From Coriobacterium glomerans PW2 (GTDB lineage Bacteria > Actinomycetota > Coriobacteriia > Coriobacteriales > Coriobacteriaceae), in assembly GCF_000195315.1 (NCBI RefSeq), contig NC_015389.1, positions 248,001 through 312,000 of the forward strand: 64,000 nt of DNA, given 5' to 3'. The notes beneath the pieces were generated by a model. It was given only the letters and a program-made list of their open reading frames with translations, made no database searches and was not told where the DNA came from. How positions within the stretch are numbered: position 1 is the stretch's first letter; each line of letters starts with the position of its first letter. Of this stretch, positions 1-64,000 are shown one piece after another. The translations under genes were made by a program, and so were the position numbers.

Positions 1-205
1 AGGATCGCAACCGCAGGGGCGCATCTCGAATGTAATGGGCTGAAAGGATATCAGGTTGCGGGTTCCAGGGTGCGCAGCCTCTGTGAATTCTTGTCATCTC
101 AGCCTGCTTGCCGCCTCTGGCGATGTGCTAGTGTCGGTGGATACGGGGCGCGTCACCTAGAGGAACGGTTGCAGACAGCCGAGTGAGGCGCCGGGGAGGA
201 GGGCT
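1..205. other. Unassigned 5' edge, leader of larB
   Basis: No gene is recognised here. Frame 1 is open from the window edge to a TGA at 184-186, but the translation resembles nothing I know. It could be the tail of an upstream gene or chance. A purine-rich ribosome site (GGGGAGGAGGG) lies just before the larB ATG. Confidence 0.4.
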
Positions 206-976
206 ATGGATGCGATCGATCTCGAGAGGATCGCCCGCGCGGTGGCTGAAGGCGATCTGACCCCTGCGGATCTCATCGAGCATCTGCGGGTCGAATCGGT
301 GAGCGATCTTGGTTATGCGCAGGTGGACAATGAGCGCGGCGTCCGGACAGGGGTTTCAGAGATCATCTACGGGGAGGGGAAGACCCCTTCCCAGATCGCC
401 GGCATCGTAGCTGCCATGCGAGACGCCGGTCAGCGACGCGCTCTCATCACGCGCCTCGATGCCGAGAAGGCGTCCAGCCTGCAGGTGCTAGGAGTGGATA
501 TCGCCTATCATGAGCGCGCCCGCGCCGCCGTGAGCGGACCGCTGCCGGATGCGGACGGCAACGGCGAGATACTCGTGCTCACAGCAGGCACAAGCGATCT
601 CGCGGTCGCCGATGAGGCGGTGCTCACCGCGCGGTTCCTCGGCAACCGCGTGACGTGCGTGCATGATGTCGGCGTGGCCGGCATCCATCGGTTGCTTTCG
701 CACGCACGGCAGATCAGCCATGCTCAGGTGATCATCGCGATAGCCGGTATGGAGGGGGCGCTTCCCAGCGTCGTGGCGGGCCTTGCATCATGTCCGGTCA
801 TCGCTGTTCCCACGAGCGTCGGGTACGGTGCGAGCTTCGGCGGCATCGCTGCGCTGCTCGGGATGCTCAACAGCTGTTCGAGCGGCATCTCTGTTGTGAA
901 CATCGACAATGGATTCGGTGCCGCATATCAGGCATCGCTCATCAATCATCTGAAAGCAAGGGAGCATGACATATGA
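206..976 (+). CDS. larB: Nickel pincer cofactor biosynthesis protein LarB
   Basis: LarB carboxylates and hydrolyses nicotinic acid adenine dinucleotide in the first step of the nickel-pincer nucleotide cofactor used by lactate racemase-type enzymes. The 256-aa protein has the family's usual length. The N-terminal part carries the YGEGKTPSQIAGI segment, and the C-terminal half is AIR-carboxylase-like (TAGTSDLAVADEA around residue 127, then AGMEGALPSVVAGL and VPTSVGYGASFGG). The ATG is preceded by a strong GGAGGAGGG site. Its stop overlaps the larC start (ATGA), so the two genes are translationally coupled. Neither larE nor larA is visible in the window. Confidence 0.93.
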   Translation: MDAIDLERIARAVAEGDLTPADLIEHLRVESVSDLGYAQVDNERGVRTGVSEIIYGEGKTPSQIAGIVAAMRDAGQRRALITRLDAEKASSLQVLGVDIAYHERARAAVSGPLPDADGNGEILVLTAGTSDLAVADEAVLTARFLGNRVTCVHDVGVAGIHRLLSHARQISHAQVIIAIAGMEGALPSVVAGLASCPVIAVPTSVGYGASFGGIAALLGMLNSCSSGISVVNIDNGFGAAYQASLINHLKAREHDI

Positions 977-2367
977 TCTGCGACAACAACGAGGGTGCGG
1001 ATGCAGGGTGCACGCTGTATCTGGAGTGCGGAAGCGGTATCGCCGGAGACATGCTTGTTGCGGCCCTGCTCGATTTGGGGGGAGATGCCGCGGAGCGCTC
1101 CGTGCGACGGGCGCTCGAGAGCCTTCCGGTGAGAGGGTATGAGATCTGCATCTCGCATGTGAGAAAATCCGGTATCCTCTGCTGCGACTTCGCGGTCTTG
1201 CTCGATCAAGACCATCAGAACCGGGATCACGATATGGCCTATCTCCAAGGGGCGCCGCATCATGGTCCCAAGCAGCATGCATGTTCGTCAAGCGAGCAAC
1301 GGCGGCACATCCACCGGCATGATCACGCTCATCGCGGACTGGCTGATATCCTGGGACTCATCAACGGAGCCGACATGACGTCGGGCGCTCGCGCCCTTGC
1401 TCGAGACACCTTTTCGATACTGGCTGAGGCAGAGGCGAAAGCGCACGCTCTGCCCCTTGATCAGGTTCACTTCCACGAGGTGGGAGCCGTCGACTCGATT
1501 GTGGACATAGTTTCCGCCGCTGTGCTCATCGATCACCTGGGCGTGCAAAGCACGGTGATTCCCTCCCTCACCGACGGACACGGTTCGATCAGATGCCAGC
1601 ACGGCGTCATCCCGGTACCCGTCCCCGCGACGCTCAATATCTGCGCGGCCCACGGACTGCCGCTCGCTTCCTCGCAGATCGCAGGCGAGCTCGTCACGCC
1701 GACGGGAGCAGCGCTCGCGGCGGCCCTTCGCCCGTTGTTCGAGCTGCCGGCGCGCTACACGGTGAGACAGGTGGGAATAGGTGCCGGCAAGCGCGCCTAC
1801 GAGCGGCCATCGATGCTGCGGGCGCTCATCATCGAGGAGATGCCTGTTTCGTCGACCGATCAGATGGGCCTGCTCGGCTGTCCGGCCGGCGCGCGCAATA
1901 CGGTCACGAAGATCGAATGCGATATCGACGACTCCACCGGCGAGGTGCTCGCGTACGCGGCCGATCGTCTGCGTGAGGCCGGTGCTCTCGAGGTTCACTG
2001 GATAGCGGTCCTGGGAAAGAAGGGGAGGCCGGCGCACCAGCTCGAGGTGATCTGCGACAGTCAAGCCGCCGCGCTCATGGAGCGGATCATCTTCAGCGAG
2101 ACCTCTACGATCGGGCTGCGGAGCCAGCTCATGGAACGCACATGCCTCGAACGTGCTATGAGTTCTGCAATGACACCATGGGGGTCTGTCAGCATCAAGT
2201 GCGTGACACTGCCCGACGGCACACAGCGCAGGACGCCCGAATATGACGATTGCGCAGCGATAGCCGAAAGTGAAAATATCCCTGTTCAAAGCGTTTTCAA
2301 CACTGCGACACAGGCGGCATATCGCGACGGTTGCCGAGATGAAGTTGTTCCGGTCTCATCCATATGA
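973..2367 (+). CDS. larC: Nickel insertion protein LarC (single-frame)
   Basis: LarC is the CTP-dependent nickel insertase that completes the nickel-pincer nucleotide. The 464-aa product starts with the typical YLECGSGIAGDMLVAALLDLG. It has a His-rich stretch at roughly residues 95-120 (HHGPKQH, HIHRHDHAH) that may bind Ni, then HFHEVGAVDSIVDIV and TPTGAALAAAL. In some lactobacilli larC is read through a programmed frameshift (larC1/larC2). Here one uninterrupted frame covers both parts. Start ATG 973 overlaps the larB stop by four bases. Confidence 0.93.
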   Translation: MICDNNEGADAGCTLYLECGSGIAGDMLVAALLDLGGDAAERSVRRALESLPVRGYEICISHVRKSGILCCDFAVLLDQDHQNRDHDMAYLQGAPHHGPKQHACSSSEQRRHIHRHDHAHRGLADILGLINGADMTSGARALARDTFSILAEAEAKAHALPLDQVHFHEVGAVDSIVDIVSAAVLIDHLGVQSTVIPSLTDGHGSIRCQHGVIPVPVPATLNICAAHGLPLASSQIAGELVTPTGAALAAALRPLFELPARYTVRQVGIGAGKRAYERPSMLRALIIEEMPVSSTDQMGLLGCPAGARNTVTKIECDIDDSTGEVLAYAADRLREAGALEVHWIAVLGKKGRPAHQLEVICDSQAAALMERIIFSETSTIGLRSQLMERTCLERAMSSAMTPWGSVSIKCVTLPDGTQRRTPEYDDCAAIAESENIPVQSVFNTATQAAYRDGCRDEVVPVSSI

Positions 2368-2397
2368 TAGTGTGGTAAAAAATGCTAACATATTTAG

Positions 2398-2416
2398 AGC
2401 GGACAGTTTGTCCGCT
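2398..2416 (+). terminator. Hairpin between larC and adhesin gene
   Basis: The 8-bp arms AGCGGACA and TGTCCGCT are separated by GTT and followed by TCTATATA. The hairpin sits 30 bases after the larC stop. The T-tract is weak, so it is either a terminator or an operator dyad for the downstream gene. Confidence 0.45.
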
Positions 2417-2490
2417 TCTATATATGCAGATGTGACAGGGCAGCAGATAGCAGGTCTTCGCAACGGAGGTCTGTCGAGAGGGCGGGTGCG

Positions 2491-5430
2491 ATGCGCTGGT
2501 TTCATAAGAGGTCAATCGGTGCAGGTGCGTGCGAGACCCACATCGGCCTGCATCGCCTCGCGGCCTTTGTCATAGCGGCGATCATCATCGCATGCACTGC
2601 GTTGTCGGTCGAATCTGTCGGATTTGCTGATCCCTCGTCTGGTGGTCGCGAGGCAGCTGTCATCGAAAAAGGCTCGGCGTCGGGCGAGAAAGATGGTGGC
2701 GATGCGCATGATGCTCATGGCGATGCCGCGACCGATACCGCAGATGCGGACGCGCACGGCAAGAAAGAGCCCGATACCGCAGATGCGGATGCGCACGACA
2801 AGAAAGAGCCCGATGCCGCAGATGCGGACGCGCACGGCAAGAAAGAGCCCGATGCCGCAGATGCGGGCTCGCACGACAAGAAAGAGCCCGATGCCGCAGA
2901 TGCGGACTCGCACGACAAGAAAGAGCCCGATGCCGCATCGGGGGACAAGAACTCAGATGGTCCCTCAGCGGATGACCGCCCTGTGCTACATGGCATCAAG
3001 AGCATAAACGGAGAGCGGTTCACCTCCGATCAGGCGCACGGCACGTTTACCGTCGATCTCTCCGTTGCCACGGGCGAGTCGGGCGCGCTCGTGGAAGACA
3101 TCATGAAGGTCGATGGAAACTCTTGGAGCGGAGACGGTGCCGACAAGGGCAGCTACACGTTTTGGAAGCTCAGCTTGAAGGGAACCGATGACGGCACGGA
3201 CTACGGAACAAAGCAAAGGGGCAGCGGCGGCAACCAATCGAATACCGGAACCAACATCTCCCGGGTCAAGAAGGATGCGGACGGCGAGATCGAGTTCATT
3301 CCCTTGGATAAGAACGGCAATCCGGGCTCTTGGACGAAGGTGCACGGAAACGGCTCCGATCTGCAATTCGTTTTCTACTTTCTACAGGATATGCCCGTCG
3401 GAAGCAATCCGTCCTACGTGAAGTTTCATGTATCTGATTGGTTCGTTCGCGACTTCACGCCCCCGGGAGGTCGGGGAAGCTCCACGGGGAGAGGCATCAT
3501 CGTCGAGGTAGTCGATCGAGACAGCGCCGAACAGCTCGCCCAGAGCGGAACCATGTATTACTACAGCACCACGTCTGGGGTGGAGACGCTGACGGCTGAC
3601 GCGGTTGATCTGGGCAAATACCAGATCACCGGTATCGAGAAGTTCAAGGCGGCTGATCAGGGCAACTCGAGGCCGTGGACCTCTACTGCCAAGGAGGATG
3701 CGAACAACCCGATCGCAAGCTACACCTTCGATCAGATGCATGACGGCACCATGGCTGTGAAGTGGGATAAAGACGATCCCAACCATGTGATCTTCACCGT
3801 CAGCGTCAGCAGAACCGCTCAGGTGAGCCTCGAGAAGCGCCTCACCGGCCCTGATTCCGATGTCTATCAGAACAAGACCTTCACATTCTCGGCTGGGTTG
3901 GAGGTACCCGACGGCAATCCATTATCGACGGCCTACCCCGCAAAAGGGCTTGCAGACGGTGCGACAGAGGTCCGTGTGACCAAGGATGCTTCAGATCCGT
4001 CTCGCGGTGAGATCACCGGTATCGCTGCGCGACCGGGTGTCCCGATCACGATCAGCGGTCTGCCTCCAGAGACAGGGGTGCACTTCAGTGAGGCAGGTAC
4101 TCCGGAACGCGATCCCTCGGTGTTCACGACTTCATTTGACAACGATGTTTCTCACAGCACCGACGGTTCCGCGACGGCTCGCGAGGTCGACCAGACCGGG
4201 GACAAGCGGCCCCAGACCGTCACGACGACGAACCGGGTGAGTTCGGGACAAGGCAAGCTTACCGTCACCAAGAAGTTTACCGGACTCAAGAAGATGACAA
4301 GTCAGGACCGCATCAATCTCAACGAGTCCTTTCTGATAGAGTCCGATGGCAAGGCCTTTCCCGCGCTGCTTCTCAACAACTGCACTGATGTTACGCCATC
4401 TGGTGGAATCTTGGATGAGAGCGCGGACGAGGTCACCTACACATGGAAGCTGAGCAGAGTTGCAACCGGGCCGGCCACGCTCATCGAGCGCAACTACGCC
4501 GTCTCCTCGACTGACGTCGCGGCACAGACACGTATCGGCGAAGGTTCCTACAACCTCTCCGACACCGTCGTACTGAAGAATATATCCGATACCCCTACGG
4601 CAGTGCTGTTCATGAATGAATACGGATCGGGCAGCACGGACCTGAGCGTTCACAAGAATTGGGAGCGCACCGAACAGGATGAGAAGCTCCCCGTCACCGT
4701 CGAGGTCGACTGGAAGGGGTCCATACCCGGCGCAACGGGCGAGGTGCCGGGGGGCCTTGTAGGCACCTACACCATCGACGCGAAGACCGATTGGGCGATG
4801 GCTCTTCAGGGGCAGCCGACGCACAGCACGGTGTTGGGAGATATAACCTACAGTGTGACCGAGACCGCTGTCGGCGGTTCTGATCCCGAGGATGCCGGAT
4901 TCACCTCGACGGTTTCAACAGACGGAGTCAACGCCTTCACCGTCACCAACGAGAAGACGCTCAAGATCGGGCTCAGAATCAAAAAAGTCGACGAGGACGG
5001 TGGATCGCCGCTACAAGGTGCCGCATTCACTCTGAGCGATGAAGACGGGACCCCCGTCGGTGAGGAGACCAAGGTCGATTCGGATGGCGTCGCAGCCTTC
5101 GATGATGTTCGCGTCGGTTCCTACCTCATCTCCGAGACGTGCGCGCCCGCCGGCTACCAGCTCGCCGCGAACCCTTACCGGCTCAACGTATCGGTTGACG
5201 CTGTCACCGTGTTCGTGCCCGATGCTCAAGGCCACTACCCGGATACCGGTGTCGTCGTGCCGGCCTCAGAGGACGGGGCGTATCGGATGACGTTCTCCGA
5301 CCGGAAGGCTCCGAACCTTCCCTCGACGGGGCTGCCGGGCCCTGCGATAGCCGAGGCGGCAGCTGTGACCGTCGCGGTCGCAGCGGGCCTGCATGCTCTG
5401 GCGTCGGCATTCGTGCGCAGACAGGGTTGA
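2491..5430 (+). CDS. LPxTG-anchored Cna-B/SpaA surface protein
   Basis: This is a predicted sortase substrate and cell-wall adhesin or pilin-like protein of 979 aa. A long signal peptide has a hydrophobic core LAAFVIAAIIIACTAL and a likely cut after GFA. An acidic, low-complexity stalk of five 13-residue repeats follows (about residues 82-146), then an unassigned globular region (about 165-420). Several beta-sandwich repeats come next, including Cna-B-like segments (GKLTVTKKF near 580, LSVHKNW near 720) and a SpaA-type prealbumin domain (LRIKKVDEDGGSPLQGAAF near 830). The C-terminus has LPSTG, a hydrophobic helix and the basic tail RRQG. No sortase gene is in the window. The ligand cannot be predicted. 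An AGAGGGCGGG site precedes the ATG. Confidence 0.88.
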   Translation: MRWFHKRSIGAGACETHIGLHRLAAFVIAAIIIACTALSVESVGFADPSSGGREAAVIEKGSASGEKDGGDAHDAHGDAATDTADADAHGKKEPDTADADAHDKKEPDAADADAHGKKEPDAADAGSHDKKEPDAADADSHDKKEPDAASGDKNSDGPSADDRPVLHGIKSINGERFTSDQAHGTFTVDLSVATGESGALVEDIMKVDGNSWSGDGADKGSYTFWKLSLKGTDDGTDYGTKQRGSGGNQSNTGTNISRVKKDADGEIEFIPLDKNGNPGSWTKVHGNGSDLQFVFYFLQDMPVGSNPSYVKFHVSDWFVRDFTPPGGRGSSTGRGIIVEVVDRDSAEQLAQSGTMYYYSTTSGVETLTADAVDLGKYQITGIEKFKAADQGNSRPWTSTAKEDANNPIASYTFDQMHDGTMAVKWDKDDPNHVIFTVSVSRTAQVSLEKRLTGPDSDVYQNKTFTFSAGLEVPDGNPLSTAYPAKGLADGATEVRVTKDASDPSRGEITGIAARPGVPITISGLPPETGVHFSEAGTPERDPSVFTTSFDNDVSHSTDGSATAREVDQTGDKRPQTVTTTNRVSSGQGKLTVTKKFTGLKKMTSQDRINLNESFLIESDGKAFPALLLNNCTDVTPSGGILDESADEVTYTWKLSRVATGPATLIERNYAVSSTDVAAQTRIGEGSYNLSDTVVLKNISDTPTAVLFMNEYGSGSTDLSVHKNWERTEQDEKLPVTVEVDWKGSIPGATGEVPGGLVGTYTIDAKTDWAMALQGQPTHSTVLGDITYSVTETAVGGSDPEDAGFTSTVSTDGVNAFTVTNEKTLKIGLRIKKVDEDGGSPLQGAAFTLSDEDGTPVGEETKVDSDGVAAFDDVRVGSYLISETCAPAGYQLAANPYRLNVSVDAVTVFVPDAQGHYPDTGVVVPASEDGAYRMTFSDRKAPNLPSTGLPGPAIAEAAAVTVAVAAGLHALASAFVRRQG
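2734..2928 (+). repeat. Five tandem 39-bp repeats in adhesin stalk
   Basis: Five in-frame 39-bp units start at 2734, 2773, 2812, 2851 and 2890, and a partial sixth begins at 2929. Each encodes a variant of DAADADAHGKKEP. Differences are few (ACC/GCC, GGC/GAC, GCG/TCG), so the array is probably recent and liable to change copy number without a frameshift. Confidence 0.95.
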
Positions 5431-5558
5431 TCAAGGGGCGGGGATGCCGAATGGAACCGGTGGCACTTGTGAATCAGCCTTCGGTCGCATAGAGTTGATC
5501 TGAGCCGGGCAGATAGTTCGTATTCGCCCCGCCCGGCCGCGGTCGAGAGGATCTTGTC

Positions 5559-6125
5559 ATGAAATACCTTGTTGCATCCGATATCCACGGATCCGCCTAT
5601 TGGACCGAGCGGCTGCTGGAGACCATTGAAGAGGAGCGGCCCGATTGCATCTGCCTTCTGGGCGACCTGCTCTATCATGGCCCGCGCAACGATCTGCCGC
5701 GCGATTATGCGCCCAAGCGCGTACTCGCTCAACTCAACGAACTCGCCGGAAGCGTGCGCCTGCTCGCCGTTCGCGGGAACTGCGATTCCGAGGTCGACCA
5801 GATGGTTCTGTCTTTTCCGTGCATGGCCGACTATCTCGTCGCATTCGATCAGGCGAGCGGATGCGAGCTGTTCTTGACTCACGGCCACGTGTTCGGTCCC
5901 GGGCTCGATGTCAGCGTCGACAGGATGCCGCAGCTTCCGAGTGGATCCGCTCTCGTCTTCGGACACACGCACGTCAAGGTCAACGAGCAAAGCGCTGCCT
6001 GTCCGGGTATCCGATTGTTCAACCCCGGAAGCGTCTCGATTCCGAAAGACGGATCGAACAGTTGCGGTATCTATGAATCCGGAGAGTTTCGTCACGTGCT
6101 GCTGGAACCCGGGTCCTCGCGATGA
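5559..6125 (+). CDS. yfcE: YfcE-type metallophosphoesterase
   Basis: This is a calcineurin-like metallophosphoesterase of the MJ0936/YfcE family, which hydrolyses phosphodiesters with a dinuclear metal centre. The physiological substrate is unsettled. Metal-site motifs are in order: SDIHGS (residues 7-12), LLGDLLYHG (about 35), VRGNCDSEV (about 74), THGH (about 107), FGHTHV (about 135) and NPGSVSIPK (about 155). The 188-aa length is typical. The stop overlaps the mazG start (ATGA), so the two are co-translated. The ATG follows GAGAGGATCTTGTC. Confidence 0.88.
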   Translation: MKYLVASDIHGSAYWTERLLETIEEERPDCICLLGDLLYHGPRNDLPRDYAPKRVLAQLNELAGSVRLLAVRGNCDSEVDQMVLSFPCMADYLVAFDQASGCELFLTHGHVFGPGLDVSVDRMPQLPSGSALVFGHTHVKVNEQSAACPGIRLFNPGSVSIPKDGSNSCGIYESGEFRHVLLEPGSSR

Positions 6126-6964
6126 GGGAAGCGGTCGATGCGCGAGAGGCCATCCAGTCGCTCATCGAGACCATCTGGCGATTGCGTCAGCCGGGAGGCT
6201 GTCCCTGGGATCGCAAGCAGACTCATGTATCCATCGCGGGAAATATGGTCGAGGAGGCATACGAGGCTCTCGACGCGATCGAGCGGGATGATACGGAGCA
6301 TCTGCGCGAAGAACTCGGCGATGTCCTCATGCAGGTCCTCATGCAGGCTCAGATCGCTGCCGATGCCGATGAGTTCACCTTCCAGGATGTGGCGCGAGAC
6401 GTCGAAGCGAAGCTCATCCGACGGCATCCTCACGTTTTCGCAAACGATGTCGCAGACGATGTCGCAGATGTCTCCGCCCTCTGGGATCGCGTGAAGCTTC
6501 AGGAGCGATCCGATTTCTCCGAGCGGCACGGTCGGGGCGGGTCCTCAGGGGAGAGCCTGCTTGACAGCGTGCCGAGGGCGCTGCCGGCTCTGCGTCAGGC
6601 GCAGAACGTATCGCGCAAAGCGGCGGCGATCGGCCTTGATTTGGATGATCGCGAGGCCGTCTGGGATCGGATGGACCGAGACCGGGCTGCGTTTCGGGCC
6701 GATCCGCCTGATAGCCCTGAAAGAGAGTCTGAACTCGGCGACCTTTTGTTCTCTCTTGTCAACATCGCGCGCATCGCCGATATCGACGCCGAACGCGCGC
6801 TCAGGGCGAGCACTTCGGCTTTTCGCAGACGCTGGCAGACCGTCGAGCGGCTCGCAGGGGAAACGGGAGCGAATGCGGAGCATCTGTCCGCATCGGAGCT
6901 CAATATGCTGTGGGATCAGGCGGGGCGCGAGGGGAGTACAATGGAGCGCAGCGCGAACAGGTGA
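6122..6964 (+). CDS. mazG: Nucleoside triphosphate pyrophosphohydrolase MazG
   Basis: MazG hydrolyses (d)NTPs to NMP and PPi, a housecleaning role. The 280-aa protein has the tandem two-domain layout. The first domain contains LRQPGGCPWDRKQTH and EEAYEALDAIERDD...EELGDVLMQVL with its EExxE/ExxD metal-binding residues. The second contains RESELGDLLFSLVNIAR near residue 200. It is coupled to the upstream phosphodiesterase by an ATGA overlap. Confidence 0.93.
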   Translation: MREAVDAREAIQSLIETIWRLRQPGGCPWDRKQTHVSIAGNMVEEAYEALDAIERDDTEHLREELGDVLMQVLMQAQIAADADEFTFQDVARDVEAKLIRRHPHVFANDVADDVADVSALWDRVKLQERSDFSERHGRGGSSGESLLDSVPRALPALRQAQNVSRKAAAIGLDLDDREAVWDRMDRDRAAFRADPPDSPERESELGDLLFSLVNIARIADIDAERALRASTSAFRRRWQTVERLAGETGANAEHLSASELNMLWDQAGREGSTMERSANR

Positions 6965-7070
6965 TATGGAGCGGGTGTTACCGCATTCGATTCGTGTCAT
7001 CTCGTTGAATCCTCGACCGTCTGCCTCAACCTCACGGGGGAGGGCATACTAGCGGGGCTTATTCGGCTAA

Positions 7071-8411
<1,341 letters not shown>

Positions 8412-8460
8412 AAAGCGGCCTGATCCGATTCCTGTGACCCAGGTGGTTCATTCACGGTGG

Positions 8461-8492
8461 AACGTCGAAGGGAGTACGCTCTCTTCGACGTT
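8461..8492 (+). terminator. Terminator of eno
   Basis: The 10-bp arms AACGTCGAAG and CTTCGACGTT are separated by 12 bases and followed by a T-rich CTTCGT. The hairpin begins 50 bases after the eno stop. Confidence 0.7.
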
Positions 8493-8542
8493 CTTCGTAT
8501 GATGTGGGGTTGCCTCGAACCGAGGGCAAGTGAGGCGATCCG

Positions 8543-8582
8543 AAAAAAGGAGGGACCATCCGATTTCCATCGGATGGTCCCT
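8543..8582 (-). terminator. Terminator of the 8612-9817 minus-strand gene
   Basis: The 14-bp arms AGGGACCATCCGAT and ATCGGATGGTCCCT have a 4-base loop. On the minus strand the hairpin is followed by TCCTTTTTTCGG, a classical U-tract. It lies 30 bases past the stop of the minus-strand gene and converges on the eno terminator. Confidence 0.88.
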
Positions 8583-8611
8583 CTCGGGTCCCTTCTGTCG
8601 CGCGCGACGGC

Positions 8612-9817
8612 TCAGTCGTTCACCCAGACCCTCTCGGTGCCGCTCTTGACGTGATCGGTTCCGGTCTGGACGCGCTGATAGGATCCGCGGTCCTCGCGGT
8701 GCGCCGGTACGTCGACGACGGTGGTGTAGTAGGAGGTGTCACTGAAGTTCAGATTGATGTGACTCATCGAGTAAGTGCGCAATTCCTCTTTACTGTGTGC
8801 CTTGTGGCCGTCGCTGAACGTGAATTCGATCACCAGCTTTTTGCTCGTCTTCGCGGGGACGTCAACCCAGTTGGACACCCATCTGTTCTCGTAGCGCGGC
8901 ACGTCGGTGTAGACGTCTCGCGTCTCCCAGTGGCCGTGCTTGCCGCCGCCGCCGCCGGAGGGCGTCGGGGTCGGCCCGGGCTTCGGCGAGGCCCCCGATC
9001 CGGAGTCGTCCGCCTGCGCGGGCGAGTCGTCCCGCCCGGACTTGCTCGGATCGCCCGTCGCCGGGTCGGTCCGCTCGCTCTCGCCGGTCGCCGGGTCGCC
9101 TCCGCCGGCTGCTCCCGGGGTCTCCGGGGTCGGCTCGGCCTCCTTTTGCGCGGCGTCCCGGACCTTGTCGCCCGCGCTCGGCGCGGCTGCGGCGTTGGTC
9201 TCGATCGCGGTGACGACCCGCTTGCCGGCATCGCCCTTCAGGGTCTCGTCGCCGGTCCCGACGGCGAGCCTGGCGTTGGCGATGATCTCGGCGAGCTCGG
9301 CGTCGGTCGGCTCGGCCAGGGCCTCGAACCTCGCCTTGATCACATTTTTATCTCGATGCGCGTCCAGCCGTCCGTCCGATGCAGCCTCGATCTCGAAGGC
9401 CGTCTCCTTCGGGGCCCTGTAGGTGCTCCCGTCGGCGTTCACCGGCGGCACCCATCGGATCTTCCACTTTCCCGGGATCAGCTTCGCGATCGCGGTTCCC
9501 TTGTGATTCTTCGCGTCGGTGGGGTCCACGGCGCGGCTGAAGGTCCGCTCGTCGGCGCCGGTCGGCGTCAGCGTGGCCACCGCCGCGCTCGAGCCGTCCT
9601 TCCAGCCGGGCGCGTCGATGTCGAAGGCGACCTCGACGACGTCACCGCCTCCGCTCTCGCTTCCGGTCTCGGCTGCGGCCGATCTCCATCCTCCGGTCGC
9701 CCACGTCGCGCCCGCGACGCCCGCGACGACCAGGGTCGCGCCGATCGCGCCGGCGATCGCCCTTTTCCGATGGGTCGCGACCCATCCTCTCATCTTCCCC
9801 ATCATGTCCATCAACAT
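8612..9817 (-). CDS. Membrane-anchored proline-rich protein, unknown function
   Basis: I do not recognise the family. The 401-aa protein has a short basic N-terminus and one transmembrane or signal-anchor helix (AIAGAIGATLVVAGVAGATW, residues 20-39). A folded extracytoplasmic part follows (about 50-215). Next is a Pro/Gly/Ser/Asp linker (about 215-295) ending in PTPSGGGGGKHGHWE, and then a C-terminal domain of about 100 aa rich in Trp, Tyr and Val pairs (WVSNWVDVP, HINLNFSDTSYYTTV). There is no LPxTG motif. The layout suggests a surface protein held by its N-terminal helix. The start has no strong ribosome site; ATG 9805 is an alternative. Confidence 0.75.
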   Translation of the reverse strand: MLMDMMGKMRGWVATHRKRAIAGAIGATLVVAGVAGATWATGGWRSAAAETGSESGGGDVVEVAFDIDAPGWKDGSSAAVATLTPTGADERTFSRAVDPTDAKNHKGTAIAKLIPGKWKIRWVPPVNADGSTYRAPKETAFEIEAASDGRLDAHRDKNVIKARFEALAEPTDAELAEIIANARLAVGTGDETLKGDAGKRVVTAIETNAAAAPSAGDKVRDAAQKEAEPTPETPGAAGGGDPATGESERTDPATGDPSKSGRDDSPAQADDSGSGASPKPGPTPTPSGGGGGKHGHWETRDVYTDVPRYENRWVSNWVDVPAKTSKKLVIEFTFSDGHKAHSKEELRTYSMSHINLNFSDTSYYTTVVDVPAHREDRGSYQRVQTGTDHVKSGTERVWVND

Positions 9818-9965
9818 ATGCGGTCCGTCTTCTTTCTCGTGTCAGATTATCTTTCGCATCTGGGATCGATGGGCCCGTCGACCTGCACGTGCTCGTCCTT
9901 CTGGAATCTGCGAATCAACATGTTGCTTGCAGGCAGGCATCATGTGAATCGTGGAGACGGCTTGT

Positions 9966-10979
9966 TCAGAGCCGATCGAGAATCGCGCTGGTGTTCGCCA
10001 CGTTCATGGCATTCAGCACGAAATTTCCGGCGTTGATGAGGTTGGAGACTTCTAGCTTTCGGGCAATCTCCTGCTGATTGACTAGCATCAGCTCCATCTG
10101 CTTTGACTGGAGATGCATATATGCCTCGACGTTGCGCCTATGAGCATCGGTCTCGTAGAGGTTGACCATCTCGCTCACATCGGATGCGCGATGGTTTTTC
10201 ACGAGCATGATGAAGCTCTCGACCGTTCTCACATTGTAGTAATCCGGAGGGAACCACGATGCGGTCCTCTCCAGAAGCTCCTGCCGCAGGCGATCTATCT
10301 CGCGGACCGTGCAATCATAGCGTGCGGAGTATTCCGCGAGCGCACGCGCATTGCCGGTTCTGATCTCCTTGTTTTCCGCATCCACCTTCGCGTTGCGTCT
10401 GGTGACCGCTGTCTTGGCGGCGATCAGGGCGATCACAACGGCGACAGCGTAGCTGCCGATGTAGACGAAGACAGCCGAAGGCGGGAGCTCTGCGTCGTTG
10501 GCGACGTGGATGATATTGGTGATGCCGACGAAGGCGATACCAACCAGCAGAGCGAGCCCGACGATCAGGAGCCTTCGTCTTCCTGTCGTCCATCCTCTCC
10601 AGAACAGCGCGAGGATCGCCATACAGAGGACGACCTCGTCGAACTTTCCGGTCAGAAGTCCTTTCAAAACCACAACGGCGACAATGGCGATGCCGAACAC
10701 GAACAGCCCGTATTCCGACTTCTGTCCCACAGTTCTCGATTCCAGCCTTTTCTGCTCCTGCCGGTAGTTGAGCACCAGGGAGGCCTGTGTCGTGTACTGC
10801 TCCAGAATGAGAAGGAGGCTGTCCCTGACGAAGCACAGCTCATCCAGCAAACTTCGTCCGCACGGTGAGGCAGATGCAGCCGAAGGCGCGTCTCCGTTTC
10901 CCTGCTGCACCTCCCTGCCGCATTTCGGGCAGTATGCCCCGCCATGCTGGATCTCCTCGCCGCACGTGCTGCAATACAT
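9966..10979 (-). CDS. Zinc-ribbon membrane protein, unknown function
   Basis: The N-terminus is a zinc ribbon of the double CxxC type (CSTCGEEIQHGGAYCPKCG). About 70 residues with helical character follow, then three or four transmembrane helices (FGIAIVAVVVLKGLL, VVLCMAILALFW, LLIVGLALLVGIAFVGI, FVYIGSYAVAVVIALIAA), and a long cytoplasmic helical tail with coiled-coil look. The start is put at ATG 10979 because GAGAGGAACCGAAACG precedes it. The gene is divergent from the HTH gene at 11141. Confidence 0.8.
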   Translation of the reverse strand: MYCSTCGEEIQHGGAYCPKCGREVQQGNGDAPSAASASPCGRSLLDELCFVRDSLLLILEQYTTQASLVLNYRQEQKRLESRTVGQKSEYGLFVFGIAIVAVVVLKGLLTGKFDEVVLCMAILALFWRGWTTGRRRLLIVGLALLVGIAFVGITNIIHVANDAELPPSAVFVYIGSYAVAVVIALIAAKTAVTRRNAKVDAENKEIRTGNARALAEYSARYDCTVREIDRLRQELLERTASWFPPDYYNVRTVESFIMLVKNHRASDVSEMVNLYETDAHRRNVEAYMHLQSKQMELMLVNQQEIARKLEVSNLINAGNFVLNAMNVANTSAILDRL

Positions 10980-11140
10980 CGTTTCGGTTCCTCTCATGAG
11001 TCGTCTGCGGGGCTGTCGCGTTCACCAGTCTTCGGGAGCGTGATCGATACAATACGACCGAGCTGTATAACACTGATTCAACACAATACTACTGCATCTA
11101 AACAAGTGCAAATCTGCATAGGACATGAAACTCTCTTCAG

Positions 11141-11359
11141 ATGGATAAAAGACTCGAGCGTCAGATCGGGGCGCGCATCCAGTTGCTGCGTCGTGCGAGG
11201 ACCGGGCTGAGCCAGGAGAAGTTCTCTGTGGCAGCTGGGATCGATTACAGCTATCTCGCCGGGGTCGAGCAGGGGAGGCACAGGTTGTCGGTCTCCATGC
11301 TCAAGCGCATCGCCGATGGACTTGATCTTTCCATGTCGGAGATTCTCAAGGGGCTGTGA
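11141..11359 (+). CDS. Small XRE-family HTH regulator
   Basis: This 72-aa protein is one lambda-repressor-like helix-turn-helix domain (LRRARTGLSQEKFSVAAGIDYSYLAGVEQGRHRLSV is spread over residues 10-50) with no effector domain. No clear ribosome site precedes the ATG, so translation may be weak or leaderless. It is divergent from the zinc-ribbon gene across a 160-bp AT-rich intergenic region and may control that gene and itself. Confidence 0.85.
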   Translation: MDKRLERQIGARIQLLRRARTGLSQEKFSVAAGIDYSYLAGVEQGRHRLSVSMLKRIADGLDLSMSEILKGL

Positions 11360-11437
11360 TCAGACGCGCGCTCATCCCTGCTGGGATTTCAAGGTTTTCG
11401 CGGATCCGTCTGCGTTCGGATCTGCCGTCGCGCTCTC

Positions 11438-12148
11438 TCAGCGCGGCTCGGTCGCGCGCTCGCTGGCAGCCAGAACCCAGATGCGCCGCCCGAGATCTAT
11501 GAGCATAGCGGCTCTTTCATCGTTTGCGAGGCCGTTTCGGCGCGCGTAGGCGGACGGATCAAGAAGAGACTCCAGCATGATGACATCGGCCTCATCGCGG
11601 TACACCTCGAGATCGCGCGCGTCCATGCTGATCAAGTCGGAGTCCACGGCCTCCACCATCACCCCTCGCGTCGTCACTCCCGCTACGACGAAACGCCGGC
11701 AGCCGTCATCGATCGCGCGCACGGCGTCTCCAATGCGCACGAGGACGCCCTTGCTGTCGCGCGGTTGCGGCACCTGAGCTCGGATGCGCTCCAGCATCGA
11801 CTGAAATGCCCGCATCAGGTACAGCGGCTCGATCTCACCATCCATCACCTGCTCGAGTTCCCTCTCGAAGCTCTGTCTCGCTTGCCGCCCGTCGTCGACG
11901 AGCGCCCATGGTCTCCCGTATGGCTTTTCGAGCAGGGCGATGCCGCCATCGCGTGGATCGGCGAAGTAGGCGAGCACTCTCTTGCCGTCGCAGTCCTCAA
12001 CCTCGAGGAGGCCGCTCAGGTACTGCTGCTCCACGGGTCCCTCGGGCAGATGCATGGACTTTTTCAGGCGACCCGTCAGGTCCGGTTGGTAGTCCCTCGC
12101 CCCCTCGCTGTCAGCCTCCATGCCATCGATGACGATCTCTTCATTCAT
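11438..12148 (-). CDS. Conserved hypothetical protein
   Basis: I recognise no family. The 236-aa protein is acidic, has no signal peptide or membrane helix, and is rich in alternating beta/alpha segments (GKRVLAYFADPRDGGIALLEKPYGRPWALV; GVLVRIGDAVRAIDDGCRRFVVAGVTT). The middle suggests an SH3-like barrel (VRIGDAVRAID..FVVAGVTTRGVMVEAVD). ATG 12148 follows AAAGGATGCGCGC. It sits alone between the HTH gene and a long intergenic stretch, and codon use matches its neighbours. Confidence 0.7.
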   Translation of the reverse strand: MNEEIVIDGMEADSEGARDYQPDLTGRLKKSMHLPEGPVEQQYLSGLLEVEDCDGKRVLAYFADPRDGGIALLEKPYGRPWALVDDGRQARQSFERELEQVMDGEIEPLYLMRAFQSMLERIRAQVPQPRDSKGVLVRIGDAVRAIDDGCRRFVVAGVTTRGVMVEAVDSDLISMDARDLEVYRDEADVIMLESLLDPSAYARRNGLANDERAAMLIDLGRRIWVLAASERATEPR

Positions 12149-12645
12149 GCGCGCATCCTTTCATATGATCCCCCGTTCGGCGTAGATGGCGTTCTTCTGC
12201 TGCCTCTGACTTGCGAATGATGGTTGCGCGACATGTGATCGGGCGCGGATCGGGGGCATCTCATACCCGGCTGCCGATCCGGTCGAGTCGGATGCGCCCG
12301 CCTGCCGCTTCATCCTCTCTCCCGGGGCGCGCAAGCGCCCCTCGCCGCCGGCCATCTCGCCAGATGTTGAGCCGCGCGCATGTCGCGCTGTCCGCGCGGA
12401 TCCGCGAGCGAAGCGAGCGGGTGGGCCGGCGAAGCCGGCCCGTCGCAGGATCGGCAAATATACCGACCCCGCACGGGGCACCGACTGTCGGCTTGTATAG
12501 GCCTCTCCCTTCGTTTGGAATCGTCTGCACGGGAAGATCTTGCAGCGCGACCCAAACACCGTCCAATCGCCACACTCACGTCGGTCCAGCGTGGTATAAC
12601 TATCCCGATGGGCGCACATGCGCTTCCGAATCCTGTAAGGCGCCA
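12149..12645. other. 497-bp intergenic region with GC hairpins
   Basis: No gene is convincing on either strand. Two adjacent stem-loops occur: a weak one around 12403-12420 (CCGC...GCGG enclosing GAGCGAAGCGA) and a perfect 8-bp stem GGGCCGGC-GAA-GCCGGCCC at 12423-12441. Neither has a T-tract. The region must hold the divergent promoters of the 12148 and 12646 genes. I saw no tmRNA, SRP RNA or RNase P RNA signature. Confidence 0.5.
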
Positions 12646-13620
12646 ATGAGCAGCTATCACACGAACAAGGTTTCTTCCTCCGCAGCCGGTGGACCCGCTA
12701 CCCGAGTCGGGCATGTGTCCCTTGTCGGCGCTGATGCGCGCGGTATCGGTGCGACCGGTGATCTGTCTGCTGCTGCGAGAAGTCCTCACGAAGCCTCCGG
12801 CCGAACCGATCGGGCGCACGAGACGTCGGGCGCACCGCGCAGGGGAGCCAAGGGCATATGGGCGCGCACGGTGCGCGTCTCATCGCCGCATCGAGGGTCG
12901 ACTTCGGCAAAGGGGGGCTCTCGGGCGGAATCACGTGAATCGAAAGCGGCTCCGCGTGCCGAGCATAGGCGTTCCCACAAGAGCGCGCTCATGCGCTATG
13001 CAAGCGACAACAGGTTCGTTCACGGTGTCTACGCGCTCACGACCGGCAGGTTTCGCCTCGCCTTCTATGCGTGCGTCGTCGTTTTCGCCATCGTTGGCCT
13101 GTACCTTCCTGCGCGCGACCTCTACGTATCCCATCGAACTCACGAGATCCTATCCAAGCAGATGGAGCTGAGGCGCGGCTACAACGATCGGCTTCAGGCG
13201 GATGTGAACAAGCTGCTCTCGCAAGACGGCATAGAGCAGGCCGCCCGCAAGGACCTCGACTTGGTCATGCCCGGCGAGAAGAAGATCAACATCGTGGGCG
13301 GCGAGGACGGGGCGAACGCTGCAGCGGATTCAGCCGGCAAGGGTTCCTCAGCTGGCGCGTCGAACACCACGGGGGGCGGGTCGAACGCTGCCTCCGATGG
13401 AGCCGGCTCCGGTGACAAGGGAGCTGATCATGCAGGCAAAGATCATGCGAGCAAGAAGAAAGAGGGGAGCGACGATTCCGAAGCCTCTGCGAACTCGGAT
13501 GATCTCACGCAGGACGAGCGCGACGTCGACAAAGATGCGCCTTGGTACATCAAAGTGCTCGACAAGGCATTCCTGTTCAACAGCTCAAGTGGCCAGACGA
13601 TCTCCTCATCAGGGGAGTAG
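12646..13620 (+). CDS. divIC: DivIC/FtsB-type septum formation initiator
   Basis: This is a bitopic division protein expected to form the FtsB/DivIC-FtsL-FtsQ complex. In the 324-aa product, an unusual basic, Ser/Arg-rich cytoplasmic N-terminus (about 115 aa) precedes one transmembrane helix (RLAFYACVVVFAIVGLYL). The coiled-coil follows (SKQMELRRGYNDRLQADVNKLLSQDGIEQAARKD, segmented), then the family's DLDLVMPGEKKI. The C-terminal tail is low-complexity, acidic and Ser/Gly-rich. The start is ATG 12646 after TGTAAGGCGCCA. The frame is open further upstream but looks non-coding there. It is followed closely by ppx. Confidence 0.85.
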   Translation: MSSYHTNKVSSSAAGGPATRVGHVSLVGADARGIGATGDLSAAARSPHEASGRTDRAHETSGAPRRGAKGIWARTVRVSSPHRGSTSAKGGSRAESRESKAAPRAEHRRSHKSALMRYASDNRFVHGVYALTTGRFRLAFYACVVVFAIVGLYLPARDLYVSHRTHEILSKQMELRRGYNDRLQADVNKLLSQDGIEQAARKDLDLVMPGEKKINIVGGEDGANAAADSAGKGSSAGASNTTGGGSNAASDGAGSGDKGADHAGKDHASKKKEGSDDSEASANSDDLTQDERDVDKDAPWYIKVLDKAFLFNSSSGQTISSSGE

Positions 13621-13638
13621 GACCGACGTGGTCACGCT

Positions 13639-14655
13639 ATGAGAAGCCGCACCTCAGCGAAATCCCCGCGGCGGCGTCGCGTTGCCGCGATAGACATCGG
13701 GACGGTCTCGTCCCGACTCTCGTTGGCATTCGTGACCGATGAAGCGGTGGTCGAGGCGCGCAGACTGACCGTCATAACCGATCTCGGCGCGGGCGTGGAT
13801 GCAACCAGGCAATTCAGTTCAGATGCCATAGAGCGCGTCCGGAACGCGTGCAGCAGGTTCGTCTGCGAGGCTCGGACCTTCGGGGCGCGGAGCAGCTGCA
13901 CGACGCTGACGAGCGCGGCGCGGGATGCAGGCAACGCCGACATCCTGTTGGAGAAGCTCGCAGATCTCGGGCTGGAACCTCAGGTTATTCCCGGCGAGGT
14001 CGAGGCGCGCCTCACGTTTTACGGCGTGGCCCGTGATTTCGATGACGAGCGGATCGTTGTCGTCGATTCGGGCGGCGGCTCCACCGAGTTCGCAACGGGG
14101 GCCTTCGATGCATCGAGACGAGACGTTCGTCTCGAGCACGTGCGCTCCCTGGATATCGGATGCCGCCGCGTCACCGACCGATTTCTTCAAGGCGATCCCC
14201 CTTCGGCAGATCAGATCGCCTCGGCGCGGTCATGGGCTCGCGCGGGGTTCTCCCGCTACTGGCCGACGCTCGCCGAGCGTCCTCACAAGCTCGTCGCCGT
14301 CGGTGGGACCGTCACGACTCTGGTGGCGCTCACGCATGGACTCAAGGATTATGACGCCTCTTTCGTGCACCTGCGTCAGCTCGCGCTGAGCGAGGTCGAG
14401 TCGGCGATAGAGCGCATGAGGGATCTGCCTGTCCGCGAGATCGCCGAGCTGGCCGGGATCCAGCCCAAGCGAGCACCTGTGATACTGGCCGGTGCGCTCA
14501 TCATCGCGGAGCTCATGCGCGCAGGAGGCTATGATTCGCTCACCGTCAGCGAGAACAGCCTGCTCGTCGGTCTCGCGGCCACGATCGGCGAGGAGCTCGC
14601 CGCGTCGCCGTCCGCCATCGGATGGACGCCCCGATTGGCGGTCTTGGAGGACTGA
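13639..14655 (+). CDS. ppx: Ppx/GppA exopolyphosphatase family protein
   Basis: Members hydrolyse polyphosphate or pppGpp using an actin-like ATPase fold. The 338-aa product is the short actinobacterial form without the C-terminal HD domain. Phosphate loop 1 is AAIDIGTVSSRLSLA (Ser/Thr pattern unlike the commoner GSNS), and loop 2 is VVVDSGGGSTEFATG. GAGLDIG is replaced by RSLDIGCRRVTDRF, and VAVGGTVTTLVAL follows. It lies 18 bases after divIC, an arrangement common in actinobacteria, and probably shares its transcript. Confidence 0.9.
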   Translation: MRSRTSAKSPRRRRVAAIDIGTVSSRLSLAFVTDEAVVEARRLTVITDLGAGVDATRQFSSDAIERVRNACSRFVCEARTFGARSSCTTLTSAARDAGNADILLEKLADLGLEPQVIPGEVEARLTFYGVARDFDDERIVVVDSGGGSTEFATGAFDASRRDVRLEHVRSLDIGCRRVTDRFLQGDPPSADQIASARSWARAGFSRYWPTLAERPHKLVAVGGTVTTLVALTHGLKDYDASFVHLRQLALSEVESAIERMRDLPVREIAELAGIQPKRAPVILAGALIIAELMRAGGYDSLTVSENSLLVGLAATIGEELAASPSAIGWTPRLAVLED

Positions 14656-14836
14656 GCGCACCCTGATGCATCTCGGGGTGTCCGCCCTTCGCTGCTGCAG
14701 CGTCAGGCCGCTGCAGCCCAAAGCGGATATGTGCTACCCTCATATATGACGATGGAGCGCATGCTGTCCGGCGGCCATGCCGGGAGCTGCAGCGGGCGGC
14801 GCAGCCCTCCCATCGACCGCATGAAAGGTGAAACCC

Positions 14837-15595
14837 ATGGCGCAACGCGATAGCCAGATACTTGAGATTCTCGTTCAGCGGAAAAGAATCGAGGTCGCAG
14901 CTCTCGCCGATGAGTTGAGCGTCTCGAAGGTCACGATCCGCAAGGATCTCGAGCGACTTGAGGGCAAGGGCATCATCCATCGAGAGCACGGCTTCGCGTT
15001 GCTCTCGAGCGCCGATGACGTACAGGGGCGTCTGGCATATCATTACGAGGAGAAGCAACGGATCGCGCATCGCGCCGCCTCGTTCATATCGAACGGCGAT
15101 ACGGTCATGATCGAGAGCGGCAGCTGCTGCGCGCTGCTGGCTTTGACGATCGCTGAGACGATGCGAGATGTCACGATCATCACGAACAGCGCTTTTATCG
15201 CCGGCTACATTCGAGGGAAGCCCGCGGCGAACACCGTGCTGCTCGGAGGCTTCTATCAAAACGACGCCGAGGTCACCGTGGGACCCTTGCTCAAGCAAAG
15301 CTGCGAGAGCCTTCACGTCGACTACATGTTCATCGGAACCGACGGCTACGTCGAGGGTGTCGGTTTCACAAATGACGATCAGTTCAGAGGGCAGGCCGTT
15401 CGAGATATGGCGGCATGCGCATCCAAGGTCGTCGTGCTGAGTGAGAGCGAGAAGTTCTCACGGCGGGGTGTGCTGCCCTTGGACCTCGCCGGCAAGATCG
15501 CCTACGCCGTGACCGACGAGGGCATCGCCGATCGGCATCGCCGCGCGCTCGAGGCCTCCGGCGTCGAGGTCGTCATCGTCCGGACGGCGATCTGA
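14837..15595 (+). CDS. DeoR-family sugar-locus regulator
   Basis: This 252-aa DeoR-type repressor has an N-terminal winged helix (QILEILVQRKRIEVAALADEL, then SKVTIRKDLERLEGKGIIHREHG) and a C-terminal sugar-phosphate sensor of the ISOCOT/phosphosugar-isomerase fold (DTVMIESGSCCALLAL, VTIITNSAFIAGYI, GTDGYVEGVGFTN). The start is ATG 14837, after AAAGGTG; a GTG nine bases upstream overlaps that site. It ends one base from the convergent activase gene and most likely controls the glycyl radical enzyme/PTS cluster in response to a sugar phosphate. That role is inferred from position. Confidence 0.88.
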   Translation: MAQRDSQILEILVQRKRIEVAALADELSVSKVTIRKDLERLEGKGIIHREHGFALLSSADDVQGRLAYHYEEKQRIAHRAASFISNGDTVMIESGSCCALLALTIAETMRDVTIITNSAFIAGYIRGKPAANTVLLGGFYQNDAEVTVGPLLKQSCESLHVDYMFIGTDGYVEGVGFTNDDQFRGQAVRDMAACASKVVVLSESEKFSRRGVLPLDLAGKIAYAVTDEGIADRHRRALEASGVEVVIVRTAI

Positions 15596-15596
15596 G

Positions 15597-16493
15597 CTAG
15601 ACGAACGCTTCGATGCCCTCCTCGCGATATGCCTCGATCAGAGCAGCGAGATCCTCTTCGTGGAGATTCGCCTGCCCGCGCATGTCATAGCTGCGACCGA
15701 GTGAGGCGTACTTGCTCTCACCGAAACTATGGTAGGGCAGCAGCTGCACGCGATCCGCGCCCGCGCGCCGAAGACGACGACCCATGAGCCGCGCGTCGGC
15801 GACCGAATCATTGAAACCGGGAATGACCGGCGTTCGAACGAGAACGTCGCGTGCGTACTCGTGCGCCCGGATCGTGTTGCTCCAGATGCGCGAGAGACCC
15901 TCTCCGGTTGCCGCCCGATGCCGATCCGAATCGCCGTGCTTCATATCGATGAGCAGATGGTCCGCCCGCTTCGCGACCTCATCGAAGACCTTCGGCGCCG
16001 CGCATGCCGTGGTCTCGATGCAGGTGTCGACGGAATGACTGTGAAGCAGGTTCATGAGCTCGATGCAGAACTCCGGCCACATGAGCGGTTCTCCCCCGGA
16101 TAGCGTGACGCCGCCACCGCTCTGCTGATAGAATACGTCATCTTTCAGGCAGATCTCGCACACCTCTGCCGCGCTTCGCAGACGACCCGCTATGGACAGC
16201 GCTCGTGCCGGGCACGCGCGCACCGCCTGTCGGACGCGCTCGGAGCTCGCGTCCGCCCTGGCGACATCGATATGCTGCGCGCCCGGGTCTCCCAGGTCGG
16301 GGCAGGCCATGAGGCAGCGTTTGCAGCCCGTGCACGCGCTCGCGCTCCATTCCAGCTGGGGCCGCATCAGCTGGCTCTCGGGATTCGAGCACCATGGGCA
16401 CCTCATCGGGCAACCTTTCAAAAAGACCACGGTGCGAATTCCCGGTCCATCGTTCAGGCTGAATTTCTGGATGTTGAAGACCATTGCGTTCAA
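15597..16493 (-). CDS. Glycyl radical enzyme activase (PflA/YbiY-like)
   Basis: This radical SAM protein (298 aa) would install the glycyl radical on the adjacent GRE using SAM and a [4Fe-4S]+ cluster. The radical SAM motif CPMRCPWC gives C28, C32 and C35. A ferredoxin-like insert follows (CTGCKRCLMACP near residue 53, ACPARAL near 93, CEICLKD near 111), as in activases of non-PFL GREs. SGGEPLMWPEF is the SAM-contacting GGE motif. A TTG at 16493 has AAAGGG at good spacing, while ATG 16484 has none, so TTG is preferred. It is divergent from the GRE gene. Confidence 0.92.
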   Translation of the reverse strand: MNAMVFNIQKFSLNDGPGIRTVVFLKGCPMRCPWCSNPESQLMRPQLEWSASACTGCKRCLMACPDLGDPGAQHIDVARADASSERVRQAVRACPARALSIAGRLRSAAEVCEICLKDDVFYQQSGGGVTLSGGEPLMWPEFCIELMNLLHSHSVDTCIETTACAAPKVFDEVAKRADHLLIDMKHGDSDRHRAATGEGLSRIWSNTIRAHEYARDVLVRTPVIPGFNDSVADARLMGRRLRRAGADRVQLLPYHSFGESKYASLGRSYDMRGQANLHEEDLAALIEAYREEGIEAFV

Positions 16494-16536
16494 AATGCGC
16501 GCCCTTTCTCGACATGGACGGATATTGAATATATAG

Positions 16537-16576
16537 AGTATTGTATTCGAAAGTAAAAACTCTTTCGAACGATACT
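16537..16576. promoter_or_regulatory. 40-bp dyad in activase/GRE divergent promoter
   Basis: The left arm AGTATTGTATTCGAAAG (16537-16553) and right arm CTTTCGAACGATACT (16562-16576) pair in 8-bp and 5-bp blocks around the 8-base spacer TAAAAACT. A TATACT box (16576-16581) abuts the right arm. The position between divergent genes and the lack of a T-tract suggest a regulator-binding site, most simply for the DeoR protein at 14837. Confidence 0.65.
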
Positions 16577-16645
16577 ATACTAAGTTTCAATAAGAACAAA
16601 CTTCGATGTAACCTACGGTGCTCAATTTCAAGGAAAGGAAGTATC

Positions 16646-19057
16646 ATGAATCACTTCGGAGAGCTGACACCCAAGATGCGTTCATTTCGAGACGACCTGA
16701 TCGATGCGGTACCCGAGGTGGATGCCGAGCGCGCGTGCATCGTGACGGAAGTGTATCGAGAGCACGCTGCCGATGCGCTCGCTATCAAGCGCGCCATCAT
16801 GCTCAAAAGGGTTCTAGAGGAGATGAGCATCTTCATCGAGCCCCAGACCCTCATCGCGGGCAATCAGGCCTCGTCGAACCGCAGTGCGCCGATATTTCCC
16901 GAATACGCCATGAGCTGGGTCATCGATGAACTCGATGAGTTCGAGAAGCGGGATGGCGATGTGTTCCACATCACCGAGGACACGAAGCGCAGACTGCGCG
17001 AGATCGCTCCGTTCTGGGAGCACAACACGCTGCTCGATCGCGGTCTCGCGGCGTTCCCGCCCGCTTCCAAGCTCTTCTACGATCTGGGCATCATCAAAAG
17101 CGAGGGCAACATCACCTCGGGGGACGCGCATTGCGCGGTCGATTACGGGGCCCTGCTTCGTCTGGGACTGCGCGATTTCAAGCGTCGCGCCCAAGAGAAG
17201 CTCGATGAGCTCGATCTCACCGATTACCGCAACATCCACAAGAGCTATTTCTATCGCGCTATCATCATTGTGGTCGATGCCGTGAGGGCATTCGCGGGCC
17301 GCTACGCGACGCTTGCGCGCAAGATGGCCCAGACCGAACCCGACATGGATCGCGTCGCCGAGCTGCTCGAGATGGCGCGCATCATGGACAAGGTCCCCTT
17401 TGAGCCCGCCGAGACGCTGCATGAGGCCGTCCAGTCCATGTGGCTGGTACATCTGACGCTGCAGATCGAGTCCAACGGGCACAGTCTGTCCTATGGTCGC
17501 ATGGATCAGTATCTGAACCCGTTTCTCGAGGCGGATCTCGCCCAGGGGCGCACGACCGAGTCGGCGGCCTGCGAGCTGATGTGCAACCTGTGGCTCAAGA
17601 CCTACACCATCAACAAGATTCGCTCGTGGAGCCATACGCAGTTCTCAGCCGGCTCCCCGCTCTATCAGAACGTCACCGTGGGCGGCCAGAAGCTCGTACG
17701 CGGCGAGCCGCGGGACGCCTCGAATCCGATGAGTTGGCTCATTCTGAAATCGGTCGCGCAGTGCCACCTCACCCAGCCCAATCTCACCGTGCGCTACCAC
17801 AAGGGCCTGCCAGATGATTTCATGGCCGAGTGCATCGAGGTCGTTCGCTGCGGATTCGGCATGCCCGCGTTCAACGACGACGAGATCATCATCCCCAGCT
17901 TCATAGATCGCGGGGTCTCTCGTGAGGATGCCTATAACTACTCCGCCATCGGCTGCGTCGAGACCGCGGTTCCCGGCAAATGGGGCTACCGCTGCACGGG
18001 CATGAGCTTTTTGAACTTTCCGAAGGCTCTGCTCATCGGTATGAATGACGGCGTCGATCCCGCGAGCGGCACGCGCCTTCTGGATCACACCGGCCATCTC
18101 GAGGACTTCAAGACGTTCGACGATGTCATGGCCTGCTGGGACAAAACGGTGCGCGAGATGTGCCGTCAGTGCGTGATCATCGATGCCACCTGCGATATGG
18201 TACTCGAGCAGGATACCGCCGATATCCTGTGCTCCTCTCTCACGGATGCCTGCATAGAACGGGGTCTCAACATGAAGGAGGGCGGTGCGGTCTACGACTT
18301 CATCTCCGATCTCCAAGTGGGCATCGCCAATCTCGCCGACTCGCTTGCTGCTATGAAAAAGGTTGTGTTCGAGGAGGGCGCCGTCACGCCGGCGCAGCTG
18401 GCTCGGGCTCTGCGTGAGAACTGGGCGGGCGAGGAGAACGAACGCATTCGCCAGCTCATGGTGGACGCCCCCAAATACGGCAACGATGACGACTATGTTG
18501 ACGGTCTCGTCTCCTCAGCCTATGCCAGCTATATCGATGAGTTGAAGAAGTACCACAACACGCGGTTCGGGCGCGGTCCCATCGGGGGCGTCTACTACGC
18601 CGGGACGAGCTCGATCTCGGCCAACGTCCCCCAAGGCGCCGGTACGCTCGCGACGCCGGACGGCCGTCGGGCCGGTGATCCGCTGGCCGAGGGCTGCAGC
18701 CCCAGCCATGAAGCGGACAAGTTCGGTCCCACATCGGTGTTCAAGAGCGTGGCGAAGCTGCCGACCTCCGAGATCACCGGCGGCGTGCTGCTGAATCAGA
18801 AGGTCACCCCGCAAGTGCTCGACAAACCCGAGAATCGCGCGAAGCTGGCCATGCTCACCCGCGCGTTCTTCGACAAGCTCCATGGCTACCACGTGCAGTA
18901 TAATGTGGTCTCTCGCGAGACGCTCAAAGACGCGCAGGTTCATCCCGAGCGGCATCGCGACCTCATCGTGCGCGTCGCAGGCTACAGCGCCTTTTTCAAC
19001 GTGTTGTCCCGTGCGACCCAAGATGACATCATCGCGCGCACCGAGCAGAGTCTCTGA
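16646..19057 (+). CDS. Glycyl radical enzyme, YbiW/PflD-like (probable anhydrohexitol-6-phosphate ring-opening enzyme)
   Basis: The 803-aa protein matches the length of E. coli YbiW and PflD. The active-site loop is AIGCVETAVPGKWGYRC with thiyl Cys437. It is GCVE rather than the CC of pyruvate formate-lyase, so formate-lyase activity is unlikely. The radical loop is VRVAGYSAFFNVLS with Gly779, near the C-terminus. An FSA-like aldolase follows, and a cognate activase and a hexose-type PTS flank it, the arrangement of ybiW-fsaA and pflD-fsaB. In E. coli those enzymes open 1,5-anhydroglucitol- or anhydromannitol-6-phosphate to 1-deoxyfructose-6-phosphate. No microcompartment genes argue for choline or propanediol chemistry. 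Start ATG 16646 follows AAAGGAAGTATC. Confidence 0.88.
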   Translation: MNHFGELTPKMRSFRDDLIDAVPEVDAERACIVTEVYREHAADALAIKRAIMLKRVLEEMSIFIEPQTLIAGNQASSNRSAPIFPEYAMSWVIDELDEFEKRDGDVFHITEDTKRRLREIAPFWEHNTLLDRGLAAFPPASKLFYDLGIIKSEGNITSGDAHCAVDYGALLRLGLRDFKRRAQEKLDELDLTDYRNIHKSYFYRAIIIVVDAVRAFAGRYATLARKMAQTEPDMDRVAELLEMARIMDKVPFEPAETLHEAVQSMWLVHLTLQIESNGHSLSYGRMDQYLNPFLEADLAQGRTTESAACELMCNLWLKTYTINKIRSWSHTQFSAGSPLYQNVTVGGQKLVRGEPRDASNPMSWLILKSVAQCHLTQPNLTVRYHKGLPDDFMAECIEVVRCGFGMPAFNDDEIIIPSFIDRGVSREDAYNYSAIGCVETAVPGKWGYRCTGMSFLNFPKALLIGMNDGVDPASGTRLLDHTGHLEDFKTFDDVMACWDKTVREMCRQCVIIDATCDMVLEQDTADILCSSLTDACIERGLNMKEGGAVYDFISDLQVGIANLADSLAAMKKVVFEEGAVTPAQLARALRENWAGEENERIRQLMVDAPKYGNDDDYVDGLVSSAYASYIDELKKYHNTRFGRGPIGGVYYAGTSSISANVPQGAGTLATPDGRRAGDPLAEGCSPSHEADKFGPTSVFKSVAKLPTSEITGGVLLNQKVTPQVLDKPENRAKLAMLTRAFFDKLHGYHVQYNVVSRETLKDAQVHPERHRDLIVRVAGYSAFFNVLSRATQDDIIARTEQSL

Positions 19058-19105
19058 CAGAGACGCGACCGCGCGCCGAACCACGCGCGCGCCACCGCAG
19101 CGCTG

Positions 19106-19140
19106 GGGCGCCGCAGATCCCGCCAGGATCTGCGGCGCCC
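19106..19140 (+). other. Perfect 15-bp hairpin between GRE and aldolase genes
   Basis: Arms GGGCGCCGCAGATCC and GGATCTGCGGCGCCC flank a 5-base loop, CGCCA. No T-tract follows, and the aldolase gene begins 38 bases later. This is more likely a 3'-end stabiliser or processing element that lets the abundant GRE message outlast the aldolase message than a full terminator. Confidence 0.75.
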
Positions 19141-19177
19141 GTATCCTCAGGCCATCCGTTTTGAAGGGAAACAAACC

Positions 19178-19855
19178 ATGAAACTGATCATCGACGATGC
19201 GAACATCGAGGCAATCAAGCATCTGATCGAGATATATCCCATAGACGGCGTGACGACGAATCCCTCTATCCTGGCAGCAGCGGCCCGGCCTCCCTTCGAG
19301 GTGCTGAAGGAGATCCGCTCGATCATCGGATGCGATGCGGAACTGCATGTTCAAGTCGTCGCGCGAGACACGCGAGGCATGCTCGCCGATGCTCGGCGCA
19401 TCACCGGTGAGCTGGGCGACGGCACGTTTGTGAAGGTCCCCGCCGTCCCAGAGGGTCTTCATGCCATGAAGCTGCTCGCGACCGAAGGGGTGCGCGTCAC
19501 CGCCACGGCGATCTACACGCCCATGCAGGCCTTTCTCGCGGCGAAGGCCGGCGCGAGCTATGCGGCTCCCTATATCAACCGCATCGACAACATGGGCTAC
19601 GATGGAGTCGAGGTGGCCAAGACCATCCATGACATCTTCGGCGCGAACGGGCTTCCCTGCGAGGTCCTGGCTGCGAGTTTCAAGAACTCCCAGCAGGTTC
19701 TCGATCTCGTTCGCTACGGCGTGGGCGCCGCGACGGTTGCGCCGGCGGTGATCGAGGGGTTCGTGAAGAGTGCCGCCATCGATGCCGCCATCGATGCGTT
19801 CGTTGCGGACTTCGAGGGGCTCTGCGCACCGGGAAAGACGATGGCGACCTGCTAG
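19178..19855 (+). CDS. fsa: Fructose-6-phosphate aldolase/transaldolase-like protein
   Basis: This 225-aa TalC/FsaA-type class I aldolase is a compact TIM barrel that cleaves ketose-6-phosphates through a Lys Schiff base. Motifs are MKLIIDDANIEAI at the N-terminus, DGVTTNPSIL, FVKVPAVPEGLHAMKLL (catalytic Lys in VKVP), VTATAIYTPMQAFLAAKAGA, YINRIDNMG, and VLAASFKNSQQVL. Pairing with a YbiW/PflD-like GRE suggests the substrate is 1-deoxyfructose-6-phosphate, giving glyceraldehyde-3-phosphate plus hydroxyacetone. That substrate is inferred. A GAAGGGAAACAAACC site precedes the ATG. Confidence 0.92.
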   Translation: MKLIIDDANIEAIKHLIEIYPIDGVTTNPSILAAAARPPFEVLKEIRSIIGCDAELHVQVVARDTRGMLADARRITGELGDGTFVKVPAVPEGLHAMKLLATEGVRVTATAIYTPMQAFLAAKAGASYAAPYINRIDNMGYDGVEVAKTIHDIFGANGLPCEVLAASFKNSQQVLDLVRYGVGAATVAPAVIEGFVKSAAIDAAIDAFVADFEGLCAPGKTMATC

Positions 19856-19882
19856 TGTCTTCGGCGGGCATCTGAGATCACA

Positions 19883-19921
19883 GGGGCGCCCCGGCAGCAT
19901 CGCCGGGGCGCCCCTTGTTGT
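19883..19921 (+). terminator. Terminator of GRE-aldolase transcript
   Basis: The 13-bp arms GGGGCGCCCCGGC and GCCGGGGCGCCCC surround a 6-base loop and are followed by TTGTTGT. It starts 28 bases after the aldolase stop. Confidence 0.85.
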
Positions 19922-19929
19922 GATCGCCC

Positions 19930-19970
19930 AAAAGAGGGGCCCCGTCTCCTGAATGGAGACGGGGCCCCTC
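19930..19970 (-). terminator. Terminator of the PTS operon
   Basis: The 16-bp arms GAGGGGCCCCGTCTCC and GGAGACGGGGCCCCTC have loop TGAAT and, on the minus strand, a trailing TTTT. It closes the convergent minus-strand PTS genes back to back with the aldolase terminator. Confidence 0.88.
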
Positions 19971-19998
19971 GCCGTCGTGCGGATGTCGCATCAGCGGC

Positions 19999-21000
19999 CT
20001 AGAAGAACCCGATCAGAGCTCCGGCGATACCGATGATGAACAGTCCGAAGATGATCACGATGGGATTGACCTTCTTGCGAAGTAACGTGATGCAGCCGAG
20101 GGTGAGGATCAGCGCCATGAGACCCGGAAGCAGCTGGTCGAGCACGGTCTGAAGCGTGGCTATCTTGATGAGCCGCGCAGGATCGGATGCGTATTGGCCG
20201 GCGTTCATGACGATGGAATATCCACCGTTCGCCGCGTTCTGAACGGCCTTCACCGCTCCTGAAAGGATGTCGGGCGTGATCGATCCCCCGCCGTTGAGCA
20301 GGTCGGTCAGCTTGGTGATGTCGGGAAACTTTTCAGCCACCGATCCCATATCGGCGTTCGAGAAGACGATCTTCGACAGATCGATGGTCGTCCAGCGCGG
20401 TATCAGGACACCCATGATGAACATGCCCAAGATAGACGCGCCCATGGTGATCTTCTGCATGAGGCCGCCGGACAGATCCTTCGTGATGTTCGATCCCTGC
20501 CGGTAACCGAGCTCTTGCGTGTACCATTTGAATGCGAGGCGCACGATGTTCCATATCACGAAGAACAGACATGGACCCAGCGGGTTCATGCCCAGTGCCA
20601 GCGAGGCGGCGAAGGCACCGAGCACCGGACGAAGCGTACCCCAGAACACGGGGTCGCCCACACCGGCCAGAGGACCCATCATGCCGATCTTCACGCCCTG
20701 TATCGCGGCGTCATCGATCTCGGCGCCGTTTGCGCGCTCCTCCTCGAGCGCCATGACGACGCCGAAGATCGGTGCCGCCAGATAGGGGTGCGTGTTGAAG
20801 AACTCCATATGGCGCTTGACGAACGCCTTCTGATCCTCGATGTCAGGATACAGGCGCTTCATAGCGGGAAGCATGGCGTAGCACCATCCGAGGTGCTGCA
20901 TGCGCTCATAGTTGATGGAGCCCTGTTCGAAGGACTGGCGCCAGAAGACTTTGACGCGGTCCGACTTCGTGAGCCTGATCCGCTTTTCGGTATCGGTCAT
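19999..21000 (-). CDS. PTS mannose-family IID component
   Basis: EIID is the second membrane subunit of mannose-family PTS permeases and occurs only in that family. The 333-aa protein has the family's usual start region (KVFWRQSFEQGSINYERMQHLGWCYAMLPAMKRLY), the motif KIGMMGPLAGVGDPVFWGTLRP, and a hydrophobic C-terminus (LMALILTLGCITLL, IVIIFGLFIIGIAGALIGFF). It is the last gene of the IIAB-IIC-IID operon and ends at a strong terminator shared back to back with the aldolase gene. Sugar specificity cannot be read from the sequence. Confidence 0.95.
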   Translation of the reverse strand: MTDTEKRIRLTKSDRVKVFWRQSFEQGSINYERMQHLGWCYAMLPAMKRLYPDIEDQKAFVKRHMEFFNTHPYLAAPIFGVVMALEEERANGAEIDDAAIQGVKIGMMGPLAGVGDPVFWGTLRPVLGAFAASLALGMNPLGPCLFFVIWNIVRLAFKWYTQELGYRQGSNITKDLSGGLMQKITMGASILGMFIMGVLIPRWTTIDLSKIVFSNADMGSVAEKFPDITKLTDLLNGGGSITPDILSGAVKAVQNAANGGYSIVMNAGQYASDPARLIKIATLQTVLDQLLPGLMALILTLGCITLLRKKVNPIVIIFGLFIIGIAGALIGFF

Positions 21001-21018
21001 TGATTGCTCCCCTCTTTT

Positions 21019-21822
21019 CTATTCGTAGTCATTGATGATGTCATCCAGGACGTCCTCAGAGGAGCCCGAACCGAGCGACGGACCGGAGCCACCGTTGAAT
21101 TCCGGTGCCAGCTGCAGATATACGAGTGCGATGCCCACGCCGATCATGCCCATCGCGATCAGGTTGAGCTGGGTGATGGCCGCCAGAGCGAAGCCGATGA
21201 TGAAGAACGGCCAGACCTTCGGCGTGGCCATCATGTTGATGACCATGGCGTAGCCGACGACCACGATGAAGCCGCCCGCAGCCGACAGGCCGGCGGTCAA
21301 CCAGGGTGGAATGGAGCTGAGCGCCGCTTGGACCGCCCCGACCGGCACCAGAATGATCAGCAGGGCCGGGATGGCGCAGCGAAGGCCCTGAAGCAGCATG
21401 ACCAGATAGTGAGCGAACTCCACGCCGCGAATGTTGCCTGAGGCACCGGCCCTGTCGGCACCGTGGACGATGCCGACCGCGATCGTGCGAACGAAGATCG
21501 TAAGGGCCAGACCAGCGACCGCCAGCGCCATGGCGCTGGCGATACCCGTGGAAACCTCGACGCCTTTCATGCAGACGAGGATCGCGGACGCAGTCGAGCA
21601 CAGCGCGGCATCCGGGGCCACGGCTGCACCGATATTCATCCAGCCCAGAGCGACGAGCTGGAGCGATCCGCCGAGCATGAGCGCCTCGGGCAGATGCCCC
21701 GTCGCGAGTCCTATAAGCGAACATGCCACGATGGGCTGATGGAATTGGAACTCGTCCAAGACCGACTCGACGCCGGCCAGAAACGAGAAGATCAACACGA
21801 GCAGAATCGGAATCAAACTCAT
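21019..21822 (-). CDS. PTS mannose/sorbose-family IIC component
   Basis: This is the membrane channel subunit of a mannose-family PTS (267 aa, six to seven helices). Typical segments are FQFHQPIVACSLIGLATGHLPEALMLGGSLQLVALGWMNIGAAVAPDAALCS (shown here as the stretch near residues 28-80) and a C-terminal polar tail. The start is ATG 21822 because AAAGGAGTGCATT precedes it. Upstream in-frame codons are not coding-like. It lies 18 bases before the IID gene and 34 after the IIAB gene. Confidence 0.94.
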   Translation of the reverse strand: MSLIPILLVLIFSFLAGVESVLDEFQFHQPIVACSLIGLATGHLPEALMLGGSLQLVALGWMNIGAAVAPDAALCSTASAILVCMKGVEVSTGIASAMALAVAGLALTIFVRTIAVGIVHGADRAGASGNIRGVEFAHYLVMLLQGLRCAIPALLIILVPVGAVQAALSSIPPWLTAGLSAAGGFIVVVGYAMVINMMATPKVWPFFIIGFALAAITQLNLIAMGMIGVGIALVYLQLAPEFNGGSGPSLGSGSSEDVLDDIINDYE

Positions 21823-21856
21823 AATGCACTCCTTTCTCAGATGTGTTACGCGAAGC

Positions 21857-22813
21857 CTAGGCGATCGCGGTCTTGGCAAGCAGATTCCACAGGCCCTCGT
21901 CTCGGTCCGTGGGGACCTTCTGTATGCAGAACTCGCAACCTTTGTCGCGTAGCGCCTCCAGGGCCGCGACATCATCGCGGTCAACCGATACGGCGCTGCC
22001 GAGCATCGTCTTGCCGGCGGAGTGCGCCATCGATCCGATATTCACAAGCGGTATCTGGATTCCGGCGCTCACCACCCGCAGAACGTCTTGGGGGTTCTCG
22101 AACAGCAGCAGCAGCCGCTGACCGGCGAAGCGGTCGTCTTTGCAGATCTGTATGATCTTGTCAACGGGAACGACGTTGGCCTTCGTTCCCGGAGGAGCCG
22201 CCTCGGTGATGAGGGTCTTGCGGAGTTCGTCATGGGCGACGCCGTCAGATACCACCATGATGCGAGTCGGCTGAACCTGCTTGGTCCAAGCCATCGCGAC
22301 CTGACCATGAAGCAGCCGAGAGTCGATACGGCACCAGACGATCTCGGGAAGCTTCCCCGTGCCGCCGAGTGCCGCCGCAGCGGAGACATTCCTCGGTCTC
22401 GCGCTGTGCTTCGGCTGCAGCCCCTCGGGAGAGATGCGGACGCCCTGCCTGCCTACGGAAAAGATGTGCGCCGCCAGCTCAGCTGCCGATTCGAGCGACG
22501 ACATGTTCGAGTAGGCTTCGATGAACATCGGAAGCGACAGCCCGGTGACCGTGATCCATCCGGTTCGTCCCTCGGATGCGAGCTTGATCTGGTTGAAGGG
22601 CGTGCCTCCCCACAGATCGGCAAGAAATAGCAGCTGATTCGGGTTGCCGAGAGAGCTTATGGCCTCATCGAGCTTGTTGCGGTAATCCTGAGGACCCTCT
22701 TGGGGCTCAAGATTCGCGATGGCGACATGCTCGATCTCACCGAACACCATACCGGCTGCTTGCTTGACACCTCCCGCCAGCTCCCCGTGACTCGCCAAGA
22801 CGATCCCAACCAT
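21857..22813 (-). CDS. PTS mannose-family fused IIAB component
   Basis: This cytoplasmic phosphoryl-transfer protein (318 aa) has IIA and IIB domains fused. The IIA domain starts MVGIVLASHGELAGG with phosphorylated His9 and includes FLADLWGGTPFNQ. A linker around 125-150 leads to the IIB domain, EIVWCRIDSRLLHGQVAMAW, with His169 as second phosphoryl acceptor. The start is ATG 22813 after GAAGGAGGACAT. It opens the operon, and its promoter lies in the AT-rich region 22814-22975. With the divergently placed GRE cluster, it would import and 6-phosphorylate the pathway sugar. Confidence 0.94.
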   Translation of the reverse strand: MVGIVLASHGELAGGVKQAAGMVFGEIEHVAIANLEPQEGPQDYRNKLDEAISSLGNPNQLLFLADLWGGTPFNQIKLASEGRTGWITVTGLSLPMFIEAYSNMSSLESAAELAAHIFSVGRQGVRISPEGLQPKHSARPRNVSAAAALGGTGKLPEIVWCRIDSRLLHGQVAMAWTKQVQPTRIMVVSDGVAHDELRKTLITEAAPPGTKANVVPVDKIIQICKDDRFAGQRLLLLFENPQDVLRVVSAGIQIPLVNIGSMAHSAGKTMLGSAVSVDRDDVAALEALRDKGCEFCIQKVPTDRDEGLWNLLAKTAIA

Positions 22814-23246
22814 ATGTCCTCCTTCAATCGAAGTTGATAGCACTGTAACAGTATGTATTTAATTTGGAAATACTTTGCGTATAATTCCGTAAACGTATTA
22901 ACTTTCATACGTAAGTGGTATTAATTTGCAAGAAAAGTAAAGAAAAAGTATCATTTGAAAAATATATTTTCAATGCGAGAACCTCCGGCACATGCCATAT
23001 GTGTTGCGCGTTCGGCAACATATGTCAGCATCATGTCACTTGCGCGCATGATGCGCAAGCCCGCCCTTGAAGCGCTCTCGTGTCGTTGTGGCATGCGATA
23101 GAAGCCTATGCGGCCGAGGAAAATCGCGGCGATCGGTTGTTGATAGGCGTCAGCGCTCCATCGACGCGGGCCGTCGAGACCGGCCCGCGTCTCGCCGGCC
23201 CGCGAAACCGACTCAGCGGCTTCAGAGGCCCCGTGTCGGCGATGGC
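22814..23246. promoter_or_regulatory. PTS operon promoter region and spacer to the S24 gene
   Basis: The first 160 bases are very AT-rich, unlike the surroundings. On the minus strand a TTATAC box (22879-22884) lies downstream of the dyad ACGTAT-8 bases-ATACGT (22893-22912), which would cover the -35 region. A second dyad, TTGAAAA-5 bases-TTTTCAA, lies at 22955-22973. Further right are imperfect inverted repeats with arms CATATGTGTTGC and GCAACATATG (22996-23026) and a GC stem with GACGCGGGCC arms near 23162-23191. No gene is seen. Confidence 0.55.
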
Positions 23247-23882
23247 CTAGCTCATCTGGGTACGCGACTGAAACCAGACGACGATGCCGTGAATGCTGAC
23301 ATTGCGGCTGTCGCCGCGCTCTATGATCACATCGCAGTGCTCCGAATTCCAGGACTCCGGGGAGAGCACGAGGGTGTGCGCGGTCTGATAGAGTCTGCGG
23401 ACAAGGCACTCGGATCCATCGATTGAGACCACGGCGATAGAGCCGCTGCGCGGCTCTGATTCGGGGTCGATGAGAATCAAGCAGCCCTCCGGATAGACAC
23501 GATTCATGCAATCGCCTTTGACTTCGAGAAAGTATGCGTTCGGATGCGCCAGCGCGACCTCACTCGGCAGCTCGATGCACTCATCGAGCATATCGGGCTT
23601 GTTGGCGATTCCCGGATGAATCCGTCTGCGCAGTCGCGCGCAGGGAGCCCTGATCTTGTCGAGCGCGCGCTTCAGGTCGTTCGCGTCGTTGTCACCCACG
23701 ACGATGGTGACCGGTACGCCAAGCGTTTGCGCGAGCCTCTGAATCGTCTTGATCGGCGGGTTCGATGTGCCGTTTTCCCATTGGGTGACCGTGGTGCGCG
23801 CCACACCGATCCTCTCAGCGAGCTGCGCCTGCGTGAGACCGATTATCTTTCTGATGAGTCTGATGTTCTCCGGTAGCGCCAT
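23247..23882 (-). CDS. XRE-S24 repressor-like protein with altered catalytic dyad
   Basis: The 211-aa protein combines an XRE helix-turn-helix (IGLTQAQLAERIGVARTTV, residues 14-32) with a LexA/CI-type S24 domain (about 115-205). In active family members the nucleophile sits in GDSM. Here the motif is GDCMNRVYPEGCLILID, so residue 125 is Cys. The Lys usually found in the TVKR-type strand is Arg162 (LVRRLY). No Ala-Gly cleavage site is obvious in the linker. It may be a non-cleaving or redox-sensitive repressor. No phage genes are nearby. The ATG has only weak upstream ribosome-site similarity. Confidence 0.87.
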   Translation of the reverse strand: MALPENIRLIRKIIGLTQAQLAERIGVARTTVTQWENGTSNPPIKTIQRLAQTLGVPVTIVVGDNDANDLKRALDKIRAPCARLRRRIHPGIANKPDMLDECIELPSEVALAHPNAYFLEVKGDCMNRVYPEGCLILIDPESEPRSGSIAVVSIDGSECLVRRLYQTAHTLVLSPESWNSEHCDVIIERGDSRNVSIHGIVVWFQSRTQMS

Positions 23883-24276
23883 GCCAGCTCCCTGTGTTAA
23901 GTTTCAGTGACATAGTAATACCACGTTTTCGGCGTGCCAATGCTCTATTCGCGCCCAGTGCGATTCTCGCGTCGGTGGTGTCACGGCCAGCCGCGGGCTC
24001 CAGACGGGGTTGAGGGCGCTCGTCTTTGCGCGATAAAGAGCAAGGGGATGATTCCGCCCTCGTAGCACGCTATGATCTCCACGGTTTCTACACCCCTTAT
24101 GAGAGAGACCGAGATGAGGGGTCGCGCAGATGGGCGACTCGGCTGATGTCTCCGCGGTGGCAATCGACGATCTGATCCCGTTTGCATTATCTTTTTTCGT
24201 TGGAATTCGCGCGACCCCACGCTCAGAACCCATATGATTGAATCTGCTTGCCTTTGGTAGCTATGAGGAGGATCTC
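23883..24276. other. 394-bp divergent intergenic region
   Basis: The region separates the S24-repressor gene from the DUF4012 gene. It contains no convincing ORF. AT-rich patches at 23895-23935 and 24180-24200 probably hold the two promoters. A strong GAGGAGGATCTC ribosome site for the right-hand gene ends the region. Confidence 0.5.
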
Positions 24277-26520
24277 ATGGAGAGCGATAGCGCATCGGGT
24301 TCCGGCAGCCATTTTTCCGGCAGCTCGAACCCCAATCAGCACCCCGGACGCGTTCCCGCGTCCAATCGGCCCCGCAACGCCTCTCCGTATACGACAGCGG
24401 AGTTCGCGCGCATGTACGAGCAGAGCGCGCGTGCGAGGCGAGGCGATGCATCGCCCGTCGGCGCGCGGGGGCCGCAGGCTCCGCATGGAGCGCAACAGGG
24501 TCGGTTCCAGCCCCGTAGCGGAGGCGATGGCCGATCTGTTGCGTCCGACGCGACGTCCCCGCATGCGACGTCGACGAGACCGCAGAGCCCGATCTCGGCA
24601 GTGCCGGGCGGCAGAGTCCCCGCATCGCGCACTCGCAGGCCGGGCGGAAATCCCTCCACGGTGTCGGGTATCCCTGCGGGAGCCCCGATTTCGCGCATGA
24701 GACGCATCGATGAAGTGCCCTCAGCGCGGCAGATCACCTTCGAGAGCGCGCGTCCGCATAGAGCGCGCGCGCATATCATCGCGCGAATCGTCGGAGTTCT
24801 CCTCTTGCTGTTCATCGCATTCAGCGGCTTCTGCGCCTTTTCGCTCTACCGGGATGCGAAGGATATCACTTCGACATCAAAGAATATGATCGAGCAGGCC
24901 AAGAGTATCGCGAATAAGGCCAAGAGCAAGGATGCGGATGGCATTCGCGCGACCGCCAGCTCCCTTGCGGACATGTCCGCCGATATGAGAAGGAAAACCG
25001 ATGGCATCGCTTGGCAGACGGCGTCGCTGGTGCCGGTGCTCGGCGAGGATGTGCGATCCGCTCGCACCCTTGTCGGCGAGGTAAACGATCTGTGCCGCAA
25101 TGCCCTCATCCCCGGTTGCGATGCGCTGGCGCAGATGCAATCCGGCCAGCTCATCCATGACAACACGTTCGATGTCGGCACGATCAAGTCGATCACGCAG
25201 GCGCTCTCCAAGATCGCACCCGCGGTCAAAACGAGCGCGAACCGGATAGCGGCGCTGCCAGAGCCCCACTTCGCCGCCCTCGGCACCGTGATAGCCAATG
25301 TTCGCGATCTGCTCGATACTGCTGAGGGTCCGCTCGAACAGGCCTCCGCTATCGCCCCGCTGCTCCCGCAGATGCTCGGAGAGGGAGGCCAGACGCGTAC
25401 CTACCTGATCGTCGCCCAGAACAGCGCCGAGCTCAGGAGCACCGGCGGTTTCCCGGGGAGCATCGGCACGCTTGCGGTTGCCGACGGCAAGATCACGCTC
25501 GGCAACTTCACTGCGGCACATGATCTCACCTGGTATGACCAGGCCGGCTTCGGCATCACCGATGAGGAGCGCACGATCTTCGGGGAGCGGGTGGGCAAGA
25601 TCCCCGGCGACACGAACTTCATTCCCGATTTCAGCCGATCCTCGCAGCTGCTTTCAGCCATGTGGACCGACCAGAAGGGAGGCGCCCCGATCGACGGCGT
25701 CATCGCCATCGATCCGGTTTTCCTGCAGCAGATGCTGAAGCTCTCCGGTGGCGTCACCGCCATGAACGGTCAGGTCGTTGATGGCTCCAACGCTGCTGCG
25801 ACGCTGCTGCACGATTCCTATCAGCGCCTTCCCACCGAGTACAAGGATCTCTTTTTCGGCAACGTCGCGGCGCTGTCGTTCCAGAAGATCATGGGAAGCC
25901 TCGGAGACATCAGCAAACTCGACTTCGCCAAGACGACGTTTGACGCCATGACGAAGCACCATCTGCAGGCGTGGATGTCCAACGCGGACGAGGAGGCGAA
26001 GATGGTCGAGATGGGCTGCTCGGGCACCCTCTCCAAGGACAAGGGCGCGCCCGCGCTCGGCGTGTTCGCTGCTGATGACACCGCGTCCAAGATCAGCTGG
26101 TACCTTTCGTTGAACACCTCGATCGGCCAAGGCAGGGCCAATCCGGATGGCACCACGACCTATTCGGTCACAACGACCATCAAGAACAACATGGATCCCA
26201 ACGAGGCATCCGGTTTGGTGAAATACATCACCGGCTACAACCCCGCCAAGCGCGATGTCACCGACATGATCAACAAGGTATATCTTTTCGCGCCGGCAGG
26301 CGGAACCATCTCCGATCTGTCTCTGAGCGGCTACGCTCCCGAGGGTTTCGGTATGACGGAGTCAACCTACGAGGGGTTCCAGGTGTTCTTTGCCACCATT
26401 CAAACGAGCGCTGGTCAGACGACGACCTATACATACAACGTCACGGTACCCGCCGGATCCACCACGACGCTTCGCCTCGAGACGACACCAACCGCACAGC
26501 AGGTCGCGGGGTGGAAATAG
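24277..26520 (+). CDS. DUF4012 domain envelope protein
   Basis: This 747-aa membrane-anchored protein has a long, basic, Pro/Arg/Ser-rich cytoplasmic N-terminus (about 170 aa) and one transmembrane helix (IIARIVGVLLLLFIAFSGFCAF). An extracytoplasmic helical region follows, then the DUF4012 core (TRTYLIVAQNSAELRSTGGFPGS; DLTWYDQAGFGITDEERTIF; IDGVIAIDPVFLQQMLKLSGGV). DUF4012 proteins are found in actinobacteria near polysaccharide and cell-wall genes, but their biochemistry is not established. Two convergent glycosyltransferase genes follow here, supporting an envelope role. The start is ATG 24277 with GAGGAGGATCTC; an upstream TTG has no site. Confidence 0.85.
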   Translation: MESDSASGSGSHFSGSSNPNQHPGRVPASNRPRNASPYTTAEFARMYEQSARARRGDASPVGARGPQAPHGAQQGRFQPRSGGDGRSVASDATSPHATSTRPQSPISAVPGGRVPASRTRRPGGNPSTVSGIPAGAPISRMRRIDEVPSARQITFESARPHRARAHIIARIVGVLLLLFIAFSGFCAFSLYRDAKDITSTSKNMIEQAKSIANKAKSKDADGIRATASSLADMSADMRRKTDGIAWQTASLVPVLGEDVRSARTLVGEVNDLCRNALIPGCDALAQMQSGQLIHDNTFDVGTIKSITQALSKIAPAVKTSANRIAALPEPHFAALGTVIANVRDLLDTAEGPLEQASAIAPLLPQMLGEGGQTRTYLIVAQNSAELRSTGGFPGSIGTLAVADGKITLGNFTAAHDLTWYDQAGFGITDEERTIFGERVGKIPGDTNFIPDFSRSSQLLSAMWTDQKGGAPIDGVIAIDPVFLQQMLKLSGGVTAMNGQVVDGSNAAATLLHDSYQRLPTEYKDLFFGNVAALSFQKIMGSLGDISKLDFAKTTFDAMTKHHLQAWMSNADEEAKMVEMGCSGTLSKDKGAPALGVFAADDTASKISWYLSLNTSIGQGRANPDGTTTYSVTTTIKNNMDPNEASGLVKYITGYNPAKRDVTDMINKVYLFAPAGGTISDLSLSGYAPEGFGMTESTYEGFQVFFATIQTSAGQTTTYTYNVTVPAGSTTTLRLETTPTAQQVAGWK

Positions 26521-26582
26521 CTCCGAGGAGCTTCGTTTGATCCGAATCCGGGACGGCGCGCGCGATCTCTGCGCACGCCGTC

Positions 26583-27344
26583 TTACCTTCGTTCGATGCG
26601 CTCGTTCAGCTCGCGGTTGAGTGAGGCGAAATCGCTCAGAGCTCGGTATCCGATCTGAATGATGCTTCGCATGTTGATGGAGTTCACGCCGCCTCGTCTC
26701 GGCTTGAACGTGATGGGGAAATATCGAATACGTTGGCCTCGCTTGGCGTAGATCACGGCGAGCAGCACGTTTGCGAGATTGAAGCCCGCGGGCACGAGCT
26801 TCAGGTTCTCCCTCAGCGTTTGAGCGCTCATGAGGCGAAACGGCGTGTTCGCGTCTTGCAGGGACACCCCGAACCGCATGCGCACGACGGCTCTGAGCGT
26901 CTTGGTGACAATCACGCGCGCCAGTCCGTCCTCGCGTCCCCGGCGCCAGCCTATAGCCATGTCGCAAAGCTGCCGTGCCTCCCAGAGCTGCCAGAACTCA
27001 GCGGGATCGGTCTGACCGTCCGAGTCGGTCTGGAACACCCATGTCGCCTTGTGCTCGAGTGCGAAGCGATAGGCATCGACCAGAGTCGCTCCGTGGCCGG
27101 AATTGGGTTTTGTTTTCGCGATGAGTCGCGGATGCGTCTCAGCGAAGCGCTGGGTGATGCGAAAGGTCTCATCACGGCTGCCGTCATCGATGACGACGAG
27201 CCTGCTCTCACCGCCGATGCGTTCGACGACCGGGTACCACTGATCGAGAACCTTGATGATGTTGGCCTGCTCGTTGTAAGCGGGCATGACGATGTAGAGC
27301 GTGTCCGCATCACCGCCGCCGATTCTCGCTCTCTCGTCACTCAT
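26583..27344 (-). CDS. Family 2 glycosyltransferase
   Basis: This 253-aa GT-A enzyme resembles polyprenyl-phosphate glycosyltransferases (DPM1/GtrB type) but lacks C-terminal membrane helices. It shows LYIVMPAYNEQANIIKVLDQW, VVIDDGSRDETF, the NSGHGATLVDAYRFAL segment and the metal/sugar motif FQTDSDGQTDP. Near the C-terminus come DANTPFRLM and KPRRGGVNSINM. The likely product is a lipid-linked sugar or a glycan branch; donor and acceptor are unknown. ATG 27344 overlaps the stop of the upstream GT-C gene (ATGA) and has AGAGGAGACAAGCAG, so the pair is coupled and may act in sequence. Confidence 0.9.
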   Translation of the reverse strand: MSDERARIGGGDADTLYIVMPAYNEQANIIKVLDQWYPVVERIGGESRLVVIDDGSRDETFRITQRFAETHPRLIAKTKPNSGHGATLVDAYRFALEHKATWVFQTDSDGQTDPAEFWQLWEARQLCDMAIGWRRGREDGLARVIVTKTLRAVVRMRFGVSLQDANTPFRLMSAQTLRENLKLVPAGFNLANVLLAVIYAKRGQRIRYFPITFKPRRGGVNSINMRSIIQIGYRALSDFASLNRELNERIERR

Positions 27345-29089
27345 CTGCTTGTCTCCTCTACCGCCCGCGTTCGATGCCGACATCCGATGCCGTCGAGCGC
27401 CACGGAGATTCCCCCCGCAGCGAAAGGCAGCAGCGCCACATAGGCCGGCATCACATATTGCGACTGCGCCTCCCAGAACAGATAGAACAGGGCAGAGCCC
27501 GCTGCGAACAGCAGCGGACCCATATGCTGCACGCGAAGTCCTCCCCGGTGAACGGCATCGCTCGCGCATCCCGGGTCCCGCCTCCGCTGATCGCGTCGGC
27601 ATCTGATTCGGTCCGAGATGACCTCGATGAGGGCACCTGCGATGATAAGCGTCTGCAGCACGTCCAGCATACCCAAGATCGCATCGTGCAACGCTCCGTA
27701 GTACACGATTCTGGCCAGGGGCGTGTACGGGCGCTTCGTCATGACGGGCACCTCGGGCCTGGAGGACCCGCGCCAGTTGCTCGCCAGAAGCGACTCGTAG
27801 GTCGGCATGCACCATTCAGACCAGTATTTCTTCGAGAAGAACGTCCAGGCATATCCGGGATCAGCGACGAAGCGATCGACTTGGGAGCGGATTATGGTGC
27901 GCGCCTCGCGATCATAGCGCTCGACACTGTAGTGCTCGGCATCATATTTCCAAGAGTATCCGTTGTACCAGCCGTAGTTCTCCCCGCCGGTATCGCTGAG
28001 CCCCATGGCGATCGGGACCGAGGTGGGGATCCCGTGGGAGGTTTCCATGCCGCAGATCCTCAGGGTGATGAGAGAGATCGACAGGCTTGCCGTCGCATAC
28101 ACCGCGAGAAGCGTCGCGAGCCCGCACGCGCTCGATAGGGCCCTGTACCCGATGAGATGGCACAGCCACACCACGGCCATCGCAGCGAGGGCCACAAGCA
28201 TATTCGACTTGAGGATGCAGCTCGCTGAAATCGCCAGCGCCGACTCGAATCCGAGTCGCTTGGATCCGCGCGCGATTGCGCGGATCTGCAAAAGCAGACC
28301 GAGCAGCGCGAAGGCCAGACCGATCGCGATCGCGTAGGCGAACGTCACGTAGAAGATGAGCGGCAAGAAGAGCAGGCACAGGACGCAGCAGATGCCGACC
28401 GCGCGCCGACTGGCGAACAGCTCCCGTGTGATCGCTATGACAAGGTAGAGGATCCAAGCCGTGAAGACGATGTTCAACGCCTCGAGCAACAGGTAGGTAT
28501 GCCCGTGGGCGACCAGGGACACGAGGCGTATCAGAAAGACATAGCCCATCTGATAGGGGAACCGATACAGGTAGCCTCCGTGTTCATAGAAGATGGACCC
28601 GCGCTGTCCCATCTCGAGGGCCGCGTTGATGAGATCAAGGGAGTCCCAGTCCGGCCAGACGCGGGCGGACAGCACCCAGATGGTGCCCGCGATCAGCGCG
28701 TAGACGACGACCCCGATCGCAAGCTTTCGCTCATCAATGCGTACGAGCACGCCACGGCCGCAGACGCGAAGCAGGAACGCGAGAATCACCGCGATGCCAG
28801 CGACCACCAAGGGCGCTCTCGAGAAGCTGAAGACGACCGCATTATCGTAGTTGGGCAGAGACGCAGTGACAAGAAGCGTGGACAGCCCCGTGACCCCGAG
28901 GAAGAGCATGACGCAGGCGACCAGCGCACGCTCAAGGGCCAGCCCCGCTCCCGTCGGGCGCGGGGATAATCTGCTCCCAGCAAAATCGCGCGAAGCCTGC
29001 GAACCGTCCGCCGTGACTCCGTCCGAGCGATACGGCTCGTCTTCAGCTTCGCTGGTCGGTCGCTTGTCCGTTGGATCTGAAATGCTCAA
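27341..29089 (-). CDS. Polytopic GT-C-type glycosyltransferase
   Basis: This integral membrane protein of about 582 aa has around 12 helices. The topology fits GT39/ArnT/PMT-like enzymes: TM1, then an acidic residue in the first external loop (VWPDWDSLDLINAALEM), the HGGYLYRFPYQMGYVFLIRL stretch and a large C-terminal segment. Such enzymes transfer sugars from polyprenyl-phosphate donors, and the coupled GT2 gene could supply the donor. No ATG is available before TM1. I place the start at TTG 29089 with AGGTACACCATC upstream; the frame stays open further but runs antisense to the next gene. Confidence 0.8.
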   Translation of the reverse strand: MSISDPTDKRPTSEAEDEPYRSDGVTADGSQASRDFAGSRLSPRPTGAGLALERALVACVMLFLGVTGLSTLLVTASLPNYDNAVVFSFSRAPLVVAGIAVILAFLLRVCGRGVLVRIDERKLAIGVVVYALIAGTIWVLSARVWPDWDSLDLINAALEMGQRGSIFYEHGGYLYRFPYQMGYVFLIRLVSLVAHGHTYLLLEALNIVFTAWILYLVIAITRELFASRRAVGICCVLCLLFLPLIFYVTFAYAIAIGLAFALLGLLLQIRAIARGSKRLGFESALAISASCILKSNMLVALAAMAVVWLCHLIGYRALSSACGLATLLAVYATASLSISLITLRICGMETSHGIPTSVPIAMGLSDTGGENYGWYNGYSWKYDAEHYSVERYDREARTIIRSQVDRFVADPGYAWTFFSKKYWSEWCMPTYESLLASNWRGSSRPEVPVMTKRPYTPLARIVYYGALHDAILGMLDVLQTLIIAGALIEVISDRIRCRRDQRRRDPGCASDAVHRGGLRVQHMGPLLFAAGSALFYLFWEAQSQYVMPAYVALLPFAAGGISVALDGIGCRHRTRAVEETSR

Positions 29090-29348
29090 GATGGTGTACC
29101 TGAATCTACTGGGGACGGGCGCGATTGTGCGATTGTACCGCACCTCGCGGGGGATGGCTCCAGCTGTCAGGAGGCGATCTCCTCGAAACTGCCCGCATCG
29201 AGGAAGGATCACGAAAAGCGCATGTTCGAGAGCGCGTGAAAACCCCGTGAGGTTCTTCCCAGCTGAAGGCATTCGGGTAGTATGACTATTCAGCTCGACT
29301 GAGAGACCACACCGGCCGACCATGTCGAGCCGATGAGGAGGTGCTGTT

Positions 29349-29864
29349 TTGGTTCGCGTAGATATCGAGGCCATTGTCATGGCTTCCGATTCCATACCAT
29401 CTGTCATCGTCTTGCGCGAGCGGCAGACGACAGGCGATGGGGACATGCCGCCGCGTGCCCTGTCGATCGAGACGGGCTCCTTTGAGGCGACAGCGATCAG
29501 CCGCGGGATCGAGCACGCCGCAGGAGGGCGTCCGCTCACGCATGATCTGTTTGTCGAGACGATGAGCAGGCTCGGCGTCAAGCTCGAGCGCATCGAGATC
29601 AACGCCATGGATGCACCCGTCTTCTATTCAAGGCTCGTGCTCGTGAACGTGGATCAGATAGGCGAGACGAATGAGTTCACGGTCGATTCCCGCCCGAGTG
29701 ACGCCTTGTCGCTCGCGGTGCGCGTGAACGCTCCCGTCTATGTGGAAGACGAGGTCATGAATCGCGCTGGTACCCTTTCTCCTGCGGAGGGATCTCCGAT
29801 GGACCAAGATGAGCTTGAGGAATTCGATCAAGCGGTTCAGGCGCTTTCACCGGATGATTTCTGA
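29349..29864 (+). CDS. Bifunctional nuclease family (DUF151) protein
   Basis: This 171-aa protein belongs to the BFN/DUF151 family, named for a plant member with DNase and RNase activity. Bacterial functions are poorly known. Recognisable segments are RALSIETGSFEATAISRGIE, RPLTHDLFVETMSRLGVKLERIEI, FYSRLVL and the SRPSDALSLAVRVNAPVYV core. The start is TTG 29349, which has GAGGAGG at correct spacing and no competing ATG before residue 12. The C-terminal acidic tail (EGSPMDQDELEEFDQAV) is typical of actinobacterial members. Confidence 0.9.
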   Translation: MVRVDIEAIVMASDSIPSVIVLRERQTTGDGDMPPRALSIETGSFEATAISRGIEHAAGGRPLTHDLFVETMSRLGVKLERIEINAMDAPVFYSRLVLVNVDQIGETNEFTVDSRPSDALSLAVRVNAPVYVEDEVMNRAGTLSPAEGSPMDQDELEEFDQAVQALSPDDF

Positions 29865-30132
29865 TGCGACTCCGGACGTGCGATCAAATAGGGGGCGACC
29901 ATCCGGTTCCGCGGGCGAGATCTCTCGGAGCCCCGTGCTCCCAGAAGAGGTGATCTGTTTTTTCGCGCTATCAGCGCTGATCTTTCAGAAATCGCACCAT
30001 CGGCCTTTTACGATTCCGATATGATCGTTAGAGCTTTGCACAGAGCGGCTCCGCGCCTCGTTGCGCTGCGCTCTGTCGTTAGAAACGACGATGGCAGCTG
30101 AGGGGCCGCACCCGCGTTGCTCGAAGGGAATC

Positions 30133-30951
30133 ATGATGGCACCCAACAGGACAGGCAATGTCACGCGTATAGATACCGTGCAAGTGGGATTCATAGGTTT
30201 CGGCAACATGGGGCGCGCGATGGCGGAGGGCCTCATCCGCACGGAGGCCATTTCGGCGGGACGCCTGTATGCATGTGCCAGCGACTATCAGAGACTCGCC
30301 GAGCGCGCCGAGTCGGTGGGCATACGGCCAAGAAAGGACGTCGCGAGTCTGGTGAACTCGGTCGACATGATCGTGGTCGCCGTGAAGCCGCATGTGGTCG
30401 AGCAGGTGCTCGTGCCGGTTGCCAAGCAGCTCGTCGGCAAGCCGATCATCTCGATCGCGGCCGGGTGGTCCTGCGCTGATCTGGAGCGGATCCTTCCGGG
30501 AACGAATCATCTGTCATCGATGCCCAACATGCCCGTCGCCGTAAACGAGGGCGTCATCATCTGCGAGGGCGAACACACCCTCACCGAACGACAGGACAAG
30601 CTCGCTCGCTCGGTTCTCAGCCTGCTCGGTTCCGTCGAGGACGTCGACAGCTCGCTGCTCGCCGCCGCGGGCACGGTGAGCGGATGCTCTCCGGCATTTG
30701 TCGCGATGATGATCGAGGCGCTCGGCGATGCCGCCGTCAAGCACGGGGTTCCGCGCGAGATGGCCTACCGCATCACGAGCCAGACGTTCGCAGGCACAGC
30801 GAGGTTGCAGCTCGAGTCCGGCAGGCATCCCGCGATCATGAAGGACGCGGTCTGCTCGCCCGGTGGCAGCACCATCAAGGGCGTCTCGGCGCTTGAAGCA
30901 GCCGGCATCCGATCTGCGCTGATCCGCGCGATCGATGCGATCGAAGCCTAG
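30133..30951 (+). CDS. proC: Pyrroline-5-carboxylate reductase
   Basis: ProC reduces 1-pyrroline-5-carboxylate to proline with NAD(P)H. The 272-aa protein has the Rossmann motif VGFIGFGNMGRAMAEGLI, ADHSMPN-like SSMPNMPVAVNEG, SGCSPAF, and the C-terminal signature SPGGSTIKGVSALEAAGIRSALIRAI. Two adjacent ATGs (30133, 30136) follow GAAGGGAATC. I use the first. No other proline genes are nearby. Confidence 0.95.
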   Translation: MMAPNRTGNVTRIDTVQVGFIGFGNMGRAMAEGLIRTEAISAGRLYACASDYQRLAERAESVGIRPRKDVASLVNSVDMIVVAVKPHVVEQVLVPVAKQLVGKPIISIAAGWSCADLERILPGTNHLSSMPNMPVAVNEGVIICEGEHTLTERQDKLARSVLSLLGSVEDVDSSLLAAAGTVSGCSPAFVAMMIEALGDAAVKHGVPREMAYRITSQTFAGTARLQLESGRHPAIMKDAVCSPGGSTIKGVSALEAAGIRSALIRAIDAIEA

Positions 30952-31095
30952 GCTGAAGCGTTCCCACGGTCTCACCGAAGCGAGTGCGATCAACGTAGTG
31001 CAGATGCGCGCGACGCGTCATGACATTCGCCGCGCGCATTCCCTGATCTCAATGATGCAGCGCTATGTGTCGGATTTTCGTGTGCGTGCGAGCGC

Positions 31096-32958
31096 CTAGG
31101 AGAGCACCTTGAGGATCCAGTCAATGTCATCGGTGGTCTTGAGCTTCGCGAGCACCTTCTCGTTCTCCAAGATCCCGCAGATGTTCGCGAGCACTTTCAG
31201 GTGCTCGCTGCCGCGACCCGCGATACCGAAGAGCAGATATGCCTTCTCCCCATCGAAGTCGATGCCCTCGGGATACTGTTGGAGCACCACGCCGGTTTTG
31301 ATGACGGCATCGCTCGCCGCACGCGTCCCATGTGGGATGGCGACGCCCATTCCCAGATACACGCTCGCCAGTCGATCGCGCTCGGCGATGGCGTCCGCAT
31401 ACGACTCACGTGCGAAACCCTGATCGACCAGCAGCTTCCCGGCTGCTCGAAGCGCTTCGGCGCGAGAGACGCTTTCGAGCCCGAGCTGGATGCTGCAGCG
31501 ATCGATAGATAGATCGTGAGATTCGGCGCAGCTGTCAGACACCACCGCTGGAGTCGTGTCGCCATCGCTCGCAAGGCGGGTGCCGTCCGCCTCGCTCCCC
31601 AGCGAGGCGGCGAGCCGATCGAGCGCCGGATCATCCAAGAAGCTGTCGATCTCGACGATTCTGGCACCCGGGGCGCTGCGGCGGGCGCGACTGGACAGGG
31701 TCCGCTGGCATACCACGGTTGTCGCCTCAGCGGGGATGCAATCAACGCTCGCATGTCTGATCACGAGGTCAGGCCTGTTCTCCTTGATGCGATTCCGAAA
31801 GCGCGTCGCACCCATGGCGCTCGATCCCATTCCGGCGTCGCATGCGAACACGATCATGCCGCAGGCCGCCTCGGGCTCGGCGGCGGGATCGGATTCGCCT
31901 TTCAACGCGCGCATTCGATCTTCAGCGCCCTCAAGGTCATCGGCGGCAGCGGAGCGCACGATCGGTGCGGCGACGAGAAACGACACCGCTGTGGCGATAG
32001 CGACGCCTATGATGATCACGACCATATGATCGGGCGGTGCCATGGAAAGAAACGCGATGATGGACCCGGGCGAGGCCGGAGCAACCAGGCCTGAGCCGGT
32101 GAATGCGAACCAGCTGATCGCGCAGATGTTGCCCGCGATCGGCGCGATGATGATCTTCGGGTTCATGAGGATATAGGGAAAGTAGATCTCATGGATGCCG
32201 CCGAGAAAATGGATGATCACAGCACCGGGCGCGGACTGACGCGTCTTGGCGTCCCGGGAGAAGAAGCAATAGGCGAGCAGGATGCCGAGGCCCGGTCCCG
32301 GGTTCGCCTCGAGCATATACATGATCGAGTGGCCGGTCGCCTCGACCTGAGCCCCGCCGATCGGCGTGAATATGCCGTGGTTGATCGCGTTGTTCAAGAA
32401 CAGCACCTTGGCGGGCTCGATGAAGATCGCGAGCAGAGGCATGAGGCCGTATCGCACGAGGACGCTGACGCCGGCGCTGAGCACTTGGAGCAGGGCCGCC
32501 ATGATCGGGCCGATCGCCACATAGCCGAGCATCGCGAGCAGCATGCCCAAGATTCCGACGGAGAAGTTGTCCACGAGCATCTCGAAACCGGGCGGTGTCC
32601 TGCCCTCGATGAGTCGATCGAACTTCTTGATGACCAGGCCGGCGAACGGACCCATGATCATGGCTCCCATGAGCATCGGGTAATCGGGCGCGCCTATCAC
32701 GCAGCCGACGACGGCGATGGGACCGATGATCCGCCCGCGGTCCCCACCGATCATATATGCGCCCTGGGCGGCGATGAGGATCGGAATGAGGTAGTTCAAC
32801 ATGGGCGAGACCATCTCGGCGAACCTCGGGTTGGGCAGCCACCCCGATGCGTTGAACAGAGCGGTGAGAAAGCCCCAGGCGATGAAGGCACCGATATTGG
32901 GCATCACCATGCCGCTCAGGAATTTTCCGAATCGCGATACCTTGTCTTTGAGAGACAT
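31096..32958 (-). CDS. mtlA: Mannitol-type PTS permease IICBA
   Basis: This single-chain PTS permease (620 aa) takes up a hexitol, nominally mannitol, with phosphorylation. The IIC domain (1-345) contains the family's GGIHEIYFPYIL (His256, Glu257) and NNAINHGIFTPIG. The IIB domain holds the phosphocysteine in FACDAGMGSSAMGA (Cys373). The IIA domain (about 480-620) has the phosphohistidine in GMGVAIPHGT (His543). The start is ATG 32958, after AAGAAGGGTGATC. It is divergent from a PfkB kinase, a SorE-like dehydrogenase and a DeoR regulator. No mtlD is present, so the substrate may be another hexitol. Confidence 0.9.
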   Translation of the reverse strand: MSLKDKVSRFGKFLSGMVMPNIGAFIAWGFLTALFNASGWLPNPRFAEMVSPMLNYLIPILIAAQGAYMIGGDRGRIIGPIAVVGCVIGAPDYPMLMGAMIMGPFAGLVIKKFDRLIEGRTPPGFEMLVDNFSVGILGMLLAMLGYVAIGPIMAALLQVLSAGVSVLVRYGLMPLLAIFIEPAKVLFLNNAINHGIFTPIGGAQVEATGHSIMYMLEANPGPGLGILLAYCFFSRDAKTRQSAPGAVIIHFLGGIHEIYFPYILMNPKIIIAPIAGNICAISWFAFTGSGLVAPASPGSIIAFLSMAPPDHMVVIIIGVAIATAVSFLVAAPIVRSAAADDLEGAEDRMRALKGESDPAAEPEAACGMIVFACDAGMGSSAMGATRFRNRIKENRPDLVIRHASVDCIPAEATTVVCQRTLSSRARRSAPGARIVEIDSFLDDPALDRLAASLGSEADGTRLASDGDTTPAVVSDSCAESHDLSIDRCSIQLGLESVSRAEALRAAGKLLVDQGFARESYADAIAERDRLASVYLGMGVAIPHGTRAASDAVIKTGVVLQQYPEGIDFDGEKAYLLFGIAGRGSEHLKVLANICGILENEKVLAKLKTTDDIDWILKVLS

Positions 32959-33022
32959 GATCACCCTTCTTTCGTAGATCTGCGGTTGTAGCGGATGTGA
33001 TGTGCGCATAAGCTAACGATTG

Positions 33023-33038
33023 TTTTGTTTCAACAAAA
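33023..33038. promoter_or_regulatory. Operator-like repeat 1 (perfect palindrome)
   Basis: TTTTGTT and AACAAAA flank TC. This is the most symmetrical of three copies of a TTTTGTTTCAAC-type sequence in the 316-bp gap between the divergent mtlA-like and pfkB genes. It lies 65 bases upstream of the mtlA start. Confidence 0.7.
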
Positions 33039-33051
33039 GCTATCCTATTAC

Positions 33052-33067
33052 TGTTGTTTCAATAGAT
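33052..33067. promoter_or_regulatory. Operator-like repeat 2
   Basis: TGTTGTTTCAATAGAT is the weakest copy of the repeat, 29 bases (about three helical turns) from copy 1, as expected for cooperative binding. Confidence 0.55.
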
Positions 33068-33157
33068 TGCATAGACACACAGACCTCTTAGCGAGTGGTA
33101 TAAAATTACCAGTAAACGGTATCTTGCTGCACCCTTATCGGGCCACGGACACTATTC

Positions 33158-33188
33158 TTGACAACACCGTATCTGTTGATAAGATAAT
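33158..33188 (+). promoter_or_regulatory. Promoter of the pfkB-sorE operon
   Basis: TTGACA at 33158-33163 is a consensus -35. TAAGAT (16-base spacer) or GATAAT (19-base spacer) provides the -10. Operator copy 3 follows within ten bases, at the expected transcription start. Confidence 0.65.
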
Positions 33189-33194
33189 AGTTGC

Positions 33195-33210
33195 TTTTGT
33201 TTCAACTACA
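33195..33210. promoter_or_regulatory. Operator-like repeat 3
   Basis: TTTTGTTTCAACTACA shares twelve consecutive bases with copy 1 and covers the predicted transcription start of the rightward operon, a position that would block initiation if occupied by the DeoR protein encoded at 35696. Confidence 0.65.
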
Positions 33211-33274
33211 GTAATGAGCTAACAGCAATCGGTCAGAGAATTGCGTCTTTATGGCTTGCGAGAAGGGTTTGCAT

Positions 33275-34204
33275 ATGATTTACACGGTGACGCTGAATCC
33301 GGCGCTGGACAAGACCGTTCTCATCGAGTCCTTCACGATCGATGCTGTGAATCGGGTGGTCGGGTGCCGGATCGATCCGGGTGGCAAGGGCATCAACGTA
33401 TCGAAGGCGATCGCGAAGCTCGGCGGCGCAAGCTTGGCGTTCGCGCTGCTGGGGGGCGCGACAGGCGAAACCATCCGGTGTGCCTTGGATGAGCTGGCGA
33501 TCCCATGCCGCAGTTTCGATGCCGGCGGTGAGACCAGAACGAACCTCAAGGTCGCCGATCCCCGGTTGCATACGCACACCGACATCAACGAGGCTGGACC
33601 GCACGTGAGCGAGGTCGTGCTCAACGACATGCTCGACAGCCTCGTCGCCGATCTGCGCGCGGAGGATATCGTCGTGCTCTCCGGGAGCCTGCCTGAAGGG
33701 GTTGCTCCAGACACCTATGCCCTATGGACCCGAGCCTGCGCCGCCCACGGAGCGCGCGTGTTTCTCGATGCCGCGGGAGACGCCCTCAGATATGGTTTGC
33801 ACGCGAAGCCGTATCTCGTGAAGCCCAACGGTGCAGAGCTCGAGCAGCTTGTGGGCCGAACGCTCTGCTCGACTGCCGAGATCGTCGATGCCGGGCGCTC
33901 GCTCATCGTCGACGGGGTGCGCTGCGTCGCGGTCTCGCTGGGAAGCGAGGGCGCCGTGTTCCTCACGAGTGATACCGCGTTGCTCGCCAGCGCCCCCGAG
34001 GTTCGCGTCAGCTCGACCGTCGGTGCGGGTGACTCGGTCGTGGCGGCGCTGTGCCACGCCTTGGACTGCGATCTGCCATGGCGCGAGGCGATCGCGCTCA
34101 GCATGGCGACGGGGGCAGCCAATGTGATGAGCGAGGGCACCCAAGCGGCGGAGCGCGCGCTCATCGACAGCCTTGTCCCCGAAGTCCGCATCGAGCAGCT
34201 CTGA
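33275..34204 (+). CDS. PfkB-family sugar-phosphate kinase (1-phosphofructokinase/tagatose-6-phosphate kinase type)
   Basis: The 309-aa kinase resembles FruK and LacC. It begins MIYTVTLNPALDKTVLI and has the PfkB signature 1 region GGKGINVSKAIAKLGG. Signature 2 surrounds the catalytic Asp in STVGAGDSVVAALCHAL. LVKPNGAELEQLVGR is also characteristic. It would phosphorylate the ketose phosphate made by the neighbouring dehydrogenase to a bisphosphate for aldolase cleavage. The exact sugar is uncertain. ATG 33275 follows AGAAGGGTTTGCAT. It is the first gene of the kinase-dehydrogenase-regulator cluster. Confidence 0.9.
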   Translation: MIYTVTLNPALDKTVLIESFTIDAVNRVVGCRIDPGGKGINVSKAIAKLGGASLAFALLGGATGETIRCALDELAIPCRSFDAGGETRTNLKVADPRLHTHTDINEAGPHVSEVVLNDMLDSLVADLRAEDIVVLSGSLPEGVAPDTYALWTRACAAHGARVFLDAAGDALRYGLHAKPYLVKPNGAELEQLVGRTLCSTAEIVDAGRSLIVDGVRCVAVSLGSEGAVFLTSDTALLASAPEVRVSSTVGAGDSVVAALCHALDCDLPWREAIALSMATGAANVMSEGTQAAERALIDSLVPEVRIEQL

Positions 34205-34309
34205 GTTTCTGCGTGCGCTCCGGCTGGGCATGCCAGCTGAGAACCCGTCGGTCTCGATCGCGCTCGCAGCGCGGACACAGGAGATATCACACAATCGAAG
34301 GGAAGCAAC

Positions 34310-35569
34310 ATGTTGGCAAAAGCGGTACGCATCCATGGCGCGGGAGATCTCAGACTCGACGAGTTCGAGCTTCCCGAGATCCGCGCAGACGAAATTCTGG
34401 TCAAGGTTGTCTCGGACAGCATCTGCATGTCGACATATAAATGTGCGAAACTCGGCGTCGAGCACAAGCGCGTGCATAAAAACATCGCCTCACATCCCGC
34501 CATCATGGGGCATGAGCTCGCCGGCGATATCGTGCGGGTCGGCTCCGAGCACGCCGCGCGCTTTCGCCCGGGGATGAAGTTCACGATCCAACCCGCGCTC
34601 AACTATCGGAACACGATGTGGTCTCCGGGCTACTCCTACGAGTTCTGCGGCGGCGATGCCACCTACTGCATCATCCCGGCCGAGGTCATGGAATGCGGTT
34701 GCATGCTCGAGTACACCGGTCGCGCGTACTTCGAGGCGTCCCTGGCAGAGCCCATGAGCTGCAATATCGGGGCATTTCACGCCGCCTATCATACGCACAT
34801 GGGGGTCTACGCCCACGATATGGGCATCCGCGAGGGGGGAAGTCTGGCGATCCTCGCAGGTGCGGGCCCCATGGGGCTCGGCGCGCTCACCTACGCGCTG
34901 CACAGCGACAGGCGGCCCTCTATGATCGTGGTGGCCGATATCGATCGGGAGCGACTGGACCGGGCGGCGTCGCTGTTCCCGCCCGATGAGATCGCGCGCG
35001 CGGAGGGAATCGAGCTGCATATCGTGAACACCGAAGATATGGCGGATCCAGCGCGCGCGCTGCGTGGTCTGACAGGTGACAGAGGCTACGATGACGTCTT
35101 ATGCTACGCGCCGGTGGCTGCTGTCGCCACGCTGTCCTCCGAGATCCTGGGTCGCGACGGGTGCCTCAACTTTTTCGCCGGCCCGACCGACCGATGCTTC
35201 TCCGCACCCGTGAACCTCTACGACGTGCATTACAACTCGACGCATGTCATGGGCACCACCGGCGGCAACACCGATGACATGATCGAATCGCTCGCGTTGA
35301 CCGCTGCCGGCAGGATCGATCCGGCTGTGATGGTCACCCACATCGGTGGCCTCGACGCTGCCGCCGATGCCACGCTGCGGCTTCCGGAGATCCCAGGCGG
35401 AAAGAAGCTCATCTACACCCACATCGAGATGCCGCTCACAGCCCTCGATGAACTTCGAGAGCATGCCGCACACGATGAGCGCTTCTCTGCACTTGCCGAT
35501 ATCGTTGAGGGCAACCGGGGCCTTTGGTGCGCAAAAGCCGAGGACTATCTGCTCGCGAACTGGGCATGA
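34310..35569 (+). CDS. Zinc-type sugar-phosphate dehydrogenase, L-sorbose-1-phosphate reductase-like
   Basis: This 419-aa medium-chain dehydrogenase most resembles SorE, which interconverts L-sorbose-1-phosphate and glucitol-6-phosphate. Features are ICMSTYKCAKLG (modified catalytic-zinc region), HPAIMGHELAGDIV, SLAEPMSCNIGAFHAAYHT, the nucleotide fold LAILAGAGPMGLGAL and MGTTGGNTDDM. With a mannitol-type PTS and a ketose-phosphate kinase around it, it probably oxidises a hexitol phosphate (or reduces a ketose phosphate). Direction and substrate are inferred. A GAAGGGAAGCAAC site precedes the ATG. Confidence 0.85.
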   Translation: MLAKAVRIHGAGDLRLDEFELPEIRADEILVKVVSDSICMSTYKCAKLGVEHKRVHKNIASHPAIMGHELAGDIVRVGSEHAARFRPGMKFTIQPALNYRNTMWSPGYSYEFCGGDATYCIIPAEVMECGCMLEYTGRAYFEASLAEPMSCNIGAFHAAYHTHMGVYAHDMGIREGGSLAILAGAGPMGLGALTYALHSDRRPSMIVVADIDRERLDRAASLFPPDEIARAEGIELHIVNTEDMADPARALRGLTGDRGYDDVLCYAPVAAVATLSSEILGRDGCLNFFAGPTDRCFSAPVNLYDVHYNSTHVMGTTGGNTDDMIESLALTAAGRIDPAVMVTHIGGLDAAADATLRLPEIPGGKKLIYTHIEMPLTALDELREHAAHDERFSALADIVEGNRGLWCAKAEDYLLANWA

Positions 35570-35695
35570 GCAGCGAGATGCGGCCGCCGGCGCGCATCGG
35601 CAACCTGATCTACAATGTGAGGTGCTCAGATTCGACGACGCTCGGGTCCGGAGGGCTCGACGGGCGCGTTGAAGTTTTCTTATCAGGAGATGCTC

Positions 35696-36463
35696 ATGGC
35701 CATGACCTCGGTCGATGAAAGACGCGAGAAGATCGTGCATCTGGTGAACACAGCGGGCAGCGTGTCGTTCGGACAGATCAAGACCGCCTTTCCCGAGGTG
35801 TCGGACATGACGCTCAGGACGGATCTCAAGGCCCTCGACGAATGCCGGCGCATCGTGCGCATCCACGGCGGCGCTCGCTCGGTCGAGTTCGTCATCGGCA
35901 CCGACGATATGCTCGACAGTCGCTCGCTGCGAAACGTCGCTGCAAAAGAGACCATCGCCGAGAAGGCTGCGGCGCTCGTGCGATCGGACAGCACGATCTT
36001 TCTCGATTCGGGAAGCACGACCACGATGGTCGCGCGCGACCTTGACGATCAGCGGATGCTCGTGTTCACCGCGAGTCTGACCTGTGCCATGGAGTTGGCG
36101 AGGCTGTCGCTGGCGCGCTCGATCATCGTCGGCGGCGCGCTCAACCGCTTCAGCTTCTCACTCAACGGAGGGCGAACCCTGGAGGACGTGCGCGGACTCA
36201 ACTTCGACCAGTTCTTCTTGGGGATCACGAGCTATCAGGATGATTTTGGCTTCTCGTGCGGATCAGATGAGGAGACGGCTGTCAAGCGCGCCTGCATCGA
36301 GCGGGCGGAGCAGACCGTGGCGCTCATGGATTCGAGCAAGATCGGACGGCGCAGCACGTTTCAGATCTGCGATCTCGACGACGTTGACATCATCGTGTCC
36401 GACGGGTGCCTGCCTGAGAGCTTCTTGCACGATTGCGCACGTGCCGGTGTCCGCGTGGTGTAG
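35696..36463 (+). CDS. DeoR-family regulator of the hexitol locus
   Basis: This 255-aa DeoR repressor has an N-terminal HTH (REKIVHLVNTAGSVSFGQIKTAF, then SDMTLRTDLKALDECRRIVRIHGGA). The sensor domain starts around residue 95 (DSTIFLDSGSTTTMVARDL; VFTASLTCAMELARL; FFLGITSYQDDFGFSCGSDEE). The start is placed at ATG 35696 because AGGAGA lies five bases upstream. It probably binds the three TTTTGTTTCAAC copies at 33023-33210. That is inferred from gene order. Confidence 0.88.
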   Translation: MAMTSVDERREKIVHLVNTAGSVSFGQIKTAFPEVSDMTLRTDLKALDECRRIVRIHGGARSVEFVIGTDDMLDSRSLRNVAAKETIAEKAAALVRSDSTIFLDSGSTTTMVARDLDDQRMLVFTASLTCAMELARLSLARSIIVGGALNRFSFSLNGGRTLEDVRGLNFDQFFLGITSYQDDFGFSCGSDEETAVKRACIERAEQTVALMDSSKIGRRSTFQICDLDDVDIIVSDGCLPESFLHDCARAGVRVV

Positions 36464-36476
36464 AGGCCGGTCTCAG

Positions 36477-36656
36477 CTAACCGAATAGATGCCAGCCATC
36501 GTCCTCGTCAGCCTTCCGCTCACCTCGGTCCACGTAGATCTTGCCGGTGCGCTTCTCAAGGATGTAGGCGAGCACCAAGAAGAACACGATGCCACCGAAG
36601 AAGAGCACGGCAAAGCCCGCGTGGGTATTGAACAGATAATCAAAAAGCGACGACAT
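36477..36656 (-). CDS. Small single-helix membrane protein
   Basis: The 59-aa protein has one membrane helix (GFAVLFFGGIVFFLVLAYIL, residues 14-33) and a charged cytoplasmic tail (EKRTGKIYVDRGERKADEDDGWHLFG region). I know no function. It is divergent from serS, with a 113-bp gap, and convergent with the DeoR gene. A GGGAAG lies very close to the ATG, a weak ribosome site. The composition and clean stop support a real gene. Confidence 0.7.
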   Translation of the reverse strand: MSSLFDYLFNTHAGFAVLFFGGIVFFLVLAYILEKRTGKIYVDRGERKADEDDGWHLFG

Positions 36657-36769
36657 CTTCCCAACTTGTCTTCTCGAGACGGGTTTAATTGCTATAAGTA
36701 TATACTTGGCTGGGTACAAGACACCCGCCGCATTTGAATTGCACAGGTTCGCATACGTCTGGAGGAGCC

Positions 36770-38071
36770 ATGCTCGATATGAAGTTTGTCCGGGAGATGC
36801 CCGATGAGATCGATGCCGCCATGGCGGCCCGACAGACCTCATGGGACCGGGCGCGGTTCTTCGAGCTTGACGGACGTCGGCGAGCGCTCATCTGCCGGGT
36901 CGAGGAGCTTCAGGCGACGCGCAACGCCGAGTCGAAGAAGATCGGCGCCCTCATGCGACAGGGTCAGCGCGAGCAGGCCGAAGCCGCCAAGGATGCCGTT
37001 CGCGCGATCGGAGACGAGGCCGCCGTCCTCAATGATGAGCTCGGAGCGATCGATGACGAGCTCGAGCGCTTCATGGCTCGGTTGCCCAACATTCCAGCTG
37101 CGACAACGCCGGTGGGATCCGACGAGTCGGACAACGTCGAATGCAGGCGCTGGAGCACGCCGCCCGCATTCGCATTCGATCCGAGGCCGCATTGGGAGCT
37201 CGGTGTCGATCTCGGTATCTTGGATTTCGATCGCGGCTCGAAGCTTTCCGGCGCGCGTTTCACGGTGCTCGCCGGTGCCGGCGCCGCCCTCGATCGGGCG
37301 CTGCAGAGTTTCTTCTTGAATACCCATATCGCCCACGGCTTCACCGAGTTCATCCCGCCGGTCATCGTCAACCGAGAGATCATGTACGGCACCGGTCAGC
37401 TGCCCAAGTTCGAGGAGGACGCCTACCATGTGGGCGACGACCAGTTCCTGATCCCGACCGCCGAGGTCGCGCTCACCAACCTGCATGCCGGCGAGGTGCT
37501 TGACGGCGCCAGCCTGCCGCTGCGCTACACCGCCGGCACGCCCTGCTTTCGCGAGGAGGCGGGCAGCGCGGGCCGCGACACGCGCGGCATCATCCGACAG
37601 CACGAGTTCACCAAGGTCGAGATGGTGAAGTTCGCGCGGCCCGAGGAGTCAGACGACGAGCTGGAGTCCATGACCGCCGAGGCCGAGCTGCTCCTGCAGC
37701 AGCTTGAGCTGCCGTATCGCGTGATCAGCCTGTGCACGGGAGATCTGGGCTTCTCGGCGCGGCAGACCTATGACATCGAAGTGTGGCTGCCGAGCTACAA
37801 CGCGTACAAGGAGATCAGCTCCTGCTCGAACTGCGGTGACTTCCAGGCGCGACGCGCCTCGATCCGCTATCGCGATCCCGAGCGCTTCAAGGGCACGCGC
37901 TTCGTGCACACGCTCAACGGCTCCGGGCTGCCCACCGGGCGCACCATGGCCGCGATCATGGAGAACTATCAGAACGAGGACGGATCGATCACCGTGCCCG
38001 AGGTCCTGCGCCCCTACATGGGCGGACTCGAGCGCATCGAGCAGCCGGCTGCCGGGGGTGCCGGCGCCTGA
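36770..38071 (+). CDS. serS: Seryl-tRNA synthetase
   Basis: SerRS is a class II synthetase charging tRNA-Ser. The 433-aa protein begins MLDMKFVREMPDEIDAAM and has the N-terminal coiled-coil arm (about 30-105). Class II motifs follow: motif 2 in TPCFREEAGSAGRDTRGIIRQHEFTKVEMV, quoted here from about residues 257-285, and motif 3 in NGSGLPTGRTMAAIMENYQ. SSCSNCGDFQARRASIRYR is diagnostic. GGAGGAGCC precedes ATG 36770. No T-box leader is seen in the short 5' gap. Confidence 0.97.
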   Translation: MLDMKFVREMPDEIDAAMAARQTSWDRARFFELDGRRRALICRVEELQATRNAESKKIGALMRQGQREQAEAAKDAVRAIGDEAAVLNDELGAIDDELERFMARLPNIPAATTPVGSDESDNVECRRWSTPPAFAFDPRPHWELGVDLGILDFDRGSKLSGARFTVLAGAGAALDRALQSFFLNTHIAHGFTEFIPPVIVNREIMYGTGQLPKFEEDAYHVGDDQFLIPTAEVALTNLHAGEVLDGASLPLRYTAGTPCFREEAGSAGRDTRGIIRQHEFTKVEMVKFARPEESDDELESMTAEAELLLQQLELPYRVISLCTGDLGFSARQTYDIEVWLPSYNAYKEISSCSNCGDFQARRASIRYRDPERFKGTRFVHTLNGSGLPTGRTMAAIMENYQNEDGSITVPEVLRPYMGGLERIEQPAAGGAGA

Positions 38072-38317
38072 GCGAACCAGCGTCCCGGGTGCCCTCTCAC
38101 AACGCGCGGCGCGTGCGCCTTCTACGACGACCGGTTTCTGGTCAAACCGACGCAGAGCGCGATGCGGCTGCTGCCCCATGCCGCATATCAGATGTCCTAT
38201 GAGGGGGGGGGCAAACCCATGCTGGTGCTGGAGACGGAAGACAGATGCCGCGTAGCCGAGTTGGTTGCCGCCATGGAGCCGGAGATTCCGCTGCCGAAGC
38301 GTCGGAAACCCCGCTAG
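38072..38317 (+). pseudogene. 5'-truncated TfoX N-terminal domain gene remnant
   Basis: A frame ending with TAG at 38315-38317 encodes AFYDDRFLVKPTQSAMRLLP, then AYQMSYEGGGKPMLVLE, then PEIPLPKRRKPR. This is the second half of a TfoX_N (COG3070-type) domain. The same frame runs back to the serS stop at 38069-38071 without any start codon, so the first half is lost. A run of nine G's sits inside it (about 38203-38211). The remnant is too divergent at its left edge to locate the deletion exactly. Confidence 0.75.
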
Positions 38318-38364
38318 GGACAGGTGCCGCCAAGCGCTCCTCCCGCACCGGTCGTGCGGTGCGA

Positions 38365-38955
38365 TCAGATTTTGGCAACAGGGGAGGGCTCGTCGGAAGA
38401 GGCGGCCTCGTCCGCTTCGCGGCCTGCGACGACGTCTTGGTCCGAGACCGAATCCGCTTCCGCGCCCGTCGACGCATCGCAGCTCACAGGGTCATCCGCT
38501 GGTGCCGCTTCAGAGGAAGAAGGCGTCTCCTCGTCCTCTTGGCATGCGGCGAAACCAGCTTCGACAACTTGCTCCTCGCGGTCCGATGAATCAGGTGCTG
38601 CTGAGATCACCGTCTGCGAGGCGCGCTCGGGGTTTGCCGGCGAGGAGGTCTTGTGGACGCTGTGGAATATCAGCCAGCCCAGCGAGAAGACGATGATCGC
38701 GTCGACGCCGTAACCGGCGCAGTGAGACATGTAGGTCGTCACGATGTTGAATTCGTTGCCAGATACGGAAAGCTGACCCTGCGCCACCAGCTGATTGATC
38801 TGCTCGTAGCATTCAAGGGCCGCCCAGAGGGTATAGAATGCGAGCAGAGCCGCGATGACGTACAGCACGATTCTTGCGATATTCGCCTGCATGGCCGTTG
38901 CATCCGTGCGATTCGGCCCGCCCGAAGGGTAAGTCGGTTTTCGGGTCATGTGCAT
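38365..38955 (-). CDS. Two-helix membrane protein with acidic tail
   Basis: I do not recognise the family. The 196-aa protein has two membrane helices (ANIARIVLYVIAALLAFYTLW and GVDAIIVFSLGWLIFHSV) separated by an external loop of about 40 aa with two Cys residues. It ends in a long acidic Ser/Ala/Glu/Asp tail (about 90 aa) that is probably cytoplasmic and disordered. The start is ATG 38955 after CTTGGAGGCAGC. Confidence 0.75.
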   Translation of the reverse strand: MHMTRKPTYPSGGPNRTDATAMQANIARIVLYVIAALLAFYTLWAALECYEQINQLVAQGQLSVSGNEFNIVTTYMSHCAGYGVDAIIVFSLGWLIFHSVHKTSSPANPERASQTVISAAPDSSDREEQVVEAGFAACQEDEETPSSSEAAPADDPVSCDASTGAEADSVSDQDVVAGREADEAASSDEPSPVAKI

Positions 38956-39350
38956 GCTGCCTCCAAGATATATATCCGATGAGAACCGGTGCGCGATGAT
39001 GCGCATTTCAATACTAGCGCTTCTCGGTTCGCCTCAGGTCTTGAAGAGATGTATTTGGAACCGGCTATGGGGCGCCGCCCCGCATCTCGATGAGCTATCG
39101 TGACGGCGTTGGCAACGAAGCATCGCGCTATGGAATCGTCTGGTAGATTTTTTCGAGTTCTGAGGTCATCTCGCTTTCCGGTGTGCTCTGGGGGCTACGA
39201 TAGAAACACTGTGCCTAACGGTCTTCGCAAAACCGGTGCTTCTGGTGCAGTGGATTCGGTGATGCTTCAAGCTGGGTCGCGCATGCGATCCTGCACGTTC
39301 GATCGGGCACGGCGATTGATGAACCTCCGGGTCATCGGAAGGATCGAGAG
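38956..39350. other. 395-bp intergenic region
   Basis: I see no gene. The left part contains an AT-rich patch (38965-38975) fit for the promoter of the minus-strand membrane protein. The right part ends in GGAAGGATCGAGAG, the ribosome site of the MFS gene. Confidence 0.5.
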
Positions 39351-40589
39351 ATGATGACACCACGCGACACTCGTGATGATGGGAATCTGACCGCGACCGA
39401 CTCTTGGACGAAGGTGCGCATCGCGCTGCTCGTGGCGCTCGCATTCGTGCTCGGATCCTCGGAGTTCGTCGTGATCGGCATCGAACCTCAGATCGCAACC
39501 GCGTTCTCCGTCACCCTCGATCGCGCCGGCGAACTCGTGAGCGTCTTCGCGCTCGCCTATGCGATCTGCACGCCGGTGCTGGCGCTCACGACCGGGAGGT
39601 TTCGCCGCTTCCCCCTGCTTGTCTCATATACCGTGATCTTCTGCGCGGCGAATCTGGTCGCTTGGTTCGCACCGACCTTCACGATCCTGATGATCGCGCG
39701 CATCGCGCTCGGTGCGGTCTCCGGGGCCCTGCTCGCACAGAGCGTGACGTATATCCCCGAGCTTGTGAGCGTCAAGCGCGTATCGCCGACGGTCGCTATC
39801 GTCTACGCCGCGTTCGCTGTGGCGATGATCGCGGCGACGGCGGGGGGCAAGCTGATCGGGGATGCCCTTGGATGGCATATGACGATGGCGGCTGCCTTCT
39901 GGATGGCGGTGATCGTGTGCGCTGCGGTCGTGTGCGCTCTTCCCCGTGCAGGGGCGACGGATGAGCCTGCCACGGTGAGCGACCAACTCTGTCTGCTGCG
40001 CGACCCGCGTGCGCTGTCGTGTGTGGCCATCTTCGTCTTCGGCATCGGATCGGTCTACGTTCTCTATGCCTATGTGACACCCTATCTTGAGGACGTGCTC
40101 GGAATGTCCTCTTTAGCCACCAGCACGGCTCTCATGGGATATGGCCTCGTCTGCATCGCTTCGAATCTGCTGTCGGGCTGGATCGATGCGCGCTTCGGCA
40201 TGCGGGCGCTCGTGCCGTCGTTTCTCATCCAGGCGGCTCTGCTCTTCGCGCTGTATGCGGTCGGAGGCCTCACGGCTCCCGCGCTCGCCATCATCATGGC
40301 GATCGGTCTTTCGATGTATGCCGTGTCCGTGCCGTGCGTCTCGATGTTCATGAGCATCGCGCGGACCGACTACCCCCGTGCACTCACGCTGTCCGCATCA
40401 CTCGAGCCCACGTCGTTCAACATCGGCATCGCATTCGGCACAGCGGTAGGAGGTGCCGTCGTCGCAGGTCCGGGCATGCGCTTCATCGGTATCGTCGGAT
40501 CCGGGTTCTCTCTGATCGCCTGCGCGCTTGTGATATGGACGATACGACTTGCGCATCGCCATCGGACGCAGGTATCGGTCCAGCGCTGA
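39351..40589 (+). CDS. MFS transporter, DHA1 (AraJ-like) family
   Basis: This 12-helix proton-coupled exporter is 412 aa long. The N-terminal FVLGSSEFVVIGIEPQIATAF in TM1 and LVSVFALAYAICTPVLALTTGRFRRFPLL (TM2 and the TM2-3 loop), together with IARIALGAVSGAL, are typical of the DHA1/sugar-efflux group. The C-terminal half starts with ALSCVAIFVFGIGSVYVLYAYVTPYL. The substrate is unknown. It stands alone, with no adjacent regulator. Confidence 0.88.
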   Translation: MMTPRDTRDDGNLTATDSWTKVRIALLVALAFVLGSSEFVVIGIEPQIATAFSVTLDRAGELVSVFALAYAICTPVLALTTGRFRRFPLLVSYTVIFCAANLVAWFAPTFTILMIARIALGAVSGALLAQSVTYIPELVSVKRVSPTVAIVYAAFAVAMIAATAGGKLIGDALGWHMTMAAAFWMAVIVCAAVVCALPRAGATDEPATVSDQLCLLRDPRALSCVAIFVFGIGSVYVLYAYVTPYLEDVLGMSSLATSTALMGYGLVCIASNLLSGWIDARFGMRALVPSFLIQAALLFALYAVGGLTAPALAIIMAIGLSMYAVSVPCVSMFMSIARTDYPRALTLSASLEPTSFNIGIAFGTAVGGAVVAGPGMRFIGIVGSGFSLIACALVIWTIRLAHRHRTQVSVQR

Positions 40590-40821
40590 GAATCGATCGA
40601 AGGGACCGCTGCGGTTGATAGCCGACTGCTGCGCGTCATGCTCGCGTGAGTCTACTGCTTGTGGCGCTTGAGCGAACGATACGGATGCAACATGTATCAT
40701 CTCCAGCAGATGAGCCCGCAGATTCGAGATCAGAACCATGAATGGCGAGACAACGGGTATAGAACACAGGGCACATCGGCCTCGTTCGGCTGGTTGGCAC
40801 AGACAACGTTAGGAGGTTGGT

Positions 40822-41694
40822 ATGGCTCGATCGGAACAATCTCGGTATGACGCGGCTCCCGGGCGCAATCGTTCATCCGCTGGTGTGGCGGACCCACCGG
40901 ATCAGGGAAGAGGGGCTGCGATGCGCACGCAATCCACGTGGCACGGCACCGTCGTCGCGCTCATAGCGTTGATCGCGATGATCGCCGCGACAGCGTTCAT
41001 CGAATTCACTCATCTCGGGAACACAACGGTGGCAGGCGTCTCAGACGAGGTGTTCACCTGGTTTGCCCCTGCTGGCTATGTATTCATGATATGGATCGTC
41101 ATCTATGTCGCGCTCGCGATCTGGTGCGTGAACCTCTCTCGGACCTCTACAGGCGATGAGCGTTTCGCGGGGATGCCCCTTGGACGCGATGTGGTGCTGT
41201 TCGTCGTCTCGTGCGTGCTCAACATCGCATGGCTGGTGCTATGGCATCTGCACAACATGGTTGGCAGCGTAATCGTCATCGTGGTGCTGCTCGCTGTGGT
41301 GGCGGCGCTCTATATCGCGGCGAAGCGTCCCGAAGCAGGGTTGGCCGAGTGGATGCCGCTGTCCATCTATGCAGCCTGGTTGCTCGTAGCCTTCGTGGCG
41401 AACGCCGCGCGAGCAATCACCGGCGCGTCTTCGAGCGCATCGCGCATCGTGCCGGTGATCTCGACGATCCTGCTGCTGCTCGCGTTGCTCGCGATCAGCT
41501 ATGCCGTCCGCGCTCGGAAGGATGACGTGGTGTTCCCGTTGCCGATCATCTGGGCGGGAATCGGCATCGGGGTGCGGCTGATGGGCGTCTCCACGCTGAC
41601 CGGCGTGCTCGTCATAGCTTTGACCGCGCTCGGGGGCGCGGCGATCTACATACCATGGAATCGGGTGTCGATCTCCGGGCGCTCCGGACGCTGA
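40822..41694 (+). CDS. TspO/MBR-related tryptophan-rich membrane protein
   Basis: The 290-aa protein has about eight helices. The FAPAGYVFMIWIVIYVALAIW segment resembles the PP.W.F...W..LY signature of TspO/MBR tryptophan-rich sensory proteins, and SCVLNIAWLVLWHLHN resembles the later LNxxWSxxFF helix. Classical TspO has five helices and about 160 aa, so this belongs to the long variant. Ligand and role are unknown. ATG 40822 follows TTAGGAGGTTGGT. The first 35 residues are hydrophilic and poorly conserved in character; an internal ATG (40921) is possible. Confidence 0.72.
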   Translation: MARSEQSRYDAAPGRNRSSAGVADPPDQGRGAAMRTQSTWHGTVVALIALIAMIAATAFIEFTHLGNTTVAGVSDEVFTWFAPAGYVFMIWIVIYVALAIWCVNLSRTSTGDERFAGMPLGRDVVLFVVSCVLNIAWLVLWHLHNMVGSVIVIVVLLAVVAALYIAAKRPEAGLAEWMPLSIYAAWLLVAFVANAARAITGASSSASRIVPVISTILLLLALLAISYAVRARKDDVVFPLPIIWAGIGIGVRLMGVSTLTGVLVIALTALGGAAIYIPWNRVSISGRSGR

Positions 41695-41726
41695 AGATGA
41701 AATCGCAGACTCCTTGGCGAACAGAC

Positions 41727-41762
41727 AGACCCCGGCGTCCGAAGCGTCGGGGTCTCTCGTTT
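41727..41762 (+). terminator. Terminator after the TspO-like gene
   Basis: AGACCCCGGCG and CGTCGGGGTCT form an 11-bp stem with one mismatch and a 7-base loop, followed by CTCGTTT. The rest of the 343-bp gap up to 42038 shows no gene. Confidence 0.78.
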
Positions 41763-42037
41763 GAGATGGGCGGTGCTCCGCTCGCCCCTCTGTCTCGGTT
41801 CCGCGAAGCACCGCTTCGCATAATGCGCGCGTCTATCCGCTTTTGCTCAGCTGATTCAAGAACTCGTAACCTTGCGATGACCTTGCATTCATATACAGCT
41901 CGATGATAATGGAAGACAACGGAAACGGGGCGCTGAAGATGGAGCTGATGTGGAATCCCGCGTATAGTCAGCCGATCTCGGCACCGTGCAGCCGAACCCG
42001 GTCTGCTGCGCTCGGATTCGATCCCGAAGGGGTTGCT

Positions 42038-43057
42038 ATGAGATATACGAAGCTTGGCGATACCGGCATCAGCATCTCCCGCATTTGCCTGGGGTGCATG
42101 GGATTTGGCGATGCGCGCGCCGGACAGCACAGCTGGACACTTGACTACGATGCATCGCGGCGCGTCATCGACCGTGCGCTCGATTTCGGGGTCACGTTCT
42201 TCGATACGGCGATGAGCTACCAGAACGGGACAAGCGAGTCGTATCTGGGACGAGCGCTCGCTGCGAGCGCTCGTCGCGAGGAGGTGGTCGTCGCGACGAA
42301 GTTCGTGCTCGCAGATCCCAGCGATTCCGCGGATGCCGCCAGACGCCCATCAGGCGACACGGTCGATGATCGCATCGGTCGCTTGCTCGATTCAAGCCTC
42401 TCACGTCTCGGCTTGGATTATCTGGATCTCTATATCTACCATATGTGGGATTGGAGCACGCCTGTAGAGGAGTTGCTGGCGGCCTTGGATCGACAGGTCC
42501 GAGCTGGCAAGGTTCGCGCGCTGGGCATTTCCAACTGCTACGCCTGGCAGCTCGCTGAGGCAAATGCGATCGCGCGAGCGAACGGTTGGAGTCGGTTCGT
42601 CTCCTATCAGGGGCACATGAATGCGATCGCTCGGGAGGACGAGCGCGAGATGGTGCCGTTGGCGCGGCTGCGAGACATCTCGCTGACGCCGTATTCGGCG
42701 CTCGCGGGAGGCAGACTCGCACGGCACCCGGGAACGACGAGCCGACGGCTTATCGAGGACGGCTATGCTCGCGGCAAGTATGAGCTCACCGAGGATATCG
42801 ACGCCCCCATCATCGCCGCCGTGGAGAGGATCGCCGCGGCGCGCGGTACCACGATGACCGCGATCGCTCTCGCGTGGTTGCTCTCGAAGGTGACCGCTCC
42901 CGTCGTTGGGGCGACAAGGGCCGATCAAATCGATGGGGCAGCGGAGGCGACGGAGATCGAGCTCACCGCAGAGGAGATCGCCGAGATAGAGAAGCCATAC
43001 GTTCCGCATCCGATCGTCGGCGTCATGGCGCAGAATCGACCGCCCCAGGCAGCGTGA
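42038..43057 (+). CDS. Aldo/keto reductase
   Basis: This 339-aa NADPH-dependent AKR barrel is of the YghZ/YajO-like group. It has MRYTKLGDTGISISRICLGCMGFG, the catalytic Asp-Tyr region FFDTAMSYQNGTSESYLGRAL, VVVATKFVL (catalytic Lys), and LDYLDLYIYHMWD with the His of the tetrad. RVRALGISN is replaced by KVRALGISNCYAWQL. PVVGATRADQIDGA is the cofactor-binding end. ATG 42038 is preceded by GAAGGGGTTGCT. The physiological substrate is unknown. Confidence 0.93.
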   Translation: MRYTKLGDTGISISRICLGCMGFGDARAGQHSWTLDYDASRRVIDRALDFGVTFFDTAMSYQNGTSESYLGRALAASARREEVVVATKFVLADPSDSADAARRPSGDTVDDRIGRLLDSSLSRLGLDYLDLYIYHMWDWSTPVEELLAALDRQVRAGKVRALGISNCYAWQLAEANAIARANGWSRFVSYQGHMNAIAREDEREMVPLARLRDISLTPYSALAGGRLARHPGTTSRRLIEDGYARGKYELTEDIDAPIIAAVERIAAARGTTMTAIALAWLLSKVTAPVVGATRADQIDGAAEATEIELTAEEIAEIEKPYVPHPIVGVMAQNRPPQAA

Positions 43058-43097
43058 ACGAAGATCGTCCTCACGGACGCTCCCATTCGTCGAATGG

Positions 43098-44876
43098 TCA
43101 CAAGGACCCTGACTCGTCCTTTGAGACCGCGCGGATCATGTCAAGCACGTTCGATACCATGTCCGGAGCGTTCATTCCGCACCGCTTCAGCAACTCGCCG
43201 GGATCGAATCGATCGAAGAACCGTTTCGGTATACCGTAGCAGCGCACACGAGCGGGGCTGGGTCCGAGATAGCGCGCGACCTTCTCGCCCCACCCCCCGT
43301 CGAGGACGCCATCTTCGATGGTGATCACCACTGCATGGTCGCGTCCGATCGCCTCAAGGCACCCCTCGTCCAGCTCGCTTCCGAAACGCGGGTTCACCAG
43401 TGTCGCACGAATGCCGTGATCCTCTGCGAGCATGTCGGCTACGCGTTCGCCTAGCGTGAAGAGGGACCCGAGCGCCAGAATCGCCACGTCTCCTCCGGTT
43501 CGCGCGACCTGATAGCTGGGAGCTGAAAACGACGGGCTGGATCCCTCCGGCGCGAGATCGGACCGCGAGATGACACCGGTCTCGGGTATGCGGATCGCAA
43601 CGGGCCCCTCGCGCTGGTCGAGCGACCATCTGAGCATCGCCTCATACTCCTCGCGGCACACCGGTGCGAGCACGCGCATGGCGGGAAGGCTGCCCAGCAT
43701 CGCCAAGTCGAAGAATCCCAGATGCGTCTCGGCGGAGCTGCCGAAGACCGATGCTCCGAAGACGAGAATCGTGGCGGGTGCCGCGTTCAGGCACATATCG
43801 TGCCACAGCTCATCATACGCACGTTGCAGAAACGTCGCGTATACTCCGAAGACCGGTTTGGCACCCGCCTGCGCCAGCGCGGTCGCATAGGTCACGGCGT
43901 GCTCCTCGCAGATGCCGACATCGACGTAGCCGGCACCGGCTGCAGCGCGACGAGCCGGTGTGAAGCCCATGATGTAGGGGGTCGCTGCAGAGATGGCCAC
44001 GACGGCGGGATCGTTTTTTATCCGCTCGGAGAGCAAGCCGCCGGTGATGTCGGCGTAGCAGACCGACCCTTCGGCGAACGGATGCGGATCGGGTATCGTC
44101 GCGCCATCGGCGAGGGTGAACGGGGCGGCATGATGCCAACTCTCCGGATCCCTCACGGCCGCAGGGAAGCCCGCACCCTTCAGCGTGTGGACGTGCAGCA
44201 CGACTGGATGATCGATGCCGCGCAGGCTTTCGAGAGCAGATGCGAGAGCGTGGACGTCGTTGCCCTCCTCCACATAGCGGTAGTCGAGTCCCAGGGCACG
44301 GAAGAAGTTGTGCTGCGCCTTGCCGTGCGTGCGTCGCAGCTCAGCGAGATTGCGGTAGATGCCGCCGTGGTTCTCAGCGATGGATCGGTTGTTGTCGTTG
44401 ACGATGATGATGAGACCGCACCCCAGGTCGGCTGCGTTGTCGAGCCCCTCGAAGGCGAGGCCGCCCGACAGCGCCCCATCGCCGATGACCGCGATGACGT
44501 CGTATGTCTCTCCCTCGATCTCGCGAGCCTTGACGAGACCGCAGCCCAGCCCGATCGAGGTCGAGGTGTGGCCCATGGCGAACAGGTCGAAGGGGGACTC
44601 ATCGGGGTTCGAGAAGCCCGACACCTCTTGGTAGCGCGTGGGATCGAGAAACGCCGCCGCGCGACCGGTCAGAGCCTTGTGCGCATAGGTCTGATGCGAG
44701 ACATCGAAGATGAGTCGGTCGCGAGGCGTGTCGAATACGCGGTGGAGCGCGACGGTGAGCTCGACGACACCCAGATTGGGTCCGACGTGGCCTCCGACGA
44801 CGGCGGAGCTCTCAAGGATCGCGCGACGCAGCTCACCGCACAGCGCGTCCAGCTCGCTGGACGGCAGCGCGCGCAC
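43098..44876 (-). CDS. dxs: 1-deoxy-D-xylulose-5-phosphate synthase
   Basis: DXS condenses pyruvate and glyceraldehyde-3-phosphate with thiamine diphosphate, the first step of the MEP isoprenoid pathway. Motifs include VGGHVGPNLGVVELTVALHRVF, FDVSHQTYAHK, the TPP/Mg motif GDGALSGGLAFEGLDNA...VNDNN, and VGICEEHAVTYATALA. The first standard start is GTG 44876 (592 aa), but it lacks a ribosome site. Thirteen codons upstream, in the same frame, encode a DXS-like N-terminus (GLLEHITSPKDV) that begins at ATA 44915, three codons after which no ATG occurs. A TGA closes the frame two codons before the ATA. The true start is therefore unclear. Confidence 0.95.
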   Translation of the reverse strand: MRALPSSELDALCGELRRAILESSAVVGGHVGPNLGVVELTVALHRVFDTPRDRLIFDVSHQTYAHKALTGRAAAFLDPTRYQEVSGFSNPDESPFDLFAMGHTSTSIGLGCGLVKAREIEGETYDVIAVIGDGALSGGLAFEGLDNAADLGCGLIIIVNDNNRSIAENHGGIYRNLAELRRTHGKAQHNFFRALGLDYRYVEEGNDVHALASALESLRGIDHPVVLHVHTLKGAGFPAAVRDPESWHHAAPFTLADGATIPDPHPFAEGSVCYADITGGLLSERIKNDPAVVAISAATPYIMGFTPARRAAAGAGYVDVGICEEHAVTYATALAQAGAKPVFGVYATFLQRAYDELWHDMCLNAAPATILVFGASVFGSSAETHLGFFDLAMLGSLPAMRVLAPVCREEYEAMLRWSLDQREGPVAIRIPETGVISRSDLAPEGSSPSFSAPSYQVARTGGDVAILALGSLFTLGERVADMLAEDHGIRATLVNPRFGSELDEGCLEAIGRDHAVVITIEDGVLDGGWGEKVARYLGPSPARVRCYGIPKRFFDRFDPGELLKRCGMNAPDMVSNVLDMIRAVSKDESGSL

Positions 44877-45180
44877 GTCTTTCGGCGATGTGATATGTTC
44901 GAGTAGACCCTCTATGTTTCACCCCGTGATCATAGACGAGCAGCATTCTATCGTTTGCCTGCTGCTTGCAGGAAGCCAGTTTCTCACAACGCGTCGCTGG
45001 ATATGTGAGCGATCTGCGTTGCTTCCCCCAGCGGTATCGTTTTCTTTCCCGCTTTCTCCTCGACAGGGAGGCGACGCCCGCCATATGCAGATTCTGCTGG
45101 ATTTGGTTCCAATGACGTTTTGAGAGATAATCCTGTTCAAGCGGAGAGCTGCATATAGTCGAGGAACAAGAGGAATCGCG

Positions 45181-45708
45181 GTGCGCAACAGCTCAGGTGT
45201 AGCGAGGGAAGCCTCGGATACGATCGAAGAGGTACGTGTTCATGCTCGCGCTCTCGAGGATGAGGGTCGCTTGGGGCTCACCCGATCTTTCATCCAGCAT
45301 GGCAGCGAGAGCGTCTATGCGCATGTGCTGTCGGTCGCACTTCTGAGCGCTTCCATCGCGGACCGCTGTCGGCGCATCGGGATTCGCATCGACCGCTCCT
45401 CGCTCATCCGCGGGGCGCTTCTGCACGACTACTTCCTCTATGACTGGCACGATCCCGATCCAGACCATCGACTTCACGGTTTCCGACACCCCTACATCGC
45501 GCTTGAGCGCGCCACGGAGGATTTCGACCTCACTGACTGCGAGCGCGACATCATCGTCCATCACATGTTTCCGCTCGTGCCCCTTCCGCCGACCTGTCGC
45601 GAGGCTTGGATCGTCTGCATTGCGGACAAGTGCTGTGCGATTCGCGAGACGGTCGCCGGCCGCCTGTCCTCACGGGTGAGCGGTGTCATACGCGGCAGAC
45701 GCACATGA
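45181..45708 (+). CDS. HD-domain phosphohydrolase
   Basis: This 175-aa HD protein is a metal-dependent phosphohydrolase. Metal ligands are visible as H in VYAHVLSVALL, HD in RGALLHDYFLYDWHD, HPYIALERA, HH in DIIVHHMFPLVP, and D in VCIADKCCAI. The substrate is unknown. The start is GTG 45181 with GAGGAATCGCG. Its stop overlaps the start of the CmpB-like gene (ATGA), and this pairing of HD protein with CmpB-like membrane protein suggests coordinated expression. Confidence 0.87.
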   Translation: MRNSSGVAREASDTIEEVRVHARALEDEGRLGLTRSFIQHGSESVYAHVLSVALLSASIADRCRRIGIRIDRSSLIRGALLHDYFLYDWHDPDPDHRLHGFRHPYIALERATEDFDLTDCERDIIVHHMFPLVPLPPTCREAWIVCIADKCCAIRETVAGRLSSRVSGVIRGRRT

Positions 45709-46472
45709 GGGTTCCATTTGACGTTGCCAGCGCGGTCGCGGGACACGTGCGGCTCATCTCATCCGGTATGCTGGCGCTCGGCGGTGCGACACTGGCGGAC
45801 GCTCCCGCCTCGGCGCTGTTCCTCTCGTTCGCCTTCTACGGCTTCATCGGCTGGGCGTACGAGTCGACTCTGTGCGCCCTTCTGAACCACGGGTTCTTCT
45901 CGAACAGCGGCTTTCTTCTGGGTCCGTGCTGCCCCATCTACGGCGTCGGCGCGCTCGCGTGCTGGCTCGGATTGCGCGGCATCGAGAGCGTCCCGGCGCA
46001 GTTCGTCTCAGCCGCCCTCGTCTGCTGCGCTATCGAATACGTCGCGGGATGGTGGCTCGAGCGCACGACCCGCGCGCGCTTTTGGGATTACTCGGATTTC
46101 CCCTTGAACATCAAGGGACGGGTGTGCCTGTACGGGGTGCTCGTCTTCGGGACCGGCGCGGTGCTCGTCTGCCATGTCATCCAGCCGTCTGTGCTGCATG
46201 CGCTCTCGCTCGCACCGGGCTGGCTCGTGGTCGCCGCCGCCGTGCTCATCGGCCTCGTGATGGCGATCGACGCCGTCTTCGCGCTGGCGAGCTGGAAGCG
46301 CCTCTCCTCCCAGCTCGAGACCGTTCGCAGCGAGCTGGCCGATCGCATCAACGAGTCGCTCAAGGAGACCTCGGACTCCATGGCTCGCCTCGCTCGGTGG
46401 GCGTCTGATGCGAAACGACGACACGGACTTCAAATGGAATCTGAACATCTCACCGGAAGGGAACACGCATGA
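45705..46472 (+). CDS. CmpB-like membrane protein, C-terminally altered by inversion
   Basis: The protein belongs to the 'putative ABC transporter type IV/CmpB' family (PF06541-like), with five helices starting FAFYGFIGWAYESTLCALLNHGF and the GPCCPIYGVGAL motif. Residues 34-226 are encoded by the 579-bp repeat and match the protein at 50119-51054. After the repeat the frame continues for about 29 unrelated residues (ARLARWASDAK...) to a stop that overlaps the next ATG. The copy on the right carries the long helical C-terminus expected for the family. This gene therefore looks like the true 5' half joined to foreign sequence. Confidence 0.8.
   Translation: MRVPFDVASAVAGHVRLISSGMLALGGATLADAPASALFLSFAFYGFIGWAYESTLCALLNHGFFSNSGFLLGPCCPIYGVGALACWLGLRGIESVPAQFVSAALVCCAIEYVAGWWLERTTRARFWDYSDFPLNIKGRVCLYGVLVFGTGAVLVCHVIQPSVLHALSLAPGWLVVAAAVLIGLVMAIDAVFALASWKRLSSQLETVRSELADRINESLKETSDSMARLARWASDAKRRHGLQMESEHLTGREHA
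45804..46382 (+). repeat. 579-bp inverted repeat, left copy
   Basis: The sequence from 45804 to 46382 reads the same as the reverse complement of 50473-51051. I found no mismatch when aligning by eye. Identity starts at CCCGCCTCGG and stops after ACTCCATG. The two copies border a 4.09-kb segment. No transposase, integrase or terminal short repeats accompany them. Confidence 0.93.
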
Positions 46473-46612
46473 AAGAGCTTCTCAAGGCGGATCTGTATCG
46501 CATGACACGCATGACCAAGCTGCATGGCTACCTGTGGAGAGCGCTGATCATCGACGGTATCGTGATCGCCGGGTTCGTCTTTCTGCTCATATCAAAGGGA
46601 GATGGCAGGTAA
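46469..46612 (+). pseudogene. Truncated ABC permease N-terminus
   Basis: A 47-codon ORF encodes MKELLKADLYRMTRMTKLHG, YLWRALIIDGIVIAGFVFLL and ISKGDGR. The first 25 residues are the conserved start of the neighbouring permeases, but only the first membrane helix remains. GGAAGGGAACACGC gives it a good ribosome site, and the next permease starts six bases after its stop. It is either a decayed permease gene or, less likely, a functional micro-protein. Confidence 0.65.
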
Positions 46613-46617
46613 TCACT

Positions 46618-47523
46618 ATGTTTGATCTTCTGAAAGCGGATCTGTATCGGATGTCGCGGCCGACCCGGCTCCACGGCTACCTGTGGAAGATGCTGGCAAT
46701 ATCAGTTGTGCTGACAGCGCTGTCAGCGGGCATTCTGCTCATGATGCCTTCGCTCATGCAGAGTGCGCACAGCGCGGCGGGAGATGCCTCCAGAGTCAGT
46801 TTGGAGCTGAAGGCGTATGAGCAGATGGCCGGCGCACCCTCTACAATGATTGGATCGGCCCTCATGTCCGGGTCGAACAACGTCGGGATGCTTCCTCTGA
46901 TCGCCTGCTTCGGCATGATCATCCCGTGTCTGTCTGATTTCAACCGCGGCTTCGCAGCTTCGGTCACGACCTCGAGACGCGGCCGTCTCGGTTACTTGGC
47001 AGAGAAGACCGTGCTGGCTGGGATCTGGAGCGCGATCGTGTTCGTATTTATGGCGGCGCTCGTCGTCTGCATGGTCTACGTTCTCGGCAAGCCGTTCAGA
47101 ACAGCAGAGCCCATCGGGGAGCTCGCAGCATGGGCTGGCTGCTGCTGGTTGTGCTTGTGGGCACTGACGGCCATCTCGCTCGCACTGGCGTTCATCACGC
47201 GCAACGCCCCGGTGACCTATCTCGGAGCGATCCTGATCATGATGGGCGTCGTTCCGAATCTGGTCGAGCTGGGAGCGCAGTTCATAGGAGCTGCGGGCGC
47301 GCTGGCACCGGTGGCTGACGGCCTGCACGAGATGATGAACTGGTTTCCTTCGCACTGCGCTGCCATACTGCGCGGCGGCGTATCCGCCCTCTCGCGGCCC
47401 GCGGCCGGAACGATGGCCTCGTTTCCCGGTGGCTTCGCCGGACAGGCCGCTATCGCAGGGATCACATGGGTTGCACTCGCCGGCGGGTGCACCCTCGCCT
47501 GGGCTCGGCGCCAAAGGATCTGA
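46618..47523 (+). CDS. ABC-2-type permease of bacteriocin-immunity/bacitracin-export kind, paralog A
   Basis: This 301-aa permease has six helices. It starts MFDLLKADLYRMSRPTRLHGYLWKM, followed by TM1 and a large external loop, then LIACFGMIIPCLSDFNRGF and the cytoplasmic KxVT-type SVTTSRRGRLGYLAEKTVL segment. The external FPSHCAAILRGG precedes the last helix. It is similar to the products at 47572 and 51058, and the ATPase at 52030 is the natural partner. Such LanE/LanG-like or BcrB-like subunits export or expel peptides from the membrane. It now reads opposite to the ATPase gene. Confidence 0.85.
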   Translation: MFDLLKADLYRMSRPTRLHGYLWKMLAISVVLTALSAGILLMMPSLMQSAHSAAGDASRVSLELKAYEQMAGAPSTMIGSALMSGSNNVGMLPLIACFGMIIPCLSDFNRGFAASVTTSRRGRLGYLAEKTVLAGIWSAIVFVFMAALVVCMVYVLGKPFRTAEPIGELAAWAGCCWLCLWALTAISLALAFITRNAPVTYLGAILIMMGVVPNLVELGAQFIGAAGALAPVADGLHEMMNWFPSHCAAILRGGVSALSRPAAGTMASFPGGFAGQAAIAGITWVALAGGCTLAWARRQRI

Positions 47524-47571
47524 TCGATAGGCACCGATTGCGGCATGCGGGCCCGAACGGAAGGGACGATC

Positions 47572-48483
47572 ATGGTAAACCTGCTCAAAGCCGATCTGTT
47601 TCGCATGAGCCGAGTTGCGCGCATGCACGGCTACCTCTGGAGATGGATGATCGGTCTTTTCATCGTGATGATCATGATGAATGGGATATTCTCCATCGGG
47701 GCACAGGTCATGTGCGATCAGGCGATCGCTGGAAACATCAGCGATCAGCAGCTCCGCTCAGCCCAAACCTCTCTTCAGATATATGAAATGACACCATCTG
47801 CATTCTTCGCCGTCTTTCTCACCTCACCCCATCGGGGCTCTGGCCTGCTCGTGCTGCTCGGATGCATAAGCGCCACGGTCATGTATATCACCGATACGGG
47901 GTGTGGCTACGCGAGCGCGGTCAGCACCTCGACGCGGGGCCGCCTCGCCTTCGCCGCCGAGCGGATCGTCCTCGCCGGTGTCTGGACGGCAGCGCTGCTG
48001 ATCATCATGATGTCTCTCAGCGTGCTCACCATGGTGCCGTTCGGTCACATGCTGCACACCGGCGAGCCCATCGGCAGGTTTCTGCTGTGGGCCCTCGATG
48101 CATGGCTCAGCTGCTGGGCTCTGAGCGTCGTCTCGCTTGCCATCGCCTGTCTCACGCGCAGCACGGTCGTCTCCCTGGGGGCCAGCGTCCTCATCGGCGC
48201 GGGTGTCGTCGCGCGTCTGGTATCCGGCGCCGCGGCGCTGCTCGCCATGCTCGTTCCCGAGCAGCCCGTCTGGTCGTCAATTCTGGGGGATATCGCAGCG
48301 CTGTTCCCCTCGACCTGCCTTGATCTGCTGCATGCGGGAGGAGCGTCGTTGTCACAAGCCGCGACCGGAGCGCTGGCGTGGCTTCCCGGCGGAGTCGCCG
48401 CCCAGGCGCTGCTCGTCGGTGGCGGCTGGACCATCTTGGCAGCAGCGGTGATCCTAGCGGTCTCGCGCCGCGCGCCCGTCTGA
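47572..48483 (+). CDS. ABC-2-type permease, paralog B
   Basis: This 303-aa, six-helix protein has the same design as the preceding gene: MVNLLKADLFRMSRVARMHGYLWRW at the N-terminus, AVSTSTRGRLAFAAERIVLAGVWTA in the cytoplasmic loop, and FPSTCLDLLHAGGASLSQAATGALAWLPGG near the C-terminus (segments quoted in part). GGAAGGGACGATC precedes ATG 47572. The start lies 48 bases after paralog A, so the two are co-transcribed. Confidence 0.85.
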   Translation: MVNLLKADLFRMSRVARMHGYLWRWMIGLFIVMIMMNGIFSIGAQVMCDQAIAGNISDQQLRSAQTSLQIYEMTPSAFFAVFLTSPHRGSGLLVLLGCISATVMYITDTGCGYASAVSTSTRGRLAFAAERIVLAGVWTAALLIIMMSLSVLTMVPFGHMLHTGEPIGRFLLWALDAWLSCWALSVVSLAIACLTRSTVVSLGASVLIGAGVVARLVSGAAALLAMLVPEQPVWSSILGDIAALFPSTCLDLLHAGGASLSQAATGALAWLPGGVAAQALLVGGGWTILAAAVILAVSRRAPV

Positions 48484-48517
48484 TCTGCTCTATCCGAAGG
48501 GGCGGTGCGAGCATCTT

Positions 48518-49000
48518 ATGTTGAATCTGCTGAGAGCCGATCTCTTTCGCCGGCGCATGGTACGCCTACATCTTGTCTGCGGTGACAGCGGTCGCATTGC
48601 TGCTGCTCGGATTTTCGGCATCTCCGCTCTGGCTGTAGAGCCGCTCGGAGCCCTGTTGCTCTGAGCGCTCGAGACATGGCCGTATCTGGGGGTTGCTTCG
48701 GCGATCGGGACCGCGGCGATCTATCTCTCGCGCAGCATCGTCGCAGATCTGCTCGGCGCATTCGTCTTCGCCTCGGGGATGATCCCCTATATGATGAGAG
48801 GGATTGCGAAGTGGATCTTCGAGGCCGGTATCGGCTGCCTTCTCACTGACATGCGCGTTCCATGAGGCCGCGAACCGGTTTCCCAGCCAGTGTCTCATCG
48901 GGCTCAGAGCAGGCAGCGGCGCGCTTCTAGGTTCTGATTTGTGCGCGGCTGGAGGCGCAGGCGTCTCGACATGGATCCAGACCGTTCTTGTCTGCATGGG
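48518..49000 (+). pseudogene. Decayed third permease paralog
   Basis: MLNLLRADLFRRRMVRLH begins a permease-like frame that stops at 48664. Other frames continue the homology: WYAYILSAVTAVALLLLG (about 48558-48640), then WPYLGVASAIGTAAIYLSR and GAFVFASGMIPYMMRGI (about 48675-48866), then FHEAANRFPSQCLIGLRAG and VSTWIQTVLVC in yet another frame up to about 48997. Several frameshifts and a deletion of the middle region are needed to explain this. The C-terminal FPS.C motif is shared with paralogs A and B. Confidence 0.8.
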
Positions 49001-49042
49001 TCGGCGCGGTCGACCCGCCAGACGCGAAAGGAGGCTCGCCAT

Positions 49043-49957
49043 ATGGACAGCGCGACTCTGATTGCGCTTTCGCTCATCATCGGGCTGGGTTTGGGCATGG
49101 TGCTCGGCACGTCGGTCTACGCGGTGGAGCTGCGTCGGATGGCGCGCTTTCTGCGCGATCGCGAGCGACGCAGCGGAGCCCGTCTCACCCTGAAGACGTT
49201 CGGACCCGGATTGCGCGAGCTTGCCGTCGCGGTGAACACCGAGCTCGATCAAGGGCTGGAGGAACGCGTTCTCGCCCTTCGCAGACGGCAGGAGTTCCAG
49301 CGCGACCTCTCGGCGCTCTCGCATGATATCCGAACCCCGCTCACCGGGGCGAAAGGCTACCTTCAGCTTGCAACCGGCGAGCGGCAGGAGCGGATGCGGA
49401 CACGCTATCTCGAAGCCGCGAACGCGCGCATCGACTCGACGATCCGCCTGCTCGATCAGCTGTTCGCCTACACGAGGGCAAGCGATCCCGATCTGGTTCT
49501 CAGCCGAGAGACCGTCGACGTCGCTCCGATCATCGAGGCGGTTCTGTTGGCCCACTTTCCCGAGTTCGAAGAGCGTAAATGGGAGCCGACAGTTCACATG
49601 GAGGCCCGTGGGGTCACGGTCGTCGGGGACCGCGACGCTCTGTGTCGCATCGCGGAGAACCTTGTGACCAACGCCATCCGCTACGGCGTGAGCGCCCCTC
49701 TCATCGAAGCGCGCGACGGACGCCTAGTCTTCTCGAACCGCATCGCGGATCCCTCGGCGCTCGATGTCGAGCGCCTCTTTGACCGGTTCTATCAAGCTGA
49801 TTCCTCACGCGGCGCGGCCGGTGCCGGGCTCGGTCTGTCGACCGCTCACAAGCTGGCGCAGGCGATGGAAATGGACCTCACAGCATCAGTCGAAGACGAC
49901 ATGTTGATGATCGAGCTGGTGTTCGATTCCCCGAGATCGCCGGATGCTGTTGGGTGA
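49043..49957 (+). CDS. Sensor histidine kinase
   Basis: This 304-aa membrane kinase has a single N-terminal helix (ATLIALSLIIGLGLGMVLGT) and almost no external domain, as in the intramembrane-sensing kinases linked to peptide-detoxifying ABC transporters. The H-box is ALSHDIRTPLTGAKGYL (His94). N-box RIAENLVTNAIRYG and G-box GAGLGLSTAHKLAQAM follow. AAAGGAGGCTCGCCAT precedes ATG 49043. The likely partner regulator is at 53341-54084 on the other strand. The separation is explained by the inversion. Confidence 0.92.
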   Translation: MDSATLIALSLIIGLGLGMVLGTSVYAVELRRMARFLRDRERRSGARLTLKTFGPGLRELAVAVNTELDQGLEERVLALRRRQEFQRDLSALSHDIRTPLTGAKGYLQLATGERQERMRTRYLEAANARIDSTIRLLDQLFAYTRASDPDLVLSRETVDVAPIIEAVLLAHFPEFEERKWEPTVHMEARGVTVVGDRDALCRIAENLVTNAIRYGVSAPLIEARDGRLVFSNRIADPSALDVERLFDRFYQADSSRGAAGAGLGLSTAHKLAQAMEMDLTASVEDDMLMIELVFDSPRSPDAVG

Positions 49958-50118
49958 GCGGCAGAACGCTCCGAACGGAGCGACCGCGAGGAGCGATTGA
50001 CTGTCGGGTGAACGCATCCGAGGCGAGAGAACGCATGCCGCCGAGCCATCGGGCCACGCCTGCCGCATCGTGCTGAGAATCTGTCTTGCTCCCGAATCCG
50101 ACTCTCGCAGCCGATGAC

Positions 50119-51054
50119 CTACTTCCGACGACGGAACAGATCCCTGGCCCTGTCCTTGAGGCGCGTCGCCCGAATGATCCCTTCATAGGAGAACATGCGA
50201 AGGTGTGGGAAGGCGTTGAAGAAACGCAACTCACGCCGATTCAACGTGAGCTTGGGAGCCTGCCTCGGTCTGCGCGGCGCGCCGCCTGCCAGGCGCTCGG
50301 CGACCATGCGCAGGCTGTTCGCCCCATCCGCGATGAAAGAGGGCAGCTCGACGCGCTCGCGCAGCGTGTCGAGCACCGCGTCAGAGATGTCGCTCAACCA
50401 GCAGTTGATCTCGCGTCCGCGCTCGTGCACGACCTCGGCGGAATCGAGAGCCGAATCCGGAACGCGCCCCAACATGGAGTCCGAGGTCTCCTTGAGCGAC
50501 TCGTTGATGCGATCGGCCAGCTCGCTGCGAACGGTCTCGAGCTGGGAGGAGAGGCGCTTCCAGCTCGCCAGCGCGAAGACGGCGTCGATCGCCATCACGA
50601 GGCCGATGAGCACGGCGGCGGCGACCACGAGCCAGCCCGGTGCGAGCGAGAGCGCATGCAGCACAGACGGCTGGATGACATGGCAGACGAGCACCGCGCC
50701 GGTCCCGAAGACGAGCACCCCGTACAGGCACACCCGTCCCTTGATGTTCAAGGGGAAATCCGAGTAATCCCAAAAGCGCGCGCGGGTCGTGCGCTCGAGC
50801 CACCATCCCGCGACGTATTCGATAGCGCAGCAGACGAGGGCGGCTGAGACGAACTGCGCCGGGACGCTCTCGATGCCGCGCAATCCGAGCCAGCACGCGA
50901 GCGCGCCGACGCCGTAGATGGGGCAGCACGGACCCAGAAGAAAGCCGCTGTTCGAGAAGAACCCGTGGTTCAGAAGGGCGCACAGAGTCGACTCGTACGC
51001 CCAGCCGATGAAGCCGTAGAAGGCGAACGAGAGGAACAGCGCCGAGGCGGGCAT
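50119..51054 (-). CDS. CmpB-like membrane protein with native C-terminus
   Basis: This 311-aa protein has residues 2-194 encoded by the 579-bp repeat, giving the same five-helix core as the product at 45705. It then has a 117-residue helical, basic cytoplasmic tail (LGRVPDSALDSAEVVHERGR ... RELRFFNAFPHLRMFSYEGI ... RDLFRRRK) typical of the family. Its N-terminus is reduced: the ATG lies one codon before the repeat and six bases after the upstream permease stop, with no ribosome site of its own beyond coupling. The 5' end of the natural gene is therefore at 45705. Confidence 0.8.
   Translation of the reverse strand: MPASALFLSFAFYGFIGWAYESTLCALLNHGFFSNSGFLLGPCCPIYGVGALACWLGLRGIESVPAQFVSAALVCCAIEYVAGWWLERTTRARFWDYSDFPLNIKGRVCLYGVLVFGTGAVLVCHVIQPSVLHALSLAPGWLVVAAAVLIGLVMAIDAVFALASWKRLSSQLETVRSELADRINESLKETSDSMLGRVPDSALDSAEVVHERGREINCWLSDISDAVLDTLRERVELPSFIADGANSLRMVAERLAGGAPRRPRQAPKLTLNRRELRFFNAFPHLRMFSYEGIIRATRLKDRARDLFRRRK
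50473..51051 (-). repeat. 579-bp inverted repeat, right copy
   Basis: This is the reverse complement of 45804-46382, same length, with no mismatch seen. Outside the repeat the flanks diverge at once. Both junctions carry the trinucleotide ATG (46380-46382 on the plus strand; 51052-51054 read on the minus strand). Confidence 0.93.
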
Positions 51055-51057
51055 GTC

Positions 51058-51909
51058 TCAGATGCTCCTGCGCCTGAAGAGCATCAGCAGCCCTGCGCTC
51101 AGAGCCGCGATCCAGCCTGCGCTCACGATCAGAGCCTGCGTGCCGAATCCTCCCGGCAGCAAGCCGGCTGCGCTGACAGCGGGCTGAACCAGCGCGATGC
51201 CCCCCGAGCCCAGCACCGCCAGACAGCTGCTGGGTAGCCACGCGGATAGCTCCGCGAGAGTGTGGGACAGAGCCGGCAAAGAGAGCATGACTTCTGTGAG
51301 AGAGCTCAGGGCCTGCAGTGCACTGGGCACGAAACCGGAGATGATGAACAGGCTTGCTATGTAGCTCACGCCAGAGTTGCGCGTGAGGCTCGCGATGACG
51401 ATGAAGGCCACTGCGAGCGCCCAGACGCAGATCCAGGTCTCGAACATCCACAGGAGAAAGATGCCAGGTTCGCTTATGAGCGAATCGTAGCGTGCGAAAG
51501 GGATGAAGAGCGCAAGCAGCGCTATCGCCAAGATCAGCTCCATGATCGCAGTCCAGATGCCAGCCATCACGATCTTCTCGACAGCATAGAGAGCGCGTCC
51601 GCGTTTCGAATCTATGACGGTTTGGATGAAACCCTGTTTCAGGTCAGAGAGCATAAGTTGAAGCACGCCCAGACATACGAGGAATTGAAGTACGCCAGTT
51701 GAAATCAGGTACATGCCGAAGAACTGCGAAAGCGAGGAGAACCGCTGATCCCCGAAGACTATGTCGGCGGATTCTCGTGAGGTGATCACTCCTGCTACTG
51801 CAACTAACGCGCAGATGCAGGCGAGCCAAACAAGATACCGCCACAGATATCCATGGAGCCGCTTCGGCCTGGTCATTCGATAGAGGTCCGCCTTCAGAAG
51901 GTTGAACAT
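51058..51909 (-). CDS. ABC-2-type permease, paralog C
   Basis: This 283-aa permease is co-directional with the ATPase gene at 52030. It starts MFNLLKADLYRMTRPKRLHG and has six helices, the loop FIQTVIDSKRGRALYAVEKIVMAGIW, and LPSSCLAVLGSGGIALVQPAVSAAG before the last helix. The likely start is ATG 51909; the ribosome site (CGGGTGATCTC) is poor. It would form the membrane part of the exporter with one of the paralogs on the other side of the inversion. Confidence 0.87.
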   Translation of the reverse strand: MFNLLKADLYRMTRPKRLHGYLWRYLVWLACICALVAVAGVITSRESADIVFGDQRFSSLSQFFGMYLISTGVLQFLVCLGVLQLMLSDLKQGFIQTVIDSKRGRALYAVEKIVMAGIWTAIMELILAIALLALFIPFARYDSLISEPGIFLLWMFETWICVWALAVAFIVIASLTRNSGVSYIASLFIISGFVPSALQALSSLTEVMLSLPALSHTLAELSAWLPSSCLAVLGSGGIALVQPAVSAAGLLPGGFGTQALIVSAGWIAALSAGLLMLFRRRSI

Positions 51910-52029
51910 GAGATCACCCGGTATTTCCCTTGGGTACAAATGGATAGATGAATCAGACGAACACGGTGTCATGGGTGATGGACTCCGGCATGCGGATCAC
52001 CTGCCGGCTCCTTCGCGCTCTCCGTCACG

Positions 52030-53085
52030 TCAGCCCTTGGTGCGACTCTCCGGCCCTGTGCCACCCATGAGCTCGACGAAGTAGTCCTCGATATCGCGCT
52101 CGCGCCGGCTGAGTTCCAGTACCGTCTGGTCTGCGTCATGCAGAATCCGCGAGACCTCCTCGACGCCGGGGGAAGCCGCGGCAGCTGTCTGGACGCCCCG
52201 GCCGTCGCCTCGGCCGATGGCGCCCCGTTCGTACGATCCGGGCGTCTGCGCATGGATGGCGGTCGAGATGACGATCGCCTGGTCGGGCTCTACGTGGATC
52301 GTCGCGTCGGGCAGCCGCTCCTCCAGCACGACGAGCGCTCGCGCCGGGTCGGCGGTCTTCACGAGTATCGAGCTTCCGCACGACGCATGCAGCTGCTCGG
52401 TGCTGAACTCCTTGACCATCGAGCCGTCCCGGATGACGCCGAAGCGAGTCGCCATCCGGTTGAGCTGGTCGAGCACGTGGCTCGAGATGACCATCGACAC
52501 GCCGCGTTCCTCGTTCAGGCGGGCGAGCGCGCCGCGGAGATCACGCGTCGCTTCGGGGTCCATGCCGTTGAACGGCTCGTCGAGCAGCAGCAGGTCCGGC
52601 GAGCCGACGAGCGCCAACGCCACGCCCAGCCGCTGCTTCATGCCCATGGAGTAGCCCTTCACGCGCCTGCCGTCAGCGGCGTCGAGGCCCACCAGGTCGA
52701 GCAGCTCGCCGCACTGGGTGCGGGCGCGAACGACGCCCATGGAGATCGCCTTGGTCATCATGTTCTCGAGCGCGGAGAGACCCGGCACGAGACCGGGTGT
52801 CTCGATGAGCGCGCCGATGTGGGAGGGCTCCGATGAGAGCAGCTCGCGCAAGCTGCGGTGCTCGGCCGAGATGCGCTTCTCATGCGGCATTCCTCGAAAC
52901 AGGACTGCCTCGCCTGAGGTCGGGATGACTAGGTCGGCGAACATCTTCATGGTGGTCGACTTGCCGGCGCCGTTCTTGCCGACGAAGCCGTAGATGTCGC
53001 CTTGCGCGACGCTCATCTCGAGCGCATCGACCGCGCGCCTGCCGCCGTAGACCTTCGTGAGGCCGTGGGTCTCGATGACGTTCAT
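52030..53085 (-). CDS. ABC transporter ATP-binding protein, BcrA/LanF-like
   Basis: This 351-aa ATPase has Walker A GKNGAGKST (about residue 38), signature YSMGMKQRLGVALAL, Walker B LLLLDEPFNGMDPEA and the H-loop in ISSHVLDQL. The C-terminal part (about 215-351) is the regulatory extension found in bacitracin/lantibiotic transporter ATPases, here with an Ala/Gly-rich stretch around residue 300. The start is set at ATG 53085 after GGGAGCGGAC. The gene drives the permease paralogs around it. Confidence 0.92.
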   Translation of the reverse strand: MNVIETHGLTKVYGGRRAVDALEMSVAQGDIYGFVGKNGAGKSTTMKMFADLVIPTSGEAVLFRGMPHEKRISAEHRSLRELLSSEPSHIGALIETPGLVPGLSALENMMTKAISMGVVRARTQCGELLDLVGLDAADGRRVKGYSMGMKQRLGVALALVGSPDLLLLDEPFNGMDPEATRDLRGALARLNEERGVSMVISSHVLDQLNRMATRFGVIRDGSMVKEFSTEQLHASCGSSILVKTADPARALVVLEERLPDATIHVEPDQAIVISTAIHAQTPGSYERGAIGRGDGRGVQTAAAASPGVEEVSRILHDADQTVLELSRRERDIEDYFVELMGGTGPESRTKG

Positions 53086-53340
53086 GTCCGCTCCCATCAA
53101 GTTCGCTGCTGCGCCCGGCTGATCTTCACGACATCTCGGACGCCCGTTGTCATCTTTCGAGTATGAGCGCGAAACATTTTCAAACTGTGAACCAATGATA
53201 AAGAAAGCGTAAGGCTGTCGTTCGGATCGGGGAGCCGTCTTCGGAACTCGGTGGTGCGAGCCACCGAGCGGATCGTGGCCGGCGGCTCGCGGTCGCCGCG
53301 CACCTGTGACGCCCGCCCTCAGATGTGCGCGGTCGCGCCC

Positions 53341-54084
53341 TCACTCTTCGACGAGTTTGAAGCCCATGCCCCACACCGTCCTGATGTAATCGGCTGTGCC
53401 TGAGGCTCGCAGCTTGGTGCGGATGTTGGAGACGTGCACGTTGATCGTGTTGTCGTCGGCGGCGTAGGGCTCGCCCCAAGCGCCCTCGAACAGCTCCTGC
53501 TTGGTGAAGACGCGCCGGGGATGGCGCATGAGGATCTCGACGATATTGAACTCGATGCGCGTGAGCGCGACCGGCTCGCCGTGTGCCGTGAGCGTGCGGG
53601 CCTCGGTGTCGAGCTCCCAGCTGCGAAAGCCGAGCGCGCCGTGAGCGCCGGGCGCGGTTCCGCTTGGGGCTCGCCGATGGCGCAGCTGGACCTCGACGCG
53701 GGCGAGCAGCTCGTCAAGGTCGAACGGCTTTGCCAGATAGTCGTCGGCACCGAGTTTCAGCAGGTCGATCTTGTCGCTTGGCGCGGCGCGCGCGGAGATC
53801 ACGATGATCGGCGCGGACGCGTCGCGTGCGCGGATCAGCTCGACGAGCTGCTCGCCGGGCATGCCCGGCAGCATGAGATCGCAGATCACCACCGAGAAGG
53901 GGATGGGCGTCGCATCGTTCTCGTCGCTGTTCGCAGCGTTATCACCGCGCTCGAGCAGCAGCCGCGCCTCGCTTCCCGAGTACGCCTGCGTGCACGAATA
54001 GCCGTGACGTGAAAGATGGGTGCTCACGATCTGGCTGATGTCAGCGTCGTCCTCGATGATGAGCACGCGGGCGGGAGATGTCAT
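53341..54084 (-). CDS. OmpR-family response regulator
   Basis: The 247-aa regulator has receiver residues EDD (11-13), phospho-acceptor Asp69 in VVICDLMLPGMPGE, and Lys in DDYLAKPFDLDELL. A longer-than-usual insert (GDNAANSDENDATPIPF) lies just before the Asp strand. The winged-helix domain includes ALTRIEFNIVEILMRHPRRV and TINVHVSNIRTKL. ATG 54084 overlaps the stop of the acetyltransferase gene (ATGA). The probable partner kinase is at 49043. Target genes are likely the ABC transporter operon downstream, across a 255-bp gap. Confidence 0.93.
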   Translation of the reverse strand: MTSPARVLIIEDDADISQIVSTHLSRHGYSCTQAYSGSEARLLLERGDNAANSDENDATPIPFSVVICDLMLPGMPGEQLVELIRARDASAPIIVISARAAPSDKIDLLKLGADDYLAKPFDLDELLARVEVQLRHRRAPSGTAPGAHGALGFRSWELDTEARTLTAHGEPVALTRIEFNIVEILMRHPRRVFTKQELFEGAWGEPYAADDNTINVHVSNIRTKLRASGTADYIRTVWGMGFKLVEE

Positions 54085-54668
54085 ACCGAGCCGGCCGACG
54101 ACGTGAGATCGCGACGCATGACGACGGCATCGCGCTTCTCGCCGAGCAGCGGAACGTCGACGTCGCGCTCCACGCGCGCGAAGCCGAGCCCGCATTTCTC
54201 CATGACGCGACGGGATCGATCGTTGCCGAGGTAGTAATCCGCCCAGATGACGGTGCAGCCGAGCTCATCGCGCGCGTGTTCGATCAGGGCGCGCATCGCC
54301 TCGGGTGCGTAGCCTTTGCCCCAGTGCTCTCTGCCGATCCAATAGCCGACTTCGTATTCGGTTGGCGAGGTGACGAACGCGCTGACGCCCTTGCTCTTGA
54401 GACCGATGGCGCCGACGAGCGGGCAGCTCGTCGCGGCATCGGCTGCGCCGCCGTCGCGCCCGGGGCCATGTGGCGCTCTGAGCGTGATCGCGTACTGCTC
54501 ATCGCCGCGCAGAACGTCTCGTATGACCTGAAGGCTCATGGCCTCGCTCGTGTGCGCCGGCCACCCGGCGTTGTCTCCGATCACCGGATCGCGCACCAGC
54601 AGATAGAGCTCCGCGGCGTCCGCGTCCTCCCAGGGGCGAAGCAGCAGCCGTTCCGTCTCGATGACCAT
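54081..54668 (-). CDS. GNAT-family N-acetyltransferase (RimJ/RimL type)
   Basis: This 195-aa acetyl-CoA-dependent transferase begins MVIETERLLLRPWEDADAAELY, with EVGYWIGREHWGKGYAPEAMRALIEHA containing the acetyl-CoA pyrophosphate loop (about residues 113-140), and YLGNDRSRRVMEKCGLGFARVE. A Gly/Asp-rich insert (HGPGRDGGAADAAT) lies in the middle. The acceptor is unknown. ATG 54668 follows AAGGAGACCCGCT. It is translationally coupled to the response regulator. Confidence 0.88.
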   Translation of the reverse strand: MVIETERLLLRPWEDADAAELYLLVRDPVIGDNAGWPAHTSEAMSLQVIRDVLRGDEQYAITLRAPHGPGRDGGAADAATSCPLVGAIGLKSKGVSAFVTSPTEYEVGYWIGREHWGKGYAPEAMRALIEHARDELGCTVIWADYYLGNDRSRRVMEKCGLGFARVERDVDVPLLGEKRDAVVMRRDLTSSAGSV

Positions 54669-54762
54669 AGCGGGTCTCCTTATGCCGTCTGCAGGAAGTT
54701 TTCTGCCATTATGCCACATCCGCAGCAGGATGGAATGGCGACAAGAAGGTTGATTCCAGGCA

Positions 54763-54806
54763 TTGACACCACCTCTCTGCACTTATAAAATACCAACCGT
54801 CGGTAT
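54763..54806 (+). promoter_or_regulatory. tetR promoter with overlapping operator
   Basis: TTGACA (54763-54768) and TATAAA (54784-54789) are spaced by 15 bases. The interrupted palindrome ATACCAAC-C-GTCGGTAT (54790-54806) follows directly and matches, with one mismatch, the perfect palindrome in front of the MFS gene, so the TetR protein probably represses its own gene. Confidence 0.8.
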
Positions 54807-54874
54807 GTATAGGAGACGGATTGTTTTCTCACCGCGCCTCGCTCGCAGTGAGGACCAAGAGGAGCGAGCACATC

Positions 54875-55612
54875 ATGGCACGCAATAAATATCCCGAGGA
54901 GACCGTCGCCAGGATTCTGGACGTCGCGTTTGAGCTGTTCACCACCAAGGGCTTTGAGGAGACGAGCATCCAAGACATCATCGATCATCTTGACGGACTC
55001 TCCAAGGGTGCGATCTACCATCATTTCAAAAGCAAGGAGGAGATCTTGGACGTCGTATCGAATCGGATGATGGAGTCCACGATAGCCGAGCTGCGCCGGA
55101 TTCGTGACGACCTGGCGCTCAGCGGCGCGCAGAAGATTTCACGGCTGCTCAGCTTCTCATCGACGGGTCCCGCACTTGATCTCTGGAACCGCATTGAGCC
55201 CGACCCCGATCCGGTGAGAAACGCGCGTCTGCTGGCCATCCAGTACCATGACACGCTCCAGATCACCTCCGCCCAGTTCCTGAGGCCCGTCATCGAGCAG
55301 GGTGTGCTGGACGGATCGCTCAGCTGTCCCTGCCCTCAGGAGGCGGCCGATATCTTGAGTCTGCTCGCCAATTTGTGGATGGTGCCCATGTTTGCACCGC
55401 GCGGCACAATCGAGGAGTTCAAGCGCCGTGTCCGGTGCTTCGCGACCGTCGCCCGCTCGCTGGGCATTGAGTTCGCCGACCAGAACGTGAATGAGGTCAT
55501 GATAAATCTTGCCGGGTTCTTCGATGATGGGGCAGATGGAGAGGTCGGACCTTCGCATTCGGACGCGTGCGCCGAAAGCGCCGCTACGGTGGAGCCGCCG
55601 AACAGAGATTAG
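54875..55612 (+). CDS. TetR-family repressor
   Basis: This 245-aa regulator has the N-terminal TetR helix-turn-helix (ILDVAFELFTTKGFEETSIQDIIDHLDG, then SKGAIYHHFKSKEEIL) and an effector domain of about 180 residues without recognised ligand motifs. The start is ATG 54875 (MARNKYPEE). It precedes an MFS exporter gene by 110 bases, and both have the same operator. It is probably a drug- or metabolite-responsive local repressor. Confidence 0.92.
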   Translation: MARNKYPEETVARILDVAFELFTTKGFEETSIQDIIDHLDGLSKGAIYHHFKSKEEILDVVSNRMMESTIAELRRIRDDLALSGAQKISRLLSFSSTGPALDLWNRIEPDPDPVRNARLLAIQYHDTLQITSAQFLRPVIEQGVLDGSLSCPCPQEAADILSLLANLWMVPMFAPRGTIEEFKRRVRCFATVARSLGIEFADQNVNEVMINLAGFFDDGADGEVGPSHSDACAESAATVEPPNRD

Positions 55613-55681
55613 AAGACGGTCGCGTCGACGTCGAGGGCGGGGTCTCTCATGCTCGCTGCAAAAGGTTTTACTTCCAATTAT

Positions 55682-55702
55682 ACATACCAACGGTTGGTAT
55701 GT
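55682..55702. promoter_or_regulatory. Perfect 21-bp palindrome, TetR operator of MFS gene
   Basis: The arms ACATACCAAC and GTTGGTATGT flank a single G, 20 bases before the MFS ATG. The same half-sites occur at the tetR promoter (54790-54806). Confidence 0.85.
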
Positions 55703-55722
55703 GACAAAATGACAGGGGATCT

Positions 55723-57078
55723 ATGGACGCAGAACGGCAGACCGCTCCAACTGGTGAGAACGAGGCCGGAACAGATTCGAGTGGCGGGAGCCTGCTTTCG
55801 TCGGCCTTCATCGCCCTGCTCGCAGCTCAACTCTTCTCGCTCGGGGGCGCGACCATCGTGCGGTTCGTGATGCCGCTTCGCCTGCTCAACCTGACCGGCT
55901 CCGCAGCGCTGTACGGCGCGGTGGCAGCGGCGGCGTTCGTGCCGTACGTGCTGATCGCTCCGGTTGGCGGCGTGCTGGCAGACCGTATGCGCAAGCAGCG
56001 CCTCATGGCCTCGCTCGACTTCTGCCTCGCCATCGTGTGTCTGGGGTACCTGGTGCTCACAGCGACCTTCGATGCGACCATCGTCTCATTCGCGGCGCTC
56101 ATGCTCGTCTATGCGGGCCTCGCGCTCTATCAGCCGGCCATTCAGGTATGCGTGGCGTCGCTGGCCGATGCCGAGCATGTGACGCAGGCGGTCGCCGTGG
56201 TGACGCAGGTAAGCATGCTGACCTCGATACTCGGCCCCGTCCTGGGTGGCGCGGTCCTCGGATTCTTCGGCATCGGCCCCATCATGGAGATCTCCATCGC
56301 AGCCTTCGCGATCTCCTGCGCGCTGATCGTGATCTTCGTCCGCGTGCCCTGTCAGCGACATGACGAGCAGACGAGCGTCTCCGCTGCGGGCACGGCAGGC
56401 GAAGCGGATGCCGTCTCGTCCGGCGCGCGCGGATCTCGCGGGCTTCTGGCGATCTTCACCGCCGACATCCGTGATGCCGCTCGCTTTTTGAGACATCGTC
56501 CCGTCATGTGGCACGCTATCGTCTTCGGATGCCTGCTGAATCTTGTTCTCGCCGCCGGCATCACCATCGGCTCACCCCATGTGGTGACCGAATACCTCGG
56601 CCTGTCCAACCAGTTCATGGGCATCGCCGAGGCGGCTCTGGGTTTCGGCGGACTTGTCGGCGGAGCGCTGGTCGCCGCCCGGCCCCGCCTGTTCAGGTTC
56701 GCCCGCGTGCCGACGTTCGTGCTCGCATCCGGCTGCAGCATGATACCGTTCGCCGTCGCCCTGGCCGCTCGTCTGAGTCCCATGGTGACCTTCATCATCC
56801 TGATGCCCTGTCTGGCGCTCATCTTTGGCTTCTGCTCCTGCATCTCGATCGCGCTCATGGGCTATCTTCAGCAAAGCGCTCCGACCGATCTGGTCGGCAA
56901 GGTGATGTCGCTCATGTTCGCGGCTGTGAACTGCGCGACGCCGCTGGGCCAGCTGATCTACGGCGTCGCGTTTGACGCTTTTCAGCCGGTAACGGTCATC
57001 CTGGCGATGCTGGGATGCACCCTCGTCTTGTATCTGGTCATGTGCTCGTCGTTCCGAACGGCTCATCTTCCCGCGTGA
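55723..57078 (+). CDS. MFS efflux transporter (DHA3-like)
   Basis: This 451-aa transporter resembles the macrolide/enterobactin exporter group. After 25 hydrophilic residues come TM1 (FIALLAAQLFSLGGATIVRFVMPL), the motif LIAPVGGVLADRMRKQRLM between TM2 and TM3, and a central loop of about 45 aa. The second bundle starts at HAIVFGCLLNLVLAAGITIGS. The C-terminal APTDLVGKVMSLMFAAVN is typical of the group. It is most likely induced by its substrate through the TetR protein. Identity of the substrate is unknown. ATG follows ACAGGGGATCT. Confidence 0.9.
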   Translation: MDAERQTAPTGENEAGTDSSGGSLLSSAFIALLAAQLFSLGGATIVRFVMPLRLLNLTGSAALYGAVAAAAFVPYVLIAPVGGVLADRMRKQRLMASLDFCLAIVCLGYLVLTATFDATIVSFAALMLVYAGLALYQPAIQVCVASLADAEHVTQAVAVVTQVSMLTSILGPVLGGAVLGFFGIGPIMEISIAAFAISCALIVIFVRVPCQRHDEQTSVSAAGTAGEADAVSSGARGSRGLLAIFTADIRDAARFLRHRPVMWHAIVFGCLLNLVLAAGITIGSPHVVTEYLGLSNQFMGIAEAALGFGGLVGGALVAARPRLFRFARVPTFVLASGCSMIPFAVALAARLSPMVTFIILMPCLALIFGFCSCISIALMGYLQQSAPTDLVGKVMSLMFAAVNCATPLGQLIYGVAFDAFQPVTVILAMLGCTLVLYLVMCSSFRTAHLPA

Positions 57079-57145
57079 GCTTCGTGATGCGAGCCGAGCG
57101 GCATGCGAACTCTTTGCGACGATGGAAGCAGCCTCGTGCGTAGGT

Positions 57146-57295
57146 GCCATATTCATGTTCCGCTCGTGCATCTCGAACGGGTTCGGGGCATATGCGTAGG
57201 CCGAGGCGCCAGGTGATTTGTCTGGCAAGGTCATAGCGTTCATGCTGTCCGTTACAACCTGTGCGGTGCTGCTTCACCGGTTAATCTACGTGTGA
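57146..57295 (+). pseudogene. Remnant of a second MFS gene
   Basis: One frame reads AIFMFRSCISNGFGAYA, an in-frame TAG (57197-57199), then AEAPGDLSGKVIAFMLSVTT and CAVLLHRLIYV before TGA. It aligns with the intact upstream transporter's FGFCSCIS...APTDLVGKVMSLMFAAVNCATPLGQLIYGV region. About 50 codons of C-terminal homology survive with a stop inside. The rest of the 57079-57504 gap shows no gene. Confidence 0.72.
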
Positions 57296-57504
57296 TCGTC
57301 GATGCTCCTCACTAGAGCGCTTTCGCGATTTCCATCTCGCCGCCTTTATCCCTAGCGTTGCCGGGTGGCGACGAACGCCTGATCAAGAAGCAAATGACCC
57401 TAAAAAAGCCTGATGCCGATAGCGGAGTAAAATGAAACAACGATAATTGCTTCCGCCATCGTATAATTCAAGACATGCGATCCCCATCGTGAGAGAAGGG
57501 CATC

Positions 57505-59976
57505 ATGCGCGCCATCCTGCTGCTGTCGATGCGCAACATTCGGAGCAACCTCGTGAAGCACCTGTCGATGGGCGTGCTCTATACGTTGGTGTGCGTCCTC
57601 GCGGTATCGGGGATCGCGCTTGCCGGAAGCGTGCGGCAGGCCCGCATGGATCTGCTTCGTAAGCAGTCGCAGAACACGCAGGTCAGCATTACCTCGAAAA
57701 GAGACGAACGGTTCGCGCAGGGTGATCTGGTGCGACGGATCGGACAGTTGGAGGGTGTGGCCCACGTCGCGCCGTATCTCGACGATCAGGCTTGGCTCGT
57801 CGGCGATGACTACGTCAAGCTCCAGGTTGTCGGGACCGATCTGGTCGAGCGCGACGAGACGTTTCCCTTCCGCCTCATTGAGGGTTCCCGCTCGAAGCTT
57901 TCGGAAGGCGACGCAGCGGTCGTCACCGAGGAGTTCGCCAAGGATCATCATCTTGGCGTGAGCAGCAGGATCGAGGCGAAGACGGCTACCGGCGGCAGGA
58001 TCGCCCTCAAGGTGGCGGCGATTACCGCCTCAGATCCGGATTACGTCCAGCCCAACCTCGTGTATGTCCCGATCGCTGCCGCCCGCGCGCTGTTTCGCGC
58101 TGGGGAGGACGAGGTGAGCTCGATCGGGGTGAACCTCGATGATATGCGCGGCGCCGAACAGTTTGCCGCGAGGATCAAAGGTGAGCTGCCTGACACCCTT
58201 GCGGGCCAAGCGGCCTACAGCGAGGAGGGCTTCGAGCGCGGCGTGACGTCGGTCTCGGTGATAGTCGGCATCATGACCCTGTTCGGGACCTTGGTCGCGC
58301 TGTACCTGTCCTACTCCGTGTTCCGGACGCTGATCTGCGGCCGGCTCAGGCAGGTCGGCGTTATTCGCTGCCTCGGCTTTCTCCGTCGCGACGTCTATCT
58401 CGCCTATCTGGTCGAGTACCATCTCGTCGCTATCCCGGCCTCGCTGCTGGGCCTTGCCCTGTCCGTCCCGACGCTGAAGAGGCTCACCTCCATCGTCTCG
58501 GCCGGCGAGCTGAGCGTTTCTCCCACGGTGGTGCTGGGCCCGTGGCTGCTGGTTCTTGGGTTCGTCCTAGTGAGTCCGCTGCCGGTGCTCCTGCTTGTTC
58601 GCGCGCGCTCGTCGTCCGGCGTGGTCGAACTCATGGCAGGCGGCGTCGAGCGTCACGCCGTTCGTCCGCTGAGCTCGATCGGCATCGCCTTGGTCTCTGC
58701 CGTCGTCTGCGGTGCGCTCGGCGTTCTCGCCAGCATGAGATTCGCAGGGCGGGTCGCGCTGAGTGCCTCTTTTTTGCTCGAGGCCGCCGCGATGCTCATC
58801 GCGTTCCAACTGTGCGTTTGGCTGTTCGTGTGGCTTGCCGACGTGCTGTTCTCGCTCGCGCGCGGAAGACGCAGCGTCGCGCTGTGCTACCTCGCTGAAG
58901 ACAACTGGCGCATCGGTCACTCGGCCGTGTTGGTCGCGATCGCCGTCGGCATCAGCGTGTTCTGCCTCGATATTGGCGGCCTGATACACGAGAGCACGCG
59001 CAGCGTCTGTCCGAACACAGACATCATGGCGACGATATCGGACGAGACCGGAAAACGGTCTGCCGAGAGCGTGTTCGGCGACGAACCTCATATCACCCGC
59101 GCGGTCAGGCTCGATGACGCCGATGTTGAGATGGAGGGCGACGATCTCAAGCTCTCGGGCGTCGACCCTGCCGCGTACGCCCCGGTCGCATCCGGTCCGC
59201 TCGACGGCGACGCGGGCAAGGGGTTCGGAGTGCTGCACGAGGCTGGATCGATCATTGTCTCGCAGGGCTTCGCTGAGGAGCACGGCCTCGCCGTCGGCGA
59301 CACTGCTCGGATCACGTGGGGCGGAGCGACTTCAAGGCTCAGGATCGTCGCGACGATCCGCTCCTTCGACAATCTGGGCCGCGTCGCGTTCATGGAGCAG
59401 CAGCAGTTCCGCTCCCGCTTCATCCCCTCACGTTCAACATTTCTGTTGAACATCGATGATCCGGACGAAGCTGCGGCGGTGGCGCGGAACCTTCAGGCTC
59501 GTTTCGAGGGAGTCGCGACCTGCGGCGCGTCGCCGATCGGCGATTTGCTCAAGGAGAACGACAAAGAAAACCAGCCCGTGTACGCGATCGCCTACGCCAT
59601 CGACGCGCTGATCCTAGCAGTCGTGATCGTGGGCCTTATGGACAACACGGTTATGGAGATCATGGCCAAGTGCCGCGAGTTCGCGATCCGTCGCGCGATC
59701 GGCCAGCCCTTTCGCAGCATCATGGGCGGCTTGCTTTCGCGAGGGGTTCTGCTCGGCGTGCTGTGCGGGGCGTTCGGGACGGCGCTGAGCTACCTGATCC
59801 TCAACTTCGTGACCGTCTTCGTCCGTCCCATGATCGGTTCGATCGCGACGCCGCGGCCGGTACTCATGCTATGGCCGGTCCTGGCGACGGCGGCGATCTT
59901 CGAGGTGAGCTACCTGCTGTGCTGGCGCAGGCTTCGGAAGCTGGACAACACCGCCGTCGCGCGGGGAGGGGAGTGA
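57505..59976 (+). CDS. FtsX-type ABC transporter permease
   Basis: This 823-aa permease has two FtsX modules. It starts MRAILLLSMRNIRSNLVKH with TM1 at about 20-40. The first extracytoplasmic domain (about 45-240) precedes a three-helix FtsX module (VIVGIMTLFGTLVALYLSYS, about 250-370). Additional helices follow (about 390-470), then a second external domain (about 480-690) and the last module (AIAYAIDALILAVVIVGLMDN ... KCREFAIRRAIGQPFRSIMGGLLSRGVLLGV). The family includes MacB-like mechanotransmission pumps and the lipid or peptide transporters of Firmicutes and actinobacteria. The ATPase gene follows two bases later. Confidence 0.92.
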   Translation: MRAILLLSMRNIRSNLVKHLSMGVLYTLVCVLAVSGIALAGSVRQARMDLLRKQSQNTQVSITSKRDERFAQGDLVRRIGQLEGVAHVAPYLDDQAWLVGDDYVKLQVVGTDLVERDETFPFRLIEGSRSKLSEGDAAVVTEEFAKDHHLGVSSRIEAKTATGGRIALKVAAITASDPDYVQPNLVYVPIAAARALFRAGEDEVSSIGVNLDDMRGAEQFAARIKGELPDTLAGQAAYSEEGFERGVTSVSVIVGIMTLFGTLVALYLSYSVFRTLICGRLRQVGVIRCLGFLRRDVYLAYLVEYHLVAIPASLLGLALSVPTLKRLTSIVSAGELSVSPTVVLGPWLLVLGFVLVSPLPVLLLVRARSSSGVVELMAGGVERHAVRPLSSIGIALVSAVVCGALGVLASMRFAGRVALSASFLLEAAAMLIAFQLCVWLFVWLADVLFSLARGRRSVALCYLAEDNWRIGHSAVLVAIAVGISVFCLDIGGLIHESTRSVCPNTDIMATISDETGKRSAESVFGDEPHITRAVRLDDADVEMEGDDLKLSGVDPAAYAPVASGPLDGDAGKGFGVLHEAGSIIVSQGFAEEHGLAVGDTARITWGGATSRLRIVATIRSFDNLGRVAFMEQQQFRSRFIPSRSTFLLNIDDPDEAAAVARNLQARFEGVATCGASPIGDLLKENDKENQPVYAIAYAIDALILAVVIVGLMDNTVMEIMAKCREFAIRRAIGQPFRSIMGGLLSRGVLLGVLCGAFGTALSYLILNFVTVFVRPMIGSIATPRPVLMLWPVLATAAIFEVSYLLCWRRLRKLDNTAVARGGE

Positions 59977-59977
59977 C

Positions 59978-60673
59978 ATGGCTGTCCTGGAGGCGAGAGG
60001 TCTTGAGAAGTCCTTCGAGGCCGGCGGCAGGGCGCTGCCGGTCATTCGCGGTGTGGATCTCGCGATCGCGCAGGGGGAGTTCGTCTCGATCGTCGGCAAG
60101 TCAGGGTCGGGCAAGTCAACCTTGCTCTATCTTCTGAGCGGCCTCGAGCGCCCGAGCGCCGGCGAGGTCGTCCTCGACGGCGAGGTCATCTCGGACCGCT
60201 CCGACAACGAGCTCACGCGCCTGCGCCGGGAGCGCTTCGGCTTCGTGTTCCAGTCCTACAACCTGATCCCGAACCTATCGGCATTCGAGAACATCGCGCT
60301 TCCGCTCTATCTGAACCGCGTGCCAACCACCGAGGTGAAGGAGCGCATCGAGGCTGCAGTCGAGGCACTTGGAGTCGGCGACCTGCTCGCCAAGGGAATC
60401 TTCCAGCTTTCCGGCGGCGAGCAGCAGCGCATCTCGATCGCCCGGGCGATCGTCGCAGAGCCTGACGTCCTGTTTGCCGACGAGCCCACGGGCAACTTGG
60501 ATTCGGCCACGGGGCGGGAGGTCTTTGACACGCTGAGATCCATCAACGCCGAACGTGGAATGCCCGTGGTCATGGTCACCCATGACGAGGATCTGGCCCG
60601 TGCGGCAGATCGGCGTCTGGAGATGAGCGACGGCCGGCTGGGACAGCACGGTGGGATGCAGGCTAACCATTAA
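59978..60673 (+). CDS. ABC transporter ATP-binding protein, LolD/MacB type
   Basis: This 231-aa ATPase has Walker A GKSGSGKSTLLYLLSGLE, the Q-loop FVFQSYNLIPNLSAFENIALPL, signature LSGGEQQRISIARAI, Walker B DVLFADEPTGNLD and the H-loop VMVTHDEDLA, all standard for the MacB/LolD subgroup that pairs with FtsX-type permeases. The start is directly after the stop of the permease gene, so the two form one operon. Confidence 0.95.
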   Translation: MAVLEARGLEKSFEAGGRALPVIRGVDLAIAQGEFVSIVGKSGSGKSTLLYLLSGLERPSAGEVVLDGEVISDRSDNELTRLRRERFGFVFQSYNLIPNLSAFENIALPLYLNRVPTTEVKERIEAAVEALGVGDLLAKGIFQLSGGEQQRISIARAIVAEPDVLFADEPTGNLDSATGREVFDTLRSINAERGMPVVMVTHDEDLARAADRRLEMSDGRLGQHGGMQANH

Positions 60674-60797
60674 GGGTTTTTAAAGTCTGCATGAACGATT
60701 GCGCGCGCGTTTGCTGAACACAACGACCTGTAAAGCGGGTATATGCTGAGAGCGCAGCACGGCAGCGTGCGTCGATCGATGATTTCGGAGGTGCGCG

Positions 60798-61610
60798 ATG
60801 TTCACTCCTCAGCTCATGCAGGGCCTCGGCTGGGCGACGCTCGGCTGCCTGTTCATCTGGGCCATGACGACGCTCGGCGCGGCTGCGGTCTTTTTGGTGC
60901 GACGGGATCGCGAGTTCACGAATCGCATCTTTCTGGGCTTCGCGGCGGGGGTCATGATTGCGGCCTCCATGTGGTCGCTGCTCGATCCGGCGATCGAGCA
61001 GGCCGAACAGCAGGGCCAGATGGGGTGGATCCCCGCGGCGGGCGGCTTTCTGCTCGGCGTTGCCTTTCTGATCGGACTCGATTCGCTGCTGCCCCATCTG
61101 CATGAGGATCCGGATCGCACGGAGGGAGTCCGAGCGAGCTGGAAGCGCACGACGCTGCTCATCTCGGCCGTCACGTTGCACAACATCCCCGAGGGCATGA
61201 GCGTGGGGCTGCTGTTCGCCATGGCCGCCCAGCACGGGGGCGCGCAAGGGGAGATCTATCTCGGCATGGCCTTTGCGCTGGCCCTGGGAATCGGGCTTCA
61301 GAACATCCCCGAGGGCGCCGCGGTCGCGCTGCCGCTCGCCAAGGAGGGGAAAAGTCGTCTGCAGGCCTTCATCATGGGCAGTCTGTCAGGCATCGTCGAG
61401 CCGATCTTCGGCATCCTCGTCGTGCTCGTGAGCGATCAGATCCATCCGCTCATGCCCTGGCTGCTCTCGTTTGCCGCCGGAGCCATGATCTACGTGGTCG
61501 TCGAGGAGCTGATCCCGGCGGCGCATCTCGGAGAGCACTCCAACATCGGAACGCTGGGCGTCATCGTCGGCTTTGTGATCATGATGGTGCTCGACGTGGC
61601 GCTGGGTTGA
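60798..61610 (+). CDS. ZIP-family metal transporter
   Basis: This 270-aa, eight-helix ZIP transporter resembles ZupT/GufA and imports divalent metals such as Zn2+, Fe2+ or Mn2+. TM4 has the metal-binding motif VTLHNIPEGMSVG and TM5 has GLQNIPEGAAVALPLAKEG. The loop between TM3 and TM4 (HEDPDRTEGVRASWKR) has few His residues, unlike many ZIPs. ATG 60798 follows GGAGGTGCGCG. I see no metal riboswitch in the 124-bp leader. Confidence 0.93.
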   Translation: MFTPQLMQGLGWATLGCLFIWAMTTLGAAAVFLVRRDREFTNRIFLGFAAGVMIAASMWSLLDPAIEQAEQQGQMGWIPAAGGFLLGVAFLIGLDSLLPHLHEDPDRTEGVRASWKRTTLLISAVTLHNIPEGMSVGLLFAMAAQHGGAQGEIYLGMAFALALGIGLQNIPEGAAVALPLAKEGKSRLQAFIMGSLSGIVEPIFGILVVLVSDQIHPLMPWLLSFAAGAMIYVVVEELIPAAHLGEHSNIGTLGVIVGFVIMMVLDVALG

Positions 61611-61655
61611 GCTTTGGGCTACCCTGTATGCGGAACACATGATAGGAGCCTGTGC

Positions 61656-62543
61656 ATGATACAGCTGTTTGCCGCCGACCTCGACGGAACCCTGCTGAAC
61701 TTTCTTCATACGGTCGACGGAACGATCCTCTCATCGATCCGTCGGATCACAGATGCCGGCGCGCATTTCGTGGTCGCAACCGGACGCACGATGCGCTCGA
61801 ACACAGAGTTCGGTTTCGAGGGCAACATAGCCGTCATCTGTTCGAACGGATCGATCATCTTCAGTGAATCAGACGAGCTCCTGCACCATGTGCCGATCGA
61901 CAAAGCGTTTCTCGAGGAGCTGATGAGAACCTTTCCGGACATCTGCCTCGAAGCAGTCGGTGTCAGGCGCAGCTATGTGAGGGGAACTCGCGAGCAGCGC
62001 GAGGCGGGCTTCAGGCGCGATAATCCGCTGCGGGCGATCATCATGCGCGGCATGCGTGCGAAGATGAATCGGGACTGCTGCTTCGAGCAGACGATCGCAC
62101 AGGTTCTTGCCCATGACATCTGCAAGATCAATGCGCGCGTGAGCGATCCGGGTGTCGAGCGCGAACTGCACGACTTCCTTTCAGAGCACGCCGACCACGT
62201 GGTCAACGCCCCTTTCAATCCCGTGATGTTCGAGATCACCGCTCGACTCGCGAACAAGGGGACCGCTGTTGCCTGGCTTGCCGATCACTATGGGATCCCG
62301 GGCGATGAGATCGCGGTCTACGGCGATGGCGGCAATGACATCGAGATGCTCACCCGATTCTCCAACTCATATGCGACGAGCAACGGCAGCGAGGCGGCAA
62401 AGCGCGCCGCCGGCGCCGTGATCGGCAGCTGCGTGTTCCACGCCGTTCCGCGGCACATGATGAGAACGCTCGCGACCGAGCGCGCCCGGACTGCCGTCGA
62501 ACGCAAAAAGGACGGCTCCGAGATTAGATGCCAGAGAAGCTGA
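61656..62543 (+). CDS. HAD-superfamily Cof-type phosphatase
   Basis: This 295-aa haloacid dehalogenase-type sugar-phosphate or FMN phosphatase has a type IIB cap. Motif 1 is FAADLDGTLLN (Asp nucleophile near residue 7). Motif 2 is VVATGRTMR. Motif 3/4 is NKGTAVAWLADHYGIPGDEIAVYGDGGNDIEML (split around residues 207-240). ATG 61656 follows ATAGGAGCCTGTGC. The gene stands alone and the substrate is unknown. Confidence 0.92.
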   Translation: MIQLFAADLDGTLLNFLHTVDGTILSSIRRITDAGAHFVVATGRTMRSNTEFGFEGNIAVICSNGSIIFSESDELLHHVPIDKAFLEELMRTFPDICLEAVGVRRSYVRGTREQREAGFRRDNPLRAIIMRGMRAKMNRDCCFEQTIAQVLAHDICKINARVSDPGVERELHDFLSEHADHVVNAPFNPVMFEITARLANKGTAVAWLADHYGIPGDEIAVYGDGGNDIEMLTRFSNSYATSNGSEAAKRAAGAVIGSCVFHAVPRHMMRTLATERARTAVERKKDGSEIRCQRS

Positions 62544-62662
62544 CCGGCCCGTTAGATCGGATAGAGGGCTCGGTGGCATTCGGCCCCTTCAGGGCGGCTC
62601 GCTGAGGGGCGCGCGTCGAAGATCGGGCGCGATTCTGTCGGGCAAATGAGTTTTCTTTTTTA

Positions 62663-62683
62663 TATTGCTCAATATGTGCAATA
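62663..62683. promoter_or_regulatory. Inverted repeat upstream of tetR-like gene
   Basis: TATTGC and GCAATA are separated by nine bases in an AT-rich stretch 90 bases before the TetR-type gene at 62775. A third GC-less half copy, AATGCTCA, follows. It is a candidate autoregulatory operator. Confidence 0.5.
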
Positions 62684-62774
62684 ATGCTCACAAAGTGAAA
62701 TAGAATTGCCTCGCACGGGATCGCCTGTCGCGCCCGTGCCGGTAGCGTTTCCCGCATTCAACGAAGGATGGTTC

Positions 62775-63506
62775 ATGACAACGCGAGAATCGGTTTCCAG
62801 CACGCATTCGCCTGAGATGTCTCCCAAGAGCGACCGCCGTTCGCGCCGTTCGCAGCTCGCCCTGCGCCATGCGCTCGCCGCGGAGCTCGCGGCCGGGGAG
62901 GACCTCTCCCGCATCAGCGTCGCGGCGCTCACCGAGCGCGCCGGCCTCACGCGACGCACCTTCTACACGCACTATCGCGATATCCCCGATTTCATCGAGC
63001 GGCTCGAGTCGGGCATCTTGGAGGAGATCGGCCGACGGGTGGCAGCATTGGCCGCAAGCGATTTGCCCTCGCTGTACCGCAACATCGATGCGCTCGAGCC
63101 GGCGCCCGGCTCCGTTGAGCTGCTGGGCTATCTCAAGAACAACGGGGAGCTCATCGGCGCGCTGCTCGGACCCGGTGGCGACCCCGCCTTCGCGCAGCGG
63201 ATCATGTCCGATGTGGGAGAAGTGGTCTCCAAGCGCATGCGGGAGGGCATCTTCCCCGGGGTGCTGGGGACATTTTTCGATTACTATCTCGCGTCGGTGA
63301 TCGCTGCGGAGATGGGGATCATCCAGCGCTGGTTCGCCGGCGGCTTGGCGGAGGACCCTGAGACCATGGCGCGCATCATGACCGTGATCGCGTTCGTTCG
63401 ACCCGGCGACCTCTACGGGCGCCCCATCGACATCAACGTGCCGGAGTACGGCATGAAGCTGATCGGGCTTCAGCGCGAGCGACGTGAACCCGAGGTGCAG
63501 GCGTGA
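62775..63506 (+). CDS. TetR-family regulator
   Basis: This 243-aa protein has a TetR-type HTH (LRHALAAELAAGEDLSRISVAALTERAGLTRRTFYTHYRDIPDFIERL, residues about 33-80). The recognition helix RRTFYTHYRDI is that of the TetR_C_7/DhaS-like group, and the effector half includes NGELIGALLGPGGDPAF. The start is ATG 62775, after GAAGGATGGTTC. It lies just before an acyl-CoA dehydratase activase-type gene in the same direction and may regulate it. Confidence 0.88.
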   Translation: MTTRESVSSTHSPEMSPKSDRRSRRSQLALRHALAAELAAGEDLSRISVAALTERAGLTRRTFYTHYRDIPDFIERLESGILEEIGRRVAALAASDLPSLYRNIDALEPAPGSVELLGYLKNNGELIGALLGPGGDPAFAQRIMSDVGEVVSKRMREGIFPGVLGTFFDYYLASVIAAEMGIIQRWFAGGLAEDPETMARIMTVIAFVRPGDLYGRPIDINVPEYGMKLIGLQRERREPEVQA

Positions 63507-63561
63507 GCTTCGACTTGATATGCACTCCGCCTACGCTGATCAGATGGAAATGAGGAAAAAC

Positions 63562-64000
63562 GTGGACATGAGCATCAATGCGAAACCAGTGACTTCCGGG
63601 ATCGATGCGATCGATCGGCGCGGCTGTGCGACGAACGCGGACCCCGAGGCCGTCACCATTCAATCGGATGCCGTTCGCGGAGAGCTGCATCTGGGGATCG
63701 ACGTGGGCTCGACAACCGTCAAGCTCGCCGTGCTCGACGATGCCAACGAGATCGTCTACGCGAAATACCAACGCCACCATACCGATGTGCGCGCCTGCGC
63801 GCGCGATCTGTTCGAGAGCGCGTCAGGTGCCCTCGGCGATGCATCTATGACCTGTGCCATCACCGGATCAGGCGGGCTTCTGCTCTCGACGTGGCTGCAC
63901 CTGGAGTTCGTGCAGGAGGTCATCGCGAGCAAGCGGGCCGTCGAGACGCTGATTCCGACCTGCGATGTCGCCATCGAGCTTGGTGGCGAGGACGCCAAGA
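63562..64000 (+). CDS. Acyl-CoA dehydratase activase-like ATPase (BadF/BadG/HgdC type), 3' end beyond window
   Basis: The frame is open to the window edge. After a variable leader of about 45 residues comes the ASKHA nucleotide-binding motif LHLGIDVGSTTVKLAVLD, then AITGSGGLLLS and CDVAIELGGEDAK, characteristic of activators of 2-hydroxyacyl-CoA dehydratases. In anaerobes such as Coriobacteriia this domain often opens a very large fused protein with two activase-type domains and DUF2229. Whether that applies here cannot be seen. The start may be GTG 63562 (GAGGA five bases upstream), ATG 63568 or ATG 63544. Confidence 0.85.
   Translation, partial: MDMSINAKPVTSGIDAIDRRGCATNADPEAVTIQSDAVRGELHLGIDVGSTTVKLAVLDDANEIVYAKYQRHHTDVRACARDLFESASGALGDASMTCAITGSGGLLLSTWLHLEFVQEVIASKRAVETLIPTCDVAIELGGEDAK

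Follow-up and report, generated by a model that had tools for sequence, protein, structure and literature searches.

The locus lies in a 64-kb stretch of DNA (the window), which belongs to a genome of 2,115,681 bp assembled as a single contig. Its central feature is a pair of inverted arms of 579 nt each, in which string equality and blastn detected no mismatch, and which are spaced 4090 nt apart. The left arm forms the middle of a CmpB-like gene behind an HD-domain gene, and the right arm adjoins a permease gene of an exporter operon. The positions of the features are collected in Table 1.

Table 1. Features of the locus, given in window coordinates
Feature	Position	Strand	Remarks
DXS-like gene	43098..44876	-	divergent neighbour of the HD gene, conserved in 25/34 relatives
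HD-domain gene (PF01966)	45181..45708	+	directly upstream of CmpB in 34/34 relatives
CmpB_L	45705..46472	+	255 aa: native N-terminus, repeat and 29-residue non-native tail
Left arm	45804..46382	+	193 in-frame CmpB-like codons; whole Pfam domain PF06541 inside
Unique segment between arms	46383..50472		4090 bp; inverted relative to relatives
Permease D'	46469..46612	+	47-aa truncated remnant; start overlaps CmpB_L stop
Permease A of exporter	46618..47523	+	resembles permeases encoded next to the ATPase in relatives
Permease B of exporter	47572..48483	+	exporter permease
Decayed permease remnant	48518..about 48953	+	internal stop; tblastn pieces
Histidine kinase (HisKA + HATPase_c)	49043..49957	+	50-59% identical to the kinase beside response regulator/ATPase in relatives
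CmpB_R	50119..51054	-	311 aa: ATG, repeat and native C-terminus
Right arm	50473..51051	-	identical inverted copy of the left arm
Permease C	51058..51909	-	outside the segment, right side
ABC ATPase (PF00005)	52030..53085	-	outside the segment, right side
Response regulator (Response_reg + Trans_reg_C)	53341..54084	-	outside the segment, right side

Base-level alignment gives 100% identity between the arms, and blastn with extended arms places the end of their homology exactly at the tabulated bases on both sides, in agreement with the earlier note, which had described inverted copies of equal length without mismatch and with flanks that diverge at once. The 579-nt arm occurs only twice in the whole genome, and no inverted repeat of at least 40 nt other than this pair is present within the window. 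An identical inverted pair of this length cannot be the product of chance. A mobile element was ruled out as the cause; the arms are an internal part of a conserved chromosomal gene and are absent elsewhere in the genome. The plasmid collection that was searched provided no informative match, and scans for promoters and terminators returned numbers close to chance.

Permeases A, B and C are mutually 34-37% identical and constitute a tandem family. We also note that three members of this family are intact and two are decayed (46469-48953), whereas relatives have one or two permeases beside the ATPase.

CmpB-like reading frames in the two orientations

CmpB_L is composed of 33 native codons, 193 arm codons and 29 tail codons, and its ATG (45705) overlaps the stop of the HD gene. 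The tail has a GC3 of 0.43, as compared with 0.85 for CmpB and 0.75-0.90 for the neighbouring genes, and finds no match among the relatives. Its atypical GC3 and the missing match speak against a genuine gene end, and the tail is preferably read as what was once the spacer between two permease genes. CmpB_R is composed of a single codon (ATG at 51054) followed by 193 arm codons and 117 native C-terminal codons, and alignment with relatives identifies its C-terminus as the family's own to the last residues. The ATG of CmpB_R is situated 3 bases past the stop of permease C, with an AGGAG ten bases before it. A search of solved structures gave no CmpB relative.

Flipping 46383-50472 in a script yielded one CmpB of 343 aa (33+193+117 codons) and, on the other strand, a CmpB ORF of 223 codons (1+193+29). 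The arm is in frame on either side, so every exchange of gene ends is open, namely 33+193+117, 33+193+29, 1+193+117 and 1+193+29 codons. Since the arms hold exactly 193 in-frame codons, each orientation contains two open CmpB proteins, of 255 and 311 aa or of 343 and 223 aa. The earlier note had placed the left copy in an HD-coupled CmpB-like gene with an unrelated tail and the right copy in a gene with a family-typical C-terminus and only one codon before the repeat, and had proposed that flipping joins the natural 5' and 3' halves of CmpB; all three readings are borne out by these coordinates, the tail composition and the 343-aa ORF.

As assembled, the HD gene would head a transcription order of foreign-tailed CmpB, permeases A and B and the kinase, and the response regulator-ATPase-permease C series would run into a CmpB that has no N-terminus. 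After flipping, a complete CmpB would come behind the HD gene, and no gene would be missing from the exporter operon, which would contain a 223-aa CmpB core. Turning the segment would consequently move the kinase and two permeases between operons, with a predicted effect on regulation.

Gene order in the family

The sample consists of 67 genomes of the family, in which this genome is the sole member of its genus. A close CmpB homologue is encoded in 35 of the 67, this one included; two copies are found only here (1/35), the other 34 having a single copy. A wider scan of genome contigs for CmpB recovered only distant relatives. In 34 of 34 relatives the HD gene is located directly upstream of a full-length CmpB on the same strand, with the native C-terminus in the same reading direction, and in 25 of them the DXS gene is divergent from the HD gene. 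The HD gene and the long CmpB-like gene (45181-46472 in the window; related loci L043-L049 and L069-L095) can be regarded as a conserved unit, often accompanied by divergent DXS. Three of the loci (L073, L080 and L082) have a single stop codon close to the C-terminal end of the aligned part of CmpB, where a slightly shorter protein probably ends.

The second unit, response regulator-ATPase-permease-kinase in that order on one strand, is present in 15 relatives. Genome G075 contains both units at one locus, in the order HD(+), CmpB(+), HK(-), permease(-), ATPase(-), response regulator(-), and G089 has HD(+), CmpB(+), HK(-), permease(-), ATPase(-), matching G075 up to the end of the contig piece taken. 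This is the order that the window assumes when 46383-50472 is flipped. The co-directional block in relatives agrees with the earlier proposal that the flip aligns the permeases and the kinase with permease C, the ATPase and the regulator. A search for relatives with the present order as the ancestral one, the case named beforehand as contrary to the proposal, gave the opposite result, with an HD gene and one full-length CmpB in all 34. The broader statement that flipping restores two gene orders stands as regards the relatives, G075 and G089; the flipped form is, however, not a clean ancestor, because the second 579-bp copy would then remain between permease C and the next permease.

Gene order across the family thus shows the flipped arrangement to be the ancestral one. 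From the HD-CmpB, response regulator operon and G075/G089 orders it follows that the assembled order would be derived, or would represent one of two phases of invertible DNA, or would have been phased wrongly. Mis-phasing, in which the duplication is real and the assembly chose the wrong orientation across two identical 579-bp copies, so that the cells (mainly) have the flipped order, is unlikely in our judgement. In its favour, the flipped order is the usual one in the family and interrupts neither CmpB nor the operon, the 579-bp repeat is longer than short reads, and all four repeat-flank junctions consist of the same words in either orientation; the genome is nevertheless one finished contig, whose orientation paired or long reads could have set. 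The second arm itself is probably real, because reads from a simple chromosome without it would link permease C directly to the next gene, and the uncertain part of the assembly is its orientation.

Origin of the rearrangement

We consider it probable that the locus arose by a lineage-specific inversion with an inverted duplication, whose arms could turn the segment again by homologous recombination. One breakpoint would lie inside the CmpB-like gene; the second would fall in the response regulator-ATPase-permease-HK operon, between permease C and the permease next to it. There, 579 bp (193 codons) of CmpB would have been copied in inverted orientation, and the intervening 4.09 kb would have been turned around. 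The segment is indeed inverted relative to the relatives, and the sequence of one breakpoint is found duplicated and inverted at the other, the CmpB piece being native to HD-CmpB and copied beside permease C. The junctions (the slash marks the join) read CTCCATG/TTG in CmpB, CTCCATG/GCT at the left inner end and GAGACATG/CCC at the right outer end. At the site of the second arm, the right outer flank is GAGACATG and the left inner flank starts with GCTCGCC, and the CmpB sequence at the distal end of the arm is CTCCATG; the join is marked by a shared CATG (or by the start ATG). An inversion in one step and an origin in two steps, in which an inverted copy is inserted and recombination follows, leave the same sequence. 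GC and AT skew along the segment gave no indication of when the event took place.

The lack of any mismatch over 579 nt indicates either that the duplication is recent or that the arms are kept identical by exchange. This weighs on the alternative of a fixed inversion, that is, one past event in an operon that is losing function, with no important flipping, which would need to be very recent if exchange did not continue. The kinase, the ATPase, the regulator and both CmpB ORFs are moreover intact, although the segment contains two permease remnants and the assembled order cuts off the kinase and two permeases from the regulator and the ATPase; we regard this alternative as rather unlikely. The decayed permeases may mean that the locus is eroding, and they are counted against the explanation by inversion and duplication.

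A precedent for the inversion with inverted duplication is DNA duplication associated with inversion, which was originally described from H. pylori (Furuta 2011, cited through PMC4671568 and PMC8963470). As outlined in these two citing papers, an inversion is flanked by an inverted duplicate of the sequence of one breakpoint, and a gene is duplicated and gene orders are broken together, as observed here. In contrast to those accounts, the present case belongs to an actinobacterial family (Coriobacteriaceae), the duplicated piece is internal and exactly in frame, and the intermediate ancestor is deduced from other genera rather than from strains of one species. The type of rearrangement is known; its location is new. 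The comparative data fix the ancestral order, and the inversion and inverted duplication are resolved to the base, with one gene and one operon split and every ORF open.

Possible recombination between the arms

Homologous recombination between arms of this length and identity, separated by 4 kb, could turn the segment again, and a culture would then probably hold both orientations. RecA is encoded in the genome, and ongoing flipping of the segment is plausible.

In invertons of the fim type, a site-specific recombinase acts on short sites, and the DNA turned is mostly a promoter. The present locus resembles them in having potentially invertible DNA between inverted repeats, and differs from them in that the arms are 579-bp gene copies instead of short sites. 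A dedicated phase-variation switch operated by a site-specific recombinase would be consistent with CmpB genes that are open and in frame in both orientations and with a kinase that swaps its operon on flipping. Such a switch is nonetheless very improbable: the whole genome contains no serine recombinase/invertase (PF00239), its only two tyrosine recombinases (PF00589), the number expected for XerC/XerD, are both about 0.6-0.75 Mb from the locus, and no linked or dedicated recombinase is left as a candidate. The arms are, furthermore, long gene copies and not short recombination sites, and the arrangement is absent from all relatives examined.

Long repeats offer a closer comparison. In the pneumococcal hsdS locus spnIII, about 17% of a 16-h colony had undergone switching at a 333-bp inverted repeat, and RecA was not needed for this (PMC6620402). 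In view of this, an identical 579-bp pair separated by 4 kb could well be active. In both loci, genes contain long inverted repeats, and an inversion between them exchanges gene ends. At spnIII there are three repeats and a recombinase gene, and switching has been measured (PMC6620402); the locus described here has one pair and no linked recombinase.

That the segment flips by recombination at an appreciable rate in the living symbiont, as a recently born phase switch without a recombinase, is a tentative proposal, possible but doubtful. If it is true, cells would pass back and forth between a state with full-length CmpB and an intact sensor-exporter operon and another with two half-swapped CmpBs and the kinase under the HD-gene promoter. 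Both orientations in cells would make the locus a young recombinase-free switch and an example of how invertible loci begin; otherwise, it would be either a rearrangement that has become fixed or a reference-genome phasing error in need of correction, and in the latter case two annotated CmpB genes would be wrong.

Elsewhere in the window, 2491-5430 encodes a surface protein of 979 aa that bears an LPSTG motif at its C-terminal end; near its N-terminus, at 2671-2943, lie five tandem repeats of 39 bp (13 residues).
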